Of a DNA stretch of 64,000 nt, positions 1 through 64,000 are shown piece after piece. How positions within the stretch are numbered: position 1 is the first letter of the stretch; each line of letters begins with the position of its first letter. The DNA is from Klebsiella terrigena (GTDB taxonomy: Bacteria > Pseudomonadota > Gammaproteobacteria > Enterobacterales > Enterobacteriaceae): the NCBI RefSeq assembly GCF_006539725.1, contig NZ_BJNO01000001.1, positions 186,001 to 250,000 of the forward strand, written 5' to 3'. The notes below the pieces were generated by a model. That model saw only the letters and a list, made by a program, of their open reading frames with translations. It was not told the DNA's origin and searched no databases. The translations under genes and the position numbers were made by a program.

Positions 1-1204
1 GAATAATCTCTTCGGTGAACAGTCCCGGCTGGCCGGAAACGCCGATCAGAATATCGGGCTTGACGTTGCGCACCACGTCGAGCAGAGAGAGGACGTCGCT
101 GGTGGTATCCCACTGCTGCAGATTGTCCCGCTTCTGCACCAGCTTGCTCTGGAACGGCAGCAGGTTCGGCATCGCGTCGGTGAGCAGGCCGAAGCGATCG
201 ACCATAAAGACGCGCTGGCGCGCGGCTTCCTCGCTCAGGCCCTCACGCTGGATCTGGGCGACGATCTGCTCGGCGATACCGCAGCCGGCGGAACCGGCGC
301 CGAGGAAGACAATTTTCTGTTCGCTCAGCTGGCTGCCGGCGCCGCGGCTAGCGGCGATCAGCGTACCCACGGTGACCGAAGCGGTGCCCTGGATATCATC
401 GTTGAACGAGCAGATTTCATTCCGATAGCGGTTAAGCAGCGGCATGGCGTTTTTCTGCGCAAAGTCTTCAAACTGCAGCAGCACGTCCGGCCAGCGGTGC
501 TTAATGGCCTGGATAACGTCATCAACGAACTGATAGTACTCATCATCGGTGATACGCGGGTGGCGCCAGCCCATATACAGCGGATCGTCGAGCAGCTGCT
601 GATTGTTGGTTCCGACGTCCAGCACGACCGGCAGGGTGTAGGCCGGGCTGATCCCGCCGCAGGTGGTGTACAGCGACAGCTTCCCGATAGGGATGCCCAT
701 TCCGCCGATGCCCTGATCGCCAAGACCGAGGATACGCTCACCGTCGGTAACCACGATCACCTTAACGTTGTGATTAGGCACGTTTTGCAGGATGTCGTCG
801 AGGTTATGTCGGTTCTGGTAGGAGATAAATACGCCCCTGGCGCGGCGGTAGATTTCGGAGAAGCGTTCGCAGGCGGCGCCGACCGTCGGGGTATAGATGA
901 CCGGCATCATCTCTTCAAGATGGTTGCCAATCAGGCGATAAAACAGGGTTTCGTTGGTGTCCTGGATATTGCGCAGGTAAATGTGCTTGTCGATCTCGGT
1001 TTTGAACCCCTGATACTGGATCCACGCGCGCTCGGCCTGCTCTTCGATGGTTTCAACCACTTCCGGCAGCAGGCCCAGCAGGTTGAAGCTGCTGCGCTCT
1101 TCAATGCTGAAGGCGCTACCTTTATTGAGAAGCGGGAACTCGAGCAGGACGGGGCCCGCGTAGGGGATGTACAGGGAACGGTTTTTTTTATGGGTGAATT
1201 GCAT
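1..1204 (-). CDS. maeA: NAD-dependent malic enzyme, partial (C-terminus outside window)
   Basis: This is malate dehydrogenase (oxaloacetate-decarboxylating, NAD-type), which converts malate to pyruvate, CO2 and NADH in the cytoplasm. The reverse strand reads [18 protein letters not shown] and runs open to the window edge, so about 400 of the roughly 565 family residues are present. The malic-enzyme N-terminal segment (YTPTVG, then [11 protein letters not shown]) and the start of the NAD-binding domain ([15 protein letters not shown]) are readable. The start is the ATG at 1204, preceded by an AAGGAG-like site. The neighbouring order maeA-sra-osmC is as in E. coli, without bdm. Identification is secure; the truncation is only the window edge. 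Confidence 0.95.
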
Positions 1205-1322
1205 CGCACTAACTCCTTGATATTCGCTTCAGGCCCGGCGCGGCGATAGACGAGCGGGCTGGCAGGGAATGCTGCGGGCAGAGTATAGAGCAGTTGCTGT
1301 TAAAGAGGGGGGATAGCGTTAA

Positions 1323-1354
1323 AAAAACACCATCCTGGCAAAAGGACGGTGTTT
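1323..1354 (-). terminator. Rho-independent terminator of sra
   Basis: A long A/T-flanked hairpin (aaaaacacc-atcct / agga-cggtgttttt, one mismatch) lies between sra and maeA. It has T-runs on both strands and could act bidirectionally; the position fits termination of sra. Confidence 0.8.
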
Positions 1355-1376
1355 TTATCATCACTCAGTCGAGAAA

Positions 1377-1517
1377 TTAGCCCGCGCGGCGTTTACGGCC
1401 GGTGGCATGAGCGTGGTTGATGGTGGTTTCCACATCGCCGTCCAGCACCACTTTTTTCTGCTGGGACAGCTTATAGTTCAGACCGAGAAGATGACGTGCC
1501 TGATGGTTCGATTTCAT
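1377..1517 (-). CDS. sra: Stationary-phase ribosome-associated protein Sra (S22), 46 aa
   Basis: This small basic protein binds the 30S subunit in stationary phase. The reverse strand gives MKSNHQARHLLGLNYKLSQQ at the start and a basic GRKRRAG end, 46 residues, against 45 in E. coli. The ATG at 1517 is preceded by TAAGGAGTAAG, a strong ribosome site. A TATATT hexamer on the reverse strand at 1572-1577 is a possible -10 box about 55 bases upstream. It sits between maeA and the metallo-hydrolase with its own terminator, so it is probably monocistronic. In E. coli it is RpoS-dependent; that regulation is assumed here, not seen. Confidence 0.95.
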   Translation of the reverse strand: MKSNHQARHLLGLNYKLSQQKKVVLDGDVETTINHAHATGRKRRAG

Positions 1518-1675
1518 TCTTACTCCTTAATCCACTTCTGTTTCAAGGACAAGCCCGGCGAAACCGGACGAAATATAACCCTAACGGCGGCCCGTTAACC
1601 GAACCGCGCACTCTATGGTGGTCTATATTTTCACCAATGGCAACCTCATGTTCGCGGATTAGGAACAGTCTGCGG

Positions 1676-2527
1676 CTACCACTTCATCTCGCCGGTGTTG
1701 ACCTTTGCGCTCAGTTCCAGCGAACTCTCTTCCGCCAGCTTCGGCCAGCGCTGCTTCATCTCTTTGATCACGCCGGCGGAATCCTTATGGTTCTGCAGCG
1801 CCTGCTCAAACTGCTGCAGGTAGTCGCGGGTGAAGACGATTGCGCGGTCGCCTGCCGGCGGCGTGCCGAGATAGTGCCCCGGAATCACCTGCTGCGGATG
1901 CAGCGCGGCCATATCGTCGAGGGTTTTACGCCACTGGAGGCGGCTTTCAGCGGTCTGGGTATCGGCGGTCCAGACGTGCATGTCCCACGCGATGCCGGTA
2001 CCGCCGAGAATGGCCTTGTTACCCGGGATCCACACAAAGGCGGCGTAGCTATCCGGCTCGCGGATTTCGACCTTCTCGCCGTCGATGGTAAAGGTGTGGG
2101 CTTCAATCACCTGCGGAGCATAGACCTGCTGCGGGGCGCCGTCTTTCATCTGCGGTCCCCAATAGGCCAGCTTCGCGGCTTTAGTGGCGTTAATGTGATT
2201 AACCACTTCCTGCGTCGCGACAATTTTGGCCTGCGGGAAGGCTTTAACCAGCGGCTCAAGGCCGAAATAGAAATCCGGATCGCCGGAGGTGATCACAATC
2301 CGGCTCAGCGGCTTGCCGTTTTTGCGGATCATCTCCACCAGCTTCTCGCCGTCCTTGACGCTGAACTGGGCGTCAAACAGCACTGCTTCGTGAGGGCCGG
2401 AGGCCAGCGTTGAGTTGACGGCAAAAATCCCTTTATCCTGCGGGTTATAGGTTTGCAGCTGCAGCGGTGCGGCGAAGGCGGCGCTGCTGAACAGGGCGGT
2501 GGCGATGGCAAGGGTCGATAGTTTCAT
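1676..2527 (-). CDS. Exported metallo-beta-lactamase-fold protein with degenerate metal motif
   Basis: It is a 283-residue protein with a clear Sec signal peptide (about residues 1-19, ending AAFA) and the metallo-beta-lactamase fold. The canonical HxHxDH metal motif is replaced by S81-G-D83-P-D85-F86, so three of four ligands at that site are absent. A later His (IPGHYLG) and a WDMHVW segment remain. Either the enzyme uses other ligands or it is not a zinc hydrolase of the usual type. It is divergent from a LysR gene 113 bases away, the likely regulator. The substrate is unknown. Confidence 0.8.
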   Translation of the reverse strand: MKLSTLAIATALFSSAAFAAPLQLQTYNPQDKGIFAVNSTLASGPHEAVLFDAQFSVKDGEKLVEMIRKNGKPLSRIVITSGDPDFYFGLEPLVKAFPQAKIVATQEVVNHINATKAAKLAYWGPQMKDGAPQQVYAPQVIEAHTFTIDGEKVEIREPDSYAAFVWIPGNKAILGGTGIAWDMHVWTADTQTAESRLQWRKTLDDMAALHPQQVIPGHYLGTPPAGDRAIVFTRDYLQQFEQALQNHKDSAGVIKEMKQRWPKLAEESSLELSAKVNTGEMKW

Positions 2528-2640
2528 GATTGTTTTCTCAATGTCGGGTGAATAACGCTATTTTACGTATTTCCTGATTTGCGAAAATTCCTGAAAAAAG
2601 AGATGCTGAGTTTCATAAAACGTGCAGATGGAAACGACGT

Positions 2641-3531
2641 ATGGATAGAATTATCGCCGCCAGGGTGTATATCCGCATTTGCGAGCTGGGCAGCCTCAGC
2701 GCCGCGGCGCGGGCGCTGGGCATGTCGCGGCCGATGGTCAGCCGCTATCTTGAGCAGATGGAGCACTGGGCCGGCAGCCGCCTGATCCACCGCTCCACGC
2801 GCCGGCTAACGCTCACCGCCGCCGGAGAGAAGGTGCTGCAAAAAACGCGCAGCCTGACGCAGCTGTCGGACGAAATTGCCGGGCAAACCGAGCGGGCGGT
2901 GCCCAGCGGTACGCTGCGGGTGGCCTGCGCCCACTTTACGGCGATGCAGCTTATTTCGCCGCTGCTGCCGGATTTTCTCGCCCGCTATCCGCAGCTGCGT
3001 CTTGAGCTGGATATCAACAACCATCCGGTCAGCCTGATCGGCGAACGCATCGACGTGGCAATCCGCATCACCGATAACCCGGAGCCGGGGGCCATCGCCC
3101 GCCGGCTGGGGGTCTGCCGGTCGGTGCTCTGCGCCTCGCCGCGTTGGCTGCAGCTGAACGGGCAGCCGCAGACCCCCGACGACCTGAGCCAGCACAACTG
3201 CCTGCATTACAGCCACTTCGCCACCCAGACCTGGCAGTTTATCTCCCCCGAGGGGGAGAGCGCGGCGGTGGCGGTATCGGGAAATTTAAGCGCCGGGATC
3301 TCCTCCCTGCTGCTGGAGGCCGCGGTAGCCGGCTGCGGCATCGCGATGCTCCCCGATCTTGAGGCGCAGCGCGCGCTGAGCAGCGGAGCGCTGAAGGCGA
3401 TACTGCCGGGCTGGACGCCGAAGCCGCTGAGCGTTTTTGGCCTCTACCTCTCGCGCGACTACCAGCCCAGCGCGCTACAGCTGTTTCTCGACGATATACA
3501 GCAGCGACTGGCGCAGCCCGCGAACGGCTAG
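2641..3531 (+). CDS. LysR-family transcriptional regulator
   Basis: It is a 296-residue LysR protein. The N-terminal winged helix-turn-helix is at residues 1-60 (GSLSAAARALGMSRPMVSRY), followed by a linker helix and a periplasmic-binding-protein-like effector domain (about 90-290). The family activates or represses a divergent neighbour in response to a small ligand. The divergent exported metallo-hydrolase at 1676-2527 is therefore the probable target. The start is ATG 2641 with a weak GGA upstream; an upstream ATG in the overlapping frame is not supported. The ligand is unknown. Confidence 0.9.
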   Translation: MDRIIAARVYIRICELGSLSAAARALGMSRPMVSRYLEQMEHWAGSRLIHRSTRRLTLTAAGEKVLQKTRSLTQLSDEIAGQTERAVPSGTLRVACAHFTAMQLISPLLPDFLARYPQLRLELDINNHPVSLIGERIDVAIRITDNPEPGAIARRLGVCRSVLCASPRWLQLNGQPQTPDDLSQHNCLHYSHFATQTWQFISPEGESAAVAVSGNLSAGISSLLLEAAVAGCGIAMLPDLEAQRALSSGALKAILPGWTPKPLSVFGLYLSRDYQPSALQLFLDDIQQRLAQPANG

Positions 3532-3565
3532 CAGCCGTTAAACACGTCACTAAAGGAATGGAACA

Positions 3566-4045
3566 ATGATGATATTCAGACCGATGCAGGAGGCCGACTA
3601 TGCGGCCTGGCTCGCCTATTTTATCCCCGATTACGCCGTTGAAATTGCGGATAACTACGGCCTTTCCGCTCAGGCTGCCCGCGCCCAGGCGCAGCAGGAG
3701 ATTGCCGAGAGCCTCCCTGAAGGCGCGGGCACGCCGGGCCAGGTTTTACTCTGCCTGATTGAACGCGATGGCGACGCGGAGCGGCAGGTTGGCTACCTGT
3801 GGTACAAGCCGGACGCCAAAATGCGATCGGCCTTTATTTGCGACTTCTATATCCACCCCGACAGTCAGGGGAAGGGGTTGGGCAAACAGGCAATGGCGGC
3901 GCTGGAAAACGATCTCCGCCAGCAGGATTTTGCGCAGATAAAGCTGCGGGTCGCCGGGGATAACGCGCGCGCCCGCCGCCTGTACGAGGCCAGCGGCTTT
4001 GGGATCACCGGTATCAATATGAGTAAAAATATCGACGCCGGGTAG
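3566..4045 (+). CDS. GNAT-family N-acetyltransferase
   Basis: It is a 159-residue protein of the GCN5-related acetyltransferase fold. The acetyl-CoA binding segment is visible as CDFYIHPDSQGKGLGKQAM (Q/RxxGxG/A motif, about residues 92-110). It is followed by LRVAGDNARARRLYEASGF, typical of motif B. The first half (residues 1-90) is the less conserved acceptor-binding part. It lies 34 bases after the LysR gene on the same strand, so it may share its transcript. The acceptor substrate cannot be predicted. Confidence 0.88.
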   Translation: MMIFRPMQEADYAAWLAYFIPDYAVEIADNYGLSAQAARAQAQQEIAESLPEGAGTPGQVLLCLIERDGDAERQVGYLWYKPDAKMRSAFICDFYIHPDSQGKGLGKQAMAALENDLRQQDFAQIKLRVAGDNARARRLYEASGFGITGINMSKNIDAG

Positions 4046-4101
4046 TGGGGCAAAATCACCTCCCGGGGTAAATGGTGCAGGCCGAATCCGCTATCCGCTC
4101 C

Positions 4102-4132
4102 TATACTTACTCCTTTAACGTCAAAAAAGGAG
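4102..4132 (+). promoter_or_regulatory. osmC promoter -10 and ribosome binding site
   Basis: CTATACTTAC at 4101-4110 resembles the extended -10 box of RpoS-type promoters (C before TATACT). The ribosome binding site AAAAGGAG is at 4125-4132, seven bases before the osmC ATG. No good -35 is visible, which fits a stationary-phase promoter. Assigned by sequence likeness only. Confidence 0.5.
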
Positions 4133-4139
4133 CGAATCC

Positions 4140-4571
4140 ATGGCAATTCATAAGAAAGGTCAAGCGCACTGGGAAGGGGATCTGAAAAGCGGTAAAGGAA
4201 CCGTCTCAACGGAGAGCGGGGCGCTGAACCAGCAACCTTATGGCTTCAATACCCGCTTTGAAGGCGTGAAGGGCACCAACCCGGAAGAGCTCATCGGCGC
4301 GGCCCATGCGGCCTGCTTCTCGATGGCGCTATCGCTGATGCTGGGTGAAGAAGGGTATACGCCAACCTCGATTGATACGGTCGCCGTGGTGACCCTCGAT
4401 AAATCCGCCAGCGGCTTCGCCATCACTAAGGTGGCGCTCCAGAGCCAGATCGTGCTGCCGGGCATTGCCGATGCGGCGTTTGAAAGCATCATTCACAAAG
4501 CGAAAGCGGGCTGCCCGGTTTCGCAGGTGCTCAATGCCGAAGTGAGCCTGGAATATAAGCTCAATCCGTAA
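4140..4571 (+). CDS. osmC: Osmotically inducible peroxiredoxin OsmC
   Basis: OsmC is a cytoplasmic thiol peroxidase that reduces organic hydroperoxides. The 143-residue product is nearly colinear with E. coli OsmC (MAIHKKGQAHWEGDLKSGKG start). The peroxidatic cysteine lies in HAACFSMALS (about residue 59) and the resolving cysteine in KAGCPVSQVL (about residue 125). Length matches the family. It appears to be transcribed alone from the upstream RpoS-like promoter. In E. coli it is induced by osmotic stress through RpoS and RcsB; those sites were not identified here. Confidence 0.97.
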   Translation: MAIHKKGQAHWEGDLKSGKGTVSTESGALNQQPYGFNTRFEGVKGTNPEELIGAAHAACFSMALSLMLGEEGYTPTSIDTVAVVTLDKSASGFAITKVALQSQIVLPGIADAAFESIIHKAKAGCPVSQVLNAEVSLEYKLNP

Positions 4572-4611
4572 ACGCCCATTCCTGCGCTATTCCCGGCTTG
4601 ACGCCACCGCG

Positions 4612-4630
4612 TGCCCGCAGCCTGCGGGCA
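4612..4630. other. Perfect inverted repeat after osmC
   Basis: TGCCCGCAG-C-CTGCGGGCA is a perfect 9-bp inverted repeat 40 bases past the osmC stop. There is no T-run after it, so it is either a weak terminator or an mRNA 3-prime stabilising hairpin. Confidence 0.45.
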
Positions 4631-4723
4631 CCGCGCGTTGTGCCTAAAAGCCGCTGCCGGCAAATGAGTCCGCCGTCAATTAATGGTATGTTTTGCCTGT
4701 GACGAAAAGGAGCAGGCACAGTA

Positions 4724-5599
4724 ATGACCAGCATACGCGGTATGATTGAAGCGCAGGTATTGGGTTTAACCGGCATGGCGCTGAAAGAGATTGATTTTGA
4801 ACGCCCGCTCGGCGAGCCGGGGCTGTTTGGCCCACGCTCGGCCATCTGGCCGGTACACGGCGACTTTACCTCAATGCTCTGCGGCGGCATCAGCGCGCTG
4901 CTTCTGCAGATGCTCCACCCGCTGGCGCTGGCCGGCGTCTGGGATCACTCTAACTTCCGTGAAGACATCTTTGGCCGCCTGCGGCGCACCAGCCAGTTCA
5001 TTTCTGCCACCACTTTTGGTACCACCGATGACGCCGAGCGGCTGATCGCCAAGATCAGGGGGATTCATCTGCGGGTCAGCGGGCAGGACCGCGACGGGAC
5101 GCCGTACGCAGCCAGCGATCCGGCGCTATTAACCTGGGTACACGTGGCCGAGTGCAGCAGCTTTATGGCCTCGCATTTGCGCTACCGGCGAACGGTGGTG
5201 AGCGAAGCGCGCCAGGCGCAGTATTTTGCCGAGGCCGGAGAGATTGCCCGCCGCCTCGGCGCGCGGGATATTCCGCTCACTCCGCGCCAGGTGGCGGAGT
5301 ATTTGCAGGATATGCGCCCGCGCCTGCGCTGCGACGAACGCACGCTGGAGGTCGCCCAGGTGCTGTTTGCTACCCGCCTGCCCGGGCGGCTGAGCCAGCC
5401 CGTGGGCCAGCTGATGATGCGCGCGGGGGTCGATCTGCTACCGCCCTGGGCGCAGGAGATGCTCTCCCTCAGGATGAATCCCCTGCAGCGGCAGGCCACC
5501 CGCCTGGCGGTGCACGGCATTGCCCGCGTGCTGCGCGCCTCGGTGCGTAACGGAGCCTGGCACTGCGCGATGCGGCGGATGAACGGCGGCGTGCTGTAA
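4724..5599 (+). CDS. Oxygenase MpaB / DUF2236 family protein
   Basis: It is a 291-residue protein of the MpaB/latex-clearing-protein-like family (DUF2236). The hallmarks are the FGPRSAIWPVHGD opening and LLLQMLHPLALAGVWDHS, with a conserved His in an Arg/His-rich helical core. RRTSQFISATTFGTT and WVHVAECSSF follow. Some family members are haem-dependent oxygenases; His residues at about 46 and 66 are candidates for haem or metal contact. The natural substrate in enterobacteria is unknown. The start at 4724 is preceded by AAAAGGAGCAGG. It stands alone between osmC and the bestrophin gene. Confidence 0.8.
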   Translation: MTSIRGMIEAQVLGLTGMALKEIDFERPLGEPGLFGPRSAIWPVHGDFTSMLCGGISALLLQMLHPLALAGVWDHSNFREDIFGRLRRTSQFISATTFGTTDDAERLIAKIRGIHLRVSGQDRDGTPYAASDPALLTWVHVAECSSFMASHLRYRRTVVSEARQAQYFAEAGEIARRLGARDIPLTPRQVAEYLQDMRPRLRCDERTLEVAQVLFATRLPGRLSQPVGQLMMRAGVDLLPPWAQEMLSLRMNPLQRQATRLAVHGIARVLRASVRNGAWHCAMRRMNGGVL

Positions 5600-5727
5600 C
5601 CCTGCCGCCCGGTTAGCCCTTATAAATGAGGGGTTAACCGATCCGGCGTTTTATTACCGCCGGGATCCGCGTATTGCCGGATAAATAAAAAGAGACCATA
5701 ATTAACGGGCCATTAATCCCTCTCTTA

Positions 5728-5786
5728 TTAGTGGTCAATAATTAACGCAATGTCGTGTTAGTGCTCAATAAAATAAGCCAATGGCG
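5728..5786 (+). repeat. Imperfect 30-bp direct repeat upstream of the bestrophin gene
   Basis: TTAGTGGTCAATA...CGCAATG (from 5728) and TTAGTGCTCAATA...GCCAATG (from 5758) form two imperfect copies with a 30-bp period in an AT-rich leader. A GCCAT/ATGGC hairpin at 5803-5817 lies just before the ribosome site. It may be a regulator-binding repeat; no known factor is recognised. Confidence 0.5.
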
Positions 5787-5837
5787 TAATAGATAATATT
5801 AAGCCATGCGCAATGGCGCTCATCAGGAAGTAGTACA

Positions 5838-6755
5838 ATGATTATCCGACCAGAACAACACTGGTTCCTTCGTCTGTTTGACTGGCACGGTTCGGTGCTG
5901 TCAAAAATCGTCTTTCGCCTGCTGCTAAACGTGCTGATGTCGATTATCGCGATTATTAGCTATCAGTGGTATGAACAGCTGGGGATCCATTTAACCGTTG
6001 CGCCGTTTAGCCTGCTGGGTATCGCCATCGCGATCTTTCTCGGCTTTCGCAACAGCGCCAGCTATAACCGCTTCGTCGAGGCGCGCAACCTGTGGGGAAC
6101 GGTATTAATTGCCGAGCGCACGCTGATGCGCCAGCTGAAAAATATTCTGCCGGCCGCCGCAGAAACGCATAAAAAAATAGCCAGCTACCTGATTGCCTTT
6201 AGCTGGAGCCTGAAGCATCAGCTGCGAAAAACCGATCCCAGCGCCGACCTTTACCGCCTGCTGCCGCGCGATGCGGTGGCGGAAATTATCGCCAGCTCGA
6301 TGCCGACCAACCGCATCCTGCTGCTGGTGGGGCATGAGCTAGGCCAGCTGCGCGAAGCGGGGAAGGTCAGCGATATCACCTACGGCCTGATGGACAATAA
6401 GCTGGACGAGCTGGCGCACGTGCTGGGCGGCTGCGAACGTTTAGCGACGACGCCGGTGCCTTTTGCCTACACCCTGATTTTGCAACGCACCGTCTACCTG
6501 TTCTGCACGCTGCTGCCGTTTGCGCTGGTCGGCGATTTGCACTACATGACGCCGTTTGTCTCGGTCTTTATCTCCTACGCCTTTTTGTCATGGGATTCGC
6601 TGGCGGAAGAGCTGGAGGATCCGTTCGGCATTGCTGCCAACGATCTGCCGCTCAACGCAATGTGCAATACCATCGAGCGCAATCTGCTGGACATGACCGG
6701 ACAGCATCCGCTGCCGGAAAAAGTTCAGCCCGACAGGTACTACAACCTGACCTGA
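5838..6755 (+). CDS. yneE: Bestrophin-family ion channel (YneE/KpBest)
   Basis: This inner-membrane bestrophin is a pentameric channel; the Klebsiella homologue KpBest has a solved structure and conducts cations. The 305-residue product has transmembrane segments near residues 24-45, 57-72, 215-235 and 237-257. The pore-neck residues Ile62, Ile66 and Phe70 are all present in the second segment (GIAIAIFLGF, 61-70), matching the numbering reported for KpBest. The ATG at 5838 follows AGGAAG. It is monocistronic with an unusual repeat-bearing leader. The physiological role in bacteria is not established. Confidence 0.93.
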   Translation: MIIRPEQHWFLRLFDWHGSVLSKIVFRLLLNVLMSIIAIISYQWYEQLGIHLTVAPFSLLGIAIAIFLGFRNSASYNRFVEARNLWGTVLIAERTLMRQLKNILPAAAETHKKIASYLIAFSWSLKHQLRKTDPSADLYRLLPRDAVAEIIASSMPTNRILLLVGHELGQLREAGKVSDITYGLMDNKLDELAHVLGGCERLATTPVPFAYTLILQRTVYLFCTLLPFALVGDLHYMTPFVSVFISYAFLSWDSLAEELEDPFGIAANDLPLNAMCNTIERNLLDMTGQHPLPEKVQPDRYYNLT

Positions 6756-6981
6756 TCCCCGCCGCGCTGCTAATGTTAAATAAGTTAAATCTAATGCGTG
6801 ATAGATAACATTGATTATACAGTCTCGGCCTCGATTGTTATTCTTTCGTTAACAAAAACCCTCGTTGGCGGCGGATGTTCACCTCGCGCCGGCGAGCGGC
6901 CAAAAAACAGTGCGATCGCTCTGATAAGGCGGTCTGACGCACGCATTTACCTGCTTATCGACGGTGCATTCAGGAGCTAGC

Positions 6982-9282
6982 ATGAACATGAAAAGACGCG
7001 CAGTGCCGGGGGTTCATCCCTATGACGGCCCGGCCGGCGGCTGGGGCGCGCTGAAAGCCACCGCCATCGCCGTTCGCACCCAGATGGATGCCCTTGATGC
7101 CCCCGCGACGCTGCTGCGCACCAACCAGCCGGACGGTTTCGACTGCCCGGGCTGCGCATGGCCGGACAAAGAGCACAAGTCGACCTTCCAGTTTTGCGAG
7201 AATGGCGCCAAGGCGGTGACCTGGGAAGCGACCAGCAAACGCGTCACCGCCGAGTTTCTGGCGGCCAATACGGTCAGTTCCCTGCTGGCGAAAAGCGATT
7301 TTGAGCTGGAAGGCTACGGTCGCTTAACCGATCCGCTGGTCTACGATCGCGCCAGCGACACCCTGCGCCCGGTCTCCTGGGAGCGCGCCTTTACGCGAAT
7401 CGGCGAGATTGTCAGCGGCATGCAGCCGGATGAGGTCGAGTTTTACACCTCAGGGCGCGCCTCCAACGAAGCCGCCTGGCTGTTCCAGCTTTACGCTCGC
7501 GAGCTCGGCACCAACAACTTCCCTGACTGCTCCAATATGTGCCACGAGGCAACCAGCGTCGGGCTGCCGCAGTCGATTGGCATTGGCAAAGGGACGGTTT
7601 CGCTGGATGATTTTGAGCAAACCGAGCTGGTTATTTCCATCGGCCACAACCCGGGAACCAACCACCCGCGGATGATGGGAACCCTGCACGAGCTGTCGCG
7701 GCGGGGAGTGCCGATAATTGTCCTCAATCCGCTAAAAGAGCGGGCGCTGGAGCGTTTTGCCGACCCGCAGAACGTGATCGAAATGGCGACCTACAGCTCA
7801 ACCAACATCGCCTCGACCTATTTCCAGGTCAAGGCCGGCGGCGACGCCGCGGCGCTGAAGGGCATTGCCAAGGCGCTGCTGCAGATGGATGACGATCTGG
7901 ATAATGTCCTCGACAGCGCTTTTATTGCCGAACATACGCAGAACTTTCCCGCCTTTGCCGATGATTTGCGCCTGACCCGCTGGCACGACATCGAGCGCGA
8001 ATCGGGCCTGACCCGCGACGACCTGCAGCGCGTCGCCGCGGCCTATGCCAAATCCAACGCCACCATCGTCACCTACGGCATGGGGATCACCCAGCATAAC
8101 AAGGGCACCTCAAACGTGCGCCTGATCGCCGACCTGCTGCTGATGCGCGGCAATATTGGCAAACCGGGCGCCGGGATCTGTCCGCTGCGTGGGCACTCCA
8201 ACGTGCAGGGCAACCGCACCGTTGGGATCACCGAAAAGCCGAGCGCCAGCTTCCTCGCCAGCCTGCAGCGTGAGTTTGGCTTTGTTCCGCCGCAGGCGCA
8301 TGGCCACGATGCGGTGAAGGCGCTGGAGGCGATGATTGCGGGGAAATCGAAGGCGCTGCTGTGCCTCGGCGGCAACTTTGCCGTCGCCATGCCCGATCGT
8401 CAGCAGGCCTTCCCGGCGATGCAGGGGCTGGAGCTGAGCGTACACGTTGGTACCAAGCTCAACCGCTCGCACCTGCTGGTGGCTAAAGAGACCTATATTC
8501 TGCCCTGTCTGGGACGTACCGAACTCGACGTCCAGCAAAGCGGCCGCCAGTCGATTACCGTTGAGGATTCGATGTCGATGGTCCACGCCTCGTCGGGCAA
8601 GCTGAAGCCGGCCTCGCCGCAGCTGCGCTCCGAGCCGGCGATTGTGGCCGGGATGGCGATGGCGACGCTGGCGAACACCAAAGTTGACTGGCTGGCGCTG
8701 GTGGCAAACTACGATCGCATCCGCGAGCTGATTGAACGCACCGTTCCCGGCTTTGAAAACTACAACCAGCGCATTCGTCATCCGGGCGGCTTCCGCATGC
8801 CGCTGCCGCCCACCGAGCGAGTCTGGCCGACGCCAACGGGCAAAGCGATGTTCTCGGTTTTCCACGGCGTTCATGAAAACGTGCAGGTGGACGGGGAGGA
8901 CGTTATGCGCCTGGTGACGCTGCGCAGCCACGACCAGTACAACACCACGATTTATGCGCTCGATGACCGCTATCGCGGCGTCTTTGGCCGCCGCGACGTG
9001 CTGTTTATGAACGAGCAGGACATGGCAAATTTGGGGCTGGAGCACGGCGACCGGGTGGATATCAGTACCGCGCTGCCGGGCAGCCACCAGCGTCTTGAGG
9101 ACATTACGCTGGTGGCCTACAGCATCGCGCCGGGCACCGTGGGTGCCTATTATCCGGAGGCTAACGTTCTGGTTCCGCTCAACTATCTTGATGAAGAGAG
9201 CGGGACGCCGTCCTACAAATCGGTACCGGTTCGCCTGACGCTGCGCTCGAAAGAGATTCTGCCCGTCGCGGGCCTCCGCTAG
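6982..9282 (+). CDS. ydeP: YdeP-type molybdopterin oxidoreductase (FdhF family)
   Basis: It is a cytoplasmic molybdopterin-guanine-dinucleotide oxidoreductase related to formate dehydrogenase FdhF, about 766 residues, close to E. coli YdeP (759). The readable hallmarks are GFDCPGCAWPD (residues 42-52) near the N-terminus, CSNMCHEATSVG (about 182-193), GHNPGTNHPRM, and the C-terminal molydopterin-dinucleotide-binding fold (RSHDQYNTTIY). An upstream in-frame GTG (6964) exists, but AGGAG at 6971-6975 points to the ATG at 6982. In E. coli it is linked to acid resistance under EvgA. The physiological substrate is unknown. Confidence 0.93.
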   Translation: MNMKRRAVPGVHPYDGPAGGWGALKATAIAVRTQMDALDAPATLLRTNQPDGFDCPGCAWPDKEHKSTFQFCENGAKAVTWEATSKRVTAEFLAANTVSSLLAKSDFELEGYGRLTDPLVYDRASDTLRPVSWERAFTRIGEIVSGMQPDEVEFYTSGRASNEAAWLFQLYARELGTNNFPDCSNMCHEATSVGLPQSIGIGKGTVSLDDFEQTELVISIGHNPGTNHPRMMGTLHELSRRGVPIIVLNPLKERALERFADPQNVIEMATYSSTNIASTYFQVKAGGDAAALKGIAKALLQMDDDLDNVLDSAFIAEHTQNFPAFADDLRLTRWHDIERESGLTRDDLQRVAAAYAKSNATIVTYGMGITQHNKGTSNVRLIADLLLMRGNIGKPGAGICPLRGHSNVQGNRTVGITEKPSASFLASLQREFGFVPPQAHGHDAVKALEAMIAGKSKALLCLGGNFAVAMPDRQQAFPAMQGLELSVHVGTKLNRSHLLVAKETYILPCLGRTELDVQQSGRQSITVEDSMSMVHASSGKLKPASPQLRSEPAIVAGMAMATLANTKVDWLALVANYDRIRELIERTVPGFENYNQRIRHPGGFRMPLPPTERVWPTPTGKAMFSVFHGVHENVQVDGEDVMRLVTLRSHDQYNTTIYALDDRYRGVFGRRDVLFMNEQDMANLGLEHGDRVDISTALPGSHQRLEDITLVAYSIAPGTVGAYYPEANVLVPLNYLDEESGTPSYKSVPVRLTLRSKEILPVAGLR

Positions 9283-9293
9283 CACCTCCTGCA

Positions 9294-9320
9294 CCTCGTC
9301 GGCAGCCGCCGCCGGCGAGG
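9294..9320. terminator. Hairpin between convergent ydeP and lysE-type genes
   Basis: CCTCGTCGGC and GCCGGCGAGG form a 10-bp stem with one mismatch between the two converging stop codons. There is no T-run; a bidirectional transcription-stop role is inferred from position. Confidence 0.5.
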
Positions 9321-9327
9321 CCCCGTA

Positions 9328-9948
9328 TCAGCGCGGCGTCAGAATAAGCCTGATGCCCAGCGCAACAAAACCGGCGGCAAAGCCCAGGCTCAGACCCCGC
9401 AGGATCGCCGGGCGGGTGAGGACGTGGCGGCGCATGGCGGCGGAAAAGGCGCCATAGAGCATAAACACCAGCAGGGTCATCAGCATAAAAATGGCGCTCA
9501 GCTGCAGCATATCTTCCGTCGGCGAGGGGGATTCGCTGCGTATAAACTGCGGTAAAAACGCCAGAAAAAAGAGCGGAAGCTTGGGATTAAGCAGGTTTAT
9601 CAATACCGCGTGGGTGACGATTTTACCCGCGCTCCGCGCGGTATCTGCCGCGTCGAGGCGCAGAGAGCCGCGCTGTCTGAGGGTTATCCACGCCAGATAC
9701 AGCAACCAGGCGACGCCGAGATAGCGCACCCCCTCAAACGCCAGCGGGCTGCCGTGGAGAATGGCCGCCAGTCCGGTTACCGCCGCCAGCATATGAGGAA
9801 TAATCCCCAGCGTGCAGCCCAGCGCGGCGGCGTAGCTCATTCTGCTGCCGGCGGAGAGTCCGGTAGCAATGGTGTAGAGCGCGCCGGTGCCGGGGGCGAC
9901 GACAACGATCAGGGAGGTAATAAGAAATTCAGGCGTGATAAGCGACAT
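9328..9948 (-). CDS. LysE/RhtB-family amino-acid exporter
   Basis: It is a 206-residue inner-membrane exporter of the LysE/RhtB superfamily. About six hydrophobic helices are visible. The family signature near the N-terminus (APGTGALYTIATGLSAGSRM) matches the usual PGPxxxxxxxxxxxxG motif, with P-G-T in place of P-G-P. A second conserved block, LLNPKLPLFFLAFLPQF, follows. The open frame extends further upstream to 10263, but the first family-like residue is the Met at 9948 (MSLITPEF), so that start is used. It probably exports a neutral or branched amino acid. An AraC regulator lies 80 bases upstream on the same strand. Confidence 0.87.
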   Translation of the reverse strand: MSLITPEFLITSLIVVVAPGTGALYTIATGLSAGSRMSYAAALGCTLGIIPHMLAAVTGLAAILHGSPLAFEGVRYLGVAWLLYLAWITLRQRGSLRLDAADTARSAGKIVTHAVLINLLNPKLPLFFLAFLPQFIRSESPSPTEDMLQLSAIFMLMTLLVFMLYGAFSAAMRRHVLTRPAILRGLSLGFAAGFVALGIRLILTPR

Positions 9949-10028
9949 AGCATGCTCTTCGTTTAAGGGGAAAGAGCCTGAGTATTTCGCAGCGAAGCCG
10001 GCGCGTATTGAACAAAATTGCAGGCAGG

Positions 10029-10832
10029 CTAGCCGATTGCGGTGAGGTAGTATCCCGGCGTCATCCCGAACTGCTTCAGGAAGGCGCGGGTGAAGTGGCT
10101 CTGATCGGCGAAGCCCGCCATAAGCGCCGCTTCGGCCAGGCCGTTCCCCTCCGCCAGCAGCCTGCGAGCCAGCCGCACGCGGGACTGGATCAGATAGGCG
10201 TGCGGGGTGATCCCGGTTGCGCGGGCGAAGCCGCGTATCAGCTGGAAACGGCTGATACCGCAAAGCGCGGCGAGATGCTCGAGGGTTATCTTATTTTCCG
10301 GCGCATCGTCGAGATACTCTTTTGCCAGAGCGATGCCCGGCGAGCCGGGCTCTCCCGGCGGCTTCACCAGCAGGTGGCGGCGGGAGATCTGCATCAGGCA
10401 GAGAAGAAAGGCTTCCTCCACGGCGCCGCCGTCGGGGGACGCGGCGCGGATTTCGCTGAACATGCGCGCCATCAGCCCGTTCAGCTGAGGATCCTCAACC
10501 ACCGGGCGCAGGATAATATCCTCCGCCTTTGCGCCCTCGGGGAGCGCCTGCTCAACCAAAAGGGGATCGATATACAGCATCTGCCAGCCGCGAGGGCCGT
10601 GCAGCGGCGCGCCGTCGTGAATTTCGCCGGGGTTGACCATAATGACGTTGCCGGCAGCGGCGTCAACTTTGCCGATATGGCTCCACGAACGCTGGGCGCC
10701 GTGGGTAAACACGCCGATGCCGAACCGGTCGTGAGAGTGGCGGGAGAAGCTGTGCTCGGTCAATAGCGACAGCGCTTCGAGCCCGGCGACCGGAACTTTG
10801 TGCTGCTCAACCTGATGTACATAGCGCTTCAC
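10029..10832 (-). CDS. AraC-family transcriptional regulator
   Basis: It is a 267-residue protein with an N-terminal cupin-type ligand domain (SRHSHDRFGIGVFTHG, about residues 30-45) and a C-terminal pair of helix-turn-helix motifs (about 165-265). The second one carries the AraC signature (AALMAGFADQSHFTRAFLKQFGMTPGYY). This subtype often regulates an adjacent LysE-type exporter, and one follows 80 bases downstream in the same direction. The ligand is unknown; an amino acid is a guess from the neighbour. Confidence 0.9.
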   Translation of the reverse strand: MKRYVHQVEQHKVPVAGLEALSLLTEHSFSRHSHDRFGIGVFTHGAQRSWSHIGKVDAAAGNVIMVNPGEIHDGAPLHGPRGWQMLYIDPLLVEQALPEGAKAEDIILRPVVEDPQLNGLMARMFSEIRAASPDGGAVEEAFLLCLMQISRRHLLVKPPGEPGSPGIALAKEYLDDAPENKITLEHLAALCGISRFQLIRGFARATGITPHAYLIQSRVRLARRLLAEGNGLAEAALMAGFADQSHFTRAFLKQFGMTPGYYLTAIG

Positions 10833-11033
10833 CTTGCCCCTCCGTTTACCGATAGCCCTGTACCCAGTTTGGCAGCGTCAGCCCTTAAATCAAGCGCGCG
10901 GCGCGTTTGGCGGCGCCGGCGGCGGGCATTTTTAGGCCTTAAAATAACATTTGGCTAACATATTTGGGCTACACTAGCGCTCTGTATCGCGCTGGCGCAC
11001 CATAACGCGCGGGCGCAAATAAGTGGATCAATC

Positions 11034-11915
11034 ATGGATATTAAACAGCTCAAGTACCTGATCGCCCTCGACCGGACCCGCCATTTTGGCCAGGCCGCAG
11101 CGGCCTGTCATATCACCCAGCCGACGCTCTCGATGCGCATTCGCAGCCTGGAAGAGGAGCTGAACCTCGTGCTGATCCAGCGCGGGCAGCGCTTCGAGGG
11201 CTTTACTCCCGAAGGGGAACGCATTCTGGCGTGGGCGCGGGCGCTGCTCGCCGCCCACGACGGGCTGGAGGCGGAGGCGGCCATTTGCCGCGGGCAGATG
11301 GTTGGCCAGCTCCGGGTCGGCATGGTGCCGCTGGCCAGCCTCAACCCGATGCAGCTGATTAAGCCCCTGAGCGAAAAGTATCCCGAGCTGCAGTTTAGCC
11401 TGCTGTCGCTGACCTCGGAGCAGATTATCGATGGCGTGAGCCGTAACCAGCTCGACCTCGGGATCTGTTATCTGCATCACGTCGATAGCCAGCTTTTCAA
11501 CGTGCAGTGGCTCCCGGCGACCCGGATGGGGCTGCTGCACGATCGGCGCCACTTTCAGTTCGCTGCGGGGATCCCCGACTGGGAGACGCTGGCCGCATTG
11601 CCGCTCGGCTTTCTCACCAAAGGGATGTACTACCGCGAATCGATCGAAATGAGCTTTAAGGGCAAAGGGCTGACGCCGAAATACGTCTTTGAAAGCGACT
11701 CCACGTTCCAGATCATACAGGCGGTGCAGGCGGGCATCTGCTGCGCCATTATGCCGCTCAACAACGGTCTGGAGGCGCTGAGCGACAACCTGGAGATTAT
11801 CCCAATTGCCGAAACGGCAGTGGATTCGATGCTGGCGCTGATTATGCGCAATCAAGAGCCGGTGTCGTCGCTGGCGGAAAAATGCTTTGCCGACGCGCAG
11901 GCGATATTTGGCTAA
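11034..11915 (+). CDS. LysR-family transcriptional regulator
   Basis: It is a 293-residue LysR regulator beginning MDIKQLKYLIALDRTRHFGQ. The DNA-binding helix-turn-helix is at residues 18-37 (QAAAACHITQPTLSMRIRSL), followed by a type-2 periplasmic-binding fold with a conserved hydrophobic GICYLHHVD region. It is transcribed divergently from the AraC gene, 201 bases away, and convergently with the MFS gene. It could regulate either or act elsewhere. The start is supported by a T-rich leader and a lack of other in-frame ATGs. Confidence 0.88.
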   Translation: MDIKQLKYLIALDRTRHFGQAAAACHITQPTLSMRIRSLEEELNLVLIQRGQRFEGFTPEGERILAWARALLAAHDGLEAEAAICRGQMVGQLRVGMVPLASLNPMQLIKPLSEKYPELQFSLLSLTSEQIIDGVSRNQLDLGICYLHHVDSQLFNVQWLPATRMGLLHDRRHFQFAAGIPDWETLAALPLGFLTKGMYYRESIEMSFKGKGLTPKYVFESDSTFQIIQAVQAGICCAIMPLNNGLEALSDNLEIIPIAETAVDSMLALIMRNQEPVSSLAEKCFADAQAIFG

Positions 11916-11971
11916 GCGGTCCGGCGTTTGCTGGCGTTACTTTCGCTCAGCCAGCGGCATACGCGCCGCCG

Positions 11972-11998
11972 TTGCCGCCGGAAGCATTCCGGCGGCAA
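11972..11998. terminator. Hairpin between convergent LysR and MFS genes
   Basis: TTGCCGCCGGAA-gca-TTCCGGCGGCAA is a perfect 12-bp stem between the converging ends. It lacks an adjacent T-run but is well placed as a bidirectional terminator. Confidence 0.6.
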
Positions 11999-12007
11999 GG
12001 CGTGTGG

Positions 12008-13417
12008 TTAGATTTTTTCGAGGCTGATTCCGCGTGTTTTGGGCCCGAAAATACCGACCGAGAGCATCACCATCAGCATGCTGGCCACGATAAAGCTGAT
12101 CACCCCCGGCGCACCGGCGTACTGCAGAATGATGCCGATCAGAATGCTGGTGATGGCCGTCGAGAGGCGGCTGAACGAGTAGCAGAAGCCGACCGCCCGG
12201 GCGCGAATGTGGGTCGGGAACACCTCGGCCTGATAGGCGTGATAGCTGATGGTCAGCCAGGCGTTGGACCAGGTGATCATAAAGCCGCAGATAACCAGCA
12301 TTACCGGACTATTTTGCAGGGCGAAAAGGGTGCCGAACACCACCGTCATCAGCGCGGAGAGCACGATCTGCCATTTGTTCTCGAAGCGGTGAACAAAGCG
12401 GGTGCAGAACAGGCAGCCAATCGGATAGGCGAGAGTAATGAAAAAGGCGTACAGCAGGCTGTGGGTTATGCTCGCGCCCTGGCCTGAGAGCAGCGCCGGC
12501 AGCCAGTTGCCGAAGCCAAAAAAGCCGATCGCCTGGAAGAAGTTCATGACCATCAGCATGATGGTGCGTTTGCGATACTCCGGCGCCCAAATCTCCTTGA
12601 AGGTACCGGTCTGCGTTTTCGTTGTCCCGGCCTGGATCCGGTGCTGCGGCGAGGGGGCAATACCGCAGCGCTGCTCCATCTCACACATCACCACATGGGC
12701 GTCGTCGTTGCGGCCTTTGACTTCCAGCCAGCGGGCCGATTCCGGCAGCTTCTTGCGAATGACCCAGATAACCAGCGAGCAGAGCGCGCCGAAGATAATG
12801 ACCCAGCGCCAGCCGCTCAGGCCGAACAGGGTGATCGGCACCAGCATCCATGACATCAGCGCCACGGCGGGCACCGAGAGAAACTGAATGAAAAAGGCAA
12901 AGGCGAAAGCTTTGTTGCGCAGGTGGGTGGGCACCCATTCGCTTAAGTAGGTGTCGATGGTGACCAGCTCAATTCCGAGGCCAATCCCGACGAGGAAACG
13001 GAAGAAAATAACCCCCTCCGCGCTGCTCTGAAACGCCATCAGCAGCGAGAATACGCCGTACCAGGCGAGCGCAAACATAAAGGTCAGGCGGCGGCCGAGC
13101 TTATCCGCCAGCGGCGCGAGGAGGCTGGCACCGATAAACAGGCCGAAAAAGGTCGCCGAGGCGAAGGCGGCCTGATCCGATATGCCGAAAATACCCTGCT
13201 CGCCGACGTGAAAGATATTCTCCGCCAGCAGGCCGGTGCTGATGTACCCGGTCTGAAAAAGATCGTACAGCTCGAAGAAACCACCGAGCGCCAGCAGGGT
13301 GATAAATGACCACAGGCCGAAGGAGGCAGGCAGGGCATCGATGCGGCTGGTCAGGCTGGAGTGGGGCTGTCCTGCGGGGGCAAAGGGCGCATCCCTCAGA
13401 ACGTGGGTGGTAGACAT
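12008..13417 (-). CDS. MFS transporter (sugar-porter/metabolite:H+ symporter type)
   Basis: It is a 469-residue major-facilitator protein with twelve predicted membrane helices. The loop 2-3 signature is PLADKLGRR (about residues 102-110) and the loop between helices 8 and 9 is comparatively degenerate. The central PESARWLEVKGR segment and the C-terminal PETRG-like PKTRGISLE tail are typical of the sugar-porter/YaaU-like branch, whose members carry organic acids or sugars. The start is ATG 13417 with GAGGAAAAT before it. It is separate from its neighbours; the upstream region carries a 12-bp tandem repeat. The substrate is not predictable. Confidence 0.88.
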   Translation of the reverse strand: MSTTHVLRDAPFAPAGQPHSSLTSRIDALPASFGLWSFITLLALGGFFELYDLFQTGYISTGLLAENIFHVGEQGIFGISDQAAFASATFFGLFIGASLLAPLADKLGRRLTFMFALAWYGVFSLLMAFQSSAEGVIFFRFLVGIGLGIELVTIDTYLSEWVPTHLRNKAFAFAFFIQFLSVPAVALMSWMLVPITLFGLSGWRWVIIFGALCSLVIWVIRKKLPESARWLEVKGRNDDAHVVMCEMEQRCGIAPSPQHRIQAGTTKTQTGTFKEIWAPEYRKRTIMLMVMNFFQAIGFFGFGNWLPALLSGQGASITHSLLYAFFITLAYPIGCLFCTRFVHRFENKWQIVLSALMTVVFGTLFALQNSPVMLVICGFMITWSNAWLTISYHAYQAEVFPTHIRARAVGFCYSFSRLSTAITSILIGIILQYAGAPGVISFIVASMLMVMLSVGIFGPKTRGISLEKI

Positions 13418-13796
13418 ATTATTATTTTCCTCAGATAAAATGTTTGCCTGCTAATGTTAATTGATTGTTAATAGTATTAAATTTTTAATCACCCGCTCTA
13501 TATCCATTCTTCAGATGGATATCTGGTTAATTTTCTCAGGGGTTGTGGAATACGCTGGTTTTTCGCGATCGGGCGCCGTGGATTTGAATGAAATGACTAA
13601 CGGGCCGCAGGATCAGGTTTGGGTGGCGAAGACGGGAGAGGGGATTAGCGTCGCGAAGCGTATCGATGTTGTTATCGATATCGTTATCAATGTCGTTATC
13701 GATGTCGTTATCAATGTCACTATCGATGACGCCCCGGCGTAACCGCCGCCGCCGGCGGACGGGGATGACTCATCCGGACTCGTTGCGCCCAGGCGT
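13418..13796. other. 379-bp intergenic region with promoter and repeat, no convincing gene
   Basis: It holds the AT-rich promoter area of the MFS gene (13418-13510) and, further out, a run of 12-bp repeats. A TTG-initiated 93-codon forward frame crosses it. That frame has no ribosome site and its tail is simply the translated repeat, so it is not called as a gene. Confidence 0.6.
13661..13732 (+). repeat. Six tandem 12-bp units, consensus TATCRATGTCGT
   Basis: Six contiguous 12-base units begin at 13661, 13673, 13685, 13697, 13709 and 13721. They alternate TATCGATG and TATCAATG, and the last two diverge at their ends. The period of 12 keeps the reading frame in all six frames. The function is unknown; copy number would be prone to slippage. 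Confidence 0.9.
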
Positions 13797-14315
13797 TTAC
13801 TGTAAGCGGATATCATTCTCTTTCGCCCACTTTCTTAAGCGTCCGCAGGCATTCGCATAAGGTGACGACGTGTTAAATGAGATCATTCGCCCCATCGTCC
13901 ATTTTGTGTACCAGGGCTTTGCGTACAAAATGTCATCGCCGCGCTCGTCAATCAGCCGCACTATCTCATTGTTGACCGTCTGCAGCTCAGCGATTAGCGA
14001 GCTGTAGCTTAAATCCCTGTAGTCTGAGTAAAATTTTTGCGCCAGAAGGCCAAGCTGATTCCATTTATAGCCGGTCTCCGGAAAATCGACGGCGAGCCCT
14101 TTAGCATCAGAAACGATCCACTTTACGACCAGCGCATTCCAGCCCAGCAGGTAAGAAACGAGGTTATGAATGCTCATCTGGCTGCCTTTGGCGTGGCCAT
14201 CCATTGCACGCTCTGCGGTAAGTTCTGCCGGTATGGCATGCAGGTAGCCGATTAATTTGTCGAAGTTTTTATCGATAGCGCTGAGTAATTCTGATTTTGT
14301 TTGCGGCACACTCAT
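13797..14315 (-). CDS. ClbS/DfsB-family four-helix-bundle protein
   Basis: It is a 172-residue cytoplasmic protein of the ClbS/DfsB family (DinB-like four-helix bundle). Family features include the start MSVPQTKSELLSAIDKNFDK, the MSIHNLVSYLLGWNALVVKW helix, and the C-terminal TSSPYANACGRLRKWAK motif. ClbS protects colibactin producers by hydrolysing the cyclopropane warhead. No colibactin (clb) genes are seen here, so this orphan may detoxify another reactive compound or have a different role. The start ATG at 14315 follows GAGAGGGAATTCTTT. Confidence 0.88.
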   Translation of the reverse strand: MSVPQTKSELLSAIDKNFDKLIGYLHAIPAELTAERAMDGHAKGSQMSIHNLVSYLLGWNALVVKWIVSDAKGLAVDFPETGYKWNQLGLLAQKFYSDYRDLSYSSLIAELQTVNNEIVRLIDERGDDILYAKPWYTKWTMGRMISFNTSSPYANACGRLRKWAKENDIRLQ

Positions 14316-14480
14316 AAAGAATTCCCTCTCACGTCAGGTTCGGTATACGCGCAAATAGTAGCGCTGAAAATGAGCCCTGGCGCACGCTGAGGCCACAAAG
14401 TTGTGAATGCCGTATCTTTCCCCGCTCTCTGTGGCCTGTTTTCCGTCCTCCCACTGCGGGGAAGAGTACCGCACCGATCT

Positions 14481-15323
14481 TCAGTCCTGCTGATAGGCAA
14501 TCCGGTAACCGTCGTCAACGGCTTCCAGCCGGGCAAAGCCGGCGCTGGCGAGGTGCATGCCGGCAATCAGCCACTGCTCGCCTGCCGCCTGCGCCAGAAT
14601 ACGTCTCCGGGTGTCTGCCGCCTCGGCGGGGTCGGCGTCAAAGGCGACTGCGACGGCCGGCAGGGCCGACTGAATGTGCGGGAAATGCACAATGTCGCCC
14701 CAGATCAGCAGGGGCTTATCGCCGGCATCGATACGAAATCCGCTGTGACCCGGCGTGTGCCCGGGCAGCCAGACCGGATGAATGCCGGGGAGCACCTCAT
14801 CGCCCGTTAGCAGGTTTACCCGCCCCTCATAGCCTGCCAGGGCGCGGCGAAACAGCGCGAAGTTACCCTGAACCCGCTCGCTGGCGCGCATCATCAGAAC
14901 GTCATCCTGCCAGTATGCGATCTCGCGGGGATGCACATAGAGCCGCGCATTTTTATAGACGGCTTCGCCGTCGGCATCGAGCAGTCCGCCAATATGGTCG
15001 GGGTGACCGTGCGTCAGCAGGATCGTATCGACGTCGGCTGGCGCGATGCCCAGCTGGCGAAGGTGCTCGGGGAGCTGACCTCCGGCGTTATTCCGACCGC
15101 CGGTGCCGGAATCGACGAGGATCGTGCGCCCTCGGCCGCGGATCAGATAGGCGTTGATATGCAACGCCTGCGGGTCAGCTACCCCGGCCGCGCGCTGCCT
15201 TTCATCCGCTTGCGCCGGATCAATGCCGGAGAGGATGCCGAGGCTGACGGACATATTCCCGTCGCTCAACGCGGTCACCTGATAATCGCCAACCCGACGG
15301 CTGATGGGTTTAATTATGCTCAT
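14481..15323 (-). CDS. MBL-fold metallo-hydrolase (lactonase-like)
   Basis: It is a 280-residue cytoplasmic metallo-beta-lactamase-fold hydrolase with an intact dinuclear zinc motif, LLTHGHPDHIGGL (about residues 103-115). The remaining ligands sit in GHTPGHSG and an IWGDIVHFP segment. The layout matches AHL-lactonase-like and other small-ester hydrolases. There is no signal peptide. Its start overlaps the end of the upstream gene by 14 bases, so the two are translationally coupled. It is under probable control of the divergent LysR gene at 15995. The substrate is unknown. Confidence 0.88.
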   Translation of the reverse strand: MSIIKPISRRVGDYQVTALSDGNMSVSLGILSGIDPAQADERQRAAGVADPQALHINAYLIRGRGRTILVDSGTGGRNNAGGQLPEHLRQLGIAPADVDTILLTHGHPDHIGGLLDADGEAVYKNARLYVHPREIAYWQDDVLMMRASERVQGNFALFRRALAGYEGRVNLLTGDEVLPGIHPVWLPGHTPGHSGFRIDAGDKPLLIWGDIVHFPHIQSALPAVAVAFDADPAEAADTRRRILAQAAGEQWLIAGMHLASAGFARLEAVDDGYRIAYQQD

Positions 15324-15852
15324 GAATGCCTCCTTGTTGGGGATACAGCTGGTCGGTTATCGGCCGATACAGACAGATATCCGCCGCAGCGGCGAGCAGG
15401 CGGGCTTTGTCTGCCGGAATCACGTATGCCAGCCGGTCTTCAGGGGCGCTATCCAGACCGGCGGCCCGCAGCAGCCACGGCCGGTAGCCCAGCTCGTGGT
15501 CAATAAAGTCGAGGGGTTGCCCGGTGAGCAGCAGGATCTGCTCTGCGGCCACCGCCGGAGCTGGCTCCTCACACTGATAAAGACCGCGACGCCAGTCGCC
15601 GATATTGGCCTGCCACTGCGCAAAGCTGCCGCCTCCCTTGAGACGGTACTCCGCGCCGGCGAGGACCGCGGCATCGCGAACGGTGTGAATGGCCAGCCAG
15701 GCCGGGCAGCCCGGGGTGAGGGCCCTGAAGCGCTGGGAGGTGCTGAAGCCGTCAACGCTCAGCAGCGCCGGGAGCTTCACCCGGGTGTAAAAATCATTCC
15801 ATTCGGCTTCGCTTGTCGGGTCGGTATAGGTGCATTCAACGGTATAAAGCAT
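15310..15852 (-). CDS. Conserved hypothetical protein, putative dimeric alpha/beta-barrel
   Basis: It is 180 residues starting MLYTVECTYTDPTSEAEWND. The open frame extends to 15885, but MLYTVE is the natural start. The first part (beta strand, acidic loop, YTRVKLPALLSVDGFSTSQRF) looks like a ferredoxin-like dimeric barrel of the EthD/ABM kind. The second half is less recognisable. The 3-prime end overlaps the metallo-hydrolase start (ATGAGCATAATTAA), so the pair forms a tight operon divergent from a LysR gene. The function is unknown; a small-molecule-degrading pathway is inferred from context only. Confidence 0.7.
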   Translation of the reverse strand: MLYTVECTYTDPTSEAEWNDFYTRVKLPALLSVDGFSTSQRFRALTPGCPAWLAIHTVRDAAVLAGAEYRLKGGGSFAQWQANIGDWRRGLYQCEEPAPAVAAEQILLLTGQPLDFIDHELGYRPWLLRAAGLDSAPEDRLAYVIPADKARLLAAAADICLYRPITDQLYPQQGGIHEHN

Positions 15853-15948
15853 AAACGGGCCTCTGCATGAAGGTGAACAGCGCATTGCTGATGTTTCGTC
15901 ATGTTACTGGCTGTATTTAGCCGCCTGAATCGATATTATCTCATCATG

Positions 15949-15967
15949 TAGTGACATTTCGTCACTA
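15949..15967. promoter_or_regulatory. Dyad operator in divergent LysR promoter region
   Basis: TAGTGAC-ATTTC-GTCACTA is a perfect 7-bp dyad with a 5-bp spacer, 27 bases before the LysR start and about 97 bases before the divergent operon. It fits a regulator recognition site, probably for the LysR protein itself. Confidence 0.6.
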
Positions 15968-15994
15968 AAGGTACTCATATCCAGGGGCGCTATC

Positions 15995-16888
15995 ATGCGA
16001 AGAAAACTGCCCAGCAGCGCGTCGTTACAGGCGTTTGAAGCGGCGGCAAGGCACGGTAATTTTGCCCGCGCCGCGGAGGAACTCTCCCTGACCGAAGGCG
16101 CGGTCAGCCGGCAGATTGGGCGACTTGAGGCCCTGCTGAACTGCCGATTGTTCGACCGCACCGGAACCCGCGTGCGGCTGAACCCGAACGGCGCGCGCTA
16201 CGCCCACCGCGTGCGCGAAACGCTTGAGCGCCTCGACCGGGACACCCAGTACCTGACGGGAATGGCAGACGGCAGCCGCAGCCTCGAAATCGCCGTGCTG
16301 CCGACCTTCGCCAGCCGCTGGCTGATCCCGCGCCTCAGCGGTTTTAACCGCCGGTACCCGGATATCACGCTGAATATTGCGGCCCATACGGACCCCTTTA
16401 TTCTGACCGGCAGCGGGTTTGACGCGGCGGTTCATTTTGAGCACCCGGCGTGGGCCGGAATGCGTATCCGCTTTCTGCTCCAGGAAAAGCTGGTCCCGGT
16501 GTGCCATCCCTCGCTGCTGACCGCGCGGGACAGCGGCGAGCAGCTGAACGCGCTGCCGCGTATTCACCGACGGCAAAATCCGGATGCGTGGCAGCGCTAC
16601 GCCGAGGAGAGCGGCATCGCGCTGGACAATCCGTCCCGGGGCGTGCGCTACGATCTGCATGAAATGGCCATCTCCGCCGTGCAGGCCGGGCTTGGCGTTG
16701 CGCTGGTGCCGCAGGTGTACGTCGAAAACGAGCTCAGCAGCGGGGCGCTGGTTGCCCCCTGGCCGGTTTCCGCGCGGCTGAACAAAAATTTCTGCCTGGT
16801 CAAGCCGGTTGAAACGGGGATTAACGAGAGCGCATTAGAGGATTTTGAGCGCTGGCTGGTGGCGGAAATCAGCGGCGAACCGGCATAA
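15995..16888 (+). CDS. LysR-family regulator, GcvA-like subgroup
   Basis: It is 297 residues. The N-terminus MRRKLPSSASLQAFEAAARH, with RAAEELSLTEGAVSRQIGRLE as the helix-turn-helix, is typical of the GcvA/AmpR-like subgroup. The effector domain follows from about residue 90. It is transcribed divergently from the hypothetical/metallo-hydrolase pair, with a dyad operator between them, so it probably regulates them and itself. It is followed immediately by a terminator overlapping its stop codon. Confidence 0.9.
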   Translation: MRRKLPSSASLQAFEAAARHGNFARAAEELSLTEGAVSRQIGRLEALLNCRLFDRTGTRVRLNPNGARYAHRVRETLERLDRDTQYLTGMADGSRSLEIAVLPTFASRWLIPRLSGFNRRYPDITLNIAAHTDPFILTGSGFDAAVHFEHPAWAGMRIRFLLQEKLVPVCHPSLLTARDSGEQLNALPRIHRRQNPDAWQRYAEESGIALDNPSRGVRYDLHEMAISAVQAGLGVALVPQVYVENELSSGALVAPWPVSARLNKNFCLVKPVETGINESALEDFERWLVAEISGEPA

Positions 16889-16904
16889 CGGGCGCCGTTT
16901 TTTT
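16887..16904 (+). terminator. Intrinsic terminator overlapping the LysR stop codon
   Basis: AACGG-GCG-CCGTT followed by a run of seven T residues begins inside the stop codon. The stem is short but the T-run is good. Confidence 0.6.
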
Positions 16905-17015
16905 GCCGCCGGTGCGGTTAACGCTCTCCGGCTGGCCTGGGTGTGGTCAAGGCAAGCAATTGTCCCTACACTGCCGTCGTTGAACCGCCGCCGCTGACCC
17001 AGAAAGGAGAGAATC

Positions 17016-18041
17016 ATGACGCAAGGAACGAGCGATTTTAGTTTTACCGCGCTGATGGCACGGCGGGCTCGGGAGCTGGCTCTGAGCCTTGATAGCGACC
17101 AGCAGGCGCTGGTTGCGCAGCTTGATGCGCTGGGGCGGAGATTGCTGGCGCAAAGCGCCGCTCCCGGCAAAGGGCTTTACGTCTGGGGGCGCACCGGGCG
17201 CGGCAAAAGCCTGCTCGTCGATAGCTTCTTTGCTGGCCTGCCGCTGGCGGCTAAGCGCCGGGTGCACTTCCACTCTTTTTTTCGCGAACTGCATCAGCGC
17301 CTGAACGCGCCCACCTCGCCGTCGCTGCCTGCGGTCATCGCGCAGATGACCGACGGCTGCGGACTGATCTGTTTTGACGAGTTCCATCTCCACGATCCGG
17401 CGGACGCGATGCTGGTTAAGCCGCTGCTGGCGCAGCTGTTTCAGCGCGGCGTCGTCCTGATGGCAACCTCCAACTACCCTCCGGAACGGCTGCTGGAAGA
17501 TCCGCTATACCATGCGCGCTTTTTGCCTTCGATTGCGTTAATTAAACAGCATATGACGGTAGTCGCGCTCGACGGCGAAGAGGACTACCGGGCGCGCCAC
17601 GCGCCGGCGGAGAGCCCGTTTTGCCAGGGGCTGCTGCTGATCCAGCCGTCGGACCACACCCGCAGGCGGCATGCTTTACCCGAGCTCGCCGCCAGGGCGC
17701 TGACGCTGCCGGTCGGGTATCGCACCCTGGAGGTGGCCTCCGCGCCGGCGGCTTTTTTACATTTTACCTTCAGCCAGCTGTGCCAGGGCCCGACGTCGGT
17801 GATGGACTACCTGACGCTGTGCGAAAGCCATTCATGCTGGCTGCTGGACGCGGTGCCGCCTTTAGGTCACGCGGGACCGGCGGCGCAGCAGCGGTTTATC
17901 AACCTGGTGGATGTGCTCTATGAGAAGCAGTGTCGCCTGGTGCTGGTGAGCGAATGCGGATTACCCGAGCTGGTCGCGGGAGTTGAGCGGGAAGATATTC
18001 AGCGAACCTACAGTCGGCTGCAGCAGCTGCGGCAAGGATAG
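17016..18041 (+). CDS. AFG1/ZapE-family ATPase (paralogue)
   Basis: It is a 341-residue P-loop ATPase of the AFG1/ZapE family. Walker A is WGRTGRGKS (about residues 57-65), Walker B is LICFDEFHLHD and sensor 1 is VVLMATSNYPPERL. The classical zapE gene of enterobacteria belongs to another locus and is about 375 residues, so this is likely a second, divergent copy. ZapE acts on the division ring under stress, but the role of the paralogue is unknown. It sits next to katG, in convergent orientation. The start ATG at 17016 follows AAAGGAGAGAATC. Confidence 0.85.
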   Translation: MTQGTSDFSFTALMARRARELALSLDSDQQALVAQLDALGRRLLAQSAAPGKGLYVWGRTGRGKSLLVDSFFAGLPLAAKRRVHFHSFFRELHQRLNAPTSPSLPAVIAQMTDGCGLICFDEFHLHDPADAMLVKPLLAQLFQRGVVLMATSNYPPERLLEDPLYHARFLPSIALIKQHMTVVALDGEEDYRARHAPAESPFCQGLLLIQPSDHTRRRHALPELAARALTLPVGYRTLEVASAPAAFLHFTFSQLCQGPTSVMDYLTLCESHSCWLLDAVPPLGHAGPAAQQRFINLVDVLYEKQCRLVLVSECGLPELVAGVEREDIQRTYSRLQQLRQG

Positions 18042-18057
18042 GGCGGGAAGAGAGAAG

Positions 18058-18084
18058 CCCCGGCGAGCGAGAAGCCTGCCGGGG
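18058..18084 (-). terminator. Hairpin downstream of katG
   Basis: CCCCGGC and GCCGGGG form a 7-bp stem just past the katG stop on the reverse strand, followed there by a pyrimidine-rich CTTCTCTCTT. It also lies past the AFG1-like gene end, so it may serve both. Confidence 0.55.
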
Positions 18085-18091
18085 TGGGAGA

Positions 18092-20727
<2,636 letters not shown>

Positions 20728-21360
20728 ATGCCTGAATTGAGTTCGTTAATAACATTCGCGTTCGTTGCCCTGGGGCTGGTGCTGACCCCCGGGCCGAATA
20801 TGATCTACCTGACCTCGCGCTCGATCTGCCAGGGCAAACGCGCCGGCCTGATTTCATTAGGCGGCGTGGCGCTGGGGTTCGTCTTTTATATGCTGTGCGC
20901 GGCGCTGGGGATTACCGCGCTGATTTTTGCGGTGCCCTATGCCTACGATATTTTGCGCATCAGCGGGGTCGTCTACTTACTCTACCTGGCCTGGCAGGCG
21001 ATAAAACCGGGCGGTCGTTCGCTCTTTGCCGTGCGCGACCTGCCGGCAGACAGCGGGCGTAAGCTCTTTCTGATGGGCTTTATTACCAATCTGGCGAATC
21101 CTAAAATCGCCATTATGTATCTGTCGCTCTTACCGCAGTTTATCTCCCCCGGCCACGGCAGCATTCTCAGCCAGTCTTTGGTGCTCGGCTTCACCCAGGC
21201 ATCGATCAGCGTGGCGGTCAACGCGCTGATTGTGCTGATGGCCGGCGAGGTGTCGCGGTTTCTTACCGGTCGCCCGCTCTGGCAGCGCTTTCAGCGCTGG
21301 CTGATGGCGACGGTGCTGGCAGGAATGGCGGTTAAAATCGCCTTTGAAGCGCGCAAATAA
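20728..21360 (+). CDS. LysE/RhtB-family exporter
   Basis: It is a 210-residue inner-membrane exporter with six hydrophobic helices. The RhtB signature is LTPGPNMIYLTSRSICQGKRAG (P-G-P near residue 22), followed by NLANPKIAIMYLSLLPQFI in the middle. It resembles homoserine/threonine or leucine exporters. The start ATG 20728 follows GGTGGAGATAAACT. It is the second LysE-type gene in the window; the first, at 9328-9948, is distant in sequence. It is followed by a hairpin and then the guanidine operon, so it is probably transcribed separately. Confidence 0.9.
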   Translation: MPELSSLITFAFVALGLVLTPGPNMIYLTSRSICQGKRAGLISLGGVALGFVFYMLCAALGITALIFAVPYAYDILRISGVVYLLYLAWQAIKPGGRSLFAVRDLPADSGRKLFLMGFITNLANPKIAIMYLSLLPQFISPGHGSILSQSLVLGFTQASISVAVNALIVLMAGEVSRFLTGRPLWQRFQRWLMATVLAGMAVKIAFEARK

Positions 21361-21366
21361 CGCCCC

Positions 21367-21384
21367 GGCAGGCGCGAGCCTGCC
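21367..21384 (+). terminator. Hairpin terminator of the LysE-type gene
   Basis: GGCAGGC-GCGA-GCCTGCC is a perfect 7-bp stem with a 4-base loop six bases past the stop, followed by a mixed TCCCTC pyrimidine run rather than a pure T-tract. Confidence 0.6.
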
Positions 21385-21487
21385 TCCCTCTGCACCAAAT
21401 CTACGCGTTGCCCCAAAACGGCTCCCCATCCTGGTGTGCTGGCGGCGGTAAATATTCCATCCTGTTGATTTTATGCTAATTATTATT

Positions 21488-21504
21488 TTGGCATATGCTT
21501 TGCA
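21488..21504 (+). promoter_or_regulatory. Sigma-54 type promoter of the guanidine operon
   Basis: TTGGCATATGCTTTGCA has GG (21490-21491) and GC (21502-21503) separated by exactly ten bases, as required at -24/-12 for RpoN. Transcription would begin near 21515, ahead of the riboswitch. NtrC-like half-sites TGCACCA (21391-21397) and TGGTG (21432-21436) lie upstream but are weak. Nitrogen control fits a guanidine nitrogen-scavenging operon. Confidence 0.65.
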
Positions 21505-21550
21505 AGATAAAAACAGAAGGCAGCGCACCATACAATTTAGATGATCAAAT

Positions 21551-21643
21551 AGCTGGCTAGGGTTCCGGTTCACGCAGGTGAATGACTGGTCCGAGAGCTG
21601 GCGACCTCTGCGAGGTTACACGGCGGGACAAAAGCCCGGGAGA
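21551..21643 (+). ncRNA. Guanidine-I riboswitch (ykkC motif)
   Basis: The leader contains the conserved ykkC/guanidine-I blocks in order: CTAGGGTTCCG (about 21558), ACTGGTCCGAGAG (about 21585), ACACGGCGGGACAAAAG (about 21619) and CCCGGGAGA. The spacing and helices match the class. It senses free guanidinium and is followed by a terminator, so guanidine should switch on the downstream transporter and catabolic genes. This identifies the operon substrate as guanidine rather than urea. Confidence 0.95.
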
Positions 21644-21682
21644 CAGCAGCACCAGTAGGTGTCGCGCTGCTCCTGTTTTTTG
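21644..21682 (+). terminator. Riboswitch-controlled terminator hairpin
   Basis: CAGCAGCACC...GGTG...GCTGCTCCTG forms a long stem, followed by six T residues (21676-21681). It lies just after the guanidine-I aptamer and before the first gene, so it is the expected expression platform, disrupted when ligand is bound. Confidence 0.75.
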
Positions 21683-21701
21683 TGCCAACCAGAGGTTCAT
21701 C

Positions 21702-22760
21702 ATGAAGCGATCGCCACTACTCCGTTCTTTTGTCCTGTCCCTGGCGCTGCTGGCCAGTTTCCCTTCCTTTGCCGCGGTAAAAAAAGAGTTCAACATCTGC
21801 TGGACGATTTATGCCGGCTGGATGCCCTGGGGCACCATCAGCAACGAAAAAATCATCGATAAATGGGCCAGCAAGTACGGTATCAAGATCAATATCGTGC
21901 AGCTCAACGACTACATCGAATCGATTAACCAGTATACCGCCGGCCAGTTCGACGGCTGCACCATGACCAATATGGATGCCCTGACCATTCCTGCCGCCGG
22001 CGGGGTGGATACCACTGCGCTGATCACCGGCAGCTACTCTGACGGTAACGATGGCGTGGTACTGAAGGGCGCGGGCAAAAAGCTGAGCGACCTCAAGGGG
22101 ATGCAGGTTTACCTCCCGGAGCTCTCGGTTTCGCACTATCTGCTGGTTCGCGGACTGGAAAAGGCCGGACTGCAGGAGCGAGACGTCAAAGTGGTCAATA
22201 CCTCTGACGCCGATATTGTCTCGGCCTTCGGCACCAGCAGCGTGCGCGCCGCCGTGGCGTGGAACCCGCAGCTGTCGGTTATCAAAAAGACCCCACAAAC
22301 CAGCGAAGTCTTTAGCTCCTCCCAGGTGCCTGGAGAGCTTATCGACATGATGGTGGTCAACAGCCAAACCCTGAAGGACAACCCGGCGCTCGGCAAGGCG
22401 TTGACCGGCGCGTGGTTTGAGATGATGAGTAAAATGCAGGCCGGGGATAAGCCAGCGCTGAGCGCCATGGCGGCCGATTCCGGCACCGACCTCGCGGGCT
22501 ATGAGGCGCAGCTGAAAACCACCCATCTGTTCTGGACTCCCGACGAGACCCTCAAATTTATCTCCACCCCGGAGCTGGCCAAAACCATGCAGCGCGTGGC
22601 GCAGTTCTCCTTTGACAAAGGGCTGCTGGGCGAGGGCGCCCAGAGCGCTGACTTTATCGGCATGAGTTTCCCGGGCAACGTCACCGTCGGCGACGCGGGC
22701 AACGTCAAGCTGCGCTTCGACGATAGCTACCTGAAGATGGCCGCCGCGGGCCAGCTGTAA
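21702..22760 (+). CDS. ABC transporter substrate-binding protein (guanidine uptake)
   Basis: It is a periplasmic binding protein of 352 residues with a Sec signal peptide (about 1-23, ending SFA). It belongs to the nitrate/sulfonate/taurine-type class; FNICWTIYAGWMPWG begins the mature part. It would capture guanidine, or a related compound, for the adjacent permease and ATPase. The frame is open from 21582, but ATG 21702 has a ribosome site (AGAGG, 21691-21695) and starts the signal peptide; upstream sequence is the riboswitch. It is the first gene of the operon. The substrate is inferred from the riboswitch and pathway. Confidence 0.88.
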   Translation: MKRSPLLRSFVLSLALLASFPSFAAVKKEFNICWTIYAGWMPWGTISNEKIIDKWASKYGIKINIVQLNDYIESINQYTAGQFDGCTMTNMDALTIPAAGGVDTTALITGSYSDGNDGVVLKGAGKKLSDLKGMQVYLPELSVSHYLLVRGLEKAGLQERDVKVVNTSDADIVSAFGTSSVRAAVAWNPQLSVIKKTPQTSEVFSSSQVPGELIDMMVVNSQTLKDNPALGKALTGAWFEMMSKMQAGDKPALSAMAADSGTDLAGYEAQLKTTHLFWTPDETLKFISTPELAKTMQRVAQFSFDKGLLGEGAQSADFIGMSFPGNVTVGDAGNVKLRFDDSYLKMAAAGQL

Positions 22761-22784
22761 TGATTGCTGACGGGAGTCAACGCC

Positions 22785-23600
22785 ATGCGACAAATTAACC
22801 GCCATCCACAGCAGGGCATGCGAATGATGTTGATGCTGATGCCCTTTGTGCTGCTGATCGCCGCCTGGGTTATCGGCTCTGCGCTGCGGCTGGAGGCCAA
22901 TCCGCAGGACAAGCTGCTGCCCGGACTGACGCAAATGGTCGCCGCCGTCGAGCGGATGGCGTTCACGCCGGACAAACGCAGCGGCGAATACCTGCTGTGG
23001 GCCGATACTCTTATCAGCCTGAGTCGCCTGCTGACCGGGCTGGCGCTCTCCTCGCTGATCGGGCTGAGCATCGGTATCGCCGCCGGGGTTTTCCCGCTCT
23101 ACCGCGCGGCGCTGTCGCCGCTGATGACCGTGATCTCGATGATCCCACCGCTGGCGATCCTGCCGGTGCTGTTTATCGTCTTTGGTCTCGATGAGCTCTC
23201 CAAGGTGATGCTGATTGTTATTGGGGTGACGCCCATGCTGGCGCGCGATCTCGAGCAGCGGGCGCGGGAAATTCCGGCGGAGCTGTTTATTAAAGCGCAG
23301 ACCCTCGGCGCCAACAGCTGGACGCTGGTGCTACGGGTAGTGCTGCCGCAGCTGCTGTCGCGCCTGATTATCTCCCTGCGTCTGCTGCTGGGTTCGGCGT
23401 GGCTGTTTCTGATATCGGCGGAGGCCATTTCCGCCACCGCCGGTCTCGGATACCGCATTTTCCTTGTTCGCCGCTATATGGCGATGGACGTCATTATTCC
23501 CTACGTCATCTGGATAACCCTGCTGGCCTGGCTGATGGATCTGGCCCTGCGGCAGCTGCATAAAGCCTGCTTCCCGTGGGCGGAAGGAGGCCGGACATGA
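22785..23600 (+). CDS. ABC transporter permease (guanidine uptake)
   Basis: It is a 271-residue inner-membrane permease of the BPD_transp_1 family. About six helices are visible; the EAA loop that docks the ATPase is near AQTLGANSWTLVLRVVLPQL (about 175-195). The chosen ATG 22785 follows GGGAGTCAACGCC; an upstream TTG in the same frame has no ribosome site. It ends in an ATGA overlap with the ATPase start, so the two are translationally coupled. The binding-protein gene ends 24 bases upstream. Confidence 0.88.
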   Translation: MRQINRHPQQGMRMMLMLMPFVLLIAAWVIGSALRLEANPQDKLLPGLTQMVAAVERMAFTPDKRSGEYLLWADTLISLSRLLTGLALSSLIGLSIGIAAGVFPLYRAALSPLMTVISMIPPLAILPVLFIVFGLDELSKVMLIVIGVTPMLARDLEQRAREIPAELFIKAQTLGANSWTLVLRVVLPQLLSRLIISLRLLLGSAWLFLISAEAISATAGLGYRIFLVRRYMAMDVIIPYVIWITLLAWLMDLALRQLHKACFPWAEGGRT

Positions 23601-24376
23601 GTTTTATTGCCATTAAAAATATCTGGCAGGAGTACGGCGACCACGTGGTGCTGGAGCGCATCAATCTCGAGGTCAGGGAGGGGGAGTTCTGTTCAATGGT
23701 CGGGGCCTCCGGCTGCGGGAAATCGACCTTTTTGCGCCTGCTGCTGGGCCAGGAGAAGCCGACCCGGGGCTCTATCACCCTTGACGGCCAGCCGCTGGCC
23801 GCCGAGCCGGACCGCAGCCGCGGCGTGGTGTTCCAGCGCTATTCGGTATTCCCGCATCTCAACGTGCTGGATAACGTGACCGTTGGCCTCGAGCTGCCGG
23901 CCTCGCCGCTGCTTGGCCGTCTTTTTGGCGCCCGCAGGCGGCTCGCCCGCGAACGGGCGGCGCAGATGCTGGAGAAAGTCGGCCTTTCCCACGCGCTCGA
24001 TAAGTACCCGGCGCAGCTCTCCGGCGGCATGCAGCAGCGGCTGGCTATCGCCCAGGCCTTTGTGATGCAGCCGCGTATTCTGCTGCTTGATGAGCCGTTT
24101 GGCGCCCTCGACCCGGGTATCCGCAAGGATATGCACGCGCTGCTTTTGCAGCTGTGGAGCGAAACGCGGATGACGGTCTTTATGGTCACCCACGATTTGG
24201 CCGAAGGCTTCAATCTCGGGACCCGGCTGCTGGTCTTTGACAAGGTGCGCCACGACCCGCAGGCGCCCAACGCCTACGGCGCGCGCGTGACCTACGACAT
24301 ACCGCTTAACGAAGCCCGCATGTCGCAGATGCTCGGCACCGGCAGCGATAACAACGTTTATGCATTAAGGAGATAG
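23597..24376 (+). CDS. ABC transporter ATP-binding protein (guanidine uptake)
   Basis: It is a 259-residue ATPase of the nitrate/sulfonate-type importer group. Walker A is GASGCGKST, the signature is LSGGMQQRLAIAQAF, Walker B is ILLLDEPFGALD and the switch His is in VTHDLAEG. The start ATG 23597 overlaps the permease stop (ATGA), with GGAGG seven bases upstream. It completes the importer encoded by the two preceding genes. Confidence 0.92.
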   Translation: MSFIAIKNIWQEYGDHVVLERINLEVREGEFCSMVGASGCGKSTFLRLLLGQEKPTRGSITLDGQPLAAEPDRSRGVVFQRYSVFPHLNVLDNVTVGLELPASPLLGRLFGARRRLARERAAQMLEKVGLSHALDKYPAQLSGGMQQRLAIAQAFVMQPRILLLDEPFGALDPGIRKDMHALLLQLWSETRMTVFMVTHDLAEGFNLGTRLLVFDKVRHDPQAPNAYGARVTYDIPLNEARMSQMLGTGSDNNVYALRR

Positions 24377-24380
24377 TCAG

Positions 24381-25109
24381 ATGAAGCCACTTTTTCACTC
24401 CGCACCGAGCCTGCGCGAAGAGTTTGTCCCGGGCGGCGGCCATACCTCGTTTATTCTGCGCCGCGGGCAAATCCTGCGCCTGACCGATATCGACGGCGAG
24501 GCTAACGTCAGCATGATGATGCTCAATCCGCATGAAAAGAGCGAACGCCTGAACCTGCCGGATACCCTGAAAGGGCAGCACACCGCGCGCCTGACCGCCG
24601 GGCACTGCTTCTACTCTGATATGGGCCGCGTGCTGGCGGGGATCGTCGCCGATAGCAGCGGCTGGCACGATCCCTTTGGCGGCGTGCTCAACGCCGAAGA
24701 GACCCTGGAAAAGTACGGCGCCGGCCGCTACCAGGAGCTGCGCAACGGCTACTACCGCAACGGCGTCGATAACCTGCTGGTTGAAATGGGCAAATGGGAT
24801 CTGGGCCTGGAGGATCTGCTGATGGTGGTCAACTTCTTCAGCAAGGTCACCGTCGCCGCCGACGGCAGCTTCCATTTCTGCGCCGCGCCGTCCAGCGCCG
24901 GGCGGTACGTTGAGCTGTTTGCGCCGATGGACGTGCTGATCGTCCTTACCGCGCTGCCGCATCCGCAGGACCCCGCTACGGAGTATGCCCCGCGTCCGGT
25001 CCAACTGAGCTGGTTCGACGCTGACGATGCCCAGGCGGCGGTCGCCTCGCTGCTCACCCGCGATGAAAACCAGCGCGCGTTTGCCAATACCCAACTTTTT
25101 GCCCTCTGA
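24381..25109 (+). CDS. DUF1989 protein, carboxyguanidine deiminase subunit (UAAP1)
   Basis: It is a 242-residue member of the urea-amidolyase-associated family 1 (DUF1989). Work on guanidine utilisation assigned the two DUF1989 partners as the heteromeric carboxyguanidine deiminase (CgdA/CgdB), which converts carboxyguanidine to allophanate and ammonia. Conserved blocks here are [19 protein letters not shown] (residues 25-43) and [13 protein letters not shown]. It begins four bases after the ATPase stop, with AAGGAG nearby. I do not assign which of A or B this is. Confidence 0.85.
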
Positions 25110-25119
25110 GGAGCCGACC

Positions 25120-25755
25120 ATGAGCCTTGTTACCAGTCCCCGCAACCCGGCTGATGCCGTTTATCGTCACGTGATCCCGGCGGGCGAACCCTGGCTGTTC
25201 GAAGTGAAGAAAGGGCAAACCCTGCGGCTGCTCGATCTTGAAGGCAACCAGGCTATCGACACCCTGTTTTATAACGCCGATAACCCGCGCGAACGCTACG
25301 ATCCGCAGCGCACGCTGCGTCGTCAGGGGAACGTCTATCTGACCGCCGGCAGCGTGCTGTTCTCGAATCTTGGCCGGCCGCTGCTGACCATCGTTGCCGA
25401 TACCTGTGGCCGCCACGACACTCTCGGCGGCGCCTGCGCTCAGGAGAGCAACACCGTGCGCTATGCCGCCGATAAGCGCTATATGCACAGCTGCCGGGAC
25501 AACTTCCTCTGCGCCTGCCTGCACGACGGCCGCCTGCACAAGCGTGATATCGGCGCCAACATCAACTTCTTTATGAACGTGCCGGTGACGGAAGAAGGCG
25601 GGCTGACCTTCGAAGACGGTATCTCCGCCGCCGGGAAATACGTCGAGTTGCGCGCGGAGTGTAACGCCATGGTGCTGATCTCCAACTGCCCGCAGCTCAA
25701 TAACCCGTGCAACGGCTGGAATCCAACCCCGGCGGAGGTGCTGGTATGGAACTGA
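25120..25755 (+). CDS. DUF1989 protein, carboxyguanidine deiminase subunit (UAAP2)
   Basis: It is a 211-residue second DUF1989 protein, homologous to the preceding one ([19 protein letters not shown] parallels its partner). It has a Cys-rich patch, [13 protein letters not shown] and [11 protein letters not shown], that could bind metal. With its neighbour it would form the carboxyguanidine deiminase. The open frame runs back to 25027, inside the previous gene. ATG 25120, preceded by GAGGAG, is the proper start. It overlaps a 32-codon ORF by 10 bases at its 3-prime end. Confidence 0.87.
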
Positions 25756-25844
25756 CCCGCTGGCAGCGCTGGCGGCTGATGGCCTATCGCCTGTTTGCCG
25801 TACGCGCCGATCGCCTGAACAGTACGCCGTCGCGCAAATCCTGA
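25746..25844 (+). CDS. Small basic ORF, 32 aa, between deiminase and carboxylase genes
   Basis: The frame starts at ATG 25746 inside the last codons of the deiminase gene and gives a 32-residue, Arg/Trp-rich peptide ([17 protein letters not shown]...). It has a net positive charge and amphipathic character. The overlap of 10 bases suggests translational coupling. It stops 11 bases before the guanidine-II element. It may be a real small protein, a leader peptide affecting folding of the riboswitch, or chance. It matches no family I recognise. Confidence 0.45.
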
Positions 25845-25854
25845 CGCCGACGCG

Positions 25855-25921
25855 CCCCGGGGACGACCCCGGGAAGAACGCTATTTTGCTGCGGGACGAC
25901 CCGCCCTGATGTGAGTCCCGC
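25855..25921 (+). ncRNA. Guanidine-II riboswitch (mini-ykkC) before the carboxylase
   Basis: Two hairpins share the diagnostic ACGA loop: CCCGGGG-ACGA-CCCCGGG (25856-25873, 7 bp) and GCGGG-ACGA-CCCGC (25891-25904, 5 bp), joined by 17 bases. This is the guanidine-II layout. GCGGGAC (25891-25897) can alternatively pair with GTCCCGC (25915-25921), covering the ribosome-binding region just before the ATG at 25924. Ligand-stabilised hairpin 2 would free it. It is internal to an operon already headed by guanidine-I. Confidence 0.85.
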
Positions 25922-25923
25922 TT

Positions 25924-28900
25924 ATGTTCAATACGCTACTTATTGCCAACCGCGGCGCCATCGCCTGCCGAATTCTGCGCACGCTGCGCGATATGCAGGT
26001 TAAAGGCGTCGCCGTCTATTCCGATGCCGATCTCAGCAGCCTGCATATTCGCGAAGCCGATGAAGCGCTTAGCCTTGGCGACGGCCCGGCGGCGCAAACC
26101 TATCTGGTGGTGGAGAAAATCATCGCCGCCGCGCGGCAAAGCGGCGCCGAGGCGATACACCCCGGCTACGGTTTCCTCTCGGAAAACGCCGCCTTCGCCG
26201 AAGCCTGCGAAGCCGCCGGACTGGTATTCGTCGGCCCGACGCCGCAGCAGCTGCGGACCTTTGGCCTTAAGCATACCGCCAGGGCGCTGGCTAAAGCGCA
26301 GGGCCTGCCGCTGCTGGAAGGAACCGAGCTGCTGGCCGATAGCGCCGAGGCGTGCCGCGCCGCGCAGGAGATTGGCTATCCGGTGATGCTCAAAAGCACC
26401 GCCGGCGGTGGCGGGATCGGCATGCGGGTGTGCCACGATGCCGACGAGCTGGCGGAGGCTTTTGAGACCGTCCGCCGCCTCGGGCAGAACAACTTTAGCG
26501 ATGCCGGCGTGTTCGTTGAAAAATATATCTCCCGCGCGCGCCACCTTGAGGTGCAGATCTTTGGCGACGGGCAGGGGGAAGTTATCGCCCTCGGCGTGCG
26601 CGACTGCTCGATTCAGCGACGTAACCAGAAGGTTATCGAGGAGACGCCGGCCCCCAACCTGCCCGCGGGCATGGCGCAGGCGCTGTGCGAGGCGGCCATC
26701 TCCCTGGGTAAAGCGGTCAGCTACCGCAGCGCCGGGACGGTGGAGTTTGTTTACGACAGCCTGGCGCAGCGCTTCTATTTTCTCGAGGTCAACACCCGCC
26801 TGCAGGTCGAGCACGGCGTGACCGAGCAGGTCTGGGGCGTCGATCTGGTGCGCTGGATGGTCGCCCTGGCGGCGGGGGATTTGCCGCCGCTGTCCCGGCT
26901 GATGGCGGATCTGCAGCCGCGCGGCCACGCGATTCAGGCGCGGATTTACGCCGAAGATCCCGGCCGCCAGTTCCAGCCCTCGCCGGGGCTTCTCAGCGAA
27001 GCGACCTTCCCGCCGGCGGATGGGGAAACCCTGCGAATTGACCGCTGGGTGGAGGCCGGCTGCGAGGTGCCGCCGTTCTTCGACCCGATGCTGGCAAAAA
27101 CGATCGCCTGGCAGCCCGACCGCGAGCGGGCTATCGCCCGTCTCAGCGAAGCGCTGGCGGCAACCCGGCTGTACGGCGTGGAAACCAATCGTCTCTACCT
27201 GCAGCAGATTCTGGCTTTCGCCCCCTTTACCGAGGGCGAACCCTGGACCCGCTGCCTCGAGCAGCTGAGCTATCGGGCGGCAACCGTCGAGGTGCTGAGT
27301 GCCGGGACCCAGACCAGCGTTCAGGACTATCCGGGGCGCCTCGGATACTGGGCGGTGGGGGTTCCGCCGTCGGGGCCGATGGACGATCGGGCGCTGCGCC
27401 TCGGCAACCGGCTGCTCGGCAATCCGCAGGGCGAGGCGGCGCTGGAAATCACTCTCAGCGGACCAACGTTGAAGTTTAACTGCCTCGCCGAGGCGGCGAT
27501 ATGCGGCGCAGCGGTGGCGGTAACCCTCGACGGCGTGGCCCAGCCGATGAACCGCGTCTTTACTATTCCCGCCGGCGCGACGCTGAAAATCGGCCCGGTC
27601 AGCGGCGCGGGGGTGCGCAGCTACCTCTGCCTGCGCGGCGGCATTCAGGTGCCGGACTATTTAGGCAGTAAAAGCACCTTTACCCTCGGACAGTTTGGCG
27701 GCCACGCCGGACGCGCGCTGCGCAGCGGCGACGTTCTGCACCTCGCGCCGACGCCCGGCGCAGAAGCCGGCGCCACGCTCCCGGCTGCGCTGCAGACCCA
27801 TCTGGACGCGGTGCGGACGCTGCGGGTGATCTACGGCCCCCACGGCGCGCCGGAATTCTTTGCCGCGGAGTATATCGCTACCTTTTTTGCCACCGACTGG
27901 GAGGTCCATTTCAACTCCAGCCGTACCGGCGTGCGGCTGATTGGCCCGAAACCGCTGTGGGCGCGCGACAGCGGCGGTGAGGCGGGGCTGCATCCGTCGA
28001 ATATTCACGATAATCCCTACGCAGTCGGGGCGGTCGATTTTACCGGCGATATGCCGGTGATCCTCGGTCCGGACGGCCCCAGCCTCGGCGGATTTGTCTG
28101 CCCGGTCACCGTGATTGAGGCCGACCTGTGGCAGCTCGGGCAGCTGAAAGCTGGCGATAAGGTCCGCTTTGCGGCGGTCGATTTAGCCACCGCCCGTCGT
28201 CTGGCGCAGGGCCGCCGCGAGGAGCTGGCGACCCTTGAACCGGCGGCTATCGGCTGGCAGCCGGCGCCGCTGGCGTCACCGGTAGTGATGAGCTGCGGGG
28301 AAGGCAGTAAACGCCTGGTGGCGCGGCTCTCCGGCGATACCCATCTGCTGCTGGAGGCCGGAGAGGCGGAGCTGGATCTGGTTCTGCGCTTTCGTATCCA
28401 CGCGCTGATGCAGACGCTGGAGGCGCAGGCCCGGACGGGGGTCATCGACCTGACGCCGGGGATCCGCTCTTTGCAGGTTCACTTCCAGCCGGAAACCCTG
28501 ACCCTGGAGGCGCTGCTGGCATGGGTACGCGCGGAATGGGCGACGGTGTGCGTTAGCGACGATCTCGAGGTTCCCACGCGCGTGGTGCACCTGCCGCTGT
28601 CGTGGGACGACCCGGCCTGCCGCAAGGCTATCGATAAATATATGACTACCGTTCGCCGCGACGCGCCCTGGTGCCCCAGCAATCTTGAGTTTATCCGGCG
28701 GATTAACGATCTGCCCGACGAACGCGCGGTCTGGGATACGGTGTTTGACGCCAGCTACCTGGTGATGGGGCTGGGGGATGTCTATCTCGGCGCGCCGGTG
28801 GCCACCCCCCTCGACCCGCGCCACCGGCTGGTGACCACCAAATACAACCCGGCGCGCACCTGGACGGCGGAAAACTCGGTCGGGATTGGCGGTGCCTACC

Positions 28901-29529
28901 TGTGCGTGTATGGCATGGAAGGCCCCGGCGGCTACCAGTTCGTCGGCCGCACGCTGCAGATGTGGAATCGCTATCACGAGGTGGCCGATTTTGCCGGCAA
29001 GCCGTGGCTGCTGCGCTTCTTCGACCAGCTGCGCTTCTATCCGGTCTCCGCCGAAGAGCTGCTGCAGATCCGTCGTGATTTTCCGCTCGGCCGCTATCCG
29101 CTGCGCATTGAGCACAGCACCCTGCGGCTGGCGGAGTATCAGCAGTTCCTTGAGCGCGAGGCCACGAGCATTGACGCCTTCCGCCAGCACCAGCAGCGCG
29201 CGTTTAACGAGGAGCGCGAGCGCTGGATAGCCAGCGGTCAGGCGCATTTCGAGAGCCAGGAGGCGGCGGTTGAAGAGGGCGCAGACGCGCCGCTGCAGAG
29301 CGGGCAGCAGGGAGTAGAAAGCCCCGTTTCCGGCAACCTGTGGCAGGTGCAAACCGCGCCGGGCAGCCGGGTTCGCGCCGGAGACGTTCTGCTGGTGCTG
29401 GAGTCGATGAAAATGGAGATCCCGCTGCTGGCCCCCTGCGATGGGGTGATTGCCGAGGTGAACGTCCAGCCGGGGGCCTCGGTTCGCGCCGGGCAACGGG
29501 TGGCGGTAATAATGGAGGAAAACGTATGA
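25924..29529 (+). CDS. Biotin-dependent guanidine (urea-type) carboxylase
   Basis: It is a 1201-residue, single-chain carboxylase that uses ATP and bicarbonate to carboxylate guanidine to carboxyguanidine. Domain order is biotin carboxylase (1-450, ATP-grasp KSTAGGGGIGMR), then two carboxyltransferase parts. The first resembles allophanate-hydrolase subunit 2/KipA (from VEVLSAG at about 455 to about 780). The second resembles subunit 1/KipI (PTRVVHLPLSWDD, about 880-1080). A C-terminal biotin carrier domain has the biotinylated Lys1163 in ESMKMEIP. The annotation is usually urea carboxylase; guanidine is inferred from both riboswitches and the DUF1989 partners. It starts at ATG 25924 and overlaps the next gene by ATGA. 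Confidence 0.92.
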   Translation: MFNTLLIANRGAIACRILRTLRDMQVKGVAVYSDADLSSLHIREADEALSLGDGPAAQTYLVVEKIIAAARQSGAEAIHPGYGFLSENAAFAEACEAAGLVFVGPTPQQLRTFGLKHTARALAKAQGLPLLEGTELLADSAEACRAAQEIGYPVMLKSTAGGGGIGMRVCHDADELAEAFETVRRLGQNNFSDAGVFVEKYISRARHLEVQIFGDGQGEVIALGVRDCSIQRRNQKVIEETPAPNLPAGMAQALCEAAISLGKAVSYRSAGTVEFVYDSLAQRFYFLEVNTRLQVEHGVTEQVWGVDLVRWMVALAAGDLPPLSRLMADLQPRGHAIQARIYAEDPGRQFQPSPGLLSEATFPPADGETLRIDRWVEAGCEVPPFFDPMLAKTIAWQPDRERAIARLSEALAATRLYGVETNRLYLQQILAFAPFTEGEPWTRCLEQLSYRAATVEVLSAGTQTSVQDYPGRLGYWAVGVPPSGPMDDRALRLGNRLLGNPQGEAALEITLSGPTLKFNCLAEAAICGAAVAVTLDGVAQPMNRVFTIPAGATLKIGPVSGAGVRSYLCLRGGIQVPDYLGSKSTFTLGQFGGHAGRALRSGDVLHLAPTPGAEAGATLPAALQTHLDAVRTLRVIYGPHGAPEFFAAEYIATFFATDWEVHFNSSRTGVRLIGPKPLWARDSGGEAGLHPSNIHDNPYAVGAVDFTGDMPVILGPDGPSLGGFVCPVTVIEADLWQLGQLKAGDKVRFAAVDLATARRLAQGRREELATLEPAAIGWQPAPLASPVVMSCGEGSKRLVARLSGDTHLLLEAGEAELDLVLRFRIHALMQTLEAQARTGVIDLTPGIRSLQVHFQPETLTLEALLAWVRAEWATVCVSDDLEVPTRVVHLPLSWDDPACRKAIDKYMTTVRRDAPWCPSNLEFIRRINDLPDERAVWDTVFDASYLVMGLGDVYLGAPVATPLDPRHRLVTTKYNPARTWTAENSVGIGGAYLCVYGMEGPGGYQFVGRTLQMWNRYHEVADFAGKPWLLRFFDQLRFYPVSAEELLQIRRDFPLGRYPLRIEHSTLRLAEYQQFLEREATSIDAFRQHQQRAFNEERERWIASGQAHFESQEAAVEEGADAPLQSGQQGVESPVSGNLWQVQTAPGSRVRAGDVLLVLESMKMEIPLLAPCDGVIAEVNVQPGASVRAGQRVAVIMEENV

Positions 29530-31322
29530 ATCAGCACAGTTTTGACCTACGCCTGAGTACCCTGGCGACGGGCTATCGCGACGGTCGTCTGACGCCCCGG
29601 GCGCTGATGGCGGAGCTGCGTCAGCGGGCCAGCGCGCTGAATCCAGAGTATCAGCTGTTTATTCATATTCTGACGGCAGAGGAGCAGGAGCCCTGGCTGG
29701 CGGCGCTGGACGGCGTCTCGCCGGAGACCCTGCCGCTGTACGGCGTGCCGTTTGCCATTAAGGATAATATCGATCTTGCCGGGATCGTCACCACCGCAGG
29801 ATGTCCGGCGTTCGCCTATACCGCCGAGCGGGACGCGACGATTGTGGCTCAGCTGATTGCGCTGGGCGCGGTTCCGGTCGGTAAAACCAACCTTGACCAG
29901 TTTGCCACCGGCCTCAACGGCACGCGCTCGCCGTACGGGCGCTGCCGCAACGCCGTGCACCCTGCGTATCCGTCGGGCGGTTCAAGCGCCGGTTCGGCGC
30001 TGGCGGTGGCGCTCGGCGTCGCCAGCTTTGCGCTCGGTACGGACACCGCCGGCAGCGGGCGAGTTCCGGCATCGCTAAACAACCTGGTCGGGCTGAAGGC
30101 CAGCAAAGGGCTGATCTCTACCGCCGGCGTGGTGCCGGCCTGCCGGACGCTCGACTGCACGACCTTTTTCACCGCCACCGCCGCCGAATCGAGCCGGCTG
30201 CTGGCGCTGACCGCCGCCGTCGATCCGCGGGATGCCTACAGCCGGCGTAATCCGCAGTGGAACGCGGCGCAGGCCTTCGGGGTCCCCGCGCCGGGCTTTC
30301 GCTTCGGCGTTCCGCAGACGCTCAACTTCCTCGGCTGCGCGCAGAGTGAAGCGCTGTTTTTACAGGCCAAAGCGCGGCTGCTGGCCCTTGGCGGTGTGGC
30401 GGTGAGCATCGATATGGCGCCGTTTCTCGCCGCTGCCAGCCTGCTGTATGACGGGCCGTGGGTGGCGGAGCGCTACGCGGTGGCGGGGCCGCTGATTGAA
30501 CGGGAACCGCAGGCGGTCCTGCCGGTGATCCGCGACGTGCTGGCGAAGGCGCCGCAAACCGACGCCGTCGCCGCCTTTCAGGCGATGTATCAGCTGCAGG
30601 CCTATAAGGCGCAGTGTGATGCCCTGCTCGACGGCGTGGAGTGCGTCCTGACGCCGACCTATCCGCGGCCGGTCACCCTGGCGGAGCTGGAAGCCGAGCC
30701 GGTGAAGCGCAACGCCGATCTGGGCTATTACACCAACTTTATGAATTTGCTGGACTATGCGGCCGTCAGCGTGCCGACGGGCTTTTTGGCGAACGGTCTG
30801 CCTTCCGGCGTGACGCTCTTTGGCCGGGCCTTCACCGACCAGTACCTGCTCGGGCTGGCCGATGCCTTCCAGCGGGCGCAGCCGCTGCCGCTGCCTGGCG
30901 GGGCGCTGATAGCCCCCGAGCCGCCGGCGGCTAGCGCCTGCCACGATCGCCAGGCGCTGGTGGTCTGCGGCGCCCATCTCGACGGGCTGGCGCTAAACGG
31001 ACAGCTGCGGGAGCGGGGCGGACGCCTGCTGGCGGCGACGGAAAGCGCGGCCTGCTATCGGCTCTACGCGCTGGCCGACGGCAGGCGCCCGGGAATGGTG
31101 CGGGACGAGAGCGGCGGGGCGGCCATTGCGGTGGAGGTGTGGGAGCTGCCCTCCGCCGAGCTGGGATCGCTCCTGGCGGCGATCCCGGCTCCGCTAGGAT
31201 TGGGTAAAGTGGAGCTGGCGGACGGGCGCTGGCTCAGCGGCTTTATCTGCGAGGGGTACGGCCTGCAGGGGGCGACCGATATTACGGCCTACGGCGGATG
31301 GCGGGCCTGGCTGGCGCGCTAG
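29526..31322 (+). CDS. atzF: Allophanate hydrolase
   Basis: It hydrolyses allophanate to two ammonia and two CO2, the last step of the pathway. The 598-residue product has an N-terminal amidase-signature domain with the Ser-cisSer-Lys triad: Lys79 (PFAIKDNID), cis-Ser in GGSSAGSA (153-154) and nucleophile Ser177 (DTAGSGRVPAS). A C-terminal AtzF-type domain follows from about residue 475. The open frame extends upstream to 29340, inside the carboxylase. ATG 29526 overlapping its stop (ATGA) is the natural start. It is the last gene of the operon. Confidence 0.93.
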   Translation: MNQHSFDLRLSTLATGYRDGRLTPRALMAELRQRASALNPEYQLFIHILTAEEQEPWLAALDGVSPETLPLYGVPFAIKDNIDLAGIVTTAGCPAFAYTAERDATIVAQLIALGAVPVGKTNLDQFATGLNGTRSPYGRCRNAVHPAYPSGGSSAGSALAVALGVASFALGTDTAGSGRVPASLNNLVGLKASKGLISTAGVVPACRTLDCTTFFTATAAESSRLLALTAAVDPRDAYSRRNPQWNAAQAFGVPAPGFRFGVPQTLNFLGCAQSEALFLQAKARLLALGGVAVSIDMAPFLAAASLLYDGPWVAERYAVAGPLIEREPQAVLPVIRDVLAKAPQTDAVAAFQAMYQLQAYKAQCDALLDGVECVLTPTYPRPVTLAELEAEPVKRNADLGYYTNFMNLLDYAAVSVPTGFLANGLPSGVTLFGRAFTDQYLLGLADAFQRAQPLPLPGGALIAPEPPAASACHDRQALVVCGAHLDGLALNGQLRERGGRLLAATESAACYRLYALADGRRPGMVRDESGGAAIAVEVWELPSAELGSLLAAIPAPLGLGKVELADGRWLSGFICEGYGLQGATDITAYGGWRAWLAR

Positions 31323-31335
31323 GTGACGGCGTCAC
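31323..31335. promoter_or_regulatory. GTGACGGCGTCAC palindrome
   Basis: It is a 6-bp dyad with a one-base centre directly after the atzF stop and 170 bases before the PBP2-like gene. Close relatives are at 42346-42358 and 50506-50518. It is a possible regulator site; the factor is unknown. Confidence 0.35.
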
Positions 31336-31504
31336 ATATTCTGAAAAAATAGCGTCGGCCCGCCCTGGGCTGGCGCTACTCACATGCTGAAACATTTCTG
31401 CCAATTCATTAGCAACCTTTCCGTAGGGCTCCCGCGCCGATAAGGCTATCCTTCCCCGCTTTTAATTTTTTGCTTCTTATTGAAACTCAGGTGAATTACC
31501 GCCA

Positions 31505-33430
31505 ATGACTCTATTGAGAGATGAAATTCGCGATCACTCAGCGGAAGAGATGCTGTTTATTCGCCGGGCCGTGGTGGCTTTTATCCTGGTGGTGGTCTGC
31601 TTTAGCGTACTGATCGTCAACCTCTATCGCCTCCAGGTCAGGCAGCACGATTTCTATCAGACCCGCTCGAACCAGAACGATATTAAAATGCTGCCTATCG
31701 CGCCGAGCCGCGGGCTGATATTCGATCGCAACGGCGTTCCGCTGGTCCAGAACATCACCCTCTATCGCCTGCAGGTGATCCCCAGCAAAATCGCTGACAT
31801 GAAGGCGCTGCTGCAGCAGCTGACGCCGATCGTTGATTTAACCCCCGATGATATCGCCGGCTTCCGCGACGATATGCTGCACAACAGCCGCTACAAAGAG
31901 GTGACGCTAAAATCCGCGCTCAGCGACGTCGAAGTGGCGCGCTTTGCGGTCAACGAATTCCGTTTCCCCGGCGTCACCGTGGAGAACTACCAGCAGCGTG
32001 ACTACCCTTACGGCGCCGAGCTGGCGCACGTTGTCGGCTACGTCTCGAAAATTAACGATAGCGATCTGCAGCGGCTGGCCAAAAACGGCGAGGCCGAGAA
32101 CTATGCCGCCGACCACAATATCGGCAAGCAGGGCATTGAGGGCTATTACGAACAGGAGCTGCACGGTACCACCGGCTACCAGGAGGTCGAGGTGGATAAC
32201 CACGGGCGGGTGGTGCGGCTGCTGAAAGAGGTGCCGCCGGTCGCCGGCAAAAATATCTATCTGACGCTCGATCTGCACCTTCAGCAGTACATTGAATCGG
32301 TGCTCAAGGGGCAGCGCGCGGCGGTGGTGGCGGTCGACCCGCGCGACGGCGGGGTGTTGGCGATGGTTTCCAGCCCGAGCTACGATCCCAATCCCTTTGT
32401 GAAAGGCATTGGCTATAAGGCCTACCGTTCGCTGCTCGATAACGCCGACCGGCCGCTGATTAACCGCGTCACCCAGGGGCTCTACCCGCCGGCGTCGACG
32501 GTTAAACCCTATATGGCGCTCTCGGCGCTCTCGGCCGGGGTCATTACGCCCACCACCACCTTCTTCGGCGCGCCGACCTGGACGCTGCCCGGCACCCAGC
32601 GCCGCTACCGCGACTGGCTGAAAACCGGTCACGGCATGCTCAACGTTACCAAGGCCATTGAAGAGTCGGCGGATACCTTCTTCTATCAGGTGGCGTTTGA
32701 GATGGGGATCGACCGGATTCACACCTGGCTGAGCAAGTTTGGCTACGGCCAGCCAACCGGGATCGACCTCAATGAAGAGTATTCGGGGGTGCTGCCGAGC
32801 CGCGAATGGAAGCAGCGGATTCATAAGAAGCCGTGGTATCAAGGGGATACCATCTCAGTCGGCATCGGCCAGGGCTACTGGATTGCCACCCCGATCCAGA
32901 TGGTGAAAGCGCTGACAACGCTGATCAACAACGGCAAGGTGAAGAACCCGCATCTGCTCTACTCCATGAAGCGCGGCAATAAGGTTGAGCGCTATCAGCC
33001 GCCGCAAAACACGCCGCAGGTGGGCGATCCGAAATCGCCGTACTGGGGGATTGTGCGCAACGGGATGTACGGCATGGCCAACCTGCCAAACGGCACCGGC
33101 TACAAGCTGTTCCACACCGCGCCGTATCAGATTGCCGCGAAGTCCGGGACCTCGCAGGTCTTCAGCCTGAAGGAGAACCAGACCTACAATGCGAAAATGA
33201 TCCCGGTCAGGCTGCGTGACCACATTTTCTATACCCTGTTTGCCCCGTATCAGCATCCGCGGGTGGCGATGGCCCTGATCCTTGAGAACGGCGGCGGCGA
33301 CGGCGTGGTGGCAGGACCTACGGCGCGCGCCATTCTTGATCATATCTTCGACCCGGCTAACGCGCCGGCGGCGGCAGAGGGCGGCGCGCAGGCTAACGTC
33401 CCTCAGGTCGATAGCGCCGACGCGCAGTAG
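31505..33430 (+). CDS. Penicillin-binding protein 2 paralogue (MrdA-like)
   Basis: It is a 641-residue class B PBP, a peptidoglycan transpeptidase anchored in the inner membrane by a helix at about residues 20-42. The PBP dimer domain spans about 60-240. The active-site motifs are Ser331-T-V-Lys334 (PPASTVKP), SAD (EESADTFF) and KSGT (AAKSGTSQ). It is very like E. coli PBP2 along its length. The usual mrdA belongs to the mrdA-mrdB(rodA) pair elsewhere; no rodA is here, so this is a second PBP2, as seen in Salmonella. It starts at ATG 31505 and is followed by a foreign AT-rich patch. Confidence 0.9.
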   Translation: MTLLRDEIRDHSAEEMLFIRRAVVAFILVVVCFSVLIVNLYRLQVRQHDFYQTRSNQNDIKMLPIAPSRGLIFDRNGVPLVQNITLYRLQVIPSKIADMKALLQQLTPIVDLTPDDIAGFRDDMLHNSRYKEVTLKSALSDVEVARFAVNEFRFPGVTVENYQQRDYPYGAELAHVVGYVSKINDSDLQRLAKNGEAENYAADHNIGKQGIEGYYEQELHGTTGYQEVEVDNHGRVVRLLKEVPPVAGKNIYLTLDLHLQQYIESVLKGQRAAVVAVDPRDGGVLAMVSSPSYDPNPFVKGIGYKAYRSLLDNADRPLINRVTQGLYPPASTVKPYMALSALSAGVITPTTTFFGAPTWTLPGTQRRYRDWLKTGHGMLNVTKAIEESADTFFYQVAFEMGIDRIHTWLSKFGYGQPTGIDLNEEYSGVLPSREWKQRIHKKPWYQGDTISVGIGQGYWIATPIQMVKALTTLINNGKVKNPHLLYSMKRGNKVERYQPPQNTPQVGDPKSPYWGIVRNGMYGMANLPNGTGYKLFHTAPYQIAAKSGTSQVFSLKENQTYNAKMIPVRLRDHIFYTLFAPYQHPRVAMALILENGGGDGVVAGPTARAILDHIFDPANAPAAAEGGAQANVPQVDSADAQ

Positions 33431-33437
33431 GACAGGG

Positions 33438-33459
33438 CCCGGCCGCCGCGGCGGTCGGG
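33438..33459 (+). terminator. Hairpin after the PBP2 paralogue
   Basis: CCCGGCCGCC and GGCGGTCGGG pair over 10 bases (one G-T), seven bases after the stop. No T-run follows. It also lies past the convergent lipoprotein gene. Confidence 0.5.
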
Positions 33460-33466
33460 CATATAT

Positions 33467-33859
33467 TCAGGCGGGGTCTTTGATCCTAATAATATAGGTT
33501 TTATCGAACTCACTAGATTTTTGAAACATTGCCACGTTAAAAAAGCCAGATACTCTAACCTTAACCATTCCTTTTTTAGTCGGAATGCCCTTTATTTGAA
33601 CGCAGTTATTGTCATACTTGTCATTATTACAATGTTCTAAGTGTAATCCGACATCATCTGGACGTATGTCGCCAACGAATCCTCTATCACCCTGAGAATT
33701 AGTCAATGTGGCAACATGACCGCCAAGAATATCTATCTTAGCATAGTAAGGTACGCCAACTATTGCATCCTTAAGCTGTTTTTTTTCTGGGTGAAATTCA
33801 GCGTGTAACGTACATCCTGACAAGATGAATAAATAAAAAATACTGAGTATTATTTTCAT
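33467..33859 (-). CDS. Small lipoprotein, candidate immunity protein
   Basis: It is 130 residues with a lipoprotein signal: MKIILSIFYLFILSGC, with a lipobox LSG-Cys16, giving a mature chain of about 115 residues. The body is beta-rich with a Cys pair (HLEHCNN...NNCVQIKG), suggesting a disulfide-bonded periplasmic fold. It begins one base after the stop of the upstream papain-like gene and has no ribosome site of its own, so translation is probably coupled. An AT-rich base composition sets both apart from the backbone. No known family is recognised; a periplasmic immunity role is inferred from position and signal. Confidence 0.6.
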   Translation of the reverse strand: MKIILSIFYLFILSGCTLHAEFHPEKKQLKDAIVGVPYYAKIDILGGHVATLTNSQGDRGFVGDIRPDDVGLHLEHCNNDKYDNNCVQIKGIPTKKGMVKVRVSGFFNVAMFQKSSEFDKTYIIRIKDPA

Positions 33860-33860
33860 G

Positions 33861-35045
33861 TTATTTTAATGGTATAAAAACCATTCCTCCAAAAAACCTC
33901 GAGATAAAGAATGAAATATCCTTTCCGTGCTTTATTTGATCGTAGGTGTTACCCCATGAGAATAAATCTAAATGAATATTTCCCTTGGAATCTTGTATGA
34001 CAGGACCATTCCAAACAATCCAGTGCGTTGGTATTGATAAGTTAGAGTCGCTTCGTTCCAGAAGCCCGTCATTAATTAATGTGACAACTTTATATCCCTT
34101 CTGTATGTATTCATTTAAAACTCGAACCCCTTGAATTCCGGCCTGAACAGGACCAACATTGCTGAATATCTTTTTATAACCAGCTTTTTCAAACCACTCC
34201 GTCAGCGTTTGCCACATAGTGATCCCTGCCATCGGAGAATCGAGTGTGTCAAAACTCAACACAGCGTTCTCCGAATCTCTCAGTCCCGCTAATGTCATCC
34301 AATCGAGCCCTAATAATCTCGGTCTCCCGGCACTGGTGTAGAATAAACCTGAAGGATGTCTACACTCTTCACCAGGCGAAATAGTCAGGCCACCTATTTT
34401 GGTCTTTCCGTATCGCCACAGCTCCCTGGCCGCCTGTGCATATACATCCGGGCGGTCCATTTGGAGACAGTAAAAAAATACGGCTGGTCCACAGACACTT
34501 GCGGCATTTTGATCTGGAAATTCATCTGGATAATGATTATATCGTTTTCTTATTTGTTGCTCTATTGTGTTTTTTTCAAAAGGATCGCGAGGATACCCAA
34601 TAGGGTATTCTTTAGCAATAAAAGGCCGTTCTGGAATGGTGATTTTAATGTATTTTGTTTCGCCCCCTTGGCTTGCAGGTTTCATTGTGCCTTTTGATTC
34701 AAAATAACAGGGGTTTTCACGCTTTACCGGGGACCAGGCCTTATCTGATGCGAATTCTTCCAATGTGTACATTTTAGTGAATGGTACCGGGGTAACACTG
34801 TGGGTATGTAACATGGTTTTTCGGTAAAGTTTGATTTCCATAATATAAATGGTTGAGAGAGATTCATCTATATTCTCGGTAATATGGCACTGTGTTTGGT
34901 AGTTGCTCTGGAGCGGTTGTTGTTTAACATCTACCACAGGATATTTATTTCTCTCGGCATCCATGCGATAAATATAAAGATCGTACAGCAGGGAATCTGC
35001 CGGAGCATTCGAGTTGATACGGGTAGTGAGATGATAAACAGCCAT
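33861..35045 (-). CDS. Papain-like cysteine peptidase/amidase, candidate T6SS effector
   Basis: It is 394 residues with no signal peptide or membrane segment. The C-terminal half looks like a papain-like (C39/NlpC-type) fold. Cys185 in NAASVCGPAVFFYCL starts a helix, His341 is in IPTHWIVWNG, and Asp360 (HLDLFSWGN, with Asn366) is the third residue. Residues 1-130 are a separate, beta-rich N-terminal region. The ATG 35045 follows AGGGAT. A decayed PAAR-like gene lies just upstream and a lipoprotein just downstream, the layout of a type VI secretion effector module. A peptidoglycan or protein target is guessed, not shown. Strong AT bias suggests transfer. Confidence 0.6.
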   Translation of the reverse strand: MAVYHLTTRINSNAPADSLLYDLYIYRMDAERNKYPVVDVKQQPLQSNYQTQCHITENIDESLSTIYIMEIKLYRKTMLHTHSVTPVPFTKMYTLEEFASDKAWSPVKRENPCYFESKGTMKPASQGGETKYIKITIPERPFIAKEYPIGYPRDPFEKNTIEQQIRKRYNHYPDEFPDQNAASVCGPAVFFYCLQMDRPDVYAQAARELWRYGKTKIGGLTISPGEECRHPSGLFYTSAGRPRLLGLDWMTLAGLRDSENAVLSFDTLDSPMAGITMWQTLTEWFEKAGYKKIFSNVGPVQAGIQGVRVLNEYIQKGYKVVTLINDGLLERSDSNLSIPTHWIVWNGPVIQDSKGNIHLDLFSWGNTYDQIKHGKDISFFISRFFGGMVFIPLK

Positions 35046-35047
35046 AA

Positions 35048-35238
35048 TTAATCCCTTAATATATGCAGGTTAATATTTTTTGCAGATTCATAAAAATGCC
35101 ATTCCGTGATGCCGTACTTATCGGTGATGCCTGTTTCAGAATGACCATCCGAAAACATCAGGTACAGGCGAAAATAGCGAGGTTGGGGCAGTGACACAAT
35201 GCTATGTCACCAAGGCAAGCGAGAGACCTTGCCATCAT
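35048..35238 (-). pseudogene. Broken PAAR-like gene: N-terminal start joined to TTR-like tail
   Basis: From ATG 35238 (GGAG nine bases upstream) the frame reads MMARSLACLGDIALCHC, like the opening of PAAR proteins, then stops at 35158. In another frame, QPRYFRLYLMFSDGHSETG continues with ITDKYGITEWHFYESAKN, and NINLHILRD ends at 35048, two bases before the effector start. That tail resembles the transthyretin-like ends of VgrG/PAAR proteins. The middle of the gene appears deleted with a frame change near an inverted repeat (35191-35210). The N-terminal match is short, so this is tentative. Confidence 0.45.
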
Positions 35239-35491
35239 GTAAACAGTCTCCATCCAGGCTTGCAGCGTACAGTAATCATGATCCAGGTTAAATTTACCAT
35301 TTCTAAACATAGAGTTTAGTGCCTGGCAAAATCGGTCTTTGACCGGTCGCAGAGGCAACGGAAAACGGATTTACGTAGGCCATCCGCCACCTTTATTCCC
35401 GCACGGCGTGGCTCATAGATATTGGTTATTTGCCGAAACCGCCGCTTTTCACCATAGTGAAGCGTCGGGTAAGCATTGAGGGAAAAAGGTA
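35239..35491. other. Leader of the AT-rich patch and of the amidotransferase gene
   Basis: It is 253 bases carrying the upstream region of the PAAR-like remnant (reverse) and the promoter region of the amidotransferase gene (forward). Short reverse frames are open across it, but none has a recognisable product. The boundary between AT-rich foreign and GC-rich backbone DNA falls around here. Confidence 0.5.
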
Positions 35492-36232
35492 ATGACATTG
35501 AGAAACAAGCTGCTTATTGTGCAGACCGGCACGCCGCCGCAGGAGATTGTCGCCGATCACGGCGACCTGCCGCGATGGTTCGCCGACCTGCTGGCGCCGT
35601 GGCGGGAGCAGATCAGCACGGTGCGCGTATTTGCCGGCGAGCCGCTTCCGGCGCCGGATAACGATACGCTGGCGGTGATCACCGGCTCCTGGGATATGGT
35701 GACGGATCGCCTGGCGTGGAGCGAGATGACCGCGGAGTGGATCCGCGCCGCGATGACCATCGAGATGCCGCTGTTTGGCGTCTGCTACGGCCATCAGCTG
35801 ATGGCCCACGCGCTGGGCGGCGAGGTGGATTACCATCCGGCAGGGCGCGAAACCGGGAGCAAAACCATTTCCCTCTCGGCCGCTGGCCTTGACGATAGCC
35901 TGATTGCCGGGCATCCCGAGCCTTTCAGCGCCCACCTGACGCACCTGCAAACGGTGACCAAACTGCCTCCGGGCGCGACGGTACTGGCCTCGTCCGAGCA
36001 CGATCCGCATCAGATCGTTCGCTACGGCGCTCACGCGCTGTCGACCCAGTTCCACCCCGAAATCACCCCGGAGATTGCCCGCTCGCTGATTTACTACCGC
36101 CAGGCGGTGCTGCGCAGTGAGGGGATTGACCCGGACAGGCTGAGCGATGCGGTTGAGGAGAGCCCGGTAGCCTCGGCGATTTTGACCCGCTTTGTCGCGC
36201 ACTATCTGACCCCGGATCGCCGAACGGCTTAA
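35492..36232 (+). CDS. Class I glutamine amidotransferase-like protein
   Basis: It is a 246-residue class I glutamine-amidotransferase domain protein. The nucleophilic Cys is in PLFGVCYGHQLMAHALGG (about residue 95) and the His-Glu pair in STQFHPEITPE, giving a complete catalytic triad. Such stand-alone proteins hydrolyse glutamine or gamma-glutamyl compounds; no synthetase partner is adjacent. The start ATG 35492 follows AAAAAGGTA. Its stop overlaps the convergent TetR stop by four bases. It probably belongs to the backbone, as its GC is normal. Confidence 0.9.
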   Translation: MTLRNKLLIVQTGTPPQEIVADHGDLPRWFADLLAPWREQISTVRVFAGEPLPAPDNDTLAVITGSWDMVTDRLAWSEMTAEWIRAAMTIEMPLFGVCYGHQLMAHALGGEVDYHPAGRETGSKTISLSAAGLDDSLIAGHPEPFSAHLTHLQTVTKLPPGATVLASSEHDPHQIVRYGAHALSTQFHPEITPEIARSLIYYRQAVLRSEGIDPDRLSDAVEESPVASAILTRFVAHYLTPDRRTA

Positions 36233-36783
36233 GCCTGCGGCGCTTTCTCCTGCAGCCAGGCCGCCGTTTCGCGAAGTATTTCGTCCGAGAGCGCCGGATC
36301 GCTGGTCATTCGTGCCAGAATCACCGCTCCGACCATCGCCGACCAGCTGCCGACGGCCGCGCGGTGCCTCGCCGCGTCATCTTCCCCGTTCACGGTCTTG
36401 CTCAGATTGGCTATCTGCTGCTTCAGCCCGGCGGTCATTTCGCTCCGGGCCGGCTCTGACTGGCGGATAGTGTCGGCAGCCAGCGCCGCCAGCGGGCAGC
36501 CGCTGGCAAAATTGTCCCGATGCTCAGGGGAGAGGTAGCGTTCGATTTGCGGCGGGCTGCCGTTTTCAACGGCGCCGCTCGCCGCCTTCAGCTCCGCCAG
36601 GGTCAGGGCGATCAGCTCATCCTTTGATTTGAAGTAGCCGTAAAATCCGCCGTGGGTAAGGCCCGCTGATTTCATGATATCGGTGACCGTGACCGCATCA
36701 AAACCCCGCTCGCGAAACAGACGACCGGCGGCGGCAAGGATTGTCTGCTTATTCTCTTCGACCTGTTTTCTGCTCACTCTCAT
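36229..36783 (-). CDS. TetR-family repressor
   Basis: It is a 184-residue TetR regulator. The N-terminal helix-turn-helix (residues 26-46, VTVTDIMKSAGLTHGGFYGYF) is followed by a helical ligand-binding domain of the subgroup with [13 protein letters not shown]. It is divergent from an SDR gene, and the 118-base gap contains two matching dyads. It probably represses itself and the SDR gene, releasing on binding a small, perhaps electrophilic or aromatic, compound. The start is ATG 36783, which follows a short leader with the operators. Confidence 0.9.
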   Translation of the reverse strand: MRVSRKQVEENKQTILAAAGRLFRERGFDAVTVTDIMKSAGLTHGGFYGYFKSKDELIALTLAELKAASGAVENGSPPQIERYLSPEHRDNFASGCPLAALAADTIRQSEPARSEMTAGLKQQIANLSKTVNGEDDAARHRAAVGSWSAMVGAVILARMTSDPALSDEILRETAAWLQEKAPQA

Positions 36784-36810
36784 GGCGTTATCCCGCGCTG
36801 AAAATTATTT

Positions 36811-36824
36811 ATGATGACCATCAT
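36811..36824. promoter_or_regulatory. TetR operator 1 (ATGATGACCATCAT)
   Basis: It is a 14-bp dyad between the divergent TetR and SDR genes that matches operator 2 at 12 of 14 positions. It is placed to block the TetR promoter. Confidence 0.6.
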
Positions 36825-36864
36825 ATAACATTATTTACAGCTTACCCAGCCTGTGACATTATTC

Positions 36865-36878
36865 ATGACGATCATCAT
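36865..36878. promoter_or_regulatory. TetR operator 2 (ATGACGATCATCAT)
   Basis: It is a second copy of the dyad, 54 bases from operator 1 and about 24 bases before the SDR start. A shared consensus ATGAYGAYCATCAT suggests the same protein binds both. Confidence 0.6.
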
Positions 36879-36901
36879 GTATAAATCCAGGAGAGTACAG
36901 A

Positions 36902-37690
36902 ATGAGCAGCAAATCAGCCGTACTGGTAACCGGCGCATCGACCGGGATTGGCGCAGTCTACGCCGAACGCTTTGCCCAACGCGGCCACGATCTGGTTCTC
37001 GTCGCGCGCAATACCGAACGCCTTACCGCGCTGGCCCAGCGTCTGCGCAACGAGACCGGGGTGCAGGTGGACATTTTAACCGCCGATCTGACGAACAGTG
37101 ACGACGTTGCCGCCGTCGAGCAGCGTCTGCGGGAAGATACGCGCATCGGCGTGCTGATCAACAATGCCGGCACCTCGATTCCCGGCGACTTCCTCAGCCA
37201 AAGCAGCGAGGAGATCGCCCGACTGATCGCCCTCAACGTGACGGCGGTGACCCGGCTGGCTCATGCTATCGCGCCCCGACTGGCGGCCGCGGGCGAAGGG
37301 GCGATTGTCAACATTGCCTCGGTTGTCGGACTGGCTCCGGAAATGGGCCTCACCGTATATGGCGCAACCAAAGCCTTTGTGCTGTTTCTCTCTCAGGGGC
37401 TCAACGTCGAGCTGGCCGCCAGGGGCGTCTACGTCCAGGCAGTGCTGCCGGCGGCGACCCGCACCGAGATTTGGCAGCATAGCGGCAAAGACGTGGATGC
37501 TATTCCCGGCGTGATGGAGGTCGATAAACTGGTGGATGCGGCGCTGGCGGGTTTCGATCGCCGTGAATTTGTCACCATTCCGCCGCTGCACGATGAAGCG
37601 CAGTGGAACGCCCTCAACGCCGCGCGCCTGACGATGCTGCCCGGCTTTGCGCAGTCGGAACCGGCGCCGCGCTACCTCTCCCGCGGCTAA
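36902..37690 (+). CDS. Short-chain dehydrogenase/reductase (SDR family)
   Basis: It is a 262-residue NAD(P)-dependent oxidoreductase. The Rossmann glycine motif TGASTGIG is at residues 10-17, the NNAG motif at about 82-85 and the catalytic Tyr-x-x-x-Lys in YGATKAFV (about 155-159), preceded by the catalytic Ser in NIASVVG. The presence of an Arg after the second strand suggests NADP preference. It is controlled, probably, by the divergent TetR gene through two operators. The substrate is unknown. The start ATG 36902 follows CAGGAGAGTACAG. Confidence 0.93.
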   Translation: MSSKSAVLVTGASTGIGAVYAERFAQRGHDLVLVARNTERLTALAQRLRNETGVQVDILTADLTNSDDVAAVEQRLREDTRIGVLINNAGTSIPGDFLSQSSEEIARLIALNVTAVTRLAHAIAPRLAAAGEGAIVNIASVVGLAPEMGLTVYGATKAFVLFLSQGLNVELAARGVYVQAVLPAATRTEIWQHSGKDVDAIPGVMEVDKLVDAALAGFDRREFVTIPPLHDEAQWNALNAARLTMLPGFAQSEPAPRYLSRG

Positions 37691-37773
37691 AACGCCGTTA
37701 CGGCCTTTTTCCTTCGCCTCTTGTCGCGACTTTTGTATCACCGTGTATCAGAGCCGTCCGGCGATACAGGGTG

Positions 37774-37792
37774 AGACAAAAGCGCCTTGTCT
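37774..37792. promoter_or_regulatory. AGACAA-N7-TTGTCT dyad
   Basis: It is a perfect 6-bp dyad with a 7-base spacer, 68 bases before the alpha/beta-hydrolase gene. It may bind the OmpR-type regulator encoded two genes on. Inferred from position only. Confidence 0.35.
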
Positions 37793-37859
37793 GACGTATA
37801 GAGCAGATACATCGCCGTGTTTTGCTGTGTACGTCATTCAACACACAAGAGGCATTCTG

Positions 37860-38852
37860 ATGAACATCACACCTTTCACCCGTCACTGTGCGGCGCTGGC
37901 GCTGGCCGCCTCAGCGCTGGTCTCCGCAAGCGTTTGTGCTGCAGAAGAGAGCGGCGGCTTTGACACCCTACGGCAAATCAACGCCGGCGATCTGAACATT
38001 GGCTATGTCGATATCGGGCCGCGCGATGGTCAGGCGGTTATCCTCCTGCACGGCTGGCCGTACGATATTCAAAGCTATGCCCGCGTCGCACCGGCGCTGG
38101 CGCAAAAAGGGTTTCGGGTGATTGTGCCGTATCTGCGCGGCTACGGCACCACGCGCTTTCGCTCGCCGGAGACGCCGCGTAACGGCCAGCCTTCCGCCAT
38201 GGCGGCCGACATCGTGCATCTGATGGACGCGTTAAAAATCAAACAGGCCGACCTCGCCGGGTTTGACTGGGGGGCGCGCACGGCGGATATCGTTGCCGCG
38301 CTGTGGCCGGAGCGGGTGAAGTCGCTGGTTTCGGTGAGCGGGTATCTGATTAGCAGCCAGCAGATTGGCGCAAAACCGCTGCCGCCGCAGGCGGAGCTGT
38401 CTTGGTGGTATCAGTTCTACTTCGCCACCGAGCGCGGCCAGCAGGGCTACAGCCAGAACACCCATGACTTCGCAAAGCTGATCTGGCGCCAGGCCTCTCC
38501 CGGCTGGAAGTTTAGCGACAGCGCGTTTGAGAAAAGCGCCCGGGCGCTGGATAACCCGGATCACGTTGCCGTGACTATCAGCAACTATCGCTGGCGGCTG
38601 GGTATCGACAAGGGCGAGCAGAAGTACGCCGCCTATGAGCAAAAGCTGGCGCAGCTGCCCGCCATCAGCGTTCCGACCATCACTATCGAAGGTGACAATA
38701 ACGGCGCGCCGCATCCGGCGGCGGCAAGCTACCGGGCAAAATTTAGCGGCAGGTATCAGCACCGCGATTTTACCGGCAATATCGGCCACAATCCGCCGCA
38801 GGAGGATCCGACTCATTTCGTGCAGGCGGTCATTGACGCCGATCGCCTGTAG
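37860..38852 (+). CDS. Exported alpha/beta hydrolase, epoxide-hydrolase/dehalogenase type
   Basis: It is 330 residues with a Sec signal peptide (about 1-28, ending VCAA). The alpha/beta-hydrolase fold has the oxyanion motif HGWP (64-67) and nucleophile Asp136 in AGFDWGAR. An Asp rather than Ser nucleophile points to epoxide hydrolase or haloalkane-dehalogenase chemistry. A catalytic His lies near the C-terminus (GNIGHNPPQEDP). The open frame runs further upstream; ATG 37860 with AGAGGCATTCTG is the start that gives the signal peptide. A two-component system follows. The substrate is unknown. Confidence 0.85.
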   Translation: MNITPFTRHCAALALAASALVSASVCAAEESGGFDTLRQINAGDLNIGYVDIGPRDGQAVILLHGWPYDIQSYARVAPALAQKGFRVIVPYLRGYGTTRFRSPETPRNGQPSAMAADIVHLMDALKIKQADLAGFDWGARTADIVAALWPERVKSLVSVSGYLISSQQIGAKPLPPQAELSWWYQFYFATERGQQGYSQNTHDFAKLIWRQASPGWKFSDSAFEKSARALDNPDHVAVTISNYRWRLGIDKGEQKYAAYEQKLAQLPAISVPTITIEGDNNGAPHPAAASYRAKFSGRYQHRDFTGNIGHNPPQEDPTHFVQAVIDADRL

Positions 38853-38936
38853 GCCGGGCGCCGGAAAGTGTGGTTTGCGCTTCCGGCGCCAGCGCATATT
38901 ATTTTTGAGTTGAATCCATTCTTAGCGGAGCCTGCA

Positions 38937-39674
38937 GTGGAACATATTGACCATATTTTGGTTGTCGATGACGATCGCGACATTCGCGAGCTGGTTACCA
39001 CCTATCTGAATAAATCGGGATATCGGGCGACCGGGGCGGCCAACGGCAAGGCGATGTGGGCGGTCCTGCAGGCCCAACATGTGGATCTGATCGTGCTGGA
39101 TATTATGCTGCCCGGCGACGACGGACTGGTTCTCTGCCGCCAGCTCCGCGGCGGGCGGCAGGATATTCCGGTGCTGATGCTGACCGCCCGCACCGACGAC
39201 AGCGACCGGATACTCGGCCTCGAGATGGGGGCTGACGACTATCTGGTGAAGCCTTTTGTCGCCCGCGAGCTGCTGGCGCGCATTAAGGCCATTTTACGCC
39301 GCACGCGGGCGCTGCCGCCTAATCTGCAAATTACCGAGGCCGGTCGGCTTATCGCTTTCGGCAGCTGGCTGCTGGACACCTCCGCGCGCCATCTGCTGGA
39401 CGACAGCGGTACCCTCGTTGCGCTGAGCGGTGCGGAATACCGCCTGCTGCGGGTGTTTCTCGACCATCCGCAGCGGGTGCTGAACCGTGACCAGCTGCTG
39501 AATCTGACCCAGGGCCGCGATGCGGAGCTGTTTGAGCGCTCCATCGACCTGCTGGTCAGCCGCCTGCGCCAGCGGCTGCGTGAAGACGCGCGCGAACCGG
39601 CCTATATCAAAACCGTGCGCAGCGAAGGCTACGTGCTCTCCGTGCCGGTCTCTATCCGCGAGGCGCGCGAGTGA
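38937..39674 (+). CDS. OmpR-family response regulator
   Basis: It is a 245-residue response regulator. The receiver domain (1-120) has the acidic pocket VVDDDR, phosphoacceptor Asp55 (LIVLDIMLPG), and Lys in DDYLVKPF. The winged-helix DNA-binding domain spans about 135-240 (ALSGAEYRLLRVFLDHP, RQRLREDAREPAYIKTVRSEGY). The chosen start is GTG 38937, seven bases after GGAG, giving MEHIDHILVVDDD. The open frame extends upstream, but without receiver-like sequence. It overlaps the kinase by GTGA. Confidence 0.93.
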   Translation: MEHIDHILVVDDDRDIRELVTTYLNKSGYRATGAANGKAMWAVLQAQHVDLIVLDIMLPGDDGLVLCRQLRGGRQDIPVLMLTARTDDSDRILGLEMGADDYLVKPFVARELLARIKAILRRTRALPPNLQITEAGRLIAFGSWLLDTSARHLLDDSGTLVALSGAEYRLLRVFLDHPQRVLNRDQLLNLTQGRDAELFERSIDLLVSRLRQRLREDAREPAYIKTVRSEGYVLSVPVSIREARE

Positions 39675-41032
39675 AGCTCTGGCCCGGCTCGCTGCAGTCC
39701 CGCCTGATGCTGATGATTTTCTTTGCCTTACTGCTGGCTAACGCGCTCACCTTTTCGCTGCTGTTCTATGAACGAATGAGCAGCGCCCGCAGCGTGATGC
39801 TGGGCAACTTGCAGTACGATGTCGCCACCAGCGTGGCGATTCTTGACCGACTTCCGGCCGCCGAGCGCCCGAAATGGCTGGCCCGGCTGGCGCGCGGCAA
39901 CTACCGCTACCGGCTGTCGGCAGGCGAAAGCGGGGCCTGGCCTACCAGCTGGCGCTCCCGCGACGCGGTGCGCTCGCTGCAGGAGACCCTGGGCGGCCGC
40001 TATCCGCTGAGCATCATCGCCGTACCCGGTCCGCGAGAGCATATTCAGGCCCACATCACTCTCCACGACGGCGCGCCGCTGAGCATCGACCTCTGGCCGC
40101 GCCTGCCGGTGATTGCCCGCTGGCTGCCGGCGGTGCTGCTTATCCAGTTTTTGCTGCTGCTGTTTTGCGCCTGGTACGCGGTACGCCAGGTGGTGCGCCC
40201 GATGACCCGCTTTACCCGCGCCATTGACGCCCTTGAGCCGACGGCAAACGTCCCCGGAACCCTGGAGGAGAAGGGGCCCGTGGAGGTGCAGCATGCCGCC
40301 CGCGCCTTTAACGCCATGCAGACGCGGATCCGCGATCATCTCGAGGAGCGGGCGCGGATCCTCGCGGCGATTTCGCACGACCTGCAAACGCCTATTACGC
40401 GGATGAAGCTGCGGGTTGAAATGGCGGATGTGCCGGAGCTGCGCGACAAGCTGCTGCAGGACCTTGATAACATGACCCGCCTGGTCAGGGAGGGGATCGC
40501 CTTTGCCCGCTCGGCTCAGCCGCTGGAGGAGAAGCGCCAGCGGCTGAGCCTGAATGCGTTCCTCGACAGCATTGCATGCGATTATGCCGACGTCGGCCGT
40601 CCGGTCACTTTTAAGCCCACCGCGGGCGCCGATACGCTGCTGATCCAGCCCCAGGCGCTGCGACGCATCATGACTAACCTTATCGATAACGGACTTAAGT
40701 TCGGCGATAGCGTAGAGATTACCCTTGAATTTCGGGAAAGCGGCGACGCTTGCATTCAGGTGCGGGACGACGGGCCCGGGATCCCGGAGGAGGCGCTGGA
40801 GGCGGTGCTGCAGCCGTTCTATCGCCTGGAGAACTCCCGCAACCGCGATAGCGGTGGAACCGGGTTAGGGCTGGCTATCGCCGCTCAGCTGGCGGCGCAG
40901 ATGCAGGGGAAGCTACTGTTACGCAACGGCGAGCGGGGCGGACTTACGGCTTCTCTTATTCTCGATGCCGGGGCTTTGTATGCTTCTGTATCTGACGCCG
41001 TCGCCGACAATCTGGCTGACAAAAACCCCTAG
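39671..41032 (+). CDS. Sensor histidine kinase (EnvZ-like)
   Basis: It is 453 residues, GTG start overlapping the response-regulator stop. Two membrane helices (about 12-34 and 152-173) bracket a periplasmic sensor of about 120 residues. A HAMP domain (about 175-230), the phosphoacceptor H-box ISHDLQTPITRMKL (His near 237) and an HATPase domain with N-box (NLIDNGLKFGD), G1 (DDGPGIP) and G2 (GGTGLGLAI) follow. It partners the preceding regulator. The signal is unknown; the neighbouring exported hydrolase and thiol transporter suggest an envelope redox or chemical stress. Confidence 0.93.
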   Translation: MKLWPGSLQSRLMLMIFFALLLANALTFSLLFYERMSSARSVMLGNLQYDVATSVAILDRLPAAERPKWLARLARGNYRYRLSAGESGAWPTSWRSRDAVRSLQETLGGRYPLSIIAVPGPREHIQAHITLHDGAPLSIDLWPRLPVIARWLPAVLLIQFLLLLFCAWYAVRQVVRPMTRFTRAIDALEPTANVPGTLEEKGPVEVQHAARAFNAMQTRIRDHLEERARILAAISHDLQTPITRMKLRVEMADVPELRDKLLQDLDNMTRLVREGIAFARSAQPLEEKRQRLSLNAFLDSIACDYADVGRPVTFKPTAGADTLLIQPQALRRIMTNLIDNGLKFGDSVEITLEFRESGDACIQVRDDGPGIPEEALEAVLQPFYRLENSRNRDSGGTGLGLAIAAQLAAQMQGKLLLRNGERGGLTASLILDAGALYASVSDAVADNLADKNP

Positions 41033-41117
41033 TTCCCGACACGTTGCCCATACATTCGCCTGTTGTAATGCGTTTGCTGCCGCCGTTGGCCGCTATCGCA
41101 CGACAAGGAGAATGATG

Positions 41118-42308
41118 ATGTCCGTCCTGATTGCTTTTTTTGCCGGCATGCTGACGCTGCTGAGCCCCTGTACCTTACCGGTTATCCCGCTGATTTTCGC
41201 AAACGTTCGCGGCAGGCCGGGCCATCTGGCGCTGATGCTTTGCGGGATGGTACTGATGTTTACCGGCGTGTCGCTGCTGGTCACGGTGGCGAATGAGCAG
41301 GTGGTAAGCCTGACCATCGCCGGGCGCTGGCTGGCGCTAGTGTTCCTCGCCGCGGTGGGCCTGAGCCTGCTGTCGACGCGCGTCGCGCAGCGCCTGACGT
41401 CGCCGCTGGTGGCGCTGGGGAACCGCCTCAACGGACACAGCTACCGCCTCAGAGAAGGCGCCGCGCCGCTGTTCGCCGGTCTCGCCATCGGCCTGCTGTG
41501 GGCGCCCTGCGCCGGGCCGGTACTCGGGGCGATCCTGAGCCTCGCCGTTCTGAGCGCCAGCCCGGCAACGACCGGCCTGCTGCTGGCCGCCTACGGCAGC
41601 GGCTGCGCACTGATGCTGGCGCTGCTGTGGCTGTTTGGCTCACGCCTGGCTACCCGCCTGCGCAGCGGGCTGGCCTTAACCCAGCGCCTGCGCCAGCTTG
41701 CCGGTGCCAGCATTCTGGCCTCGGTGGCGCTGATCGCCAGCGGCGCGGATAGCTATCTGCAGGGCGCCAGCAGCCTGACCAATCGCCTTGAACAGCGGCT
41801 GAGCGCCGCGCTGCCGCAGCCGCCGCAAAAAACCGTTCTGCGGCCGATCGTCGCCGCGCAGCCAACCAGCGCAATGCCCTCCCTGGCCGGGGGAACGGCG
41901 TGGATTAACTCCCGGCCGCTGAACGGGGAAGCGCTGAAGGGGAAGGTGGTACTCATCGATTTCTGGACCCGGGATTGCATTAACTGCCAGCATACCCTGC
42001 CGTACGTGCGCGACTGGGCGAATAAGTATCGCGGGCAGGGGCTGGTGACGATCGGCGTGCATACCCCGGAGTATCCGTGGGAGCGCTCGCTCCCGGCGCT
42101 GCGGGAGGCGGTGGCGAAATGGCGGCTGCCGTATCCGGTGGTGGCGGATAATACCTACGCCATCTGGAACGCTTTCGGCAACCGCTACTGGCCCGCACAC
42201 TACATCTTTGATACCCGCGGCCAGCTGCGCTATACCGCTTTTGGCGAAGGGGACTACGCCCGCCAGGAGCAGGTTATCCAGCAGCTATTGCGCGAGGTGA
42301 GAACCTGA
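41118..42308 (+). CDS. DipZ-like CcdA/thioredoxin fusion protein
   Basis: It is 396 residues with an N-terminal CcdA/DsbD-type membrane domain of about six helices. Its Cys pair lies in LLSPCTLPVIP and LLWAPCAGPVLG (the positions that pass electrons across the membrane). A C-terminal periplasmic thioredoxin-like domain (about 270-396) has CINC in DCINCQHTLPYV. The arrangement is as in DipZ of actinobacteria. Three in-frame ATGs occur at 41112, 41115 and 41118; the AAGGAG at 41105-41110 favours 41118. It follows the kinase gene closely and may be in its operon. The substrate redox partner is unknown. Confidence 0.85.
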   Translation: MSVLIAFFAGMLTLLSPCTLPVIPLIFANVRGRPGHLALMLCGMVLMFTGVSLLVTVANEQVVSLTIAGRWLALVFLAAVGLSLLSTRVAQRLTSPLVALGNRLNGHSYRLREGAAPLFAGLAIGLLWAPCAGPVLGAILSLAVLSASPATTGLLLAAYGSGCALMLALLWLFGSRLATRLRSGLALTQRLRQLAGASILASVALIASGADSYLQGASSLTNRLEQRLSAALPQPPQKTVLRPIVAAQPTSAMPSLAGGTAWINSRPLNGEALKGKVVLIDFWTRDCINCQHTLPYVRDWANKYRGQGLVTIGVHTPEYPWERSLPALREAVAKWRLPYPVVADNTYAIWNAFGNRYWPAHYIFDTRGQLRYTAFGEGDYARQEQVIQQLLREVRT

Positions 42309-42338
42309 ATTAAACCGTAAACGGCACGTCAGTGGCTA

Positions 42339-42365
42339 CGAACAGGTGACGTTGTCACCTGTTCG
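42339..42365. terminator. Perfect 12-bp hairpin between convergent genes
   Basis: CGAACAGGTGAC-GTT-GTCACCTGTTCG forms a perfect stem overlapping the last codons of the convergent LysR gene. It includes the GTGACGTTGTCAC palindrome at 42346-42358. It has no T-run but is a plausible bidirectional stop. Confidence 0.6.
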
Positions 42366-43242
42366 TCAACCCGCTCAGCGCCTCCGCCATCAGCTGTCCG
42401 AGCATCGTGCAGGCGGGGGCGTTGCGCGCCTGCAGCGGGTTCTCTTCGAGGCCGATGGCGAGGCTGCCGGGCGATGGCAGCAGCCCGCCGGCGGAACGCA
42501 GGTTCTGCGGCATGCCGATTTTGGTTCTCACCGTCAGCCCTAATCCGGCCTGCACCGCCGCCCAGACCCCGCTGAGGCTATGGCTTACAAACATCACCTG
42601 CCACGCAATGGCCGCCGCATCGAGCGCAGCGATGGCCCTGGAGCGCATCAGGCACGGGCTTTCAAACATCACCAGCGGAAGCGGTTCGCCCGCGGCCAGC
42701 AGGGCGGCGACGTCGAGGTCCGGATGATAAATCCACTCCAGCGGGCACTGGCCTAAGGTGTGCCCGGCGTTGTCGGTTTGCCATAGCAGCGCCATATCCA
42801 GCGCGCGCTCCGCCAGCGCCTGACGCAGGGGAAGGTTGCGGTCCACCCTGGCGACGATCCGCAGCTGCGGGTGGTGGCGCTTAAACTGGCCGAGGATCCC
42901 CGGCATCAGGGATTCGCCAAAATCCTCCTGCATCCCGATGCGGATTTCGCCGCTCAGCCGTTCGCCTTTGAGGGCGCGCAGGGCCTCATCGTTGAGCTCC
43001 AGCATGCGCCGGGCATAGCCCATTAGCTTTTCGCCCTCGGCGGTGAGCGCCAGGTGGCGGCCCTGTTTCACCACCAGCCCGGCGTCGCACTGCATCTCCA
43101 GCTTCTTAAGCTGAGCGCTGACCGCCGAGGTGGAGCGCGACAGGCGCAGCGCCGCCTGGGCAAAGCTGCCGCATTCGATCCCGGTCACAAAGGTGCGTAG
43201 CGCATCGAGATCCAGCGCCGGCGTGAGCTTTTCCATAATCAT
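42355..43242 (-). CDS. LysR-family transcriptional regulator
   Basis: It is a 295-residue LysR protein with an N-terminal helix-turn-helix (about 18-45, GSFAQAALRLSRSTSAVSAQ) and a substrate-binding domain from about 95 to 290. It is divergent from a DUF4865 gene 98 bases away and is probably its regulator. Its stop codon is part of a perfect hairpin shared with the convergent DipZ-like gene. The ATG 43242 has GAGGAT upstream. The ligand is unknown. Confidence 0.9.
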   Translation of the reverse strand: MIMEKLTPALDLDALRTFVTGIECGSFAQAALRLSRSTSAVSAQLKKLEMQCDAGLVVKQGRHLALTAEGEKLMGYARRMLELNDEALRALKGERLSGEIRIGMQEDFGESLMPGILGQFKRHHPQLRIVARVDRNLPLRQALAERALDMALLWQTDNAGHTLGQCPLEWIYHPDLDVAALLAAGEPLPLVMFESPCLMRSRAIAALDAAAIAWQVMFVSHSLSGVWAAVQAGLGLTVRTKIGMPQNLRSAGGLLPSPGSLAIGLEENPLQARNAPACTMLGQLMAEALSGLTNR

Positions 43243-43340
43243 CCTCTTATTCAGGACGATAACTCCTGAATTATTCGATTTTCAGGAGAGTACTGTGGCA
43301 CCACACTGGCCCCAACGTCAACATTCCCCTCGGAGCGACC

Positions 43341-43850
43341 ATGATCGTTATGCAATACCGTTTTACGCTGCCCGCCGACTACGACATGTCGATTATTGCG
43401 CGCCGCATTAGCGACGGCGGCCCAAAGCTGGACGGTTTTCCCGGCCTGGTATTTAAAATCTATCTCTACTCCCGCCGCGATGACCGCGCGATGCCCGCGG
43501 CGGAGAACCGCTACGCGCCGCTGTACGTCTGGCAAAACGCCGGGGCGATGGCGCGCTTTCTGCAGAGTCCCGGTTTTGCCCGCCTGTGCGAGGACTTTGG
43601 CTGGCCGCACATCGAAAGCTGGCTGGCGCTGCGGGTCCCGGAGGTTGCGGATGTGATGGATAAGACGTGGCTGAGCGTTGAAAAACGCGCCATTGCGCCG
43701 TTCAGCGATCTGGCAAACCTCGACCTGCAGGGGCCGCTCTGCGCGTGGGACGTGAGCCGCTGGCGGCTGATGGAGGTGAGCGTTGGCGATACGCCGTCGG
43801 CGGCAGGAGAGCGTTATCGCATCGGTTACGTGGCGCGAGGAGAGGCGTAA
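43341..43850 (+). CDS. DUF4865 family protein
   Basis: It is a 169-residue protein that matches the DUF4865 pattern: YRFTLPADYDMSIIARRI, then FPGLVFKIYLYSRR and YAPLYVWQNAGAMARFL, followed by a less conserved C-terminal third. It is likely a dimeric ferredoxin-like barrel related to monooxygenase-like domains. There is no signal peptide. The ATG 43341 has GGAG seven bases upstream. It is divergent from the LysR gene. The function is unknown. Confidence 0.8.
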   Translation: MIVMQYRFTLPADYDMSIIARRISDGGPKLDGFPGLVFKIYLYSRRDDRAMPAAENRYAPLYVWQNAGAMARFLQSPGFARLCEDFGWPHIESWLALRVPEVADVMDKTWLSVEKRAIAPFSDLANLDLQGPLCAWDVSRWRLMEVSVGDTPSAAGERYRIGYVARGEA

Positions 43851-43851
43851 A

Positions 43852-43880
43852 AAAAGCCGATAAGGTGAGTTATCGGCTTT
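43852..43880 (-). terminator. Intrinsic terminator of the dat-ddc operon
   Basis: AAAGCCGATAA-ctcacc-TTATCGGCTTT on the reverse strand is a perfect 11-bp stem followed by a T-run, so it terminates the ddc message. It also lies just past the DUF4865 stop and could serve it in the forward direction, with a weaker tail. Confidence 0.85.
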
Positions 43881-43959
43881 CGGGAGGCTAACGTCCCGGG
43901 CGGGGCGGCAAGGGCGGAACTCCGGATCGGGCGCAGGCGCCGTAATCCGGGCGTTCAGC

Positions 43960-45441
43960 TTACTTTGCCAGCACTTCCTGGGCGGTGCGTTCAACCAGGT
44001 TCAGCAGCACCTTCACGTCATCAAGGGTGACGATTGGGTTCAGCAGCGTCAGCTTCAGGCAGGTGACGCCGTTGTGCTCGGTGACGCCGACGTTGGCGCG
44101 ACCGGAGTCGAGCAGCGCGTCGCCGATGCGCTGGTTGAGTAGGGCGATGGCGGCATCGTCGCTGCCCGCGGTCTGCTGCGGGCGAGAACGGAACAGCACG
44201 CTTGCCAGCTGCGGTTCCATAACCAGCTCCAGCGTCGGCTGGCTGGCAACGTATTCAGCGACATTTTTCGCCATCGTCACGCCGTGATCGATAATTACCG
44301 CGTACTGCTTCTGCCCCAGCGCTTCCAGCGCCATCCACAGCTTCAACGCGTCGAAGCGGCGGGTGGTCTGCAGCGATTTGGACACCAGGTTCGGTACGCC
44401 GTTTTCTTCATCGAACTCGGAGTTCAGGTAGGCCGCCTGATAGCGCATCAGCTCGTAGTGGCGCGCGTCTTTTAACAGGAACGCGCCGCAGCTGATGGTC
44501 TGGAAGAACTGCTTGTGGAAGTCCAGGGTGATGGAGTCCACGCACTCAATGCCGTCCAGATAATCGCGGTAGTGCTCGGAAAGCAGCAGCGCGCCGCCCC
44601 AGGCCGCATCCACGTGCAGCCAGATCTGATGCTCCGCCGCAATGCCGGCAATCACGCGCAGCGGGTCGATAGCCCCGGCGTCGGTGGTGCCCGCAGTTGC
44701 CACGATCGCCATGATCTGCTCGCCGTTGGCCTGCGCTTCGGCAATTTTCGCCTTGAGGTCTTCGACGTCCATGCGGGCAAAGCGGTCGGTTTTGACCAGC
44801 GTGACCGAACGGTAGCCGAGGCCCATCAGCGCCATGTTCTTCTGCACCGAGAAGTGGGCGTTTTCAGAACAGAACACTTTGTACTGGCGAATATCGCCCG
44901 GCAGACCGTCCTGCTGAATCGAGTGACCCTGGCGGGCGAAGAATGCATCGCGCGCCAGCATCAGGCCCATCAGGTTGCTCTGGGTGCCGCCGCTGGTAAA
45001 TACGCCAGCGTCGCCTGCCCGGTAGCCCACCCGGGCGCGCAGCCACTCGATCAGCTTCATCTCAATGATGGTGGCCGACGGGCTTTGATCCCAGGAGTCC
45101 ATGCTCTGGTTGGTGGCGTTAATCAGCACTTCCGCCGCCTGGCTTACCACCAGGCTTGGGCAGTGCAGATGCGCCACGCACTGCGGGTGATGCACCGACA
45201 GGCTGTCTTTCAGGAAGTACTCGATCGCACGTTCAATCGCCGCCTGGTTGCCCAGACCCTGTTCGGTGAACTCAAGGGTAATGCGCTCGCGCAGCTCGGC
45301 GACGCTTTTGCCTTGATACATCTCAGGCTGCTTGAGCCATTGCGCGACGGCCTGGCTGGTCTGAGCGATAACCTGCTGATACGCCTCAATACTCTGCGGC
45401 GAACCGGCAAGGATCGGATTCAATTGGGACATGGCGGTCAC
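43960..45441 (-). CDS. ddc: L-2,4-diaminobutyrate decarboxylase
   Basis: This PLP enzyme decarboxylates L-2,4-diaminobutyrate to 1,3-diaminopropane. The 493-residue group II decarboxylase has the PLP-lysine in SITLDFHKQFFQ (about residue 305), with HVDAAWGG as the Asp/His cofactor contact. The start region (MTAMSQLNPILAG) and length match the Acinetobacter/Klebsiella-type Ddc. The gene follows dat by 9 bases and forms a two-gene operon with a terminator at the end. Confidence 0.93.
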   Translation of the reverse strand: MTAMSQLNPILAGSPQSIEAYQQVIAQTSQAVAQWLKQPEMYQGKSVAELRERITLEFTEQGLGNQAAIERAIEYFLKDSLSVHHPQCVAHLHCPSLVVSQAAEVLINATNQSMDSWDQSPSATIIEMKLIEWLRARVGYRAGDAGVFTSGGTQSNLMGLMLARDAFFARQGHSIQQDGLPGDIRQYKVFCSENAHFSVQKNMALMGLGYRSVTLVKTDRFARMDVEDLKAKIAEAQANGEQIMAIVATAGTTDAGAIDPLRVIAGIAAEHQIWLHVDAAWGGALLLSEHYRDYLDGIECVDSITLDFHKQFFQTISCGAFLLKDARHYELMRYQAAYLNSEFDEENGVPNLVSKSLQTTRRFDALKLWMALEALGQKQYAVIIDHGVTMAKNVAEYVASQPTLELVMEPQLASVLFRSRPQQTAGSDDAAIALLNQRIGDALLDSGRANVGVTEHNGVTCLKLTLLNPIVTLDDVKVLLNLVERTAQEVLAK

Positions 45442-45450
45442 TTACTCCAC

Positions 45451-46836
45451 TCAGACCGGTTTTACGCCGGCGGCCAGCAGGGCCTGTTCAAATTTGTCGA
45501 AGAAAATTTCCAGCTCCGCGTTGCTGATCAGCAGCGACGGCAGCAGGCGCAGGACGCAGCCGTTACGACCGCCGCGCTCAAGGATCAGGCCCGCTTCGAA
45601 GCATTTTTTCTGCAGCAGGGCAGAGAGCGCGCCGTCCGCCGGGTAGCAGCCCATATGATCCTGAGCTTCGTTCGGCTTAACGATTTCGATGCCGATCATC
45701 AGACCCAGGCCGCGAACGTGGCCGATGACCGGGTAGCGTTTCTGCATGTCGGCCAGCTTGCCTTTCAGCCACTCGCCCTGTGCCGCGACTTTACCGGCGA
45801 TGTCGTTCTCTTTCAGGTGACGCAGGGTGGTCAGGCCGGTAGCCATTGCCAGTTGGTTGCCGCGGAAGGTGCCGGTGTGGTGGCCAGGCTCCCAGGCGTC
45901 AAACTGCTTCTTGATACCGAGTACGGCCAGCGGCAGACCGCCGCCGACGGCTTTTGACATCACGATGATGTCCGGCTCAATGCCCGCGTGCTCGAAGGCA
46001 AACAGCTTGCCGGTACGCGCGAAGCCGGCCTGGACTTCATCGATAATCAGCAGAATGCCGTGTTCCTGAGTCACTTTACGGATGCGCTGCAGCCACTCGA
46101 CCGGCGCCGGGTTCACGCCGCCTTCGCCCTGAACGGCTTCAAGGATCACCGCCGCAGGCTTGCGTACGCCGCTTTCAACGTCGTTGATCAGGTTTTCGAA
46201 GTAGTAGGTCAGCGCCTTCACGCCGGCTTCACCACCGATACCCAGCGGGCAGCGGTACTGATGCGGGTACGGCATAAACTGCACTTCCGGCATCATGCCG
46301 TTAACCGCTTCTTTCGGCGACAGGTTACCGGTCACCGACAGCGCGCCGTGGGTCATCCCGTGGTAGCCGCCGGAGAAGCTGATCACCGAAGAACGGCCGG
46401 TGTATTTTTTCGCCAGCTTCAGCGCCGCTTCAACGGCGTCAGCACCGGACGGGCCGGTGAACTGCAGGCAGTATTCTTTACCTTCGCCCGGTAATAAAGA
46501 GAGCAGGTATTCGGAGAAGCGATCTTTTAACGGAGTTGTCAGATCGAGAGTATGTAACGGCAAGCCGCTGGTAATGACACTTTGGATGCTCTGCAGCACG
46601 TCAGGATGGTTATGACCAAGCGCCAGGGTTCCAGCACCGGCAAGGCAGTCAAGGTACTGTTTGTTATCCGCATCGGTCAGCCATACGCCTTCCGCTTTGG
46701 TAATCGCGAGCGGCAGCTTGCGCGGGTAACTTCTGACGTTCGATTCGAATTCGGCCTGACGGGCCAAAAAGGTTTCGTTGTTTGCGTCCAATAAATCTGC
46801 ACTTAAAGTATCAATACGGACTTTATCCGTCATCAT
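45451..46836 (-). CDS. dat: Diaminobutyrate--2-oxoglutarate aminotransferase
   Basis: This class III PLP aminotransferase makes L-2,4-diaminobutyrate from aspartate semialdehyde and glutamate. The 461-residue product has [28 protein letters not shown] and the PLP-lysine in [17 protein letters not shown]. It is the first gene of the dat-ddc pair producing 1,3-diaminopropane. The open frame extends to 46905, but [20 protein letters not shown] with GGGAG upstream marks the start at 46836 or 46833. The AT-rich 300 bases upstream hold its promoter. Confidence 0.93.
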
Positions 46837-46905
46837 ATCACTCCCACAACCAGGGTTACGGTTGAACTCTGGTTGAATAATTGGTTTAAGAAAATGAATC
46901 GCCAT

Positions 46906-47142
46906 TCATAAAGCGCGCACAATATATGGCTTTTTAAATCCGCATTCAATGTTTTATTTATTGCGCTATTTTTACGTTATTTTTACATTGTTAAATCTAA
47001 TGTTAATCGATTGATTTATAGCGATTATTTTAACATTCATAAAACCATAAAAAGTGTAATTATTAGTGTGGATTTATGCCTTGTTTTATTACCGCTTCGT
47101 TGATGCTGCCGGCGGAAATAGTTCCGCCGGCAGTAAGGTTAC
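46906..47142. other. AT-rich intergenic region between dat and the thi operon
   Basis: It is 237 bases of strongly AT-rich sequence with the dat promoter region and, at the far end, a hairpin for the thi operon. No gene is seen. Confidence 0.5.
47106..47133 (-). terminator. Hairpin at the end of the tenA-thiZXY operon
   Basis: CTGCCGGCGGAA-ATAG-TTCCGCCGGCAG is a perfect 12-bp stem, ten bases beyond the end of thiY. The T-run is poor but the stem is strong. Confidence 0.6.
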
Positions 47143-48078
47143 TCAATGCAGTTCGATAGCGTACTGCGATAAAGGTGTGATTTTTTTAACCAACTTGTTG
47201 TTAAATAAAAACTGTTCGTAGGCTTCGTAGCGCGGCTTGTCCAGCGCCGCGGGATCGCTGGCGAACAGCGGGATCGTTTTGAGCCACGCCTGCTTATTGA
47301 GCTCGGTATTGAGCTCAGGGTGAGCGGCGGCGAAGGCCTGCCACGTCTCCTGCGGGTGAGCGCGCAGCCAGGTCACGCCTTTTTGCAGCGCGACGAGGAA
47401 TTTTTTGATCTTCTCCGCGTGCGCTTCATCGCGGTTGGCGACAATCACCAGCTCGTCGTAGGCCGGCACGCCGTAATCCTCGACGTTCATGACCTGCGGA
47501 TCTTTGCCTTGCAGCTTCAGCTCCAGCGCTTCGATATTGCGATAGCCGCCGATAACCGCGTCAACCTGGCCGGCAAGCAGGGCGCTGGTCAGCTGGAAGT
47601 TAACGTTAATCAGCTTGATACTTTGCGGGTCGATATGCGCCGACTGCGCCATGGTTGCCAGCGTCGCCTGCTCGATGCCGCTCACCGAGTAGCCCACCTT
47701 TTTCCCCTTCAGGTCAGCAGGGGTTTTGATGTTCTTGTCCAGCGCAATAATGGTGTTGAGCGGCGAGTTAATCAGCGTCCCGACGCGCACCAGCGGTAGC
47801 CCCTCATCGGCGAAAAAATGCACCTGCGGCTGATAGGTGATGGCGAGGTCGGCCTGGCGAGCGGCCACCAGACGCGGCGGCAGCGCCGGGTCGGAGGGCG
47901 GAATGATTTTGACGTCGAGGCCCTGTTCCTTAAAAGCGCCAATCTGTTCCGCCACCATAATCGGCGCGTGATCCGGGTTGATATACCAGTCCAGCACCAG
48001 GGTTAGCTTCTCGTTCGCCGCGGCGTGTCCGCTGATAAGCGCGCTAAGGGCCATCCCGGCAAAAATACGTTTACTCAT
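47143..48078 (-). CDS. thiY: Pyrimidine-precursor binding protein ThiY
   Basis: It is a 311-residue periplasmic binding protein of the ThiY/NMT1-THI5 type. The signal peptide covers about 1-21 (ending HAAA). The mature part has TLVLDWYINPDHAPIMVAEQ, typical for the family that binds formylaminopyrimidine and other HMP precursors of thiamine. It is the last gene of the tenA-thiZXY operon headed by a TPP riboswitch. It would deliver salvaged pyrimidine to the ThiXZ importer. Confidence 0.9.
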   Translation of the reverse strand: MSKRIFAGMALSALISGHAAANEKLTLVLDWYINPDHAPIMVAEQIGAFKEQGLDVKIIPPSDPALPPRLVAARQADLAITYQPQVHFFADEGLPLVRVGTLINSPLNTIIALDKNIKTPADLKGKKVGYSVSGIEQATLATMAQSAHIDPQSIKLINVNFQLTSALLAGQVDAVIGGYRNIEALELKLQGKDPQVMNVEDYGVPAYDELVIVANRDEAHAEKIKKFLVALQKGVTWLRAHPQETWQAFAAAHPELNTELNKQAWLKTIPLFASDPAALDKPRYEAYEQFLFNNKLVKKITPLSQYAIELH

Positions 48079-48105
48079 GGTATTCCTTATTATCCGTACA
48101 GGTCA

Positions 48106-48846
48106 TTATTCCGGCGTCCAGTCGATCAGCCGGTGCAAGAAAGCGTCAACCGCCAGCCACAGCAGGACGGTCAGCAGCACTAAAATAAAGAGGGCCGCAA
48201 AGCAGATGTCGGTCTGCAGCCGGGCGTTTGCGTTGAGCATGACGTAGCCGAGCCCTTCGGCAGAGCCCACCCATTCGCCGATGATGGCGCCAATCGGCGC
48301 GACGGCGGCGGCCATCCGCAGGCCGGATCCCAGCGCCGGTAGCGCGGCCATCAGCCGCACGTGGCGCAGCTGGGCGCCAAAGGAGGCGCCCATTGTGCGG
48401 GCCAGATCGAGATAGTCGTGATTGACCCGCCGCAGCCCGTCAAAGAACGCGGAGGTGACGGGGAAGAAGATCACCAGCACCGCCATCATCACCTTGGCGC
48501 TCATCCCGAAGCCAAACCACAGCACCAGCAGAGGGGCGAGTGCGAACACCGGGATGGCCTGGCTGGTCAGCACCAGCGGCATTAGCCAGCGCTGTAGCCG
48601 CGGCGAGATAATCATGCACAGCGCCAGCACCACGCCGAGCAGCACCCCGAGCAGCAGCCCGCTGACAATTTCGCTCAGCGTCACCAGGGTATGCCAGCCG
48701 AGATACGCCCGGTTGAGCCACAGGGCGCCAGCGACCGCCGAGGGAGAAGGCAGCAGAAAGGCGGGGATCCCGCTGCGCGTCACCAGCCACCAGACCAGCA
48801 GCAGGCCGCTAAACACCACCGCGCCGCGAAAAAGTTTGCCCCTCAT
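48106..48846 (-). CDS. thiX: HMP-precursor ABC transporter permease ThiX
   Basis: It is a 246-residue inner-membrane permease with about six helices. The EAA-type loop (ARTMGASFGAQLRHVRLMAALPAL, about 155-178) docks the ATPase. It couples with the ThiZ ATPase (4-base overlap upstream) and the ThiY binding protein downstream. It resembles permeases of the taurine/nitrate class. The operon context and TPP riboswitch identify the substrate as a thiamine pyrimidine precursor. Confidence 0.88.
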   Translation of the reverse strand: MRGKLFRGAVVFSGLLLVWWLVTRSGIPAFLLPSPSAVAGALWLNRAYLGWHTLVTLSEIVSGLLLGVLLGVVLALCMIISPRLQRWLMPLVLTSQAIPVFALAPLLVLWFGFGMSAKVMMAVLVIFFPVTSAFFDGLRRVNHDYLDLARTMGASFGAQLRHVRLMAALPALGSGLRMAAAVAPIGAIIGEWVGSAEGLGYVMLNANARLQTDICFAALFILVLLTVLLWLAVDAFLHRLIDWTPE

Positions 48847-49571
48847 CCGTCGGCCCTCATTAGCTGCTGCAGCAGCTCCGCCTGGCTGGTCAGCAGCGCG
48901 GGATCGTCCGCCGCGCGCGGCGGCAGGCCGCTCAGATGGTGCGAGTCGTCGATCCCGCCCGCAGACGGAGAAAGCACCAGCAGGCGGTGGCTCAGGCGGC
49001 AGGCTTCCATTGGATCGTGGGTAATCAGCACCACGGTACGCTCGGCCAGCAGTTCAGCCGCCAGGGTTTGAATACGCGTGCGGGTGATGGTGTCGAGGGC
49101 GGAGAAGGGCTCATCCATTAACACCACGGGGCGGTCTTCATACAGCGTGCGGGCCAGCGCCGCGCGCTGACGCATGCCGCCGGAGAGCGACGCCGGGCGA
49201 TCGTCGGCGCACTGCTCCAGCCCCACCTGGCGCAACAGGGTTGTCACGCGCGCGCGGTCGACGCGCTCCCCGCGCAGGCGCGCGCCGAGGGCGACGTTAT
49301 CGCGCACGCTCAGCCACGGATAGAGCAGGTCCTTCTGGCCCATCCACGCCAGCCGTTTCGCGACGGGCTGCCCGTCGCTGGCGTACACCTGGCCGGAGGT
49401 GGGCGCCGCAAGGCCGGCGATGATGCGCAGCAGGCTGGTCTTTCCGGCACCGCTGGCGCCCAGCAGAGAGATCCACTGACCGGCGGGGATATCGAACGAC
49501 AAATCGGCAAAAACAACCCGCGCGCCGAAGCGCAAACCCAGTTCCCGCACGTGGATCGCCGGGGGCGTCAC
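48843..49571 (-). CDS. thiZ: HMP-precursor ABC transporter ATPase ThiZ
   Basis: It is a 242-residue ATPase with Walker A GASGAGKTS, signature LSGGMRQRAALARTL, Walker B VVLMDEPFSALD and the switch His in LITHDPMEA. Four-base overlaps with tenA (upstream) and thiX (downstream) show translational coupling. Its partners are ThiX and ThiY. ATP-driven import of thiamine breakdown products would feed TenA. Confidence 0.9.
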   Translation of the reverse strand: MTPPAIHVRELGLRFGARVVFADLSFDIPAGQWISLLGASGAGKTSLLRIIAGLAAPTSGQVYASDGQPVAKRLAWMGQKDLLYPWLSVRDNVALGARLRGERVDRARVTTLLRQVGLEQCADDRPASLSGGMRQRAALARTLYEDRPVVLMDEPFSALDTITRTRIQTLAAELLAERTVVLITHDPMEACRLSHRLLVLSPSAGGIDDSHHLSGLPPRAADDPALLTSQAELLQQLMRADG

Positions 49572-50263
49572 GCCGACGCCTCCGTTACCGCGTTCAGCCC
49601 CATCTGCCAGAAGTTGGCCTCCAGCCGCGTGGCGGTGGTGAAGATGGCGCTGAGCTCAGCGAATCTCGACTCGCCGCCGCGCTGCTGCCAGAGGCTTTCC
49701 AGCAGGGCGATCGCCGCGTTGACGCCGTTGAGATAGCCTTCGTCGCCGTAGTTACGGATCCACGAGGCGTAGGGGTTATCGTCCAGGCGGGTCTGCGGAC
49801 CGTGCAGCAGCCCGAGCCCGATTTCCGCGTAGCCGGCCACGCAGGGCATCAGCGCGGCCAGCAGATCCAGCGCGTCGCCGGAATGACCGATATCCAGCAC
49901 GTAGCGCGTGTAGTTGACCGTCTCCGCCGCTTCCGGCTCTGCGGCCATGGTGGCTTCATCCAGCCCCCAGTCGGCGCAGTAGCCGACGTGCAGCGGCAGC
50001 TCGTTGAGGATGGCGTTCATCGATGCCGCCGCGGCGCGCATCTCCGGCAGCGTACGCAGCTTGCTGACCAGCAGGGCATAGCTGCGGGCAAAGTGGATCA
50101 AAAACAGATAGTCCTGCGTCAGGTAGCGGCGGAATGCGGGTTCGGGCAGGGTGGCGTCAGCCAGCTGGTGTAAAAAGGGATGCGCGACGTAGTGCTGCCA
50201 GTCGCGTCCCGCCTGCTGGCGCAGACGACCGTAGATGCCTTGGGTAAATGCGGGAAGAATCAC
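49568..50263 (-). CDS. tenA: Thiaminase II / aminopyrimidine aminohydrolase TenA
   Basis: TenA hydrolyses aminomethyl-pyrimidine from degraded thiamine to HMP for re-use. The 231-residue all-helical product has the catalytic Cys141 (LMPCVAGYAEIG) and the family segment YLTQDYLFLIHFARSYA. The open frame continues upstream, but GTG 50263 with a strong AGGAGG four bases before it begins the conserved MILPAFTQGIYGRL. It is the first gene of the operon, 75 bases downstream of the TPP riboswitch. Confidence 0.92.
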   Translation of the reverse strand: MILPAFTQGIYGRLRQQAGRDWQHYVAHPFLHQLADATLPEPAFRRYLTQDYLFLIHFARSYALLVSKLRTLPEMRAAAASMNAILNELPLHVGYCADWGLDEATMAAEPEAAETVNYTRYVLDIGHSGDALDLLAALMPCVAGYAEIGLGLLHGPQTRLDDNPYASWIRNYGDEGYLNGVNAAIALLESLWQQRGGESRFAELSAIFTTATRLEANFWQMGLNAVTEASA

Positions 50264-50339
50264 AGGACCTCCTGAATAAGGGGAGATCCGGGCGTGCAGA
50301 AGTATGAACAGGCAATGGCGGAAAACTGGCAAAATTGCC

Positions 50340-50425
50340 GACCCGTCCCTTCGCTGGCATGACCCAGATCAGGTTCAAAGGGTTCGGCTTACGCCATCTC
50401 AGCCCTCACGGGACACCCCTCGGTA
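50340..50425 (-). ncRNA. TPP riboswitch (THI box)
   Basis: The reverse strand contains the THI-box blocks in order: GGGGTGTC, GCTGAGATGG, ACCCTTTGAACCTGATCTGGG and the closing AGCGAAGGGA helix. It senses thiamine pyrophosphate and would shut off tenA-thiZXY when thiamine is sufficient. No clear terminator follows, so initiation control at the tenA ribosome site is likely. Confidence 0.95.
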
Positions 50426-50732
50426 GGGCCATGTTATACGACATTCACTTTTTGATTACAATCCCGGCCGCGGCTCATTGCTTCGGGGGCGCTGGGGCGG
50501 TTTAAGTGACGGTGTCACGAGAAGTCTGGCTAAAAAGCGAACGGCGTGCAGAATTCGGAAAAGTGTTATAGGTAATTAGTGTGATTTAGCACGCTTTTTT
50601 ATCCAAAATTAAGGAAAAAATCGGCCGTCGGCAATTGGTACTTCCGCGGCGCGTACTATATATTTTCATAAGCTGAAAGCCATTATTCTTCAGTGACCTG
50701 GGTATTAAAACCCCTTATCGCCTGGAGAGTGC
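50426..50732. other. 307-bp divergent region between thi operon and envelope genes
   Basis: It has the promoter of the thi operon next to the riboswitch and an AT-rich stretch (50570-50700) upstream of the first envelope gene. The GTGACGGTGTCAC palindrome lies at 50506-50518. No open frame with a ribosome site is seen. Confidence 0.5.
50506..50518. promoter_or_regulatory. GTGACGGTGTCAC palindrome
   Basis: It is a near-perfect dyad 215 bases before the envelope gene cluster, one of three GTGAC-N3-GTCAC palindromes in the window (also 31323, 42346). The factor is unknown. Confidence 0.35.
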
Positions 50733-51860
50733 ATGAAGCCGTTTTCCCCCCAGCTGCTGCTGGCGCTGATCGTGCCGCTTGCCGCGCCCGCCACGGCGGG
50801 GGAATTTTTCGATCCTGAAGATAGCATGCTGGATATGAGCCAGTATCTGCAGGACAACCCCTACGGATTTCTGCCGGTACCGCTGGTGATTACCGAACCT
50901 GCCGTGGGCTTTGGCGGGGGCCTCTTCGGCCTGTTTTTGCACGGTAAAGGCACCCGTGAAGGCGAGAACTACATTCCGCCGCCGATGACGGCGTTTGGCG
51001 GCGGCGGGACGCAGAACGGCACCTGGTTTGTCGGCGGCGGCCACCGTCATAGCTGGAATCACGACCATATTCGCTACCTGGTGATGCTCGGCTATGCCGA
51101 TATTAACCTCGATATTTACTCCGGCGATGTGGCGGGATTTAGCCAAAACCGCAGCATCAGTACGCGGACCAAAGGCTACGGCGGCTTGCAAAAGCTGCTG
51201 TTCCGCGTCGGCGACTCCCCGGTTTTCGTCGGCGCGTCGCAGGTCTACGCCAAAACCGATATCTCCACCGACAGCCCGCTGGTCAATCGGGTCTGGCAGC
51301 GGGTATTGGGCCAGCAGAGCACCTCGTCGGCGCTGGGCGTGGTGGCGGAATATGACACAACCAATAACTTTTTCTACCCTAAGAAGGGGTTATCGCTGCA
51401 GGGCGAGTATCGTTTTTACCGCTCCATGCTCGGGGGTGACTATCAGTACAACCAGTTTTCACTTAACGGTAAATACTTTATTCCGCTGAGCCGGACGCTA
51501 ACCCTGGCCTTTGCGGGGGACTATCAGTCCCTCACGCACCATGACCGGCATCTCACCCCGATGGCGCGTCCCTATATTGCGCTACGCGGGATCGCCAGCT
51601 ATCGCTATCAGGGCGACTATGTCAGCACGGTGCAAACTCAGCTCGCCTGGGAGTTTCAGCCGCGCTGGATCCTGCAGGGGTTTGTCGGTATCGGTAGCGC
51701 CGCCGATGAAGCGCACGGATTGTGGGAACAAACGGAAACCGCGTGGGGGACGGGGTTTCGCTACCTGATAGCGCGGCAGTACGGCTTACATACGGGCATT
51801 GACGTCGCCTTCAGCGAGCATCAGCAGGCGGTCTATTTTAATGTGGGTTCCGGACTTTAA
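50733..51860 (+). CDS. Omp85/BamA-like outer-membrane barrel, no POTRA domains
   Basis: It is 375 residues with a Sec signal peptide (about 1-23, ending ATAG). The mature part is beta-rich with alternating aromatic residues and ends in a C-terminal barrel segment. The Omp85/surface-antigen pattern is seen in VAEYDTTNNFFYPKKGLSL. At about 350 mature residues it is a bare barrel without POTRA domains, so it is unlikely to insert other proteins like BamA. It is the first of three closely spaced envelope genes. The function is unknown; a lipid- or small-molecule-related role is possible. Confidence 0.75.
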   Translation: MKPFSPQLLLALIVPLAAPATAGEFFDPEDSMLDMSQYLQDNPYGFLPVPLVITEPAVGFGGGLFGLFLHGKGTREGENYIPPPMTAFGGGGTQNGTWFVGGGHRHSWNHDHIRYLVMLGYADINLDIYSGDVAGFSQNRSISTRTKGYGGLQKLLFRVGDSPVFVGASQVYAKTDISTDSPLVNRVWQRVLGQQSTSSALGVVAEYDTTNNFFYPKKGLSLQGEYRFYRSMLGGDYQYNQFSLNGKYFIPLSRTLTLAFAGDYQSLTHHDRHLTPMARPYIALRGIASYRYQGDYVSTVQTQLAWEFQPRWILQGFVGIGSAADEAHGLWEQTETAWGTGFRYLIARQYGLHTGIDVAFSEHQQAVYFNVGSGL

Positions 51861-51866
51861 GGTCAG

Positions 51867-52835
51867 ATGAAAAAAATGAGATGGACTAAAGCCATAATAA
51901 CGCTACTGCTGACCTCCGGCAGCGCCTGGGGAGCCAGCGGAGGTGACGCGGCTTCCGGCGACGGCGACAGCTACTTTCCTATCTGGGGCGATGAGGCAAG
52001 GGCGCGCGGGTACGCGATCCCGCTGCCGTTTGGGATCAACCTGAGCTACATGAATATTCGCCAGGATATCCTGGTCGACAGCATCAGCTTTTCCGGGCTC
52101 AAGCTCGGCAATCACCTTATTCCGAGCGATATGTTTGCTATTGATGCTGGCCACACGCGGCAGAAAAGTAAGACCGAGAATCTGCGTCTCGATATGTGGG
52201 TCTTTCCCTTTTTAAATATCTACGGGATTGCCGGCCACACCCGCGGCTCGTCGGTTTCCAACGTCTCGGTGGATGCCGACCCGTCGAAGTACACCGGCAT
52301 CGACCGAATCATTGCCGGCTCCGTCCACCGCCTGCACGACAGCGGCCAGCTGCAGAACATCGATTTTGCGCTCGACTTTAAAGGCACCACCTGGGGCACC
52401 GGCTTTACGCTGGCCGGAGGATACGGCAACTGGTTTGGCCTGGTGGACACCAACTATACCCGCACCGATTTCGATATCCTCGACGGCAAGATCTCGGCCA
52501 TCACCGTATCGCCGCGGGTGGGCTATCGCTTCAGCATGCAGGGGATCGCCGGCCCCTCAAATTTGAGCATCTGGGTCGGCAGCATGTATCAGGACGTGCA
52601 GCAGGAGTTTAAGGGCAACCTGTCGGATCTGCATATGCCGCCCGAGCTGCAGCCGCTGATTGCCGCAGTGAATAAAGATGACCAGGGCAAGTTCGACGTT
52701 AAGCAGCGGCTCTCTTCGCCGTGGAACATGCTGATAGGCGCCCAGTATGAGATTACGCAGAATTTTAACCTGTTAACCGAGATTGGTTTCAACGAACGCA
52801 ATAGCTTCTTTATTGCCGGAGAGTACCGTTTTTAG
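51867..52835 (+). CDS. Outer-membrane beta-barrel protein
   Basis: It is a 322-residue exported protein with a signal peptide (about 1-22) ending in SAWG. The mature chain is strand-rich and ends EYRF, a C-terminal aromatic expected for an outer-membrane barrel. Repeated GNWFGLVDTNYTR-like strands are visible. It begins six bases after the preceding barrel gene, preceded by AAGGTCAG, so the two are in one operon. No characterised family is recognised. Confidence 0.72.
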   Translation: MKKMRWTKAIITLLLTSGSAWGASGGDAASGDGDSYFPIWGDEARARGYAIPLPFGINLSYMNIRQDILVDSISFSGLKLGNHLIPSDMFAIDAGHTRQKSKTENLRLDMWVFPFLNIYGIAGHTRGSSVSNVSVDADPSKYTGIDRIIAGSVHRLHDSGQLQNIDFALDFKGTTWGTGFTLAGGYGNWFGLVDTNYTRTDFDILDGKISAITVSPRVGYRFSMQGIAGPSNLSIWVGSMYQDVQQEFKGNLSDLHMPPELQPLIAAVNKDDQGKFDVKQRLSSPWNMLIGAQYEITQNFNLLTEIGFNERNSFFIAGEYRF

Positions 52836-52889
52836 CCTCTCAACCTGCCGCTTGCCGCGAGCGTGCTTTATGTTCTGGAGACGATGTTA

Positions 52890-53996
52890 ATGCGTAATGG
52901 CTGGTTGTTTTTGCTGGCGGCGGCGTTCTCCGTGTGCGCGAAAGATCCTTTGCTGCCGACCATCACCCATCCTCGGGTGACGCCGGTAGTGGGCCAGCTG
53001 GCGCCGCCGGAGTCTCTGCGACCCTGCTGCGCGTTTGGCTACGACCTGCAGGTCAGGGCTATTGGCGTGCCGATCCCGGTTTATCAGATAGGCAACGTGC
53101 TGACGCTCGATACCCTCGGAGAGCATCACTATAACGATAGCGCGCTGGGCGCCGTGAAAAACCTGGTGGGCCTGAGTGAAGAAAAAAACGGGCTGATCTA
53201 TACCCGCCGCGGCGGCTTTATTGATATCGCCCACGTTCGCGATACCGCCGACTATACCTTCTATCTCTACAGCCGGATCTACCCTAACCTCGGGCAGTCC
53301 GGGCGCATTTTCTACAGCGAGGAGCTTGGCGTCAGGCGCGTGCAGCTCAACGCGTTTATGCCGCCGGCGTCAGTTTCCGCGCGGGTCACGATCGCCGCCT
53401 GGCTGGCGGGACATCTGGCGTATGAAATTGCCCAGTGGCATGAGATCGCCCAGTGGTACGGCTTCCAGTCGGTGCCCGGCTTTTCGGAGGAGATTTCTGC
53501 ATTTTCGCCGGAAGATCTCTACTCCAATCTTCTCGGGGCGCGGTTGGCGATCGATGTCATTTTGCAGGGGCACGCCGGGTCGGTTGACGACTACAACCGG
53601 GCGATGACCGACGCGCTGAAAAAGGTGCTGGTTAAGCTGATGGTCGCGCCGAGGAGCGAGACGGAGAAGATGTTCCGCCAGCTCGACGGCGACTGGTGGA
53701 ACAGCCATCGCCGGGTGCCGGATAAGTTTCTGGTGTTAAAGCGTAACTACGATCTGCGCGCCAATCGCCTGCCCACGCCGGTGCCTTTCGAGCGTGCCGA
53801 GCCCTATCGGCTGACGATGCCGGAGAAGGTGGCCGGGTTTGCGCTTGCCGACCTCGGGCAGCTGCAGATCCACCCCGGGCATGATATGCAGTCGCTGCCG
53901 GTTCCGCAGAGCTTCTATACGCCGGAGCAGTTTCAGGGGCTGGCGGAAAGCGCCGCGCAGGCGGATAAAACCCAGCTTGAGCGCATAGAAAAATAG
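52890..53996 (+). CDS. DUF4056 exported protein
   Basis: It is about 368 residues with a short N-terminal signal (MRNGWLFLLAAAFSVCA). The body matches DUF4056: RPCCAFGYDLQVRAIGVPIP near the start, then GGFIDIAHVRDTADYT and HEIAQWYGFQSVPGFSEEIS, whose His and Glu residues resemble a metal site. Possible starts are GTG 52863, ATG 52884 and ATG 52890. GGAG at 52877-52880 favours 52890. It is the third gene of the envelope cluster. The function is unknown; a hydrolase-like fold is a guess. Confidence 0.75.
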   Translation: MRNGWLFLLAAAFSVCAKDPLLPTITHPRVTPVVGQLAPPESLRPCCAFGYDLQVRAIGVPIPVYQIGNVLTLDTLGEHHYNDSALGAVKNLVGLSEEKNGLIYTRRGGFIDIAHVRDTADYTFYLYSRIYPNLGQSGRIFYSEELGVRRVQLNAFMPPASVSARVTIAAWLAGHLAYEIAQWHEIAQWYGFQSVPGFSEEISAFSPEDLYSNLLGARLAIDVILQGHAGSVDDYNRAMTDALKKVLVKLMVAPRSETEKMFRQLDGDWWNSHRRVPDKFLVLKRNYDLRANRLPTPVPFERAEPYRLTMPEKVAGFALADLGQLQIHPGHDMQSLPVPQSFYTPEQFQGLAESAAQADKTQLERIEK

Positions 53997-54314
53997 GCGC
54001 CCGACGAGAGAAAATACCTGCGGGAAGAGGGCCGTGACCCGCATAGCGCGGACGAAAAAGAAACTACCAACTCTGCTAGTTTATTCTATCCGTTTGAAAT
54101 GGATTGAATAATAGTTGTCTGTGCCGGTCAGCTGCGCTGAATAGCGTTTTTTGCTGGTGCAGACACCGTTTGTTATTAAAAAGGTGGCTATAATTGGCGC
54201 TTCTTCGTCATCCCGTTGAACTCTCTGATTAATTTGCTTTATTTTCGCCAGCAGGCGATGAATGCTCATGTGACTGGATTTCAGATTGACGATGTATGGC
54301 GGGTGGAGGGCTAC
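53997..54314. other. 318-bp gap before the diguanylate cyclase
   Basis: It includes a 62-codon reverse frame (54081-54269) without a convincing ribosome site or recognisable product, and the AT-rich promoter area of the cyclase gene. In-frame upstream ATGs (54216, 54258) of the cyclase lie here, so part of it could be coding. Confidence 0.4.
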
Positions 54315-55553
54315 ATGCTATTAAAAGAATTAATTATTTTCGACCTGTTAGCCACCCCTATTTGGGTGGTTCATCCTTTTAAAGAACGCATACTTTACGG
54401 CAATCCGGCCTCCAGAGCCCTCAGCGGCGATATGTCGCTGGACCAGATGCGCAAAGGGACATTCTCAACCTGTCCGGAAGTCAGCCTGCAGAATTATCTC
54501 TATTACTTCAAAAATATTGCCGAGATTTTTGAAGTCTGGACAATTAATTCCCTCGACGGCCAGACCTCGATTTATTGTAAAACCACGCTGATTAAATCAG
54601 AAGAGTATGACTCCCTGATTCTATTCGAGGCGGTCAAGCTGCTTGAGCAAAATGAATCCATCAATACCACCTCCCGGCATTATCAGCGGCGCAGCAACGG
54701 TTTTTTCTCGCGCTTTTTTATGACCAACTCTGCCCCCATGCTATTAATCGATCCTCACCGCGACGGCAGAATTATTGACGCGAATATTGCCGCGCTGCGC
54801 TTTTATAATTACACCGCCGATGAGATGCGGGCGAAGCACACCTGGCAAATTAATACTCTCGGCCGGGACGTTCTTCCTATCATGCGCAACGTCGCAAGCC
54901 TGCCCGGCGGCCATAAGCCGCTCAACTTCACCCATATTCTTGCTGACGGCTCCATTCGCCACGTTCAAACCTACGCCGGTCCGGTAGTGCTCTACAATAT
55001 TCGCCTGATGCTCTGCATCGTGCACGACGTGACCGAAGAGGTGCATTTAAGAAGAGAGCTCGAGTTTTCCGCCTCGCACGATCCGCTCACCGGCCTGCTT
55101 AACCGGCGCGAATTTTATCGCATCGTGGATTCCGCCGCGTTTAAGCCCACCGGCTTTTGCCTGCTGCTGGTTGATGTCGATAACTTTAAGGCCATTAACG
55201 ATAGCTACGGTCATCAGAAAGGCGATGAGGTTTTACTGACAATCTCGCGGATCCTTGAATCGACGGTGACGCATCAGGACAAAATATATCGCTGGGGCGG
55301 CGAGGAGTTTCTGCTATTTCTACCCGAGCGGTCCATTGAGATGGCGCTGCAGATGGCGGAGAGCATTCGCCTCGCGGTCAGCGGCTATCAGCTGGCGGAT
55401 CACCCCGGCCCGGTGACCGTCAGCATTGGCGTCGCCGACCATCAGGATGACGAAGAGATCGACCAGCTGTTCAATCGCGTCGATAAGGCGCTGTATGCGG
55501 CGAAGAAAGAGGGACGAAACCAGGTGCGGCTGTATCTGGTTGAAAAATATTGA
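54315..55553 (+). CDS. PAS-GGDEF diguanylate cyclase
   Basis: It is about 412 residues from ATG 54315, which follows GGTGGAGGG. Starts at 54216 or 54258 remain possible. Two PAS-type sensor domains (about 10-130 and 145-255; the second with RIIDANIAALRFYNYTADEM) precede a GGDEF domain with active-site GGEEF (IYRWGGEEFLLF) and the FKAINDSYGHQKGDEVL motif. It should make cyclic di-GMP. The inhibitory I-site RxxD is replaced by THQD, so product feedback may be weak. No membrane segment is seen, so it is cytoplasmic. Confidence 0.92.
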   Translation: MLLKELIIFDLLATPIWVVHPFKERILYGNPASRALSGDMSLDQMRKGTFSTCPEVSLQNYLYYFKNIAEIFEVWTINSLDGQTSIYCKTTLIKSEEYDSLILFEAVKLLEQNESINTTSRHYQRRSNGFFSRFFMTNSAPMLLIDPHRDGRIIDANIAALRFYNYTADEMRAKHTWQINTLGRDVLPIMRNVASLPGGHKPLNFTHILADGSIRHVQTYAGPVVLYNIRLMLCIVHDVTEEVHLRRELEFSASHDPLTGLLNRREFYRIVDSAAFKPTGFCLLLVDVDNFKAINDSYGHQKGDEVLLTISRILESTVTHQDKIYRWGGEEFLLFLPERSIEMALQMAESIRLAVSGYQLADHPGPVTVSIGVADHQDDEEIDQLFNRVDKALYAAKKEGRNQVRLYLVEKY

Positions 55554-55663
55554 GGTGTGGCGCAATACCGCCCGGCGGTGCCGGAGTACCGCTATACTGG
55601 ATAGCAAACGGGCCCGTTGGGTCAGGCTAATCGCTAATCGGCGGACGAGGTGACCACTAAGCT

Positions 55664-56620
55664 ATGAGCGTTTCCTTATTCCGCAACTTCTCCACGCTGG
55701 CTGCCGCTCTGCTGCTGGTCTCGACGCCTGCCTTCGCCGTCGATGGCGGCCATTTAAAGCAGCGGGCGAACGCGGTATTGATGCTGATGAGCTATACCGT
55801 CGTTCCCGACGTTACCGCCAGCGATCTTAATATCGGCTCCGGCACTAACGAGAAGAACAAGCTGTCGATTACCCAGTTCGGCGGCGGCGCGACGATGAGC
55901 GAAAGCGTCCCGATTTACCTTGAGGGCACGATGGGCTACAGCCGCTACGATCCGCAGTTTGTGCTCAGCGACGGCAGCGACAGCCGCAAAATACCGACCC
56001 GCTGGAACAGCCTCACCGCCACCGGCGGCGTCGGCTGGGATTTCCGGCTCTATAAAGACCGGTGGGGCGGCAGCCTGGTGCTGCGGCCCATCGTTAACGT
56101 GATGCTCGGCACGATGGCCAGCGACGTACGTATCGGCAGCTGGGCGATTGAGCGGCGCAGGGACGCCGATTTTCAATTCCTCGACGGCGGCAGGCTCAAC
56201 GCCTACGGACTGGGCGGGTCGCTGATGCTGGACTACGAGCTGTTTTCTCCCGCCCAGGATATTGATATCGAACTTCGCTACTCGGCCATGAGCCTGCAGA
56301 CTTTCGGCAATACGCCCGAGGCGGTCAGCGGTCAGGCGAGCGCCGAAAACCTCGGGCTCTACGTTCGTCGCCGGGCACCCATCGCCGACTGGACGCTGCT
56401 GAAAAGCCCGGTGCGCTACGTTCTCGAAGGGGCCCATACCGAGTATCTGGGCGATCAGCGCGGGCAGCTGGGCTTCAACGGCCTCAGCTCGCTGGGGATC
56501 GGCCTGGAGCTGGATAGCAGCAAGTATGACTTTTTTATCAGCCGTACCCGCCTCGTGGCGCGCTATATGTTTGGTGAAAATACCCAGGGCTACGGCGTTG
56601 GCCTGGCGATGAGCTTTTAG
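55664..56620 (+). CDS. Outer-membrane beta-barrel protein (solitary autotransporter-barrel-like)
   Basis: It is 318 residues with a signal peptide (about 1-25, ending PAFA). The mature part has alternating strand patterns (VPIYLEGTMGYSRYDP, LFSPAQDIDIELRYSAMSL) and ends in GVGLAMSF, the terminal Phe expected for outer-membrane insertion. The spacing and overall pattern resemble solitary autotransporter-type barrels with no passenger. It stands alone after the cyclase gene with a ribosome site GACGAGGTG. The function is unknown. Confidence 0.75.
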   Translation: MSVSLFRNFSTLAAALLLVSTPAFAVDGGHLKQRANAVLMLMSYTVVPDVTASDLNIGSGTNEKNKLSITQFGGGATMSESVPIYLEGTMGYSRYDPQFVLSDGSDSRKIPTRWNSLTATGGVGWDFRLYKDRWGGSLVLRPIVNVMLGTMASDVRIGSWAIERRRDADFQFLDGGRLNAYGLGGSLMLDYELFSPAQDIDIELRYSAMSLQTFGNTPEAVSGQASAENLGLYVRRRAPIADWTLLKSPVRYVLEGAHTEYLGDQRGQLGFNGLSSLGIGLELDSSKYDFFISRTRLVARYMFGENTQGYGVGLAMSF

Positions 56621-56759
56621 CGCGCGCAACTTCGCTGCCCAAAATTCAGCGCATGAATATATTTAGCCGCTTTTTTAAAATTGTTAGCAATATTTCTCCG
56701 GCTCATTCGTCTACCTCATCAGCAGTTCCTATTCACGACAATCATGAGGTAGCAACAGG

Positions 56760-57185
56760 ATGAGAAATTTCGATAGGCATGACAACCGCCGTCACTACGG
56801 CTTTGGGCATCCTCGGATAGGCAAAGCGCTGATCGTTGGCGTGGCGATCGTCGCGCTACTCGGGCTGGTGGTGATGTCGCTGTGGAACGCGCTGCTGCCG
56901 GCGATTATTGGCGTTAAAAGCATCGGCTTCTGGCAGGCTTTAGGTCTGCTGGCGCTGTCGCGGATCCTCTTCGGCGGCCTTGGCTTCCGCCCGGGAATGT
57001 TCGGCATGGGACGCGAGCGTCGGCGCATGCATGAACGCTGGATGCAGATGAATCCCGAGCAGCGCGAAGAGTTTATGCAGCGCTTTGGTCACCGCGACCG
57101 CCGCGGGCACTGCGGCTGGCGCGATCGCCGCAATGAGCCCGCGCAGCCGGCAGACGATGCGTCTAAAACGACGCCGAGCGAGTGA
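56760..57185 (+). CDS. Two-TM membrane protein with Spy/CpxP-like helix, ECF partner
   Basis: It is a 141-residue protein with two membrane helices (about 22-43 and 52-72) and a C-terminal Arg/Met-rich helix (RRMHERWMQMNPEQREEFMQ) that recalls the LTxxQ helices of CpxP/Spy-type sensors. A His/Cys cluster (HRDRRGHCGW) may bind metal. Its stop overlaps the ECF sigma start by GTGA, which strongly suggests it senses and controls that sigma factor. It is not a recognised anti-sigma fold. The start ATG 56760 follows AACAGG. Confidence 0.7.
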   Translation: MRNFDRHDNRRHYGFGHPRIGKALIVGVAIVALLGLVVMSLWNALLPAIIGVKSIGFWQALGLLALSRILFGGLGFRPGMFGMGRERRRMHERWMQMNPEQREEFMQRFGHRDRRGHCGWRDRRNEPAQPADDASKTTPSE

Positions 57186-57751
57186 GCGAAATGAAAGGCG
57201 CAGCGGCGGGGGAGTCACTGCTTGTTTCGGCGCTCAACGCCTGCCGATCCCGGCTGAAGGCCTTTATTCGCGGCCGCACGTCGGTACGCGACGAGGCTGA
57301 CGATATTCTGCAGGAAGTGACCTGGCAGCTGATGACGGTCGAGCAGCCGGTGGAGAACGTTGCCGCCTGGCTGTTCCGCGCCGCGCGCAACGAAATGACC
57401 GACCGGGCGCGCAAAAAGCGCGAGCTGCCGCTGGCGGACTACTTCTCCGGGGATGAAGAGGGCGAGTTCCCGGAAGATGAGCTGGCGGAGACCCTGTTTG
57501 GGGTGCCGCAAACGCCGGAGGACGAGTACCTGAAGGAGCTGCTGTGGGAGGAGCTGAACCAGGCGCTAGCCGAACTGCCCGCCGCCCAGCGGGAGGTCTT
57601 TGAAAAGACCGAGCTGCTGGGCTACAGCTACAAAGAGCTGGCCGCAGAGTGCGGGGCCAGCGAGCAGGCCCTGCTATCGCGCAAGCATAAAGCCGTGCTC
57701 TACCTGCGTACGCGCCTGCGCGTCCTCTATGATGAGCTGATGAGTGGGTAA
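57182..57751 (+). CDS. ECF-type RNA polymerase sigma factor
   Basis: It is a 189-residue group IV sigma factor. Region 2 (about 22-95) has the core-binding and -10 recognition segment DEADDILQEVTWQLM and AAWLFRAARNEMTDRARKK. Region 4 (about 125-185) has LPAAQREVFEKTELLGYSYKELA. A charged linker lies between them. It starts at GTG 57182 overlapping the membrane-protein stop, or at ATG 57191. The regulon is unknown. It is followed by the hipBA control region. Confidence 0.9.
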   Translation: MSEMKGAAAGESLLVSALNACRSRLKAFIRGRTSVRDEADDILQEVTWQLMTVEQPVENVAAWLFRAARNEMTDRARKKRELPLADYFSGDEEGEFPEDELAETLFGVPQTPEDEYLKELLWEELNQALAELPAAQREVFEKTELLGYSYKELAAECGASEQALLSRKHKAVLYLRTRLRVLYDELMSG

Positions 57752-57794
57752 ATCCTGGCCCGATCGCCGAGCGCGGCGATCGGGCCGCACGCAT

Positions 57795-57812
57795 TATCCT
57801 TAACAGGGGATA
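57795..57812. promoter_or_regulatory. HipB operator O1
   Basis: TATCC-N8-GGATA, the HipB recognition sequence, is complete here. It is the operator furthest from hipB, about 130 bases upstream. Confidence 0.85.
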
Positions 57813-57822
57813 TCTGACGTTT

Positions 57823-57840
57823 TATCCCCACCAGAGGATA
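57823..57840. promoter_or_regulatory. HipB operator O2
   Basis: TATCC-N8-GGATA, complete, 28 bases centre to centre from O1. Confidence 0.85.
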
Positions 57841-57850
57841 TCAACGTATT

Positions 57851-57868
57851 TATCCTCTTGTGGGGATA
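57851..57868. promoter_or_regulatory. HipB operator O3
   Basis: TATCC-N8-GGATA, complete, 28 bases from O2, so O1-O3 lie at a regular spacing just under three helical turns. Confidence 0.85.
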
Positions 57869-57881
57869 TCCCGGCCAAAAG

Positions 57882-57910
57882 TTGACATTATCCTCACCAG
57901 GGTATAAATA
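57882..57910 (+). promoter_or_regulatory. hipBA promoter
   Basis: -35 TTGACA (57882-57887) and a -10 region TATAAATA (57903-57910; TAAATA gives a 17-base spacing). Operator O4 covers the spacer and -10. Confidence 0.7.
57889..57906. promoter_or_regulatory. HipB operator O4 (degenerate)
   Basis: TATCC-N8-GTATA, with one mismatch in the right half (G-T-ATA for GGATA), overlaps the -10 box and so would directly block RNA polymerase. Confidence 0.7.
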
Positions 57911-57916
57911 GGGTCT

Positions 57917-57934
57917 TATCCCCACAAGAGGATA
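57917..57934. promoter_or_regulatory. HipB operator O5
   Basis: TATCC-N8-GGATA, complete, ending nine bases before the hipB ATG and 28 bases from O4. Confidence 0.85.
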
Positions 57935-57943
57935 GATAAGACT

Positions 57944-58216
57944 ATGATAACGCCTCCGACGATCTACAGCCCGGCCCAGCTGGCAAACCATATCAAGCTG
58001 GTGCGGCAAAAAAACCAATGGACACAAAGCGACCTGGCCCGCCGGATAGGCATTAAGCAGGCGACGATCTCGAACTTCGAAAACCATCCGGACAAAACCA
58101 CCCTCACCACGCTTTTTAAGATTTTACAATCTCTTGAAATGACGATGGTGGTGTGCGAAAAGGGCGCCACGTCGGGTCCTGAGCAACAGGATAGCGAACG
58201 GGATCTGGAGTGGTAA
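57944..58216 (+). CDS. hipB: HipB antitoxin / transcriptional repressor
   Basis: It is a 90-residue XRE-type helix-turn-helix protein. The DNA-binding motif is at residues 26-45 (WTQSDLARRIGIKQATISNF). It binds TATCC-N8-GGATA operators upstream and neutralises HipA by complex formation. The C-terminal tail (about 75-90) is acidic and ends DLEW, resembling the degradable tail of E. coli HipB, which also ends in Trp. It overlaps the hipA start by one base. Confidence 0.93.
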   Translation: MITPPTIYSPAQLANHIKLVRQKNQWTQSDLARRIGIKQATISNFENHPDKTTLTTLFKILQSLEMTMVVCEKGATSGPEQQDSERDLEW

Positions 58217-59535
58217 TGGCAACGCTCGTGACGTGGATGAACAATGAACGTGTCGGGGAGCTGGTCAAGCTGGCCAACGGCGCGCATCAGTTCCGCTATG
58301 AACCGCGCTGGCTGCAAAACCCGCGCGCCCGCCCGCTCTCCCTGTCGCTGCCGCTGCAGTTCGGCAACATCACTTCGGATGCGGTGTTTAACTACTTCGA
58401 CAACCTGCTGCCCGACAGCCCGCTGGTGCGTGACCGTATTGTTAAGCGCTATCAGGCCCGCTCAAAGCAGCCCTTCGACCTGCTGGCCGAGGTGGGGCGC
58501 GACAGCGTCGGGGCGGTCACTCTTCTGCCCGAAGGCGCCGCTCCGGCGACCGGCGCGCTGACCTGGGAAGCGCTCGACGACGCCCGGCTTGACGCGCTGC
58601 TGACGGCCTACCGCGCGGATATACCGCTGGGCATGATTAACGGCCAGGAGGAGTTCAGAATATCGGTCGCCGGCGCCCAGGAGAAAACGGCGCTGCTGAA
58701 GATGGACGACCGCTGGTGCATACCGACGGCGACAACGCCAACGACGCATATTATTAAACTGCCGATCGGCGAGATCAGGCAGCCGGACGCGGTGCTGGAT
58801 CTCAGCGAGAGCGTCGATAACGAATATCTCTGTCTGGCCCTGGCGCGGGCGCTGGGCTTTGCCGTGCCGGACGCGGAAATTATTACCACCCGCAGCATCC
58901 GGGCGCTGGCGGTGGCGCGTTTTGACCGCCGCTGGGCGCAGGAAAAAACGCGGCTGCTGCGCTTGCCACAGGAGGATCTGTGCCAGGCGTTCGGCATTCC
59001 TTCCTCGATGAAGTACGAATCCGACGGCGGGCCGGGGATCGCCAGCATCATGGCGTTTCTGCTTGGCTCCAGCGAGGCGCTGAAGGATCGCGCCGATTTT
59101 ATGAAGTTCATCGTTTTTCAATGGCTGATCGGCGCCACCGACGGGCATGCGAAGAATTTTTCCATTTTCCTGCAGCCCGGCGGCAGCTACCGCCTGACGC
59201 CGTTCTACGACATTATCTCGGCGTTTCCGCTGCTCGGCGGCGCGGGTTTGCATATCAGCGACCTTAAGCTGTCGATGAGCCTGAAAGCGTCGAAAGGGCG
59301 GAAAACGGAGATTCAGACTATCTACCCGCGTCATTTCCTCGCCACGGCAAAAGAGGTGGGATTTGCGCAGCAGCAGATGCTGGAGATCCTGCGCTATTTT
59401 GCCGATAACCTGCCGCGGGCGGTCGAGACGGTCAGCGCGTCGCTGCCGGAGGATTTTTCCCCGACGGTTTACCAGGCCATTATCTCGCACACCCTCAGAA
59501 ACCATGCCCGCCTGCAGAGCGGGCTAGCGGGTTAG
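58216..59535 (+). CDS. hipA: HipA serine/threonine-kinase toxin
   Basis: It is a 439-residue kinase toxin whose E. coli homologue phosphorylates glutamyl-tRNA synthetase and induces persistence. The start is MATLVTWMNNERVGELVKLA at ATG 58216; a GTG two codons upstream is not needed. The autophosphorylation loop FRISVAGAQEKTALL (Ser near 150), ATP/catalytic block GATDGHAKNFSIFLQ and FYDIISAFP metal-binding Asp are all present. Extensive identity to E. coli HipA suggests it is functional. It ends in a four-base overlap with nrsF in the convergent direction. Confidence 0.95.
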   Translation: MATLVTWMNNERVGELVKLANGAHQFRYEPRWLQNPRARPLSLSLPLQFGNITSDAVFNYFDNLLPDSPLVRDRIVKRYQARSKQPFDLLAEVGRDSVGAVTLLPEGAAPATGALTWEALDDARLDALLTAYRADIPLGMINGQEEFRISVAGAQEKTALLKMDDRWCIPTATTPTTHIIKLPIGEIRQPDAVLDLSESVDNEYLCLALARALGFAVPDAEIITTRSIRALAVARFDRRWAQEKTRLLRLPQEDLCQAFGIPSSMKYESDGGPGIASIMAFLLGSSEALKDRADFMKFIVFQWLIGATDGHAKNFSIFLQPGGSYRLTPFYDIISAFPLLGGAGLHISDLKLSMSLKASKGRKTEIQTIYPRHFLATAKEVGFAQQQMLEILRYFADNLPRAVETVSASLPEDFSPTVYQAIISHTLRNHARLQSGLAG

Positions 59536-59548
59536 CTCACGCTAACCC
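59529..59548. terminator. Bidirectional hairpin at convergent hipA / nrsF ends
   Basis: GGGTTAGC-TCAC-GCTAACCC is a perfect 8-bp stem covering both stop codons. T-runs are absent, but the placement suits termination on both strands. Confidence 0.55.
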
Positions 59549-60161
59549 AACGCCTGCCAACCATCACCGTCAGCGCGACGATGGTGACGATTGCCGCCAG
59601 GTGCAGCGCAAAATCGAGCAGGTGCAGATGCACCGGATGGCAAAACGCCAGCAGGCTCACCGCCAGGCTGGCAACGCCGAGCCCGGCCATCGCCAGGCTC
59701 CGCGCCGGATAGAGCGCCCGTGTGCGCCGCAGGCTGGCGATCATCAGTACCATCATCGGCGTACTGACGACCAGCAGAAAGGTAAAGCAGCTGACGCTGT
59801 CGTCATCGTGCAGCGGCGGCGCGTCGCCGGGAATGCTGCTGATGCTCAGGCCGAGCCACATCAGGGCGATGGGCAACAGGGCCTTCCAGCTGATGCTCCG
59901 GCGCCCGGCAATGCTCATGGTAAAGGCGCGGCGAATGGTTAACGTTCCGAGCAGAAATGCCAGCACCAGCTGCACCACCGCCAGCCGCGCGCCGGGCTGC
60001 GACCAGTCGGTGAGGCCGCGCGGTACCAGCAGGCTGGCGGCCCAGGCGCACGGCAGGGCCAGCGCCAGCCAGCCGGCGACGCGCCAGCCGGTCGGCCACG
60101 GACGTTTGACCGGGCGCATTTCGCGGCCGAGTTTTTCAATAAGCAGATTATGATCGGTCAT
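59532..60161 (-). CDS. nrsF: NrsF-type anti-sigma factor (DUF1109)
   Basis: It is a 209-residue inner-membrane protein with six predicted helices (about 28-50, 60-80, 92-110, 128-145, 157-178 and 183-203), matching the DUF1109/NrsF family. NrsF proteins bind and restrain a SigF-type ECF factor, releasing it on chemical stress. The start MTDHNLLIEKL at ATG 60161 follows GGAG. It overlaps the sigma gene by 14 bases. Cysteines at about 42, 127 and 174 may sense thiol stress. Confidence 0.88.
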   Translation of the reverse strand: MTDHNLLIEKLGREMRPVKRPWPTGWRVAGWLALALPCAWAASLLVPRGLTDWSQPGARLAVVQLVLAFLLGTLTIRRAFTMSIAGRRSISWKALLPIALMWLGLSISSIPGDAPPLHDDDSVSCFTFLLVVSTPMMVLMIASLRRTRALYPARSLAMAGLGVASLAVSLLAFCHPVHLHLLDFALHLAAIVTIVALTVMVGRRWVSVS

Positions 60162-60702
60162 GGTGGGCTCCAAATCGACGCAGGTTTTTCAACGCCCGAT
60201 GCAGCAGCGATTTCACCGCCGCCACGCTGAGATTGTTATGGGTAGCCGCTTCCGCCAGGCTCATTTCGCGCAGATGAACGTGCTCGACAATTTCGCGCTG
60301 GCGCAGGGGAAGCTGACGCAGGTAGCCCGCCAGCTCCTCCCGGCTCTCCTGGCGCGGCGGGTCGGCGGCGGCCGCCTCGGGCAGCGACTCGTCAGAAATT
60401 TCCCAGTGCTGATAGCGCCCGCGCCGCCGCAGGGCGTCCACGGTGCGGGCCGAGATAATCGCCAGCAGCCAGGGCAGAAAGGGAAAGGCCGGATCGTAGG
60501 TGTGACGTACCCGATGCAGGCTGAGCAGCACATCCTGGATAACGTCTTCCACCAGCGCCTCATCGGCGATCCGTTTGCGCACCTGCGAGCGGATCGTCGG
60601 CACCAGCGCCTTGAGCAGCCGGGTGTAGGCGAGCCTGTCGCCCGCCTGCGCCTGCTCCATTAGCGCGGGCCAGCTTTCGCGCGCGCTATCGTTTGTTTGC
60701 AT
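60148..60702 (-). CDS. ECF sigma factor (SigF type)
   Basis: It is a 184-residue ECF sigma factor. Region 2 (about 25-95) has DEALVEDVIQDVLLSLHRV and PFLPWLLAIISARTVDALRR, and region 4 (about 125-178) has LPLRQREIVEHVHLREMSLA. The family pairs with the DUF1109 protein encoded just downstream, as in Caulobacter SigF/NrsF. It lies between a DsbD-like gene and nrsF, so it probably drives expression of the peroxiredoxin and thiol-transfer genes. Confidence 0.92.
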   Translation of the reverse strand: MQTNDSARESWPALMEQAQAGDRLAYTRLLKALVPTIRSQVRKRIADEALVEDVIQDVLLSLHRVRHTYDPAFPFLPWLLAIISARTVDALRRRGRYQHWEISDESLPEAAAADPPRQESREELAGYLRQLPLRQREIVEHVHLREMSLAEAATHNNLSVAAVKSLLHRALKNLRRFGAHHDRS

Positions 60703-60716
60703 AGTCCGCCTTGTTA

Positions 60717-61949
60717 TTACGCTTTTTTGCCGGCGGCCTGGGTCAGGGCATTGACCACAATCCCCGGCGTCAGCACCTGCGGCAGGACCTTCGGCGGCCC
60801 GCCGTCGGCCGGATAAACCACGTACAGCGGCAGTCCGCCCTGGCCGAACTGGTTGAGCGCATCGTCGACGTCCGGATTAAATTTCGTCGAGTCCGCGACC
60901 ATATAAAGGGTATCGGTTTTTACCAGCGCCTCTTTCACCGCCTGGGTGGAGAGCGACGTTTTTTCATTCACCTGGCAGGTAATACACCAGGAGGCGGTGA
61001 AGTTCACAAAGATAGCCTTGCCGTGACCGCGCTGGGCGGCGACGGTTTGCGGCGTCCAGCGCTGGGACGACACCTCCGCCGTCTGCCCGAGCTCCGGCGA
61101 GGAGGCTGCGGGCTTAACCAGCCCCGGCAGCGGCGCAAGAACCGCCACAACCAGCGCGGCGGTTAGCGCAAACAGGGCCCGATGCCCCTTGCCCTGGAAT
61201 GCGCGACGCTGCGCGATGCCGTACAGCCAGGCGGCGAAGCTGAGCACCACCGAGGCGGCAAGCAGGGCGGCCAGCGCCGCGCTTCCGGCCTGCTGCGCCA
61301 GAACCCACACCAGCCAGGCCCAGGCGCCAAACATCGGAAAGGCGAGCGCGCGTTTCAGGATATCCATCCACGGGCCGGGACGCGGCAATATTCTGGCCAG
61401 CGGCGGAAAGAGCGACACCAGGGTAAAGGGCGCGGCGAAGCCGAACGCCAGCGCGAGGAAGATGGTTAACGACACCGCCGGCGGCTGGACCAGCGCGTAG
61501 CCAATCGCGCTGGCCATAAAGGGCGCAGCGCAGGGCGTGGCGACGACGATCGCCAGCGCGCCGGTGAGCGCCGAGCGGATAAACGCGCCGCGGCCGATAT
61601 CCAGCCCGCCGACGCGCTGCGCCGTCAGCCCGACCTCGAAAACGCCAAGCAGGTTAAGCGCCGCGCCGAGGATCGTCAGGGAGAGCAGCGCGATCACCAG
61701 CGGCGACTGCAGCTGGAAGCCCCAGCCGACCGCTGTGCCGCCGGCGCGCACCGCCAGCAGAATGCCCGCCAGCGCCATCATGGTAATCACGACGCCGAGC
61801 AAGAACGCCAGACCTTCGCGGCGGGCGCTGGCGGCGTTATCGGCGTGACGCAGCAGCCCCAGCGCCTTCAGGGAGACCACCGGAAAAACGCAGGGCATAA
61901 AGTTGAGAATGATGCCGCCAATAAAGGCGGCCAGCATCGCGGTTAACAT
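60717..61949 (-). CDS. DsbD-like thiol:disulfide interchange protein
   Basis: It is 410 residues with an N-terminal CcdA-type membrane domain of about eight helices. The Cys pair is in FMPCVFPVVS and VVATPCAAPFM. A C-terminal thioredoxin-like domain (about 300-410) has CITC in SWCITCQVNE. Unlike full DsbD it lacks the N-terminal immunoglobulin-like domain (ScsB-like gamma part missing). It would carry electrons from the cytoplasm to periplasmic partners, perhaps the peroxiredoxin encoded just upstream. The start ATG 61949 is supported by alignment to the family. Confidence 0.9.
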   Translation of the reverse strand: MLTAMLAAFIGGIILNFMPCVFPVVSLKALGLLRHADNAASARREGLAFLLGVVITMMALAGILLAVRAGGTAVGWGFQLQSPLVIALLSLTILGAALNLLGVFEVGLTAQRVGGLDIGRGAFIRSALTGALAIVVATPCAAPFMASAIGYALVQPPAVSLTIFLALAFGFAAPFTLVSLFPPLARILPRPGPWMDILKRALAFPMFGAWAWLVWVLAQQAGSAALAALLAASVVLSFAAWLYGIAQRRAFQGKGHRALFALTAALVVAVLAPLPGLVKPAASSPELGQTAEVSSQRWTPQTVAAQRGHGKAIFVNFTASWCITCQVNEKTSLSTQAVKEALVKTDTLYMVADSTKFNPDVDDALNQFGQGGLPLYVVYPADGGPPKVLPQVLTPGIVVNALTQAAGKKA

Positions 61950-61964
61950 CGCTGGCCTCTTTAC

Positions 61965-62537
61965 TTAATGAGTTTGCGGGTGAGAGGCGTCGTACTGCTT
62001 GACGGCAGCGAGCGTCTTCTCGATATGTGCATCCGGGTTTCTATCAGTGTAACTCAGCAGGATGTTGCCATCCGGCGCAATGACGTACGAGGTGCGATCG
62101 GAGAGCGTTTTACCTTTCATCTCCATCAGCGTCTGGTACTGGGCGGCGACCTTAGCGCCCGGGTCCGCCGCGACGGCGAACTTATCCCGACACTCCAGCT
62201 TAGAGAAGTCGCTGACCTGGTCGGTGTTCCCTGCGGTCACTCCAACCACGGTGGCGCCCATTTTAGTGAAGCTGTCGGTGGCTTCCGCGAAGTCATGAGC
62301 TTCAATGGTGCAGCCGGCGCTAAAGGCCGCCGGGAAGAAATAGAGTACCACCGGCCCTTTTTGCAGCGCCTGCTGCAGGGAGAAGGTCATCGGCTTGCCG
62401 GCGAGCGCGCCCTGCAGCTTAAAATCCGGGGCTTTCGCGCCCACGGGCAGCGCCGCGCTGGCGCTGAACGCGGTGGCGGAGAGGCCGAGGGCGGCGGTTA
62501 CGGTCAGGGTACGGATGAGGTTTTTGATGCGTGTCAT
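61965..62537 (-). CDS. Periplasmic peroxiredoxin (AhpC/BCP type)
   Basis: It is 190 residues with a Sec signal peptide (about 1-28, ending ASA). The thioredoxin-fold peroxidase domain has the peroxidatic Cys in FFPAAFSAGCTIEAHDF, with C-T in a variant of the usual TPGCT. A second Cys (KLECRDKF, about 117) may resolve. It would remove peroxides in the periplasm, using the DsbD-like protein as electron donor. It is the first gene of the operon that continues with the DsbD-like, sigma and nrsF genes. Confidence 0.88.
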   Translation of the reverse strand: MTRIKNLIRTLTVTAALGLSATAFSASAALPVGAKAPDFKLQGALAGKPMTFSLQQALQKGPVVLYFFPAAFSAGCTIEAHDFAEATDSFTKMGATVVGVTAGNTDQVSDFSKLECRDKFAVAADPGAKVAAQYQTLMEMKGKTLSDRTSYVIAPDGNILLSYTDRNPDAHIEKTLAAVKQYDASHPQTH

Positions 62538-62726
62538 TATCTGCTCCTGCGATTTGGGGGAGTGCCGGTTTGGCCAAACTCATTCATCTCAGCTATTCAG
62601 TTCGCCGCAGCGGGGGAAAAAGTTGCGCGCAGGTGAAAAAAAAGTGCGCCCGGCTCATCGTGCGATGCACGGGACCGAGGAAGTGGAGAGGAAGCGCCTG
62701 CGAAACGGGTCCGCAGGCGGCAGAGA

Positions 62727-64000
62727 TTAATTTCCCCAGCGGCTCTGCAGATAGTTGACGGCCTGGCGGGTCTGGGGCTGGTTGAGATTGTTCTCGCGGA
62801 ACAGAATGGTGCCCTGGATTTCGGGGATCGCATCGTTGAGGTCGAGCTGCTTTTTCAGCTCCGGCACGCCGCCGTTAACCATCCAGTCGGGTTCATTTTT
62901 TGACGGCTCGCCGACTTTGTACAGCGCCACGCCGATATAGAGCCGCGTGTGGGTTGGCTTGACGACCTCCGCCCACCATTTCGCGAGTACGTCATAGCGG
63001 GCGGCGTCGCGCGCAAACGGCCAGTAGAGCTGAGGCACGATATAGTCGAGCAGCCCCTGCTGTACCCAGCGGCGGGTATCGGCGTAGGACTCATCGTAAG
63101 CCGCCGCGCCGCGGGTGTCTGAGCCGGCGGGATCGTGGGAGAGATTGCGCCACACGCCGGCCGGGCTGACGCCAAACTCCACGCTGGGGTTAATCTGCTT
63201 GATGGTGCGCGACACCTGCTCAATCAGCTGCTGGGTATTGTGCCGGCGCCAGTCTGCCTTGCTGGCAAAGCCCTGACCATACTGCTGGAACGTTTGATTA
63301 TCGTTAAGGGCCGACCCCGCCGTTTCGGTATAGAAATAGTCGTCAAACTGCACCCCGTCGACCGGATAGTGCTCGACGACTTCGGCGACGATACGGGTTA
63401 TCCAGTCGCGAGCCTCTGGAATACCCGGGTCGAGAACAAAGCGGTCGCTGGCGGTACGGATCCAGTCGCGGTGCAGGACAAAGACGCTGGCCGGGCTTTG
63501 CGACTGCGTGCGGTTGAGCTCGGCGACGGTTTTCGGGCGGGTGTTCACCGACACGCGGTAGGGGTTAAACCAGGCGTGAACCCGCATCCCGCGCTTGTGC
63601 GCCTCATCGAGCATAAACTGCAGCGGATCGTAGCCCGGGTCTTCGCCAATGGCGCCGGTCAGCATATCTGACCAGGGTAAAATCTTTGACGACCACAGCG
63701 CGGTGCCGTCGGGTTTGACCTGGAAGAAGACGGTGTTAATCCCGAGGCGCTGCAGATTATCGAGCTTGGCAATCAGCGCCACCTTCTGCTGGCTAATCCG
63801 GCTCTCCGGGCTGCTGGCAATGATCGATCCCACCGGCGGCCAGTCGAGGCGCGAGACCGTCGTCAGCCAGACGCCGCGTACCGGCTCGTGCGTTTTTGGC
63901 AGCGCCGTCTGTTTAACCGCCGGCGGCAGCGGCGTGACCAGCGAACGGGGCGGCTGGCTGCTGCAGCTGGCGAGGATAAAGGCGGTGGCCACCGCCGCGG
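62727..64000 (-). CDS. digH: Glycosyl hydrolase DigH, N-terminus cut by window edge
   Basis: DigH (YddW) is an outer-membrane lipoprotein glycosyl hydrolase that cuts denuded peptidoglycan glycans during division. About 424 residues are present in the window. The lipobox Cys in FILASCSSQPP, the GVSPAGVWRNLSHDP block and the barrel segments VDGVQFDDYFYTE match the E. coli protein almost throughout. A GTG at 63992 is not the start: the frame stays open to the window edge, with the signal sequence beyond. The C-terminus ends LQSRWGN, as in E. coli. Confidence 0.93.
   Translation of the reverse strand, partial: AAVATAFILASCSSQPPRSLVTPLPPAVKQTALPKTHEPVRGVWLTTVSRLDWPPVGSIIASSPESRISQQKVALIAKLDNLQRLGINTVFFQVKPDGTALWSSKILPWSDMLTGAIGEDPGYDPLQFMLDEAHKRGMRVHAWFNPYRVSVNTRPKTVAELNRTQSQSPASVFVLHRDWIRTASDRFVLDPGIPEARDWITRIVAEVVEHYPVDGVQFDDYFYTETAGSALNDNQTFQQYGQGFASKADWRRHNTQQLIEQVSRTIKQINPSVEFGVSPAGVWRNLSHDPAGSDTRGAAAYDESYADTRRWVQQGLLDYIVPQLYWPFARDAARYDVLAKWWAEVVKPTHTRLYIGVALYKVGEPSKNEPDWMVNGGVPELKKQLDLNDAIPEIQGTILFRENNLNQPQTRQAVNYLQSRWGN

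Follow-up and report, generated by a model that had tools for sequence, protein, structure and literature searches.

We suggest that the window, i.e. the whole stretch of 64,000 nucleotides analysed here, contains an operon for guanidine assimilation of the standard kind, bearing two guanidine riboswitches and a conserved small open reading frame (ORF) between cgdB and the second switch. To this joint explanation we assign a probability of about 0.88. Judged by its gene content, the operon is that of the guanidine carboxylase pathway, see Table 1. The importer, cgdA, cgdB, gca and allophanate hydrolase genes all run in the same direction, the Guanidine-I riboswitch comes first, the Guanidine-II riboswitch precedes gca, and gca overlaps the hydrolase gene. 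All these genes are assumed to lie on one predicted transcript. The small ORF matters more than the nested riboswitch, as it would fill a gap in a pathway that was characterised recently. The nested riboswitch is one more case of a published layout, which corrects an impression of newness.

In the proposed mechanism, guanidine acts twice. When it is present, the Guanidine-I aptamer and its terminator would let transcription of the whole operon proceed, and the Guanidine-II aptamer between cgdB and gca would increase translation of the carboxylase. Here the ligand, the transcriptional mode of the first switch and the translational mode of the second are assigned from the riboswitch class and the literature. 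Translation of the small ORF would be coupled to that of cgdB, and its product would probably be a small protein serving the guanidine pathway.

Table 1. Elements and genes of the guanidine operon, with positions in the window.
Feature	Position	Strand	Basis
Guanidine-I riboswitch aptamer RF00442, operon head	21546..21644	+	Rfam, 91 bits vs gathering score 63
Intrinsic-terminator-like hairpin and U run, first bases common to the aptamer 3' end (limits by eye)	21638..21681	+	Sequence; minimum-energy fold
ABC importer substrate-binding protein, 'putative urea ABC transporter substrate-binding protein'	21702..22760	+	TIGR03427, 538 bits vs cut-off 334
ABC permease	22785..23600	+	PF00528
ABC ATPase	23597..24376	+	PF00005
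cgdA-like gene (DUF1989, UAAP1)	24381..25109	+	PF09347; TIGR03425 above its cut-off
cgdB-like gene (DUF1989, UAAP2)	25120..25755	+	PF09347; TIGR03424 above its cut-off
GGAGG, Shine-Dalgarno-like, inside cgdB, 7 nt 5' of the small-ORF start codon	25734..25738	+	Sequence
Conserved small ORF, 32 codons, running across the cgdB stop; 10 nt separate it from the Guanidine-II aptamer	25746..25844	+	Homologues, purifying selection, start-codon association
Guanidine-II (mini-ykkC) riboswitch aptamer RF01068	25855..25904	+	Rfam, 46.9 bits vs gathering score 32, E 3.6e-06 for the 64-kb window
P1 hairpin, 7 bp, loop ACGA, 25856-25862 with 25867-25873	25856..25873	+	Sequence; covariation
P2 hairpin, 5 bp, loop ACGA, 25891-25895 with 25900-25904	25891..25904	+	Sequence; pair counts
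GTCCCGC, complementary to 25891-25897, possible expression platform of the window's lineage	25915..25921	+	Sequence, folding; no enrichment in 69 loci
Guanidine (urea) carboxylase gene gca, start ATG 25924	25924..29529	+	TIGR02712, 1832 bits vs cut-off 1304
Allophanate hydrolase gene	29526..31322	+	NF006043 and TIGR02713, both above cut-offs

Both riboswitches, first recognised in a sequence-only reading of this DNA, are recovered by the Rfam covariance models for Guanidine-I and Guanidine-II, each above its gathering score. At the head of the operon the Guanidine-I aptamer (91 bits with RF00442) is indeed followed by a terminator-like hairpin. This hairpin lies just 3' of the aptamer, is G+C-rich, runs into GUUUUUU and can be read in the sequence as well as in the fold; it is absent from the list of a simple terminator scan. 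The second element belongs to the guanidine-II class and sits where that reading had placed it, with RF01068 matching at 25855-25904 and the ATG of the carboxylase (25924) downstream. Its two ACGA-loop hairpins, with stems of 7 and 5 bp and a P1-P2 linker of 17 nt, are present as described. Both hairpins are closed by G-C pairs and carry a loop of the ACGR type, ACGA in each case.

The covariation expected for the two stems is found in P1. The 71 loci compared, the window being one of them, give 54 distinct P1 sequences. In all 54 the third pair from the loop is paired, and it occurs in six types (C-G, G-C, U-A, A-U, G-U or U-G). Pairing is found in 54 sequences at pairs 1 to 3 and in 50, 49, 45, 46 and 29 at pairs 4 to 8. 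P2 is almost invariant, with 11 distinct sequences of 14 nt over the 71 loci, and is uninformative in this respect. Both loops are ACGA or ACGG in 69 of the 71 loci, and in the other two one loop reads ACGC. The window's genome contains a second RF01068 copy on another contig, 12 nt before a gene (L002) that we take, from its sequence, to be SugE/Gdx-like. Guanidine-II elements before gdx/sugE are of the same aptamer class as the element studied here, which is instead internal to an operon.

The distribution of the two classes was surveyed in the best 80 loci with a carboxylase relative among the matches listed, whose genomes were searched with RF01068 and RF00442. In these 80, RF01068 lies at most 400 nt upstream of gca in 70 loci (over the gathering score in 68; slightly below it in L105 and L137), RF00442 precedes gca on the same strand in 67, and both classes are present in 63. 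Matches were placed by coordinate within each locus and contig numbers were not compared, so that a few of these may be coincidences. Some of the loci missing a riboswitch are contig ends, e.g. L120, which begins inside gca. The co-occurrence in related genomes, proposed earlier as a check, is thus borne out, and with 63 of the 80 listed carboxylase loci sharing it the layout can be regarded as a general feature of the guanidine carboxylase pathway. The loops and the P1 pairing are preserved over wide divergence, and the element at the same position in Vreelandella boliviensis binds guanidine according to the available part of PMC12508155. This makes it scarcely credible that the internal element, instead of being a working sensor, is a vestige or a site of mRNA processing, even though the Guanidine-I switch alone could suffice and Guanidine-II is not found upstream of gca in 10 of the 80 loci listed, contig ends among them.

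In 11 of the 80 loci listed, the operon strand carries two Guanidine-I matches before gca, separated by about 1.4-1.5 kb. These loci (L070, L071, L077, L079, L080, L082, L089, L092, L093, L108 and L129) are all Pseudomonas or gammaproteobacterial records.

The presence of a second guanidine sensor inside the operon is real, but the arrangement has already been published, and the suggestion that two such sensors on one operon were undescribed does not hold. The layout is documented for enterobacteria (PMC12186494) and for V. boliviensis (PMC12508155), as far as the available parts of both papers go. The former, a review, gives it for Raoultella terrigena, Klebsiella michiganensis and Erwinia rhapontici. 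As in the window, Guanidine-I goes with the importer and deiminase genes and Guanidine-II stands directly before the carboxylase and allophanate hydrolase genes. No difference from the window was found in the available review passages (PMC12186494), which do not mention the small ORF.

The V. boliviensis gca/mgdH operon likewise has Guanidine-I at its head and Guanidine-II between cgdB and gca. However, mgdH and mgdL separate its gca from the hydrolase gene, while gca and the hydrolase gene overlap in the window (PMC12508155, available part). In the same part of that 2025 study, in-line probing gave an apparent KD of 44 uM guanidine for Guanidine-I, with methylguanidine unbound in the tested range, and apparent KDs of 93 uM guanidine and 83 uM methylguanidine for Guanidine-II. 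Its authors presume transcriptional control by the first switch and translational control by the second, and name the combination for further study (PMC12508155). The available passages of a 2022 review of tandem riboswitches state that tandems were not seen for any guanidine class, a wording that may concern adjacent aptamers (PMC9481103). Like the tandems treated there, the two riboswitches of the window share one ligand and one predicted transcript, but they are about 4.2 kb apart and have different first genes.

It had further been proposed that a mutually exclusive pairing within the Guanidine-II region provides the translation switch. GCGGGAC (25891-25897) and GTCCCGC (25915-25921) are fully complementary over 7 pairs, and the near relatives L062 and L126 also attain 7 pairs if G-U is counted. 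Without ligand, the energy model gives the alternative helix a probability of 0.69 and P2 one of 0.31, and the forced P2 and alternative-helix states lie within 0.5 or about 1.3 kcal/mol of each other, depending on the stretch folded. The 7-bp helix thus exists and is nearly isoenergetic with P2, which leaves its use as the switch. In such a switch the helix would, without guanidine, shut the leader beside the start codon, and with guanidine P1 and P2 would dock and free the leader. We hold this tentatively and rather doubt it, because pairing of 6 bp or more between the 5' arm of P2 and the leader is no commoner than chance (6 of 69 loci, where shuffled leaders would give 7.4), and because the modelled start region of the window is less often unpaired with P2 formed (0.27) than in the alternative helix (0.42). 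The latter can be ascribed to GUGAGU, which can pair with GCUUAU over the start codon. Over the 69 loci, the modelled openness of the start region with P2 increases by more than 0.1 in 15 and decreases in 4, and the window shows no opening. Pairing at chance level in the 69 loci leads us to reject the helix as a general mechanism; in the window's own lineage it is possible. As folding gives no clear P2-dependent opening of the start in the window, the translational mode is taken from the literature and from the position of the element.

The small ORF begins with an ATG located 7 nt before the cgdB stop codon, so that its first 10 nt overlap cgdB. Among the 80 loci listed and the window, 78 show the end of cgdB upstream of gca (L118, L120 and L128 were dropped). 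These were searched with a profile of 23 peptides, from which the first four alignment columns were omitted, run on the ORF frame without demanding a start codon. A homologue is found at the same place in 37 of the 78 loci, window included (E <=4.9e-07), and the remaining 41 have E-values of 0.43 or more, a clean split; the other two frames give at most 3.4 bits. The 37 positives include 14 that are outside the profile, one being identical to the window's peptide and most others close kin of profile rows. By record title, the positives come from Enterobacteriaceae, Pectobacteriaceae, Pseudomonadaceae and Burkholderiaceae. The Serratia plasmid NZ_MT039215.1 (L153) carries the ORF as well. In this record, the one annotated record found with the ORF, it is without an entry in the PLSDB gene table, which is incomplete by its own account.

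On the same conjugative plasmid, the guanidine operon is closely followed by nifH, nifD and nifK. Between the carboxylase and nifH, that incomplete table lists no allophanate hydrolase.

A survey of the window's family gave a strong match (E <=1.5e-8) in 17 of 295 genomes, each starting in the end of cgdB. By pattern, Guanidine-II and gca follow 3' of the ORF in 16 of them, and the 17th, G096, adjoins an Rfam match to Guanidine-II. Since these 17 include the window's genome and at least four that agree in every base with L065, L066, L067 and L069 over the 200 nt surrounding the ORF, no more than 12 are new. A further, 18th match, G133 (E 0.001), lies outside any cgdB end. As for stand-alone copies, only the window's own genome matched strongly among 369 genomes of the class; weak matches in 10 others (best E 5.4e-4) are presumably due to chance. 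The small ORF has no match in Pfam at E up to 10, none in PDB, and no credible one in NCBIfam, where the single match is far below its cut-off (13 bits vs 97). Among the listed papers and abstract openings covered by the literature search no description was found, nor in the available part of PMC12508155; the original papers on the enterobacterial operon might show it.

The amino-acid sequence of the small ORF is under purifying selection. The test took 10 disjoint pairs without gaps, left out the first 12 nt and placed the same base changes at random in 5000 simulations. The observed changes alter 67 amino acids, against 99.6 +/- 4.8 in the simulations, none of which was as low. Differences by codon position number 43, 33 and 83, i.e. 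83 of 159 fall at the third position. No stop arises in the ORF, compared with 4.7 on average in the simulations. Over 28 close, non-independent pairs pN/pS is 0.40; single pairs show little constraint, with 0.98 for L115-L130 at the top of the range.

A second line of evidence comes from the codons at the end of cgdB that create the start codon of the small ORF. In 68 loci, taken from the best 80 listed and the window, cgdB ends in Val/Ile-Trp-X-stop, and a GTA or ATA codon for this Val/Ile, which creates the ATG, is present in 34 of the 37 loci that bear the ORF and in 5 of the 31 that lack it (Fisher 1e-10, kinship ignored). In ORF-bearing loci, Ile at this site is always encoded by ATA (12/12), a codon used for 1 of 207 Ile in the preceding 150 codons, and Val is GTA in 22 of 25 cases against 17 of 356 in the same stretch. 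A kinship-aware version retains 6 independent pairs, of which on average 4.4 go in the expected direction and none in the opposite one (median p 0.125).

It can be asked whether the ORF is a gene at all, since its first 10 nt overlap cgdB, it is missing in 41 of the 78 loci and the kinship-aware start-codon test is weak. We consider it highly improbable that the apparent conservation comes from the end of cgdB and common descent. The selection test retains its result of 0 in 5000 simulations with the first 12 nt left out, the motif is common to four bacterial families, and uncommon GTA and ATA codons create the ATG. A frameshift producing CgdB with a tail was also considered and rejected; it would not need an ATG, yet the ATG is preserved in 34 of 37 loci.

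The encoded peptides have 28-52 residues and are basic, with a net charge of +1 to +7. In the AlphaFold prediction residues 4-25 form a helix (mean pLDDT 73, pTM 0.34), which says little about function. An amphipathic helix was tried as a candidate and rejected, the helical moment not being above that of shuffles (mean z -0.18). With regard to features of a leader-peptide attenuator, the core residues are conserved, and the window's small ORF, read by eye, contains no run of one kind of codon.

The gap from stop to aptamer is 4-12 nt in 19 of 37 loci and 17-80 nt in 15, and in 3 of 37 the ORF overlaps the aptamer; this spacing is frequent, not obligatory. A gap of 4-12 nt corresponds to about one ribosome edge, as given by the ribosome footprint. 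In addition, the start of the ORF and the cgdB stop overlap, and in the window a GGAGG precedes this start by 7 nt. These features would fit an inert peptide whose ORF matters only through being translated, bringing ribosomes from cgdB to the aptamer, which would protect about 90 nt of mRNA against Rho or RNase E or set the time at which P1 folds. We find this unlikely, as the amino-acid sequence is conserved, which shielding would not need, and as the longer gaps and the overlaps do not agree with it.

The conserved amino acids favour a functional protein over a mere ribosome bridge. We put a working small pathway protein first, and a bridge or folding aid second; our best guess, from the sequences, is that the ORF encodes a small protein of the guanidine operon. 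In its full form, which we consider rather probable, the proposal is that the small ORF is an unrecognised gene whose protein product, basic, probably helical and 28-52 residues long, is devoted to guanidine assimilation in beta- and gammaproteobacteria. The start codon of this gene would be kept by uncommon codons at the end of cgdB and its stop often placed one ribosome edge before Guanidine-II, and it would be both a pathway component and a translational bridge between the riboswitch-controlled halves of the operon. A short ORF beside a riboswitch is also known from Mycobacterium tuberculosis, where an upstream ORF accompanies a B12 riboswitch (PMC11260477, available part). However, the ligand is another one there, and the window has a conserved peptide overlapping the preceding gene.

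In L091, L113 and L124 the small ORF begins with GTG and reaches into the Guanidine-II aptamer by 31 nt.

Of the 78 loci, 41 lack the small ORF or have it in decayed form, among them the close relatives L126 and L064; it is thus not essential to the guanidine pathway. On two quickly built carboxylase trees, between which the badly placed row L116 was removed, the ORF switches between presence and absence 12-13 times, and gain and loss are indistinguishable. Remnants such as that in L092 suggest losses. All 37 ORF-bearing loci have Guanidine-II, against 33 of the 41 others, in loci from the best 80 listed, a difference that kinship may explain.

Two other riboswitches are found in the window. 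A ZMP/ZTP riboswitch at 20628-20708 on the plus strand (53 bits vs cut-off 39) lies directly 5' of a LysE/RhtB-type exporter gene at 20728-21360; nothing pertinent to this pairing was found among the papers listed by a literature search. A TPP riboswitch at 50329-50430 on the minus strand looks ordinary. It heads a run of minus-strand genes from 50332 down to 47143, which we presume to be tenA followed by ABC transporter genes.
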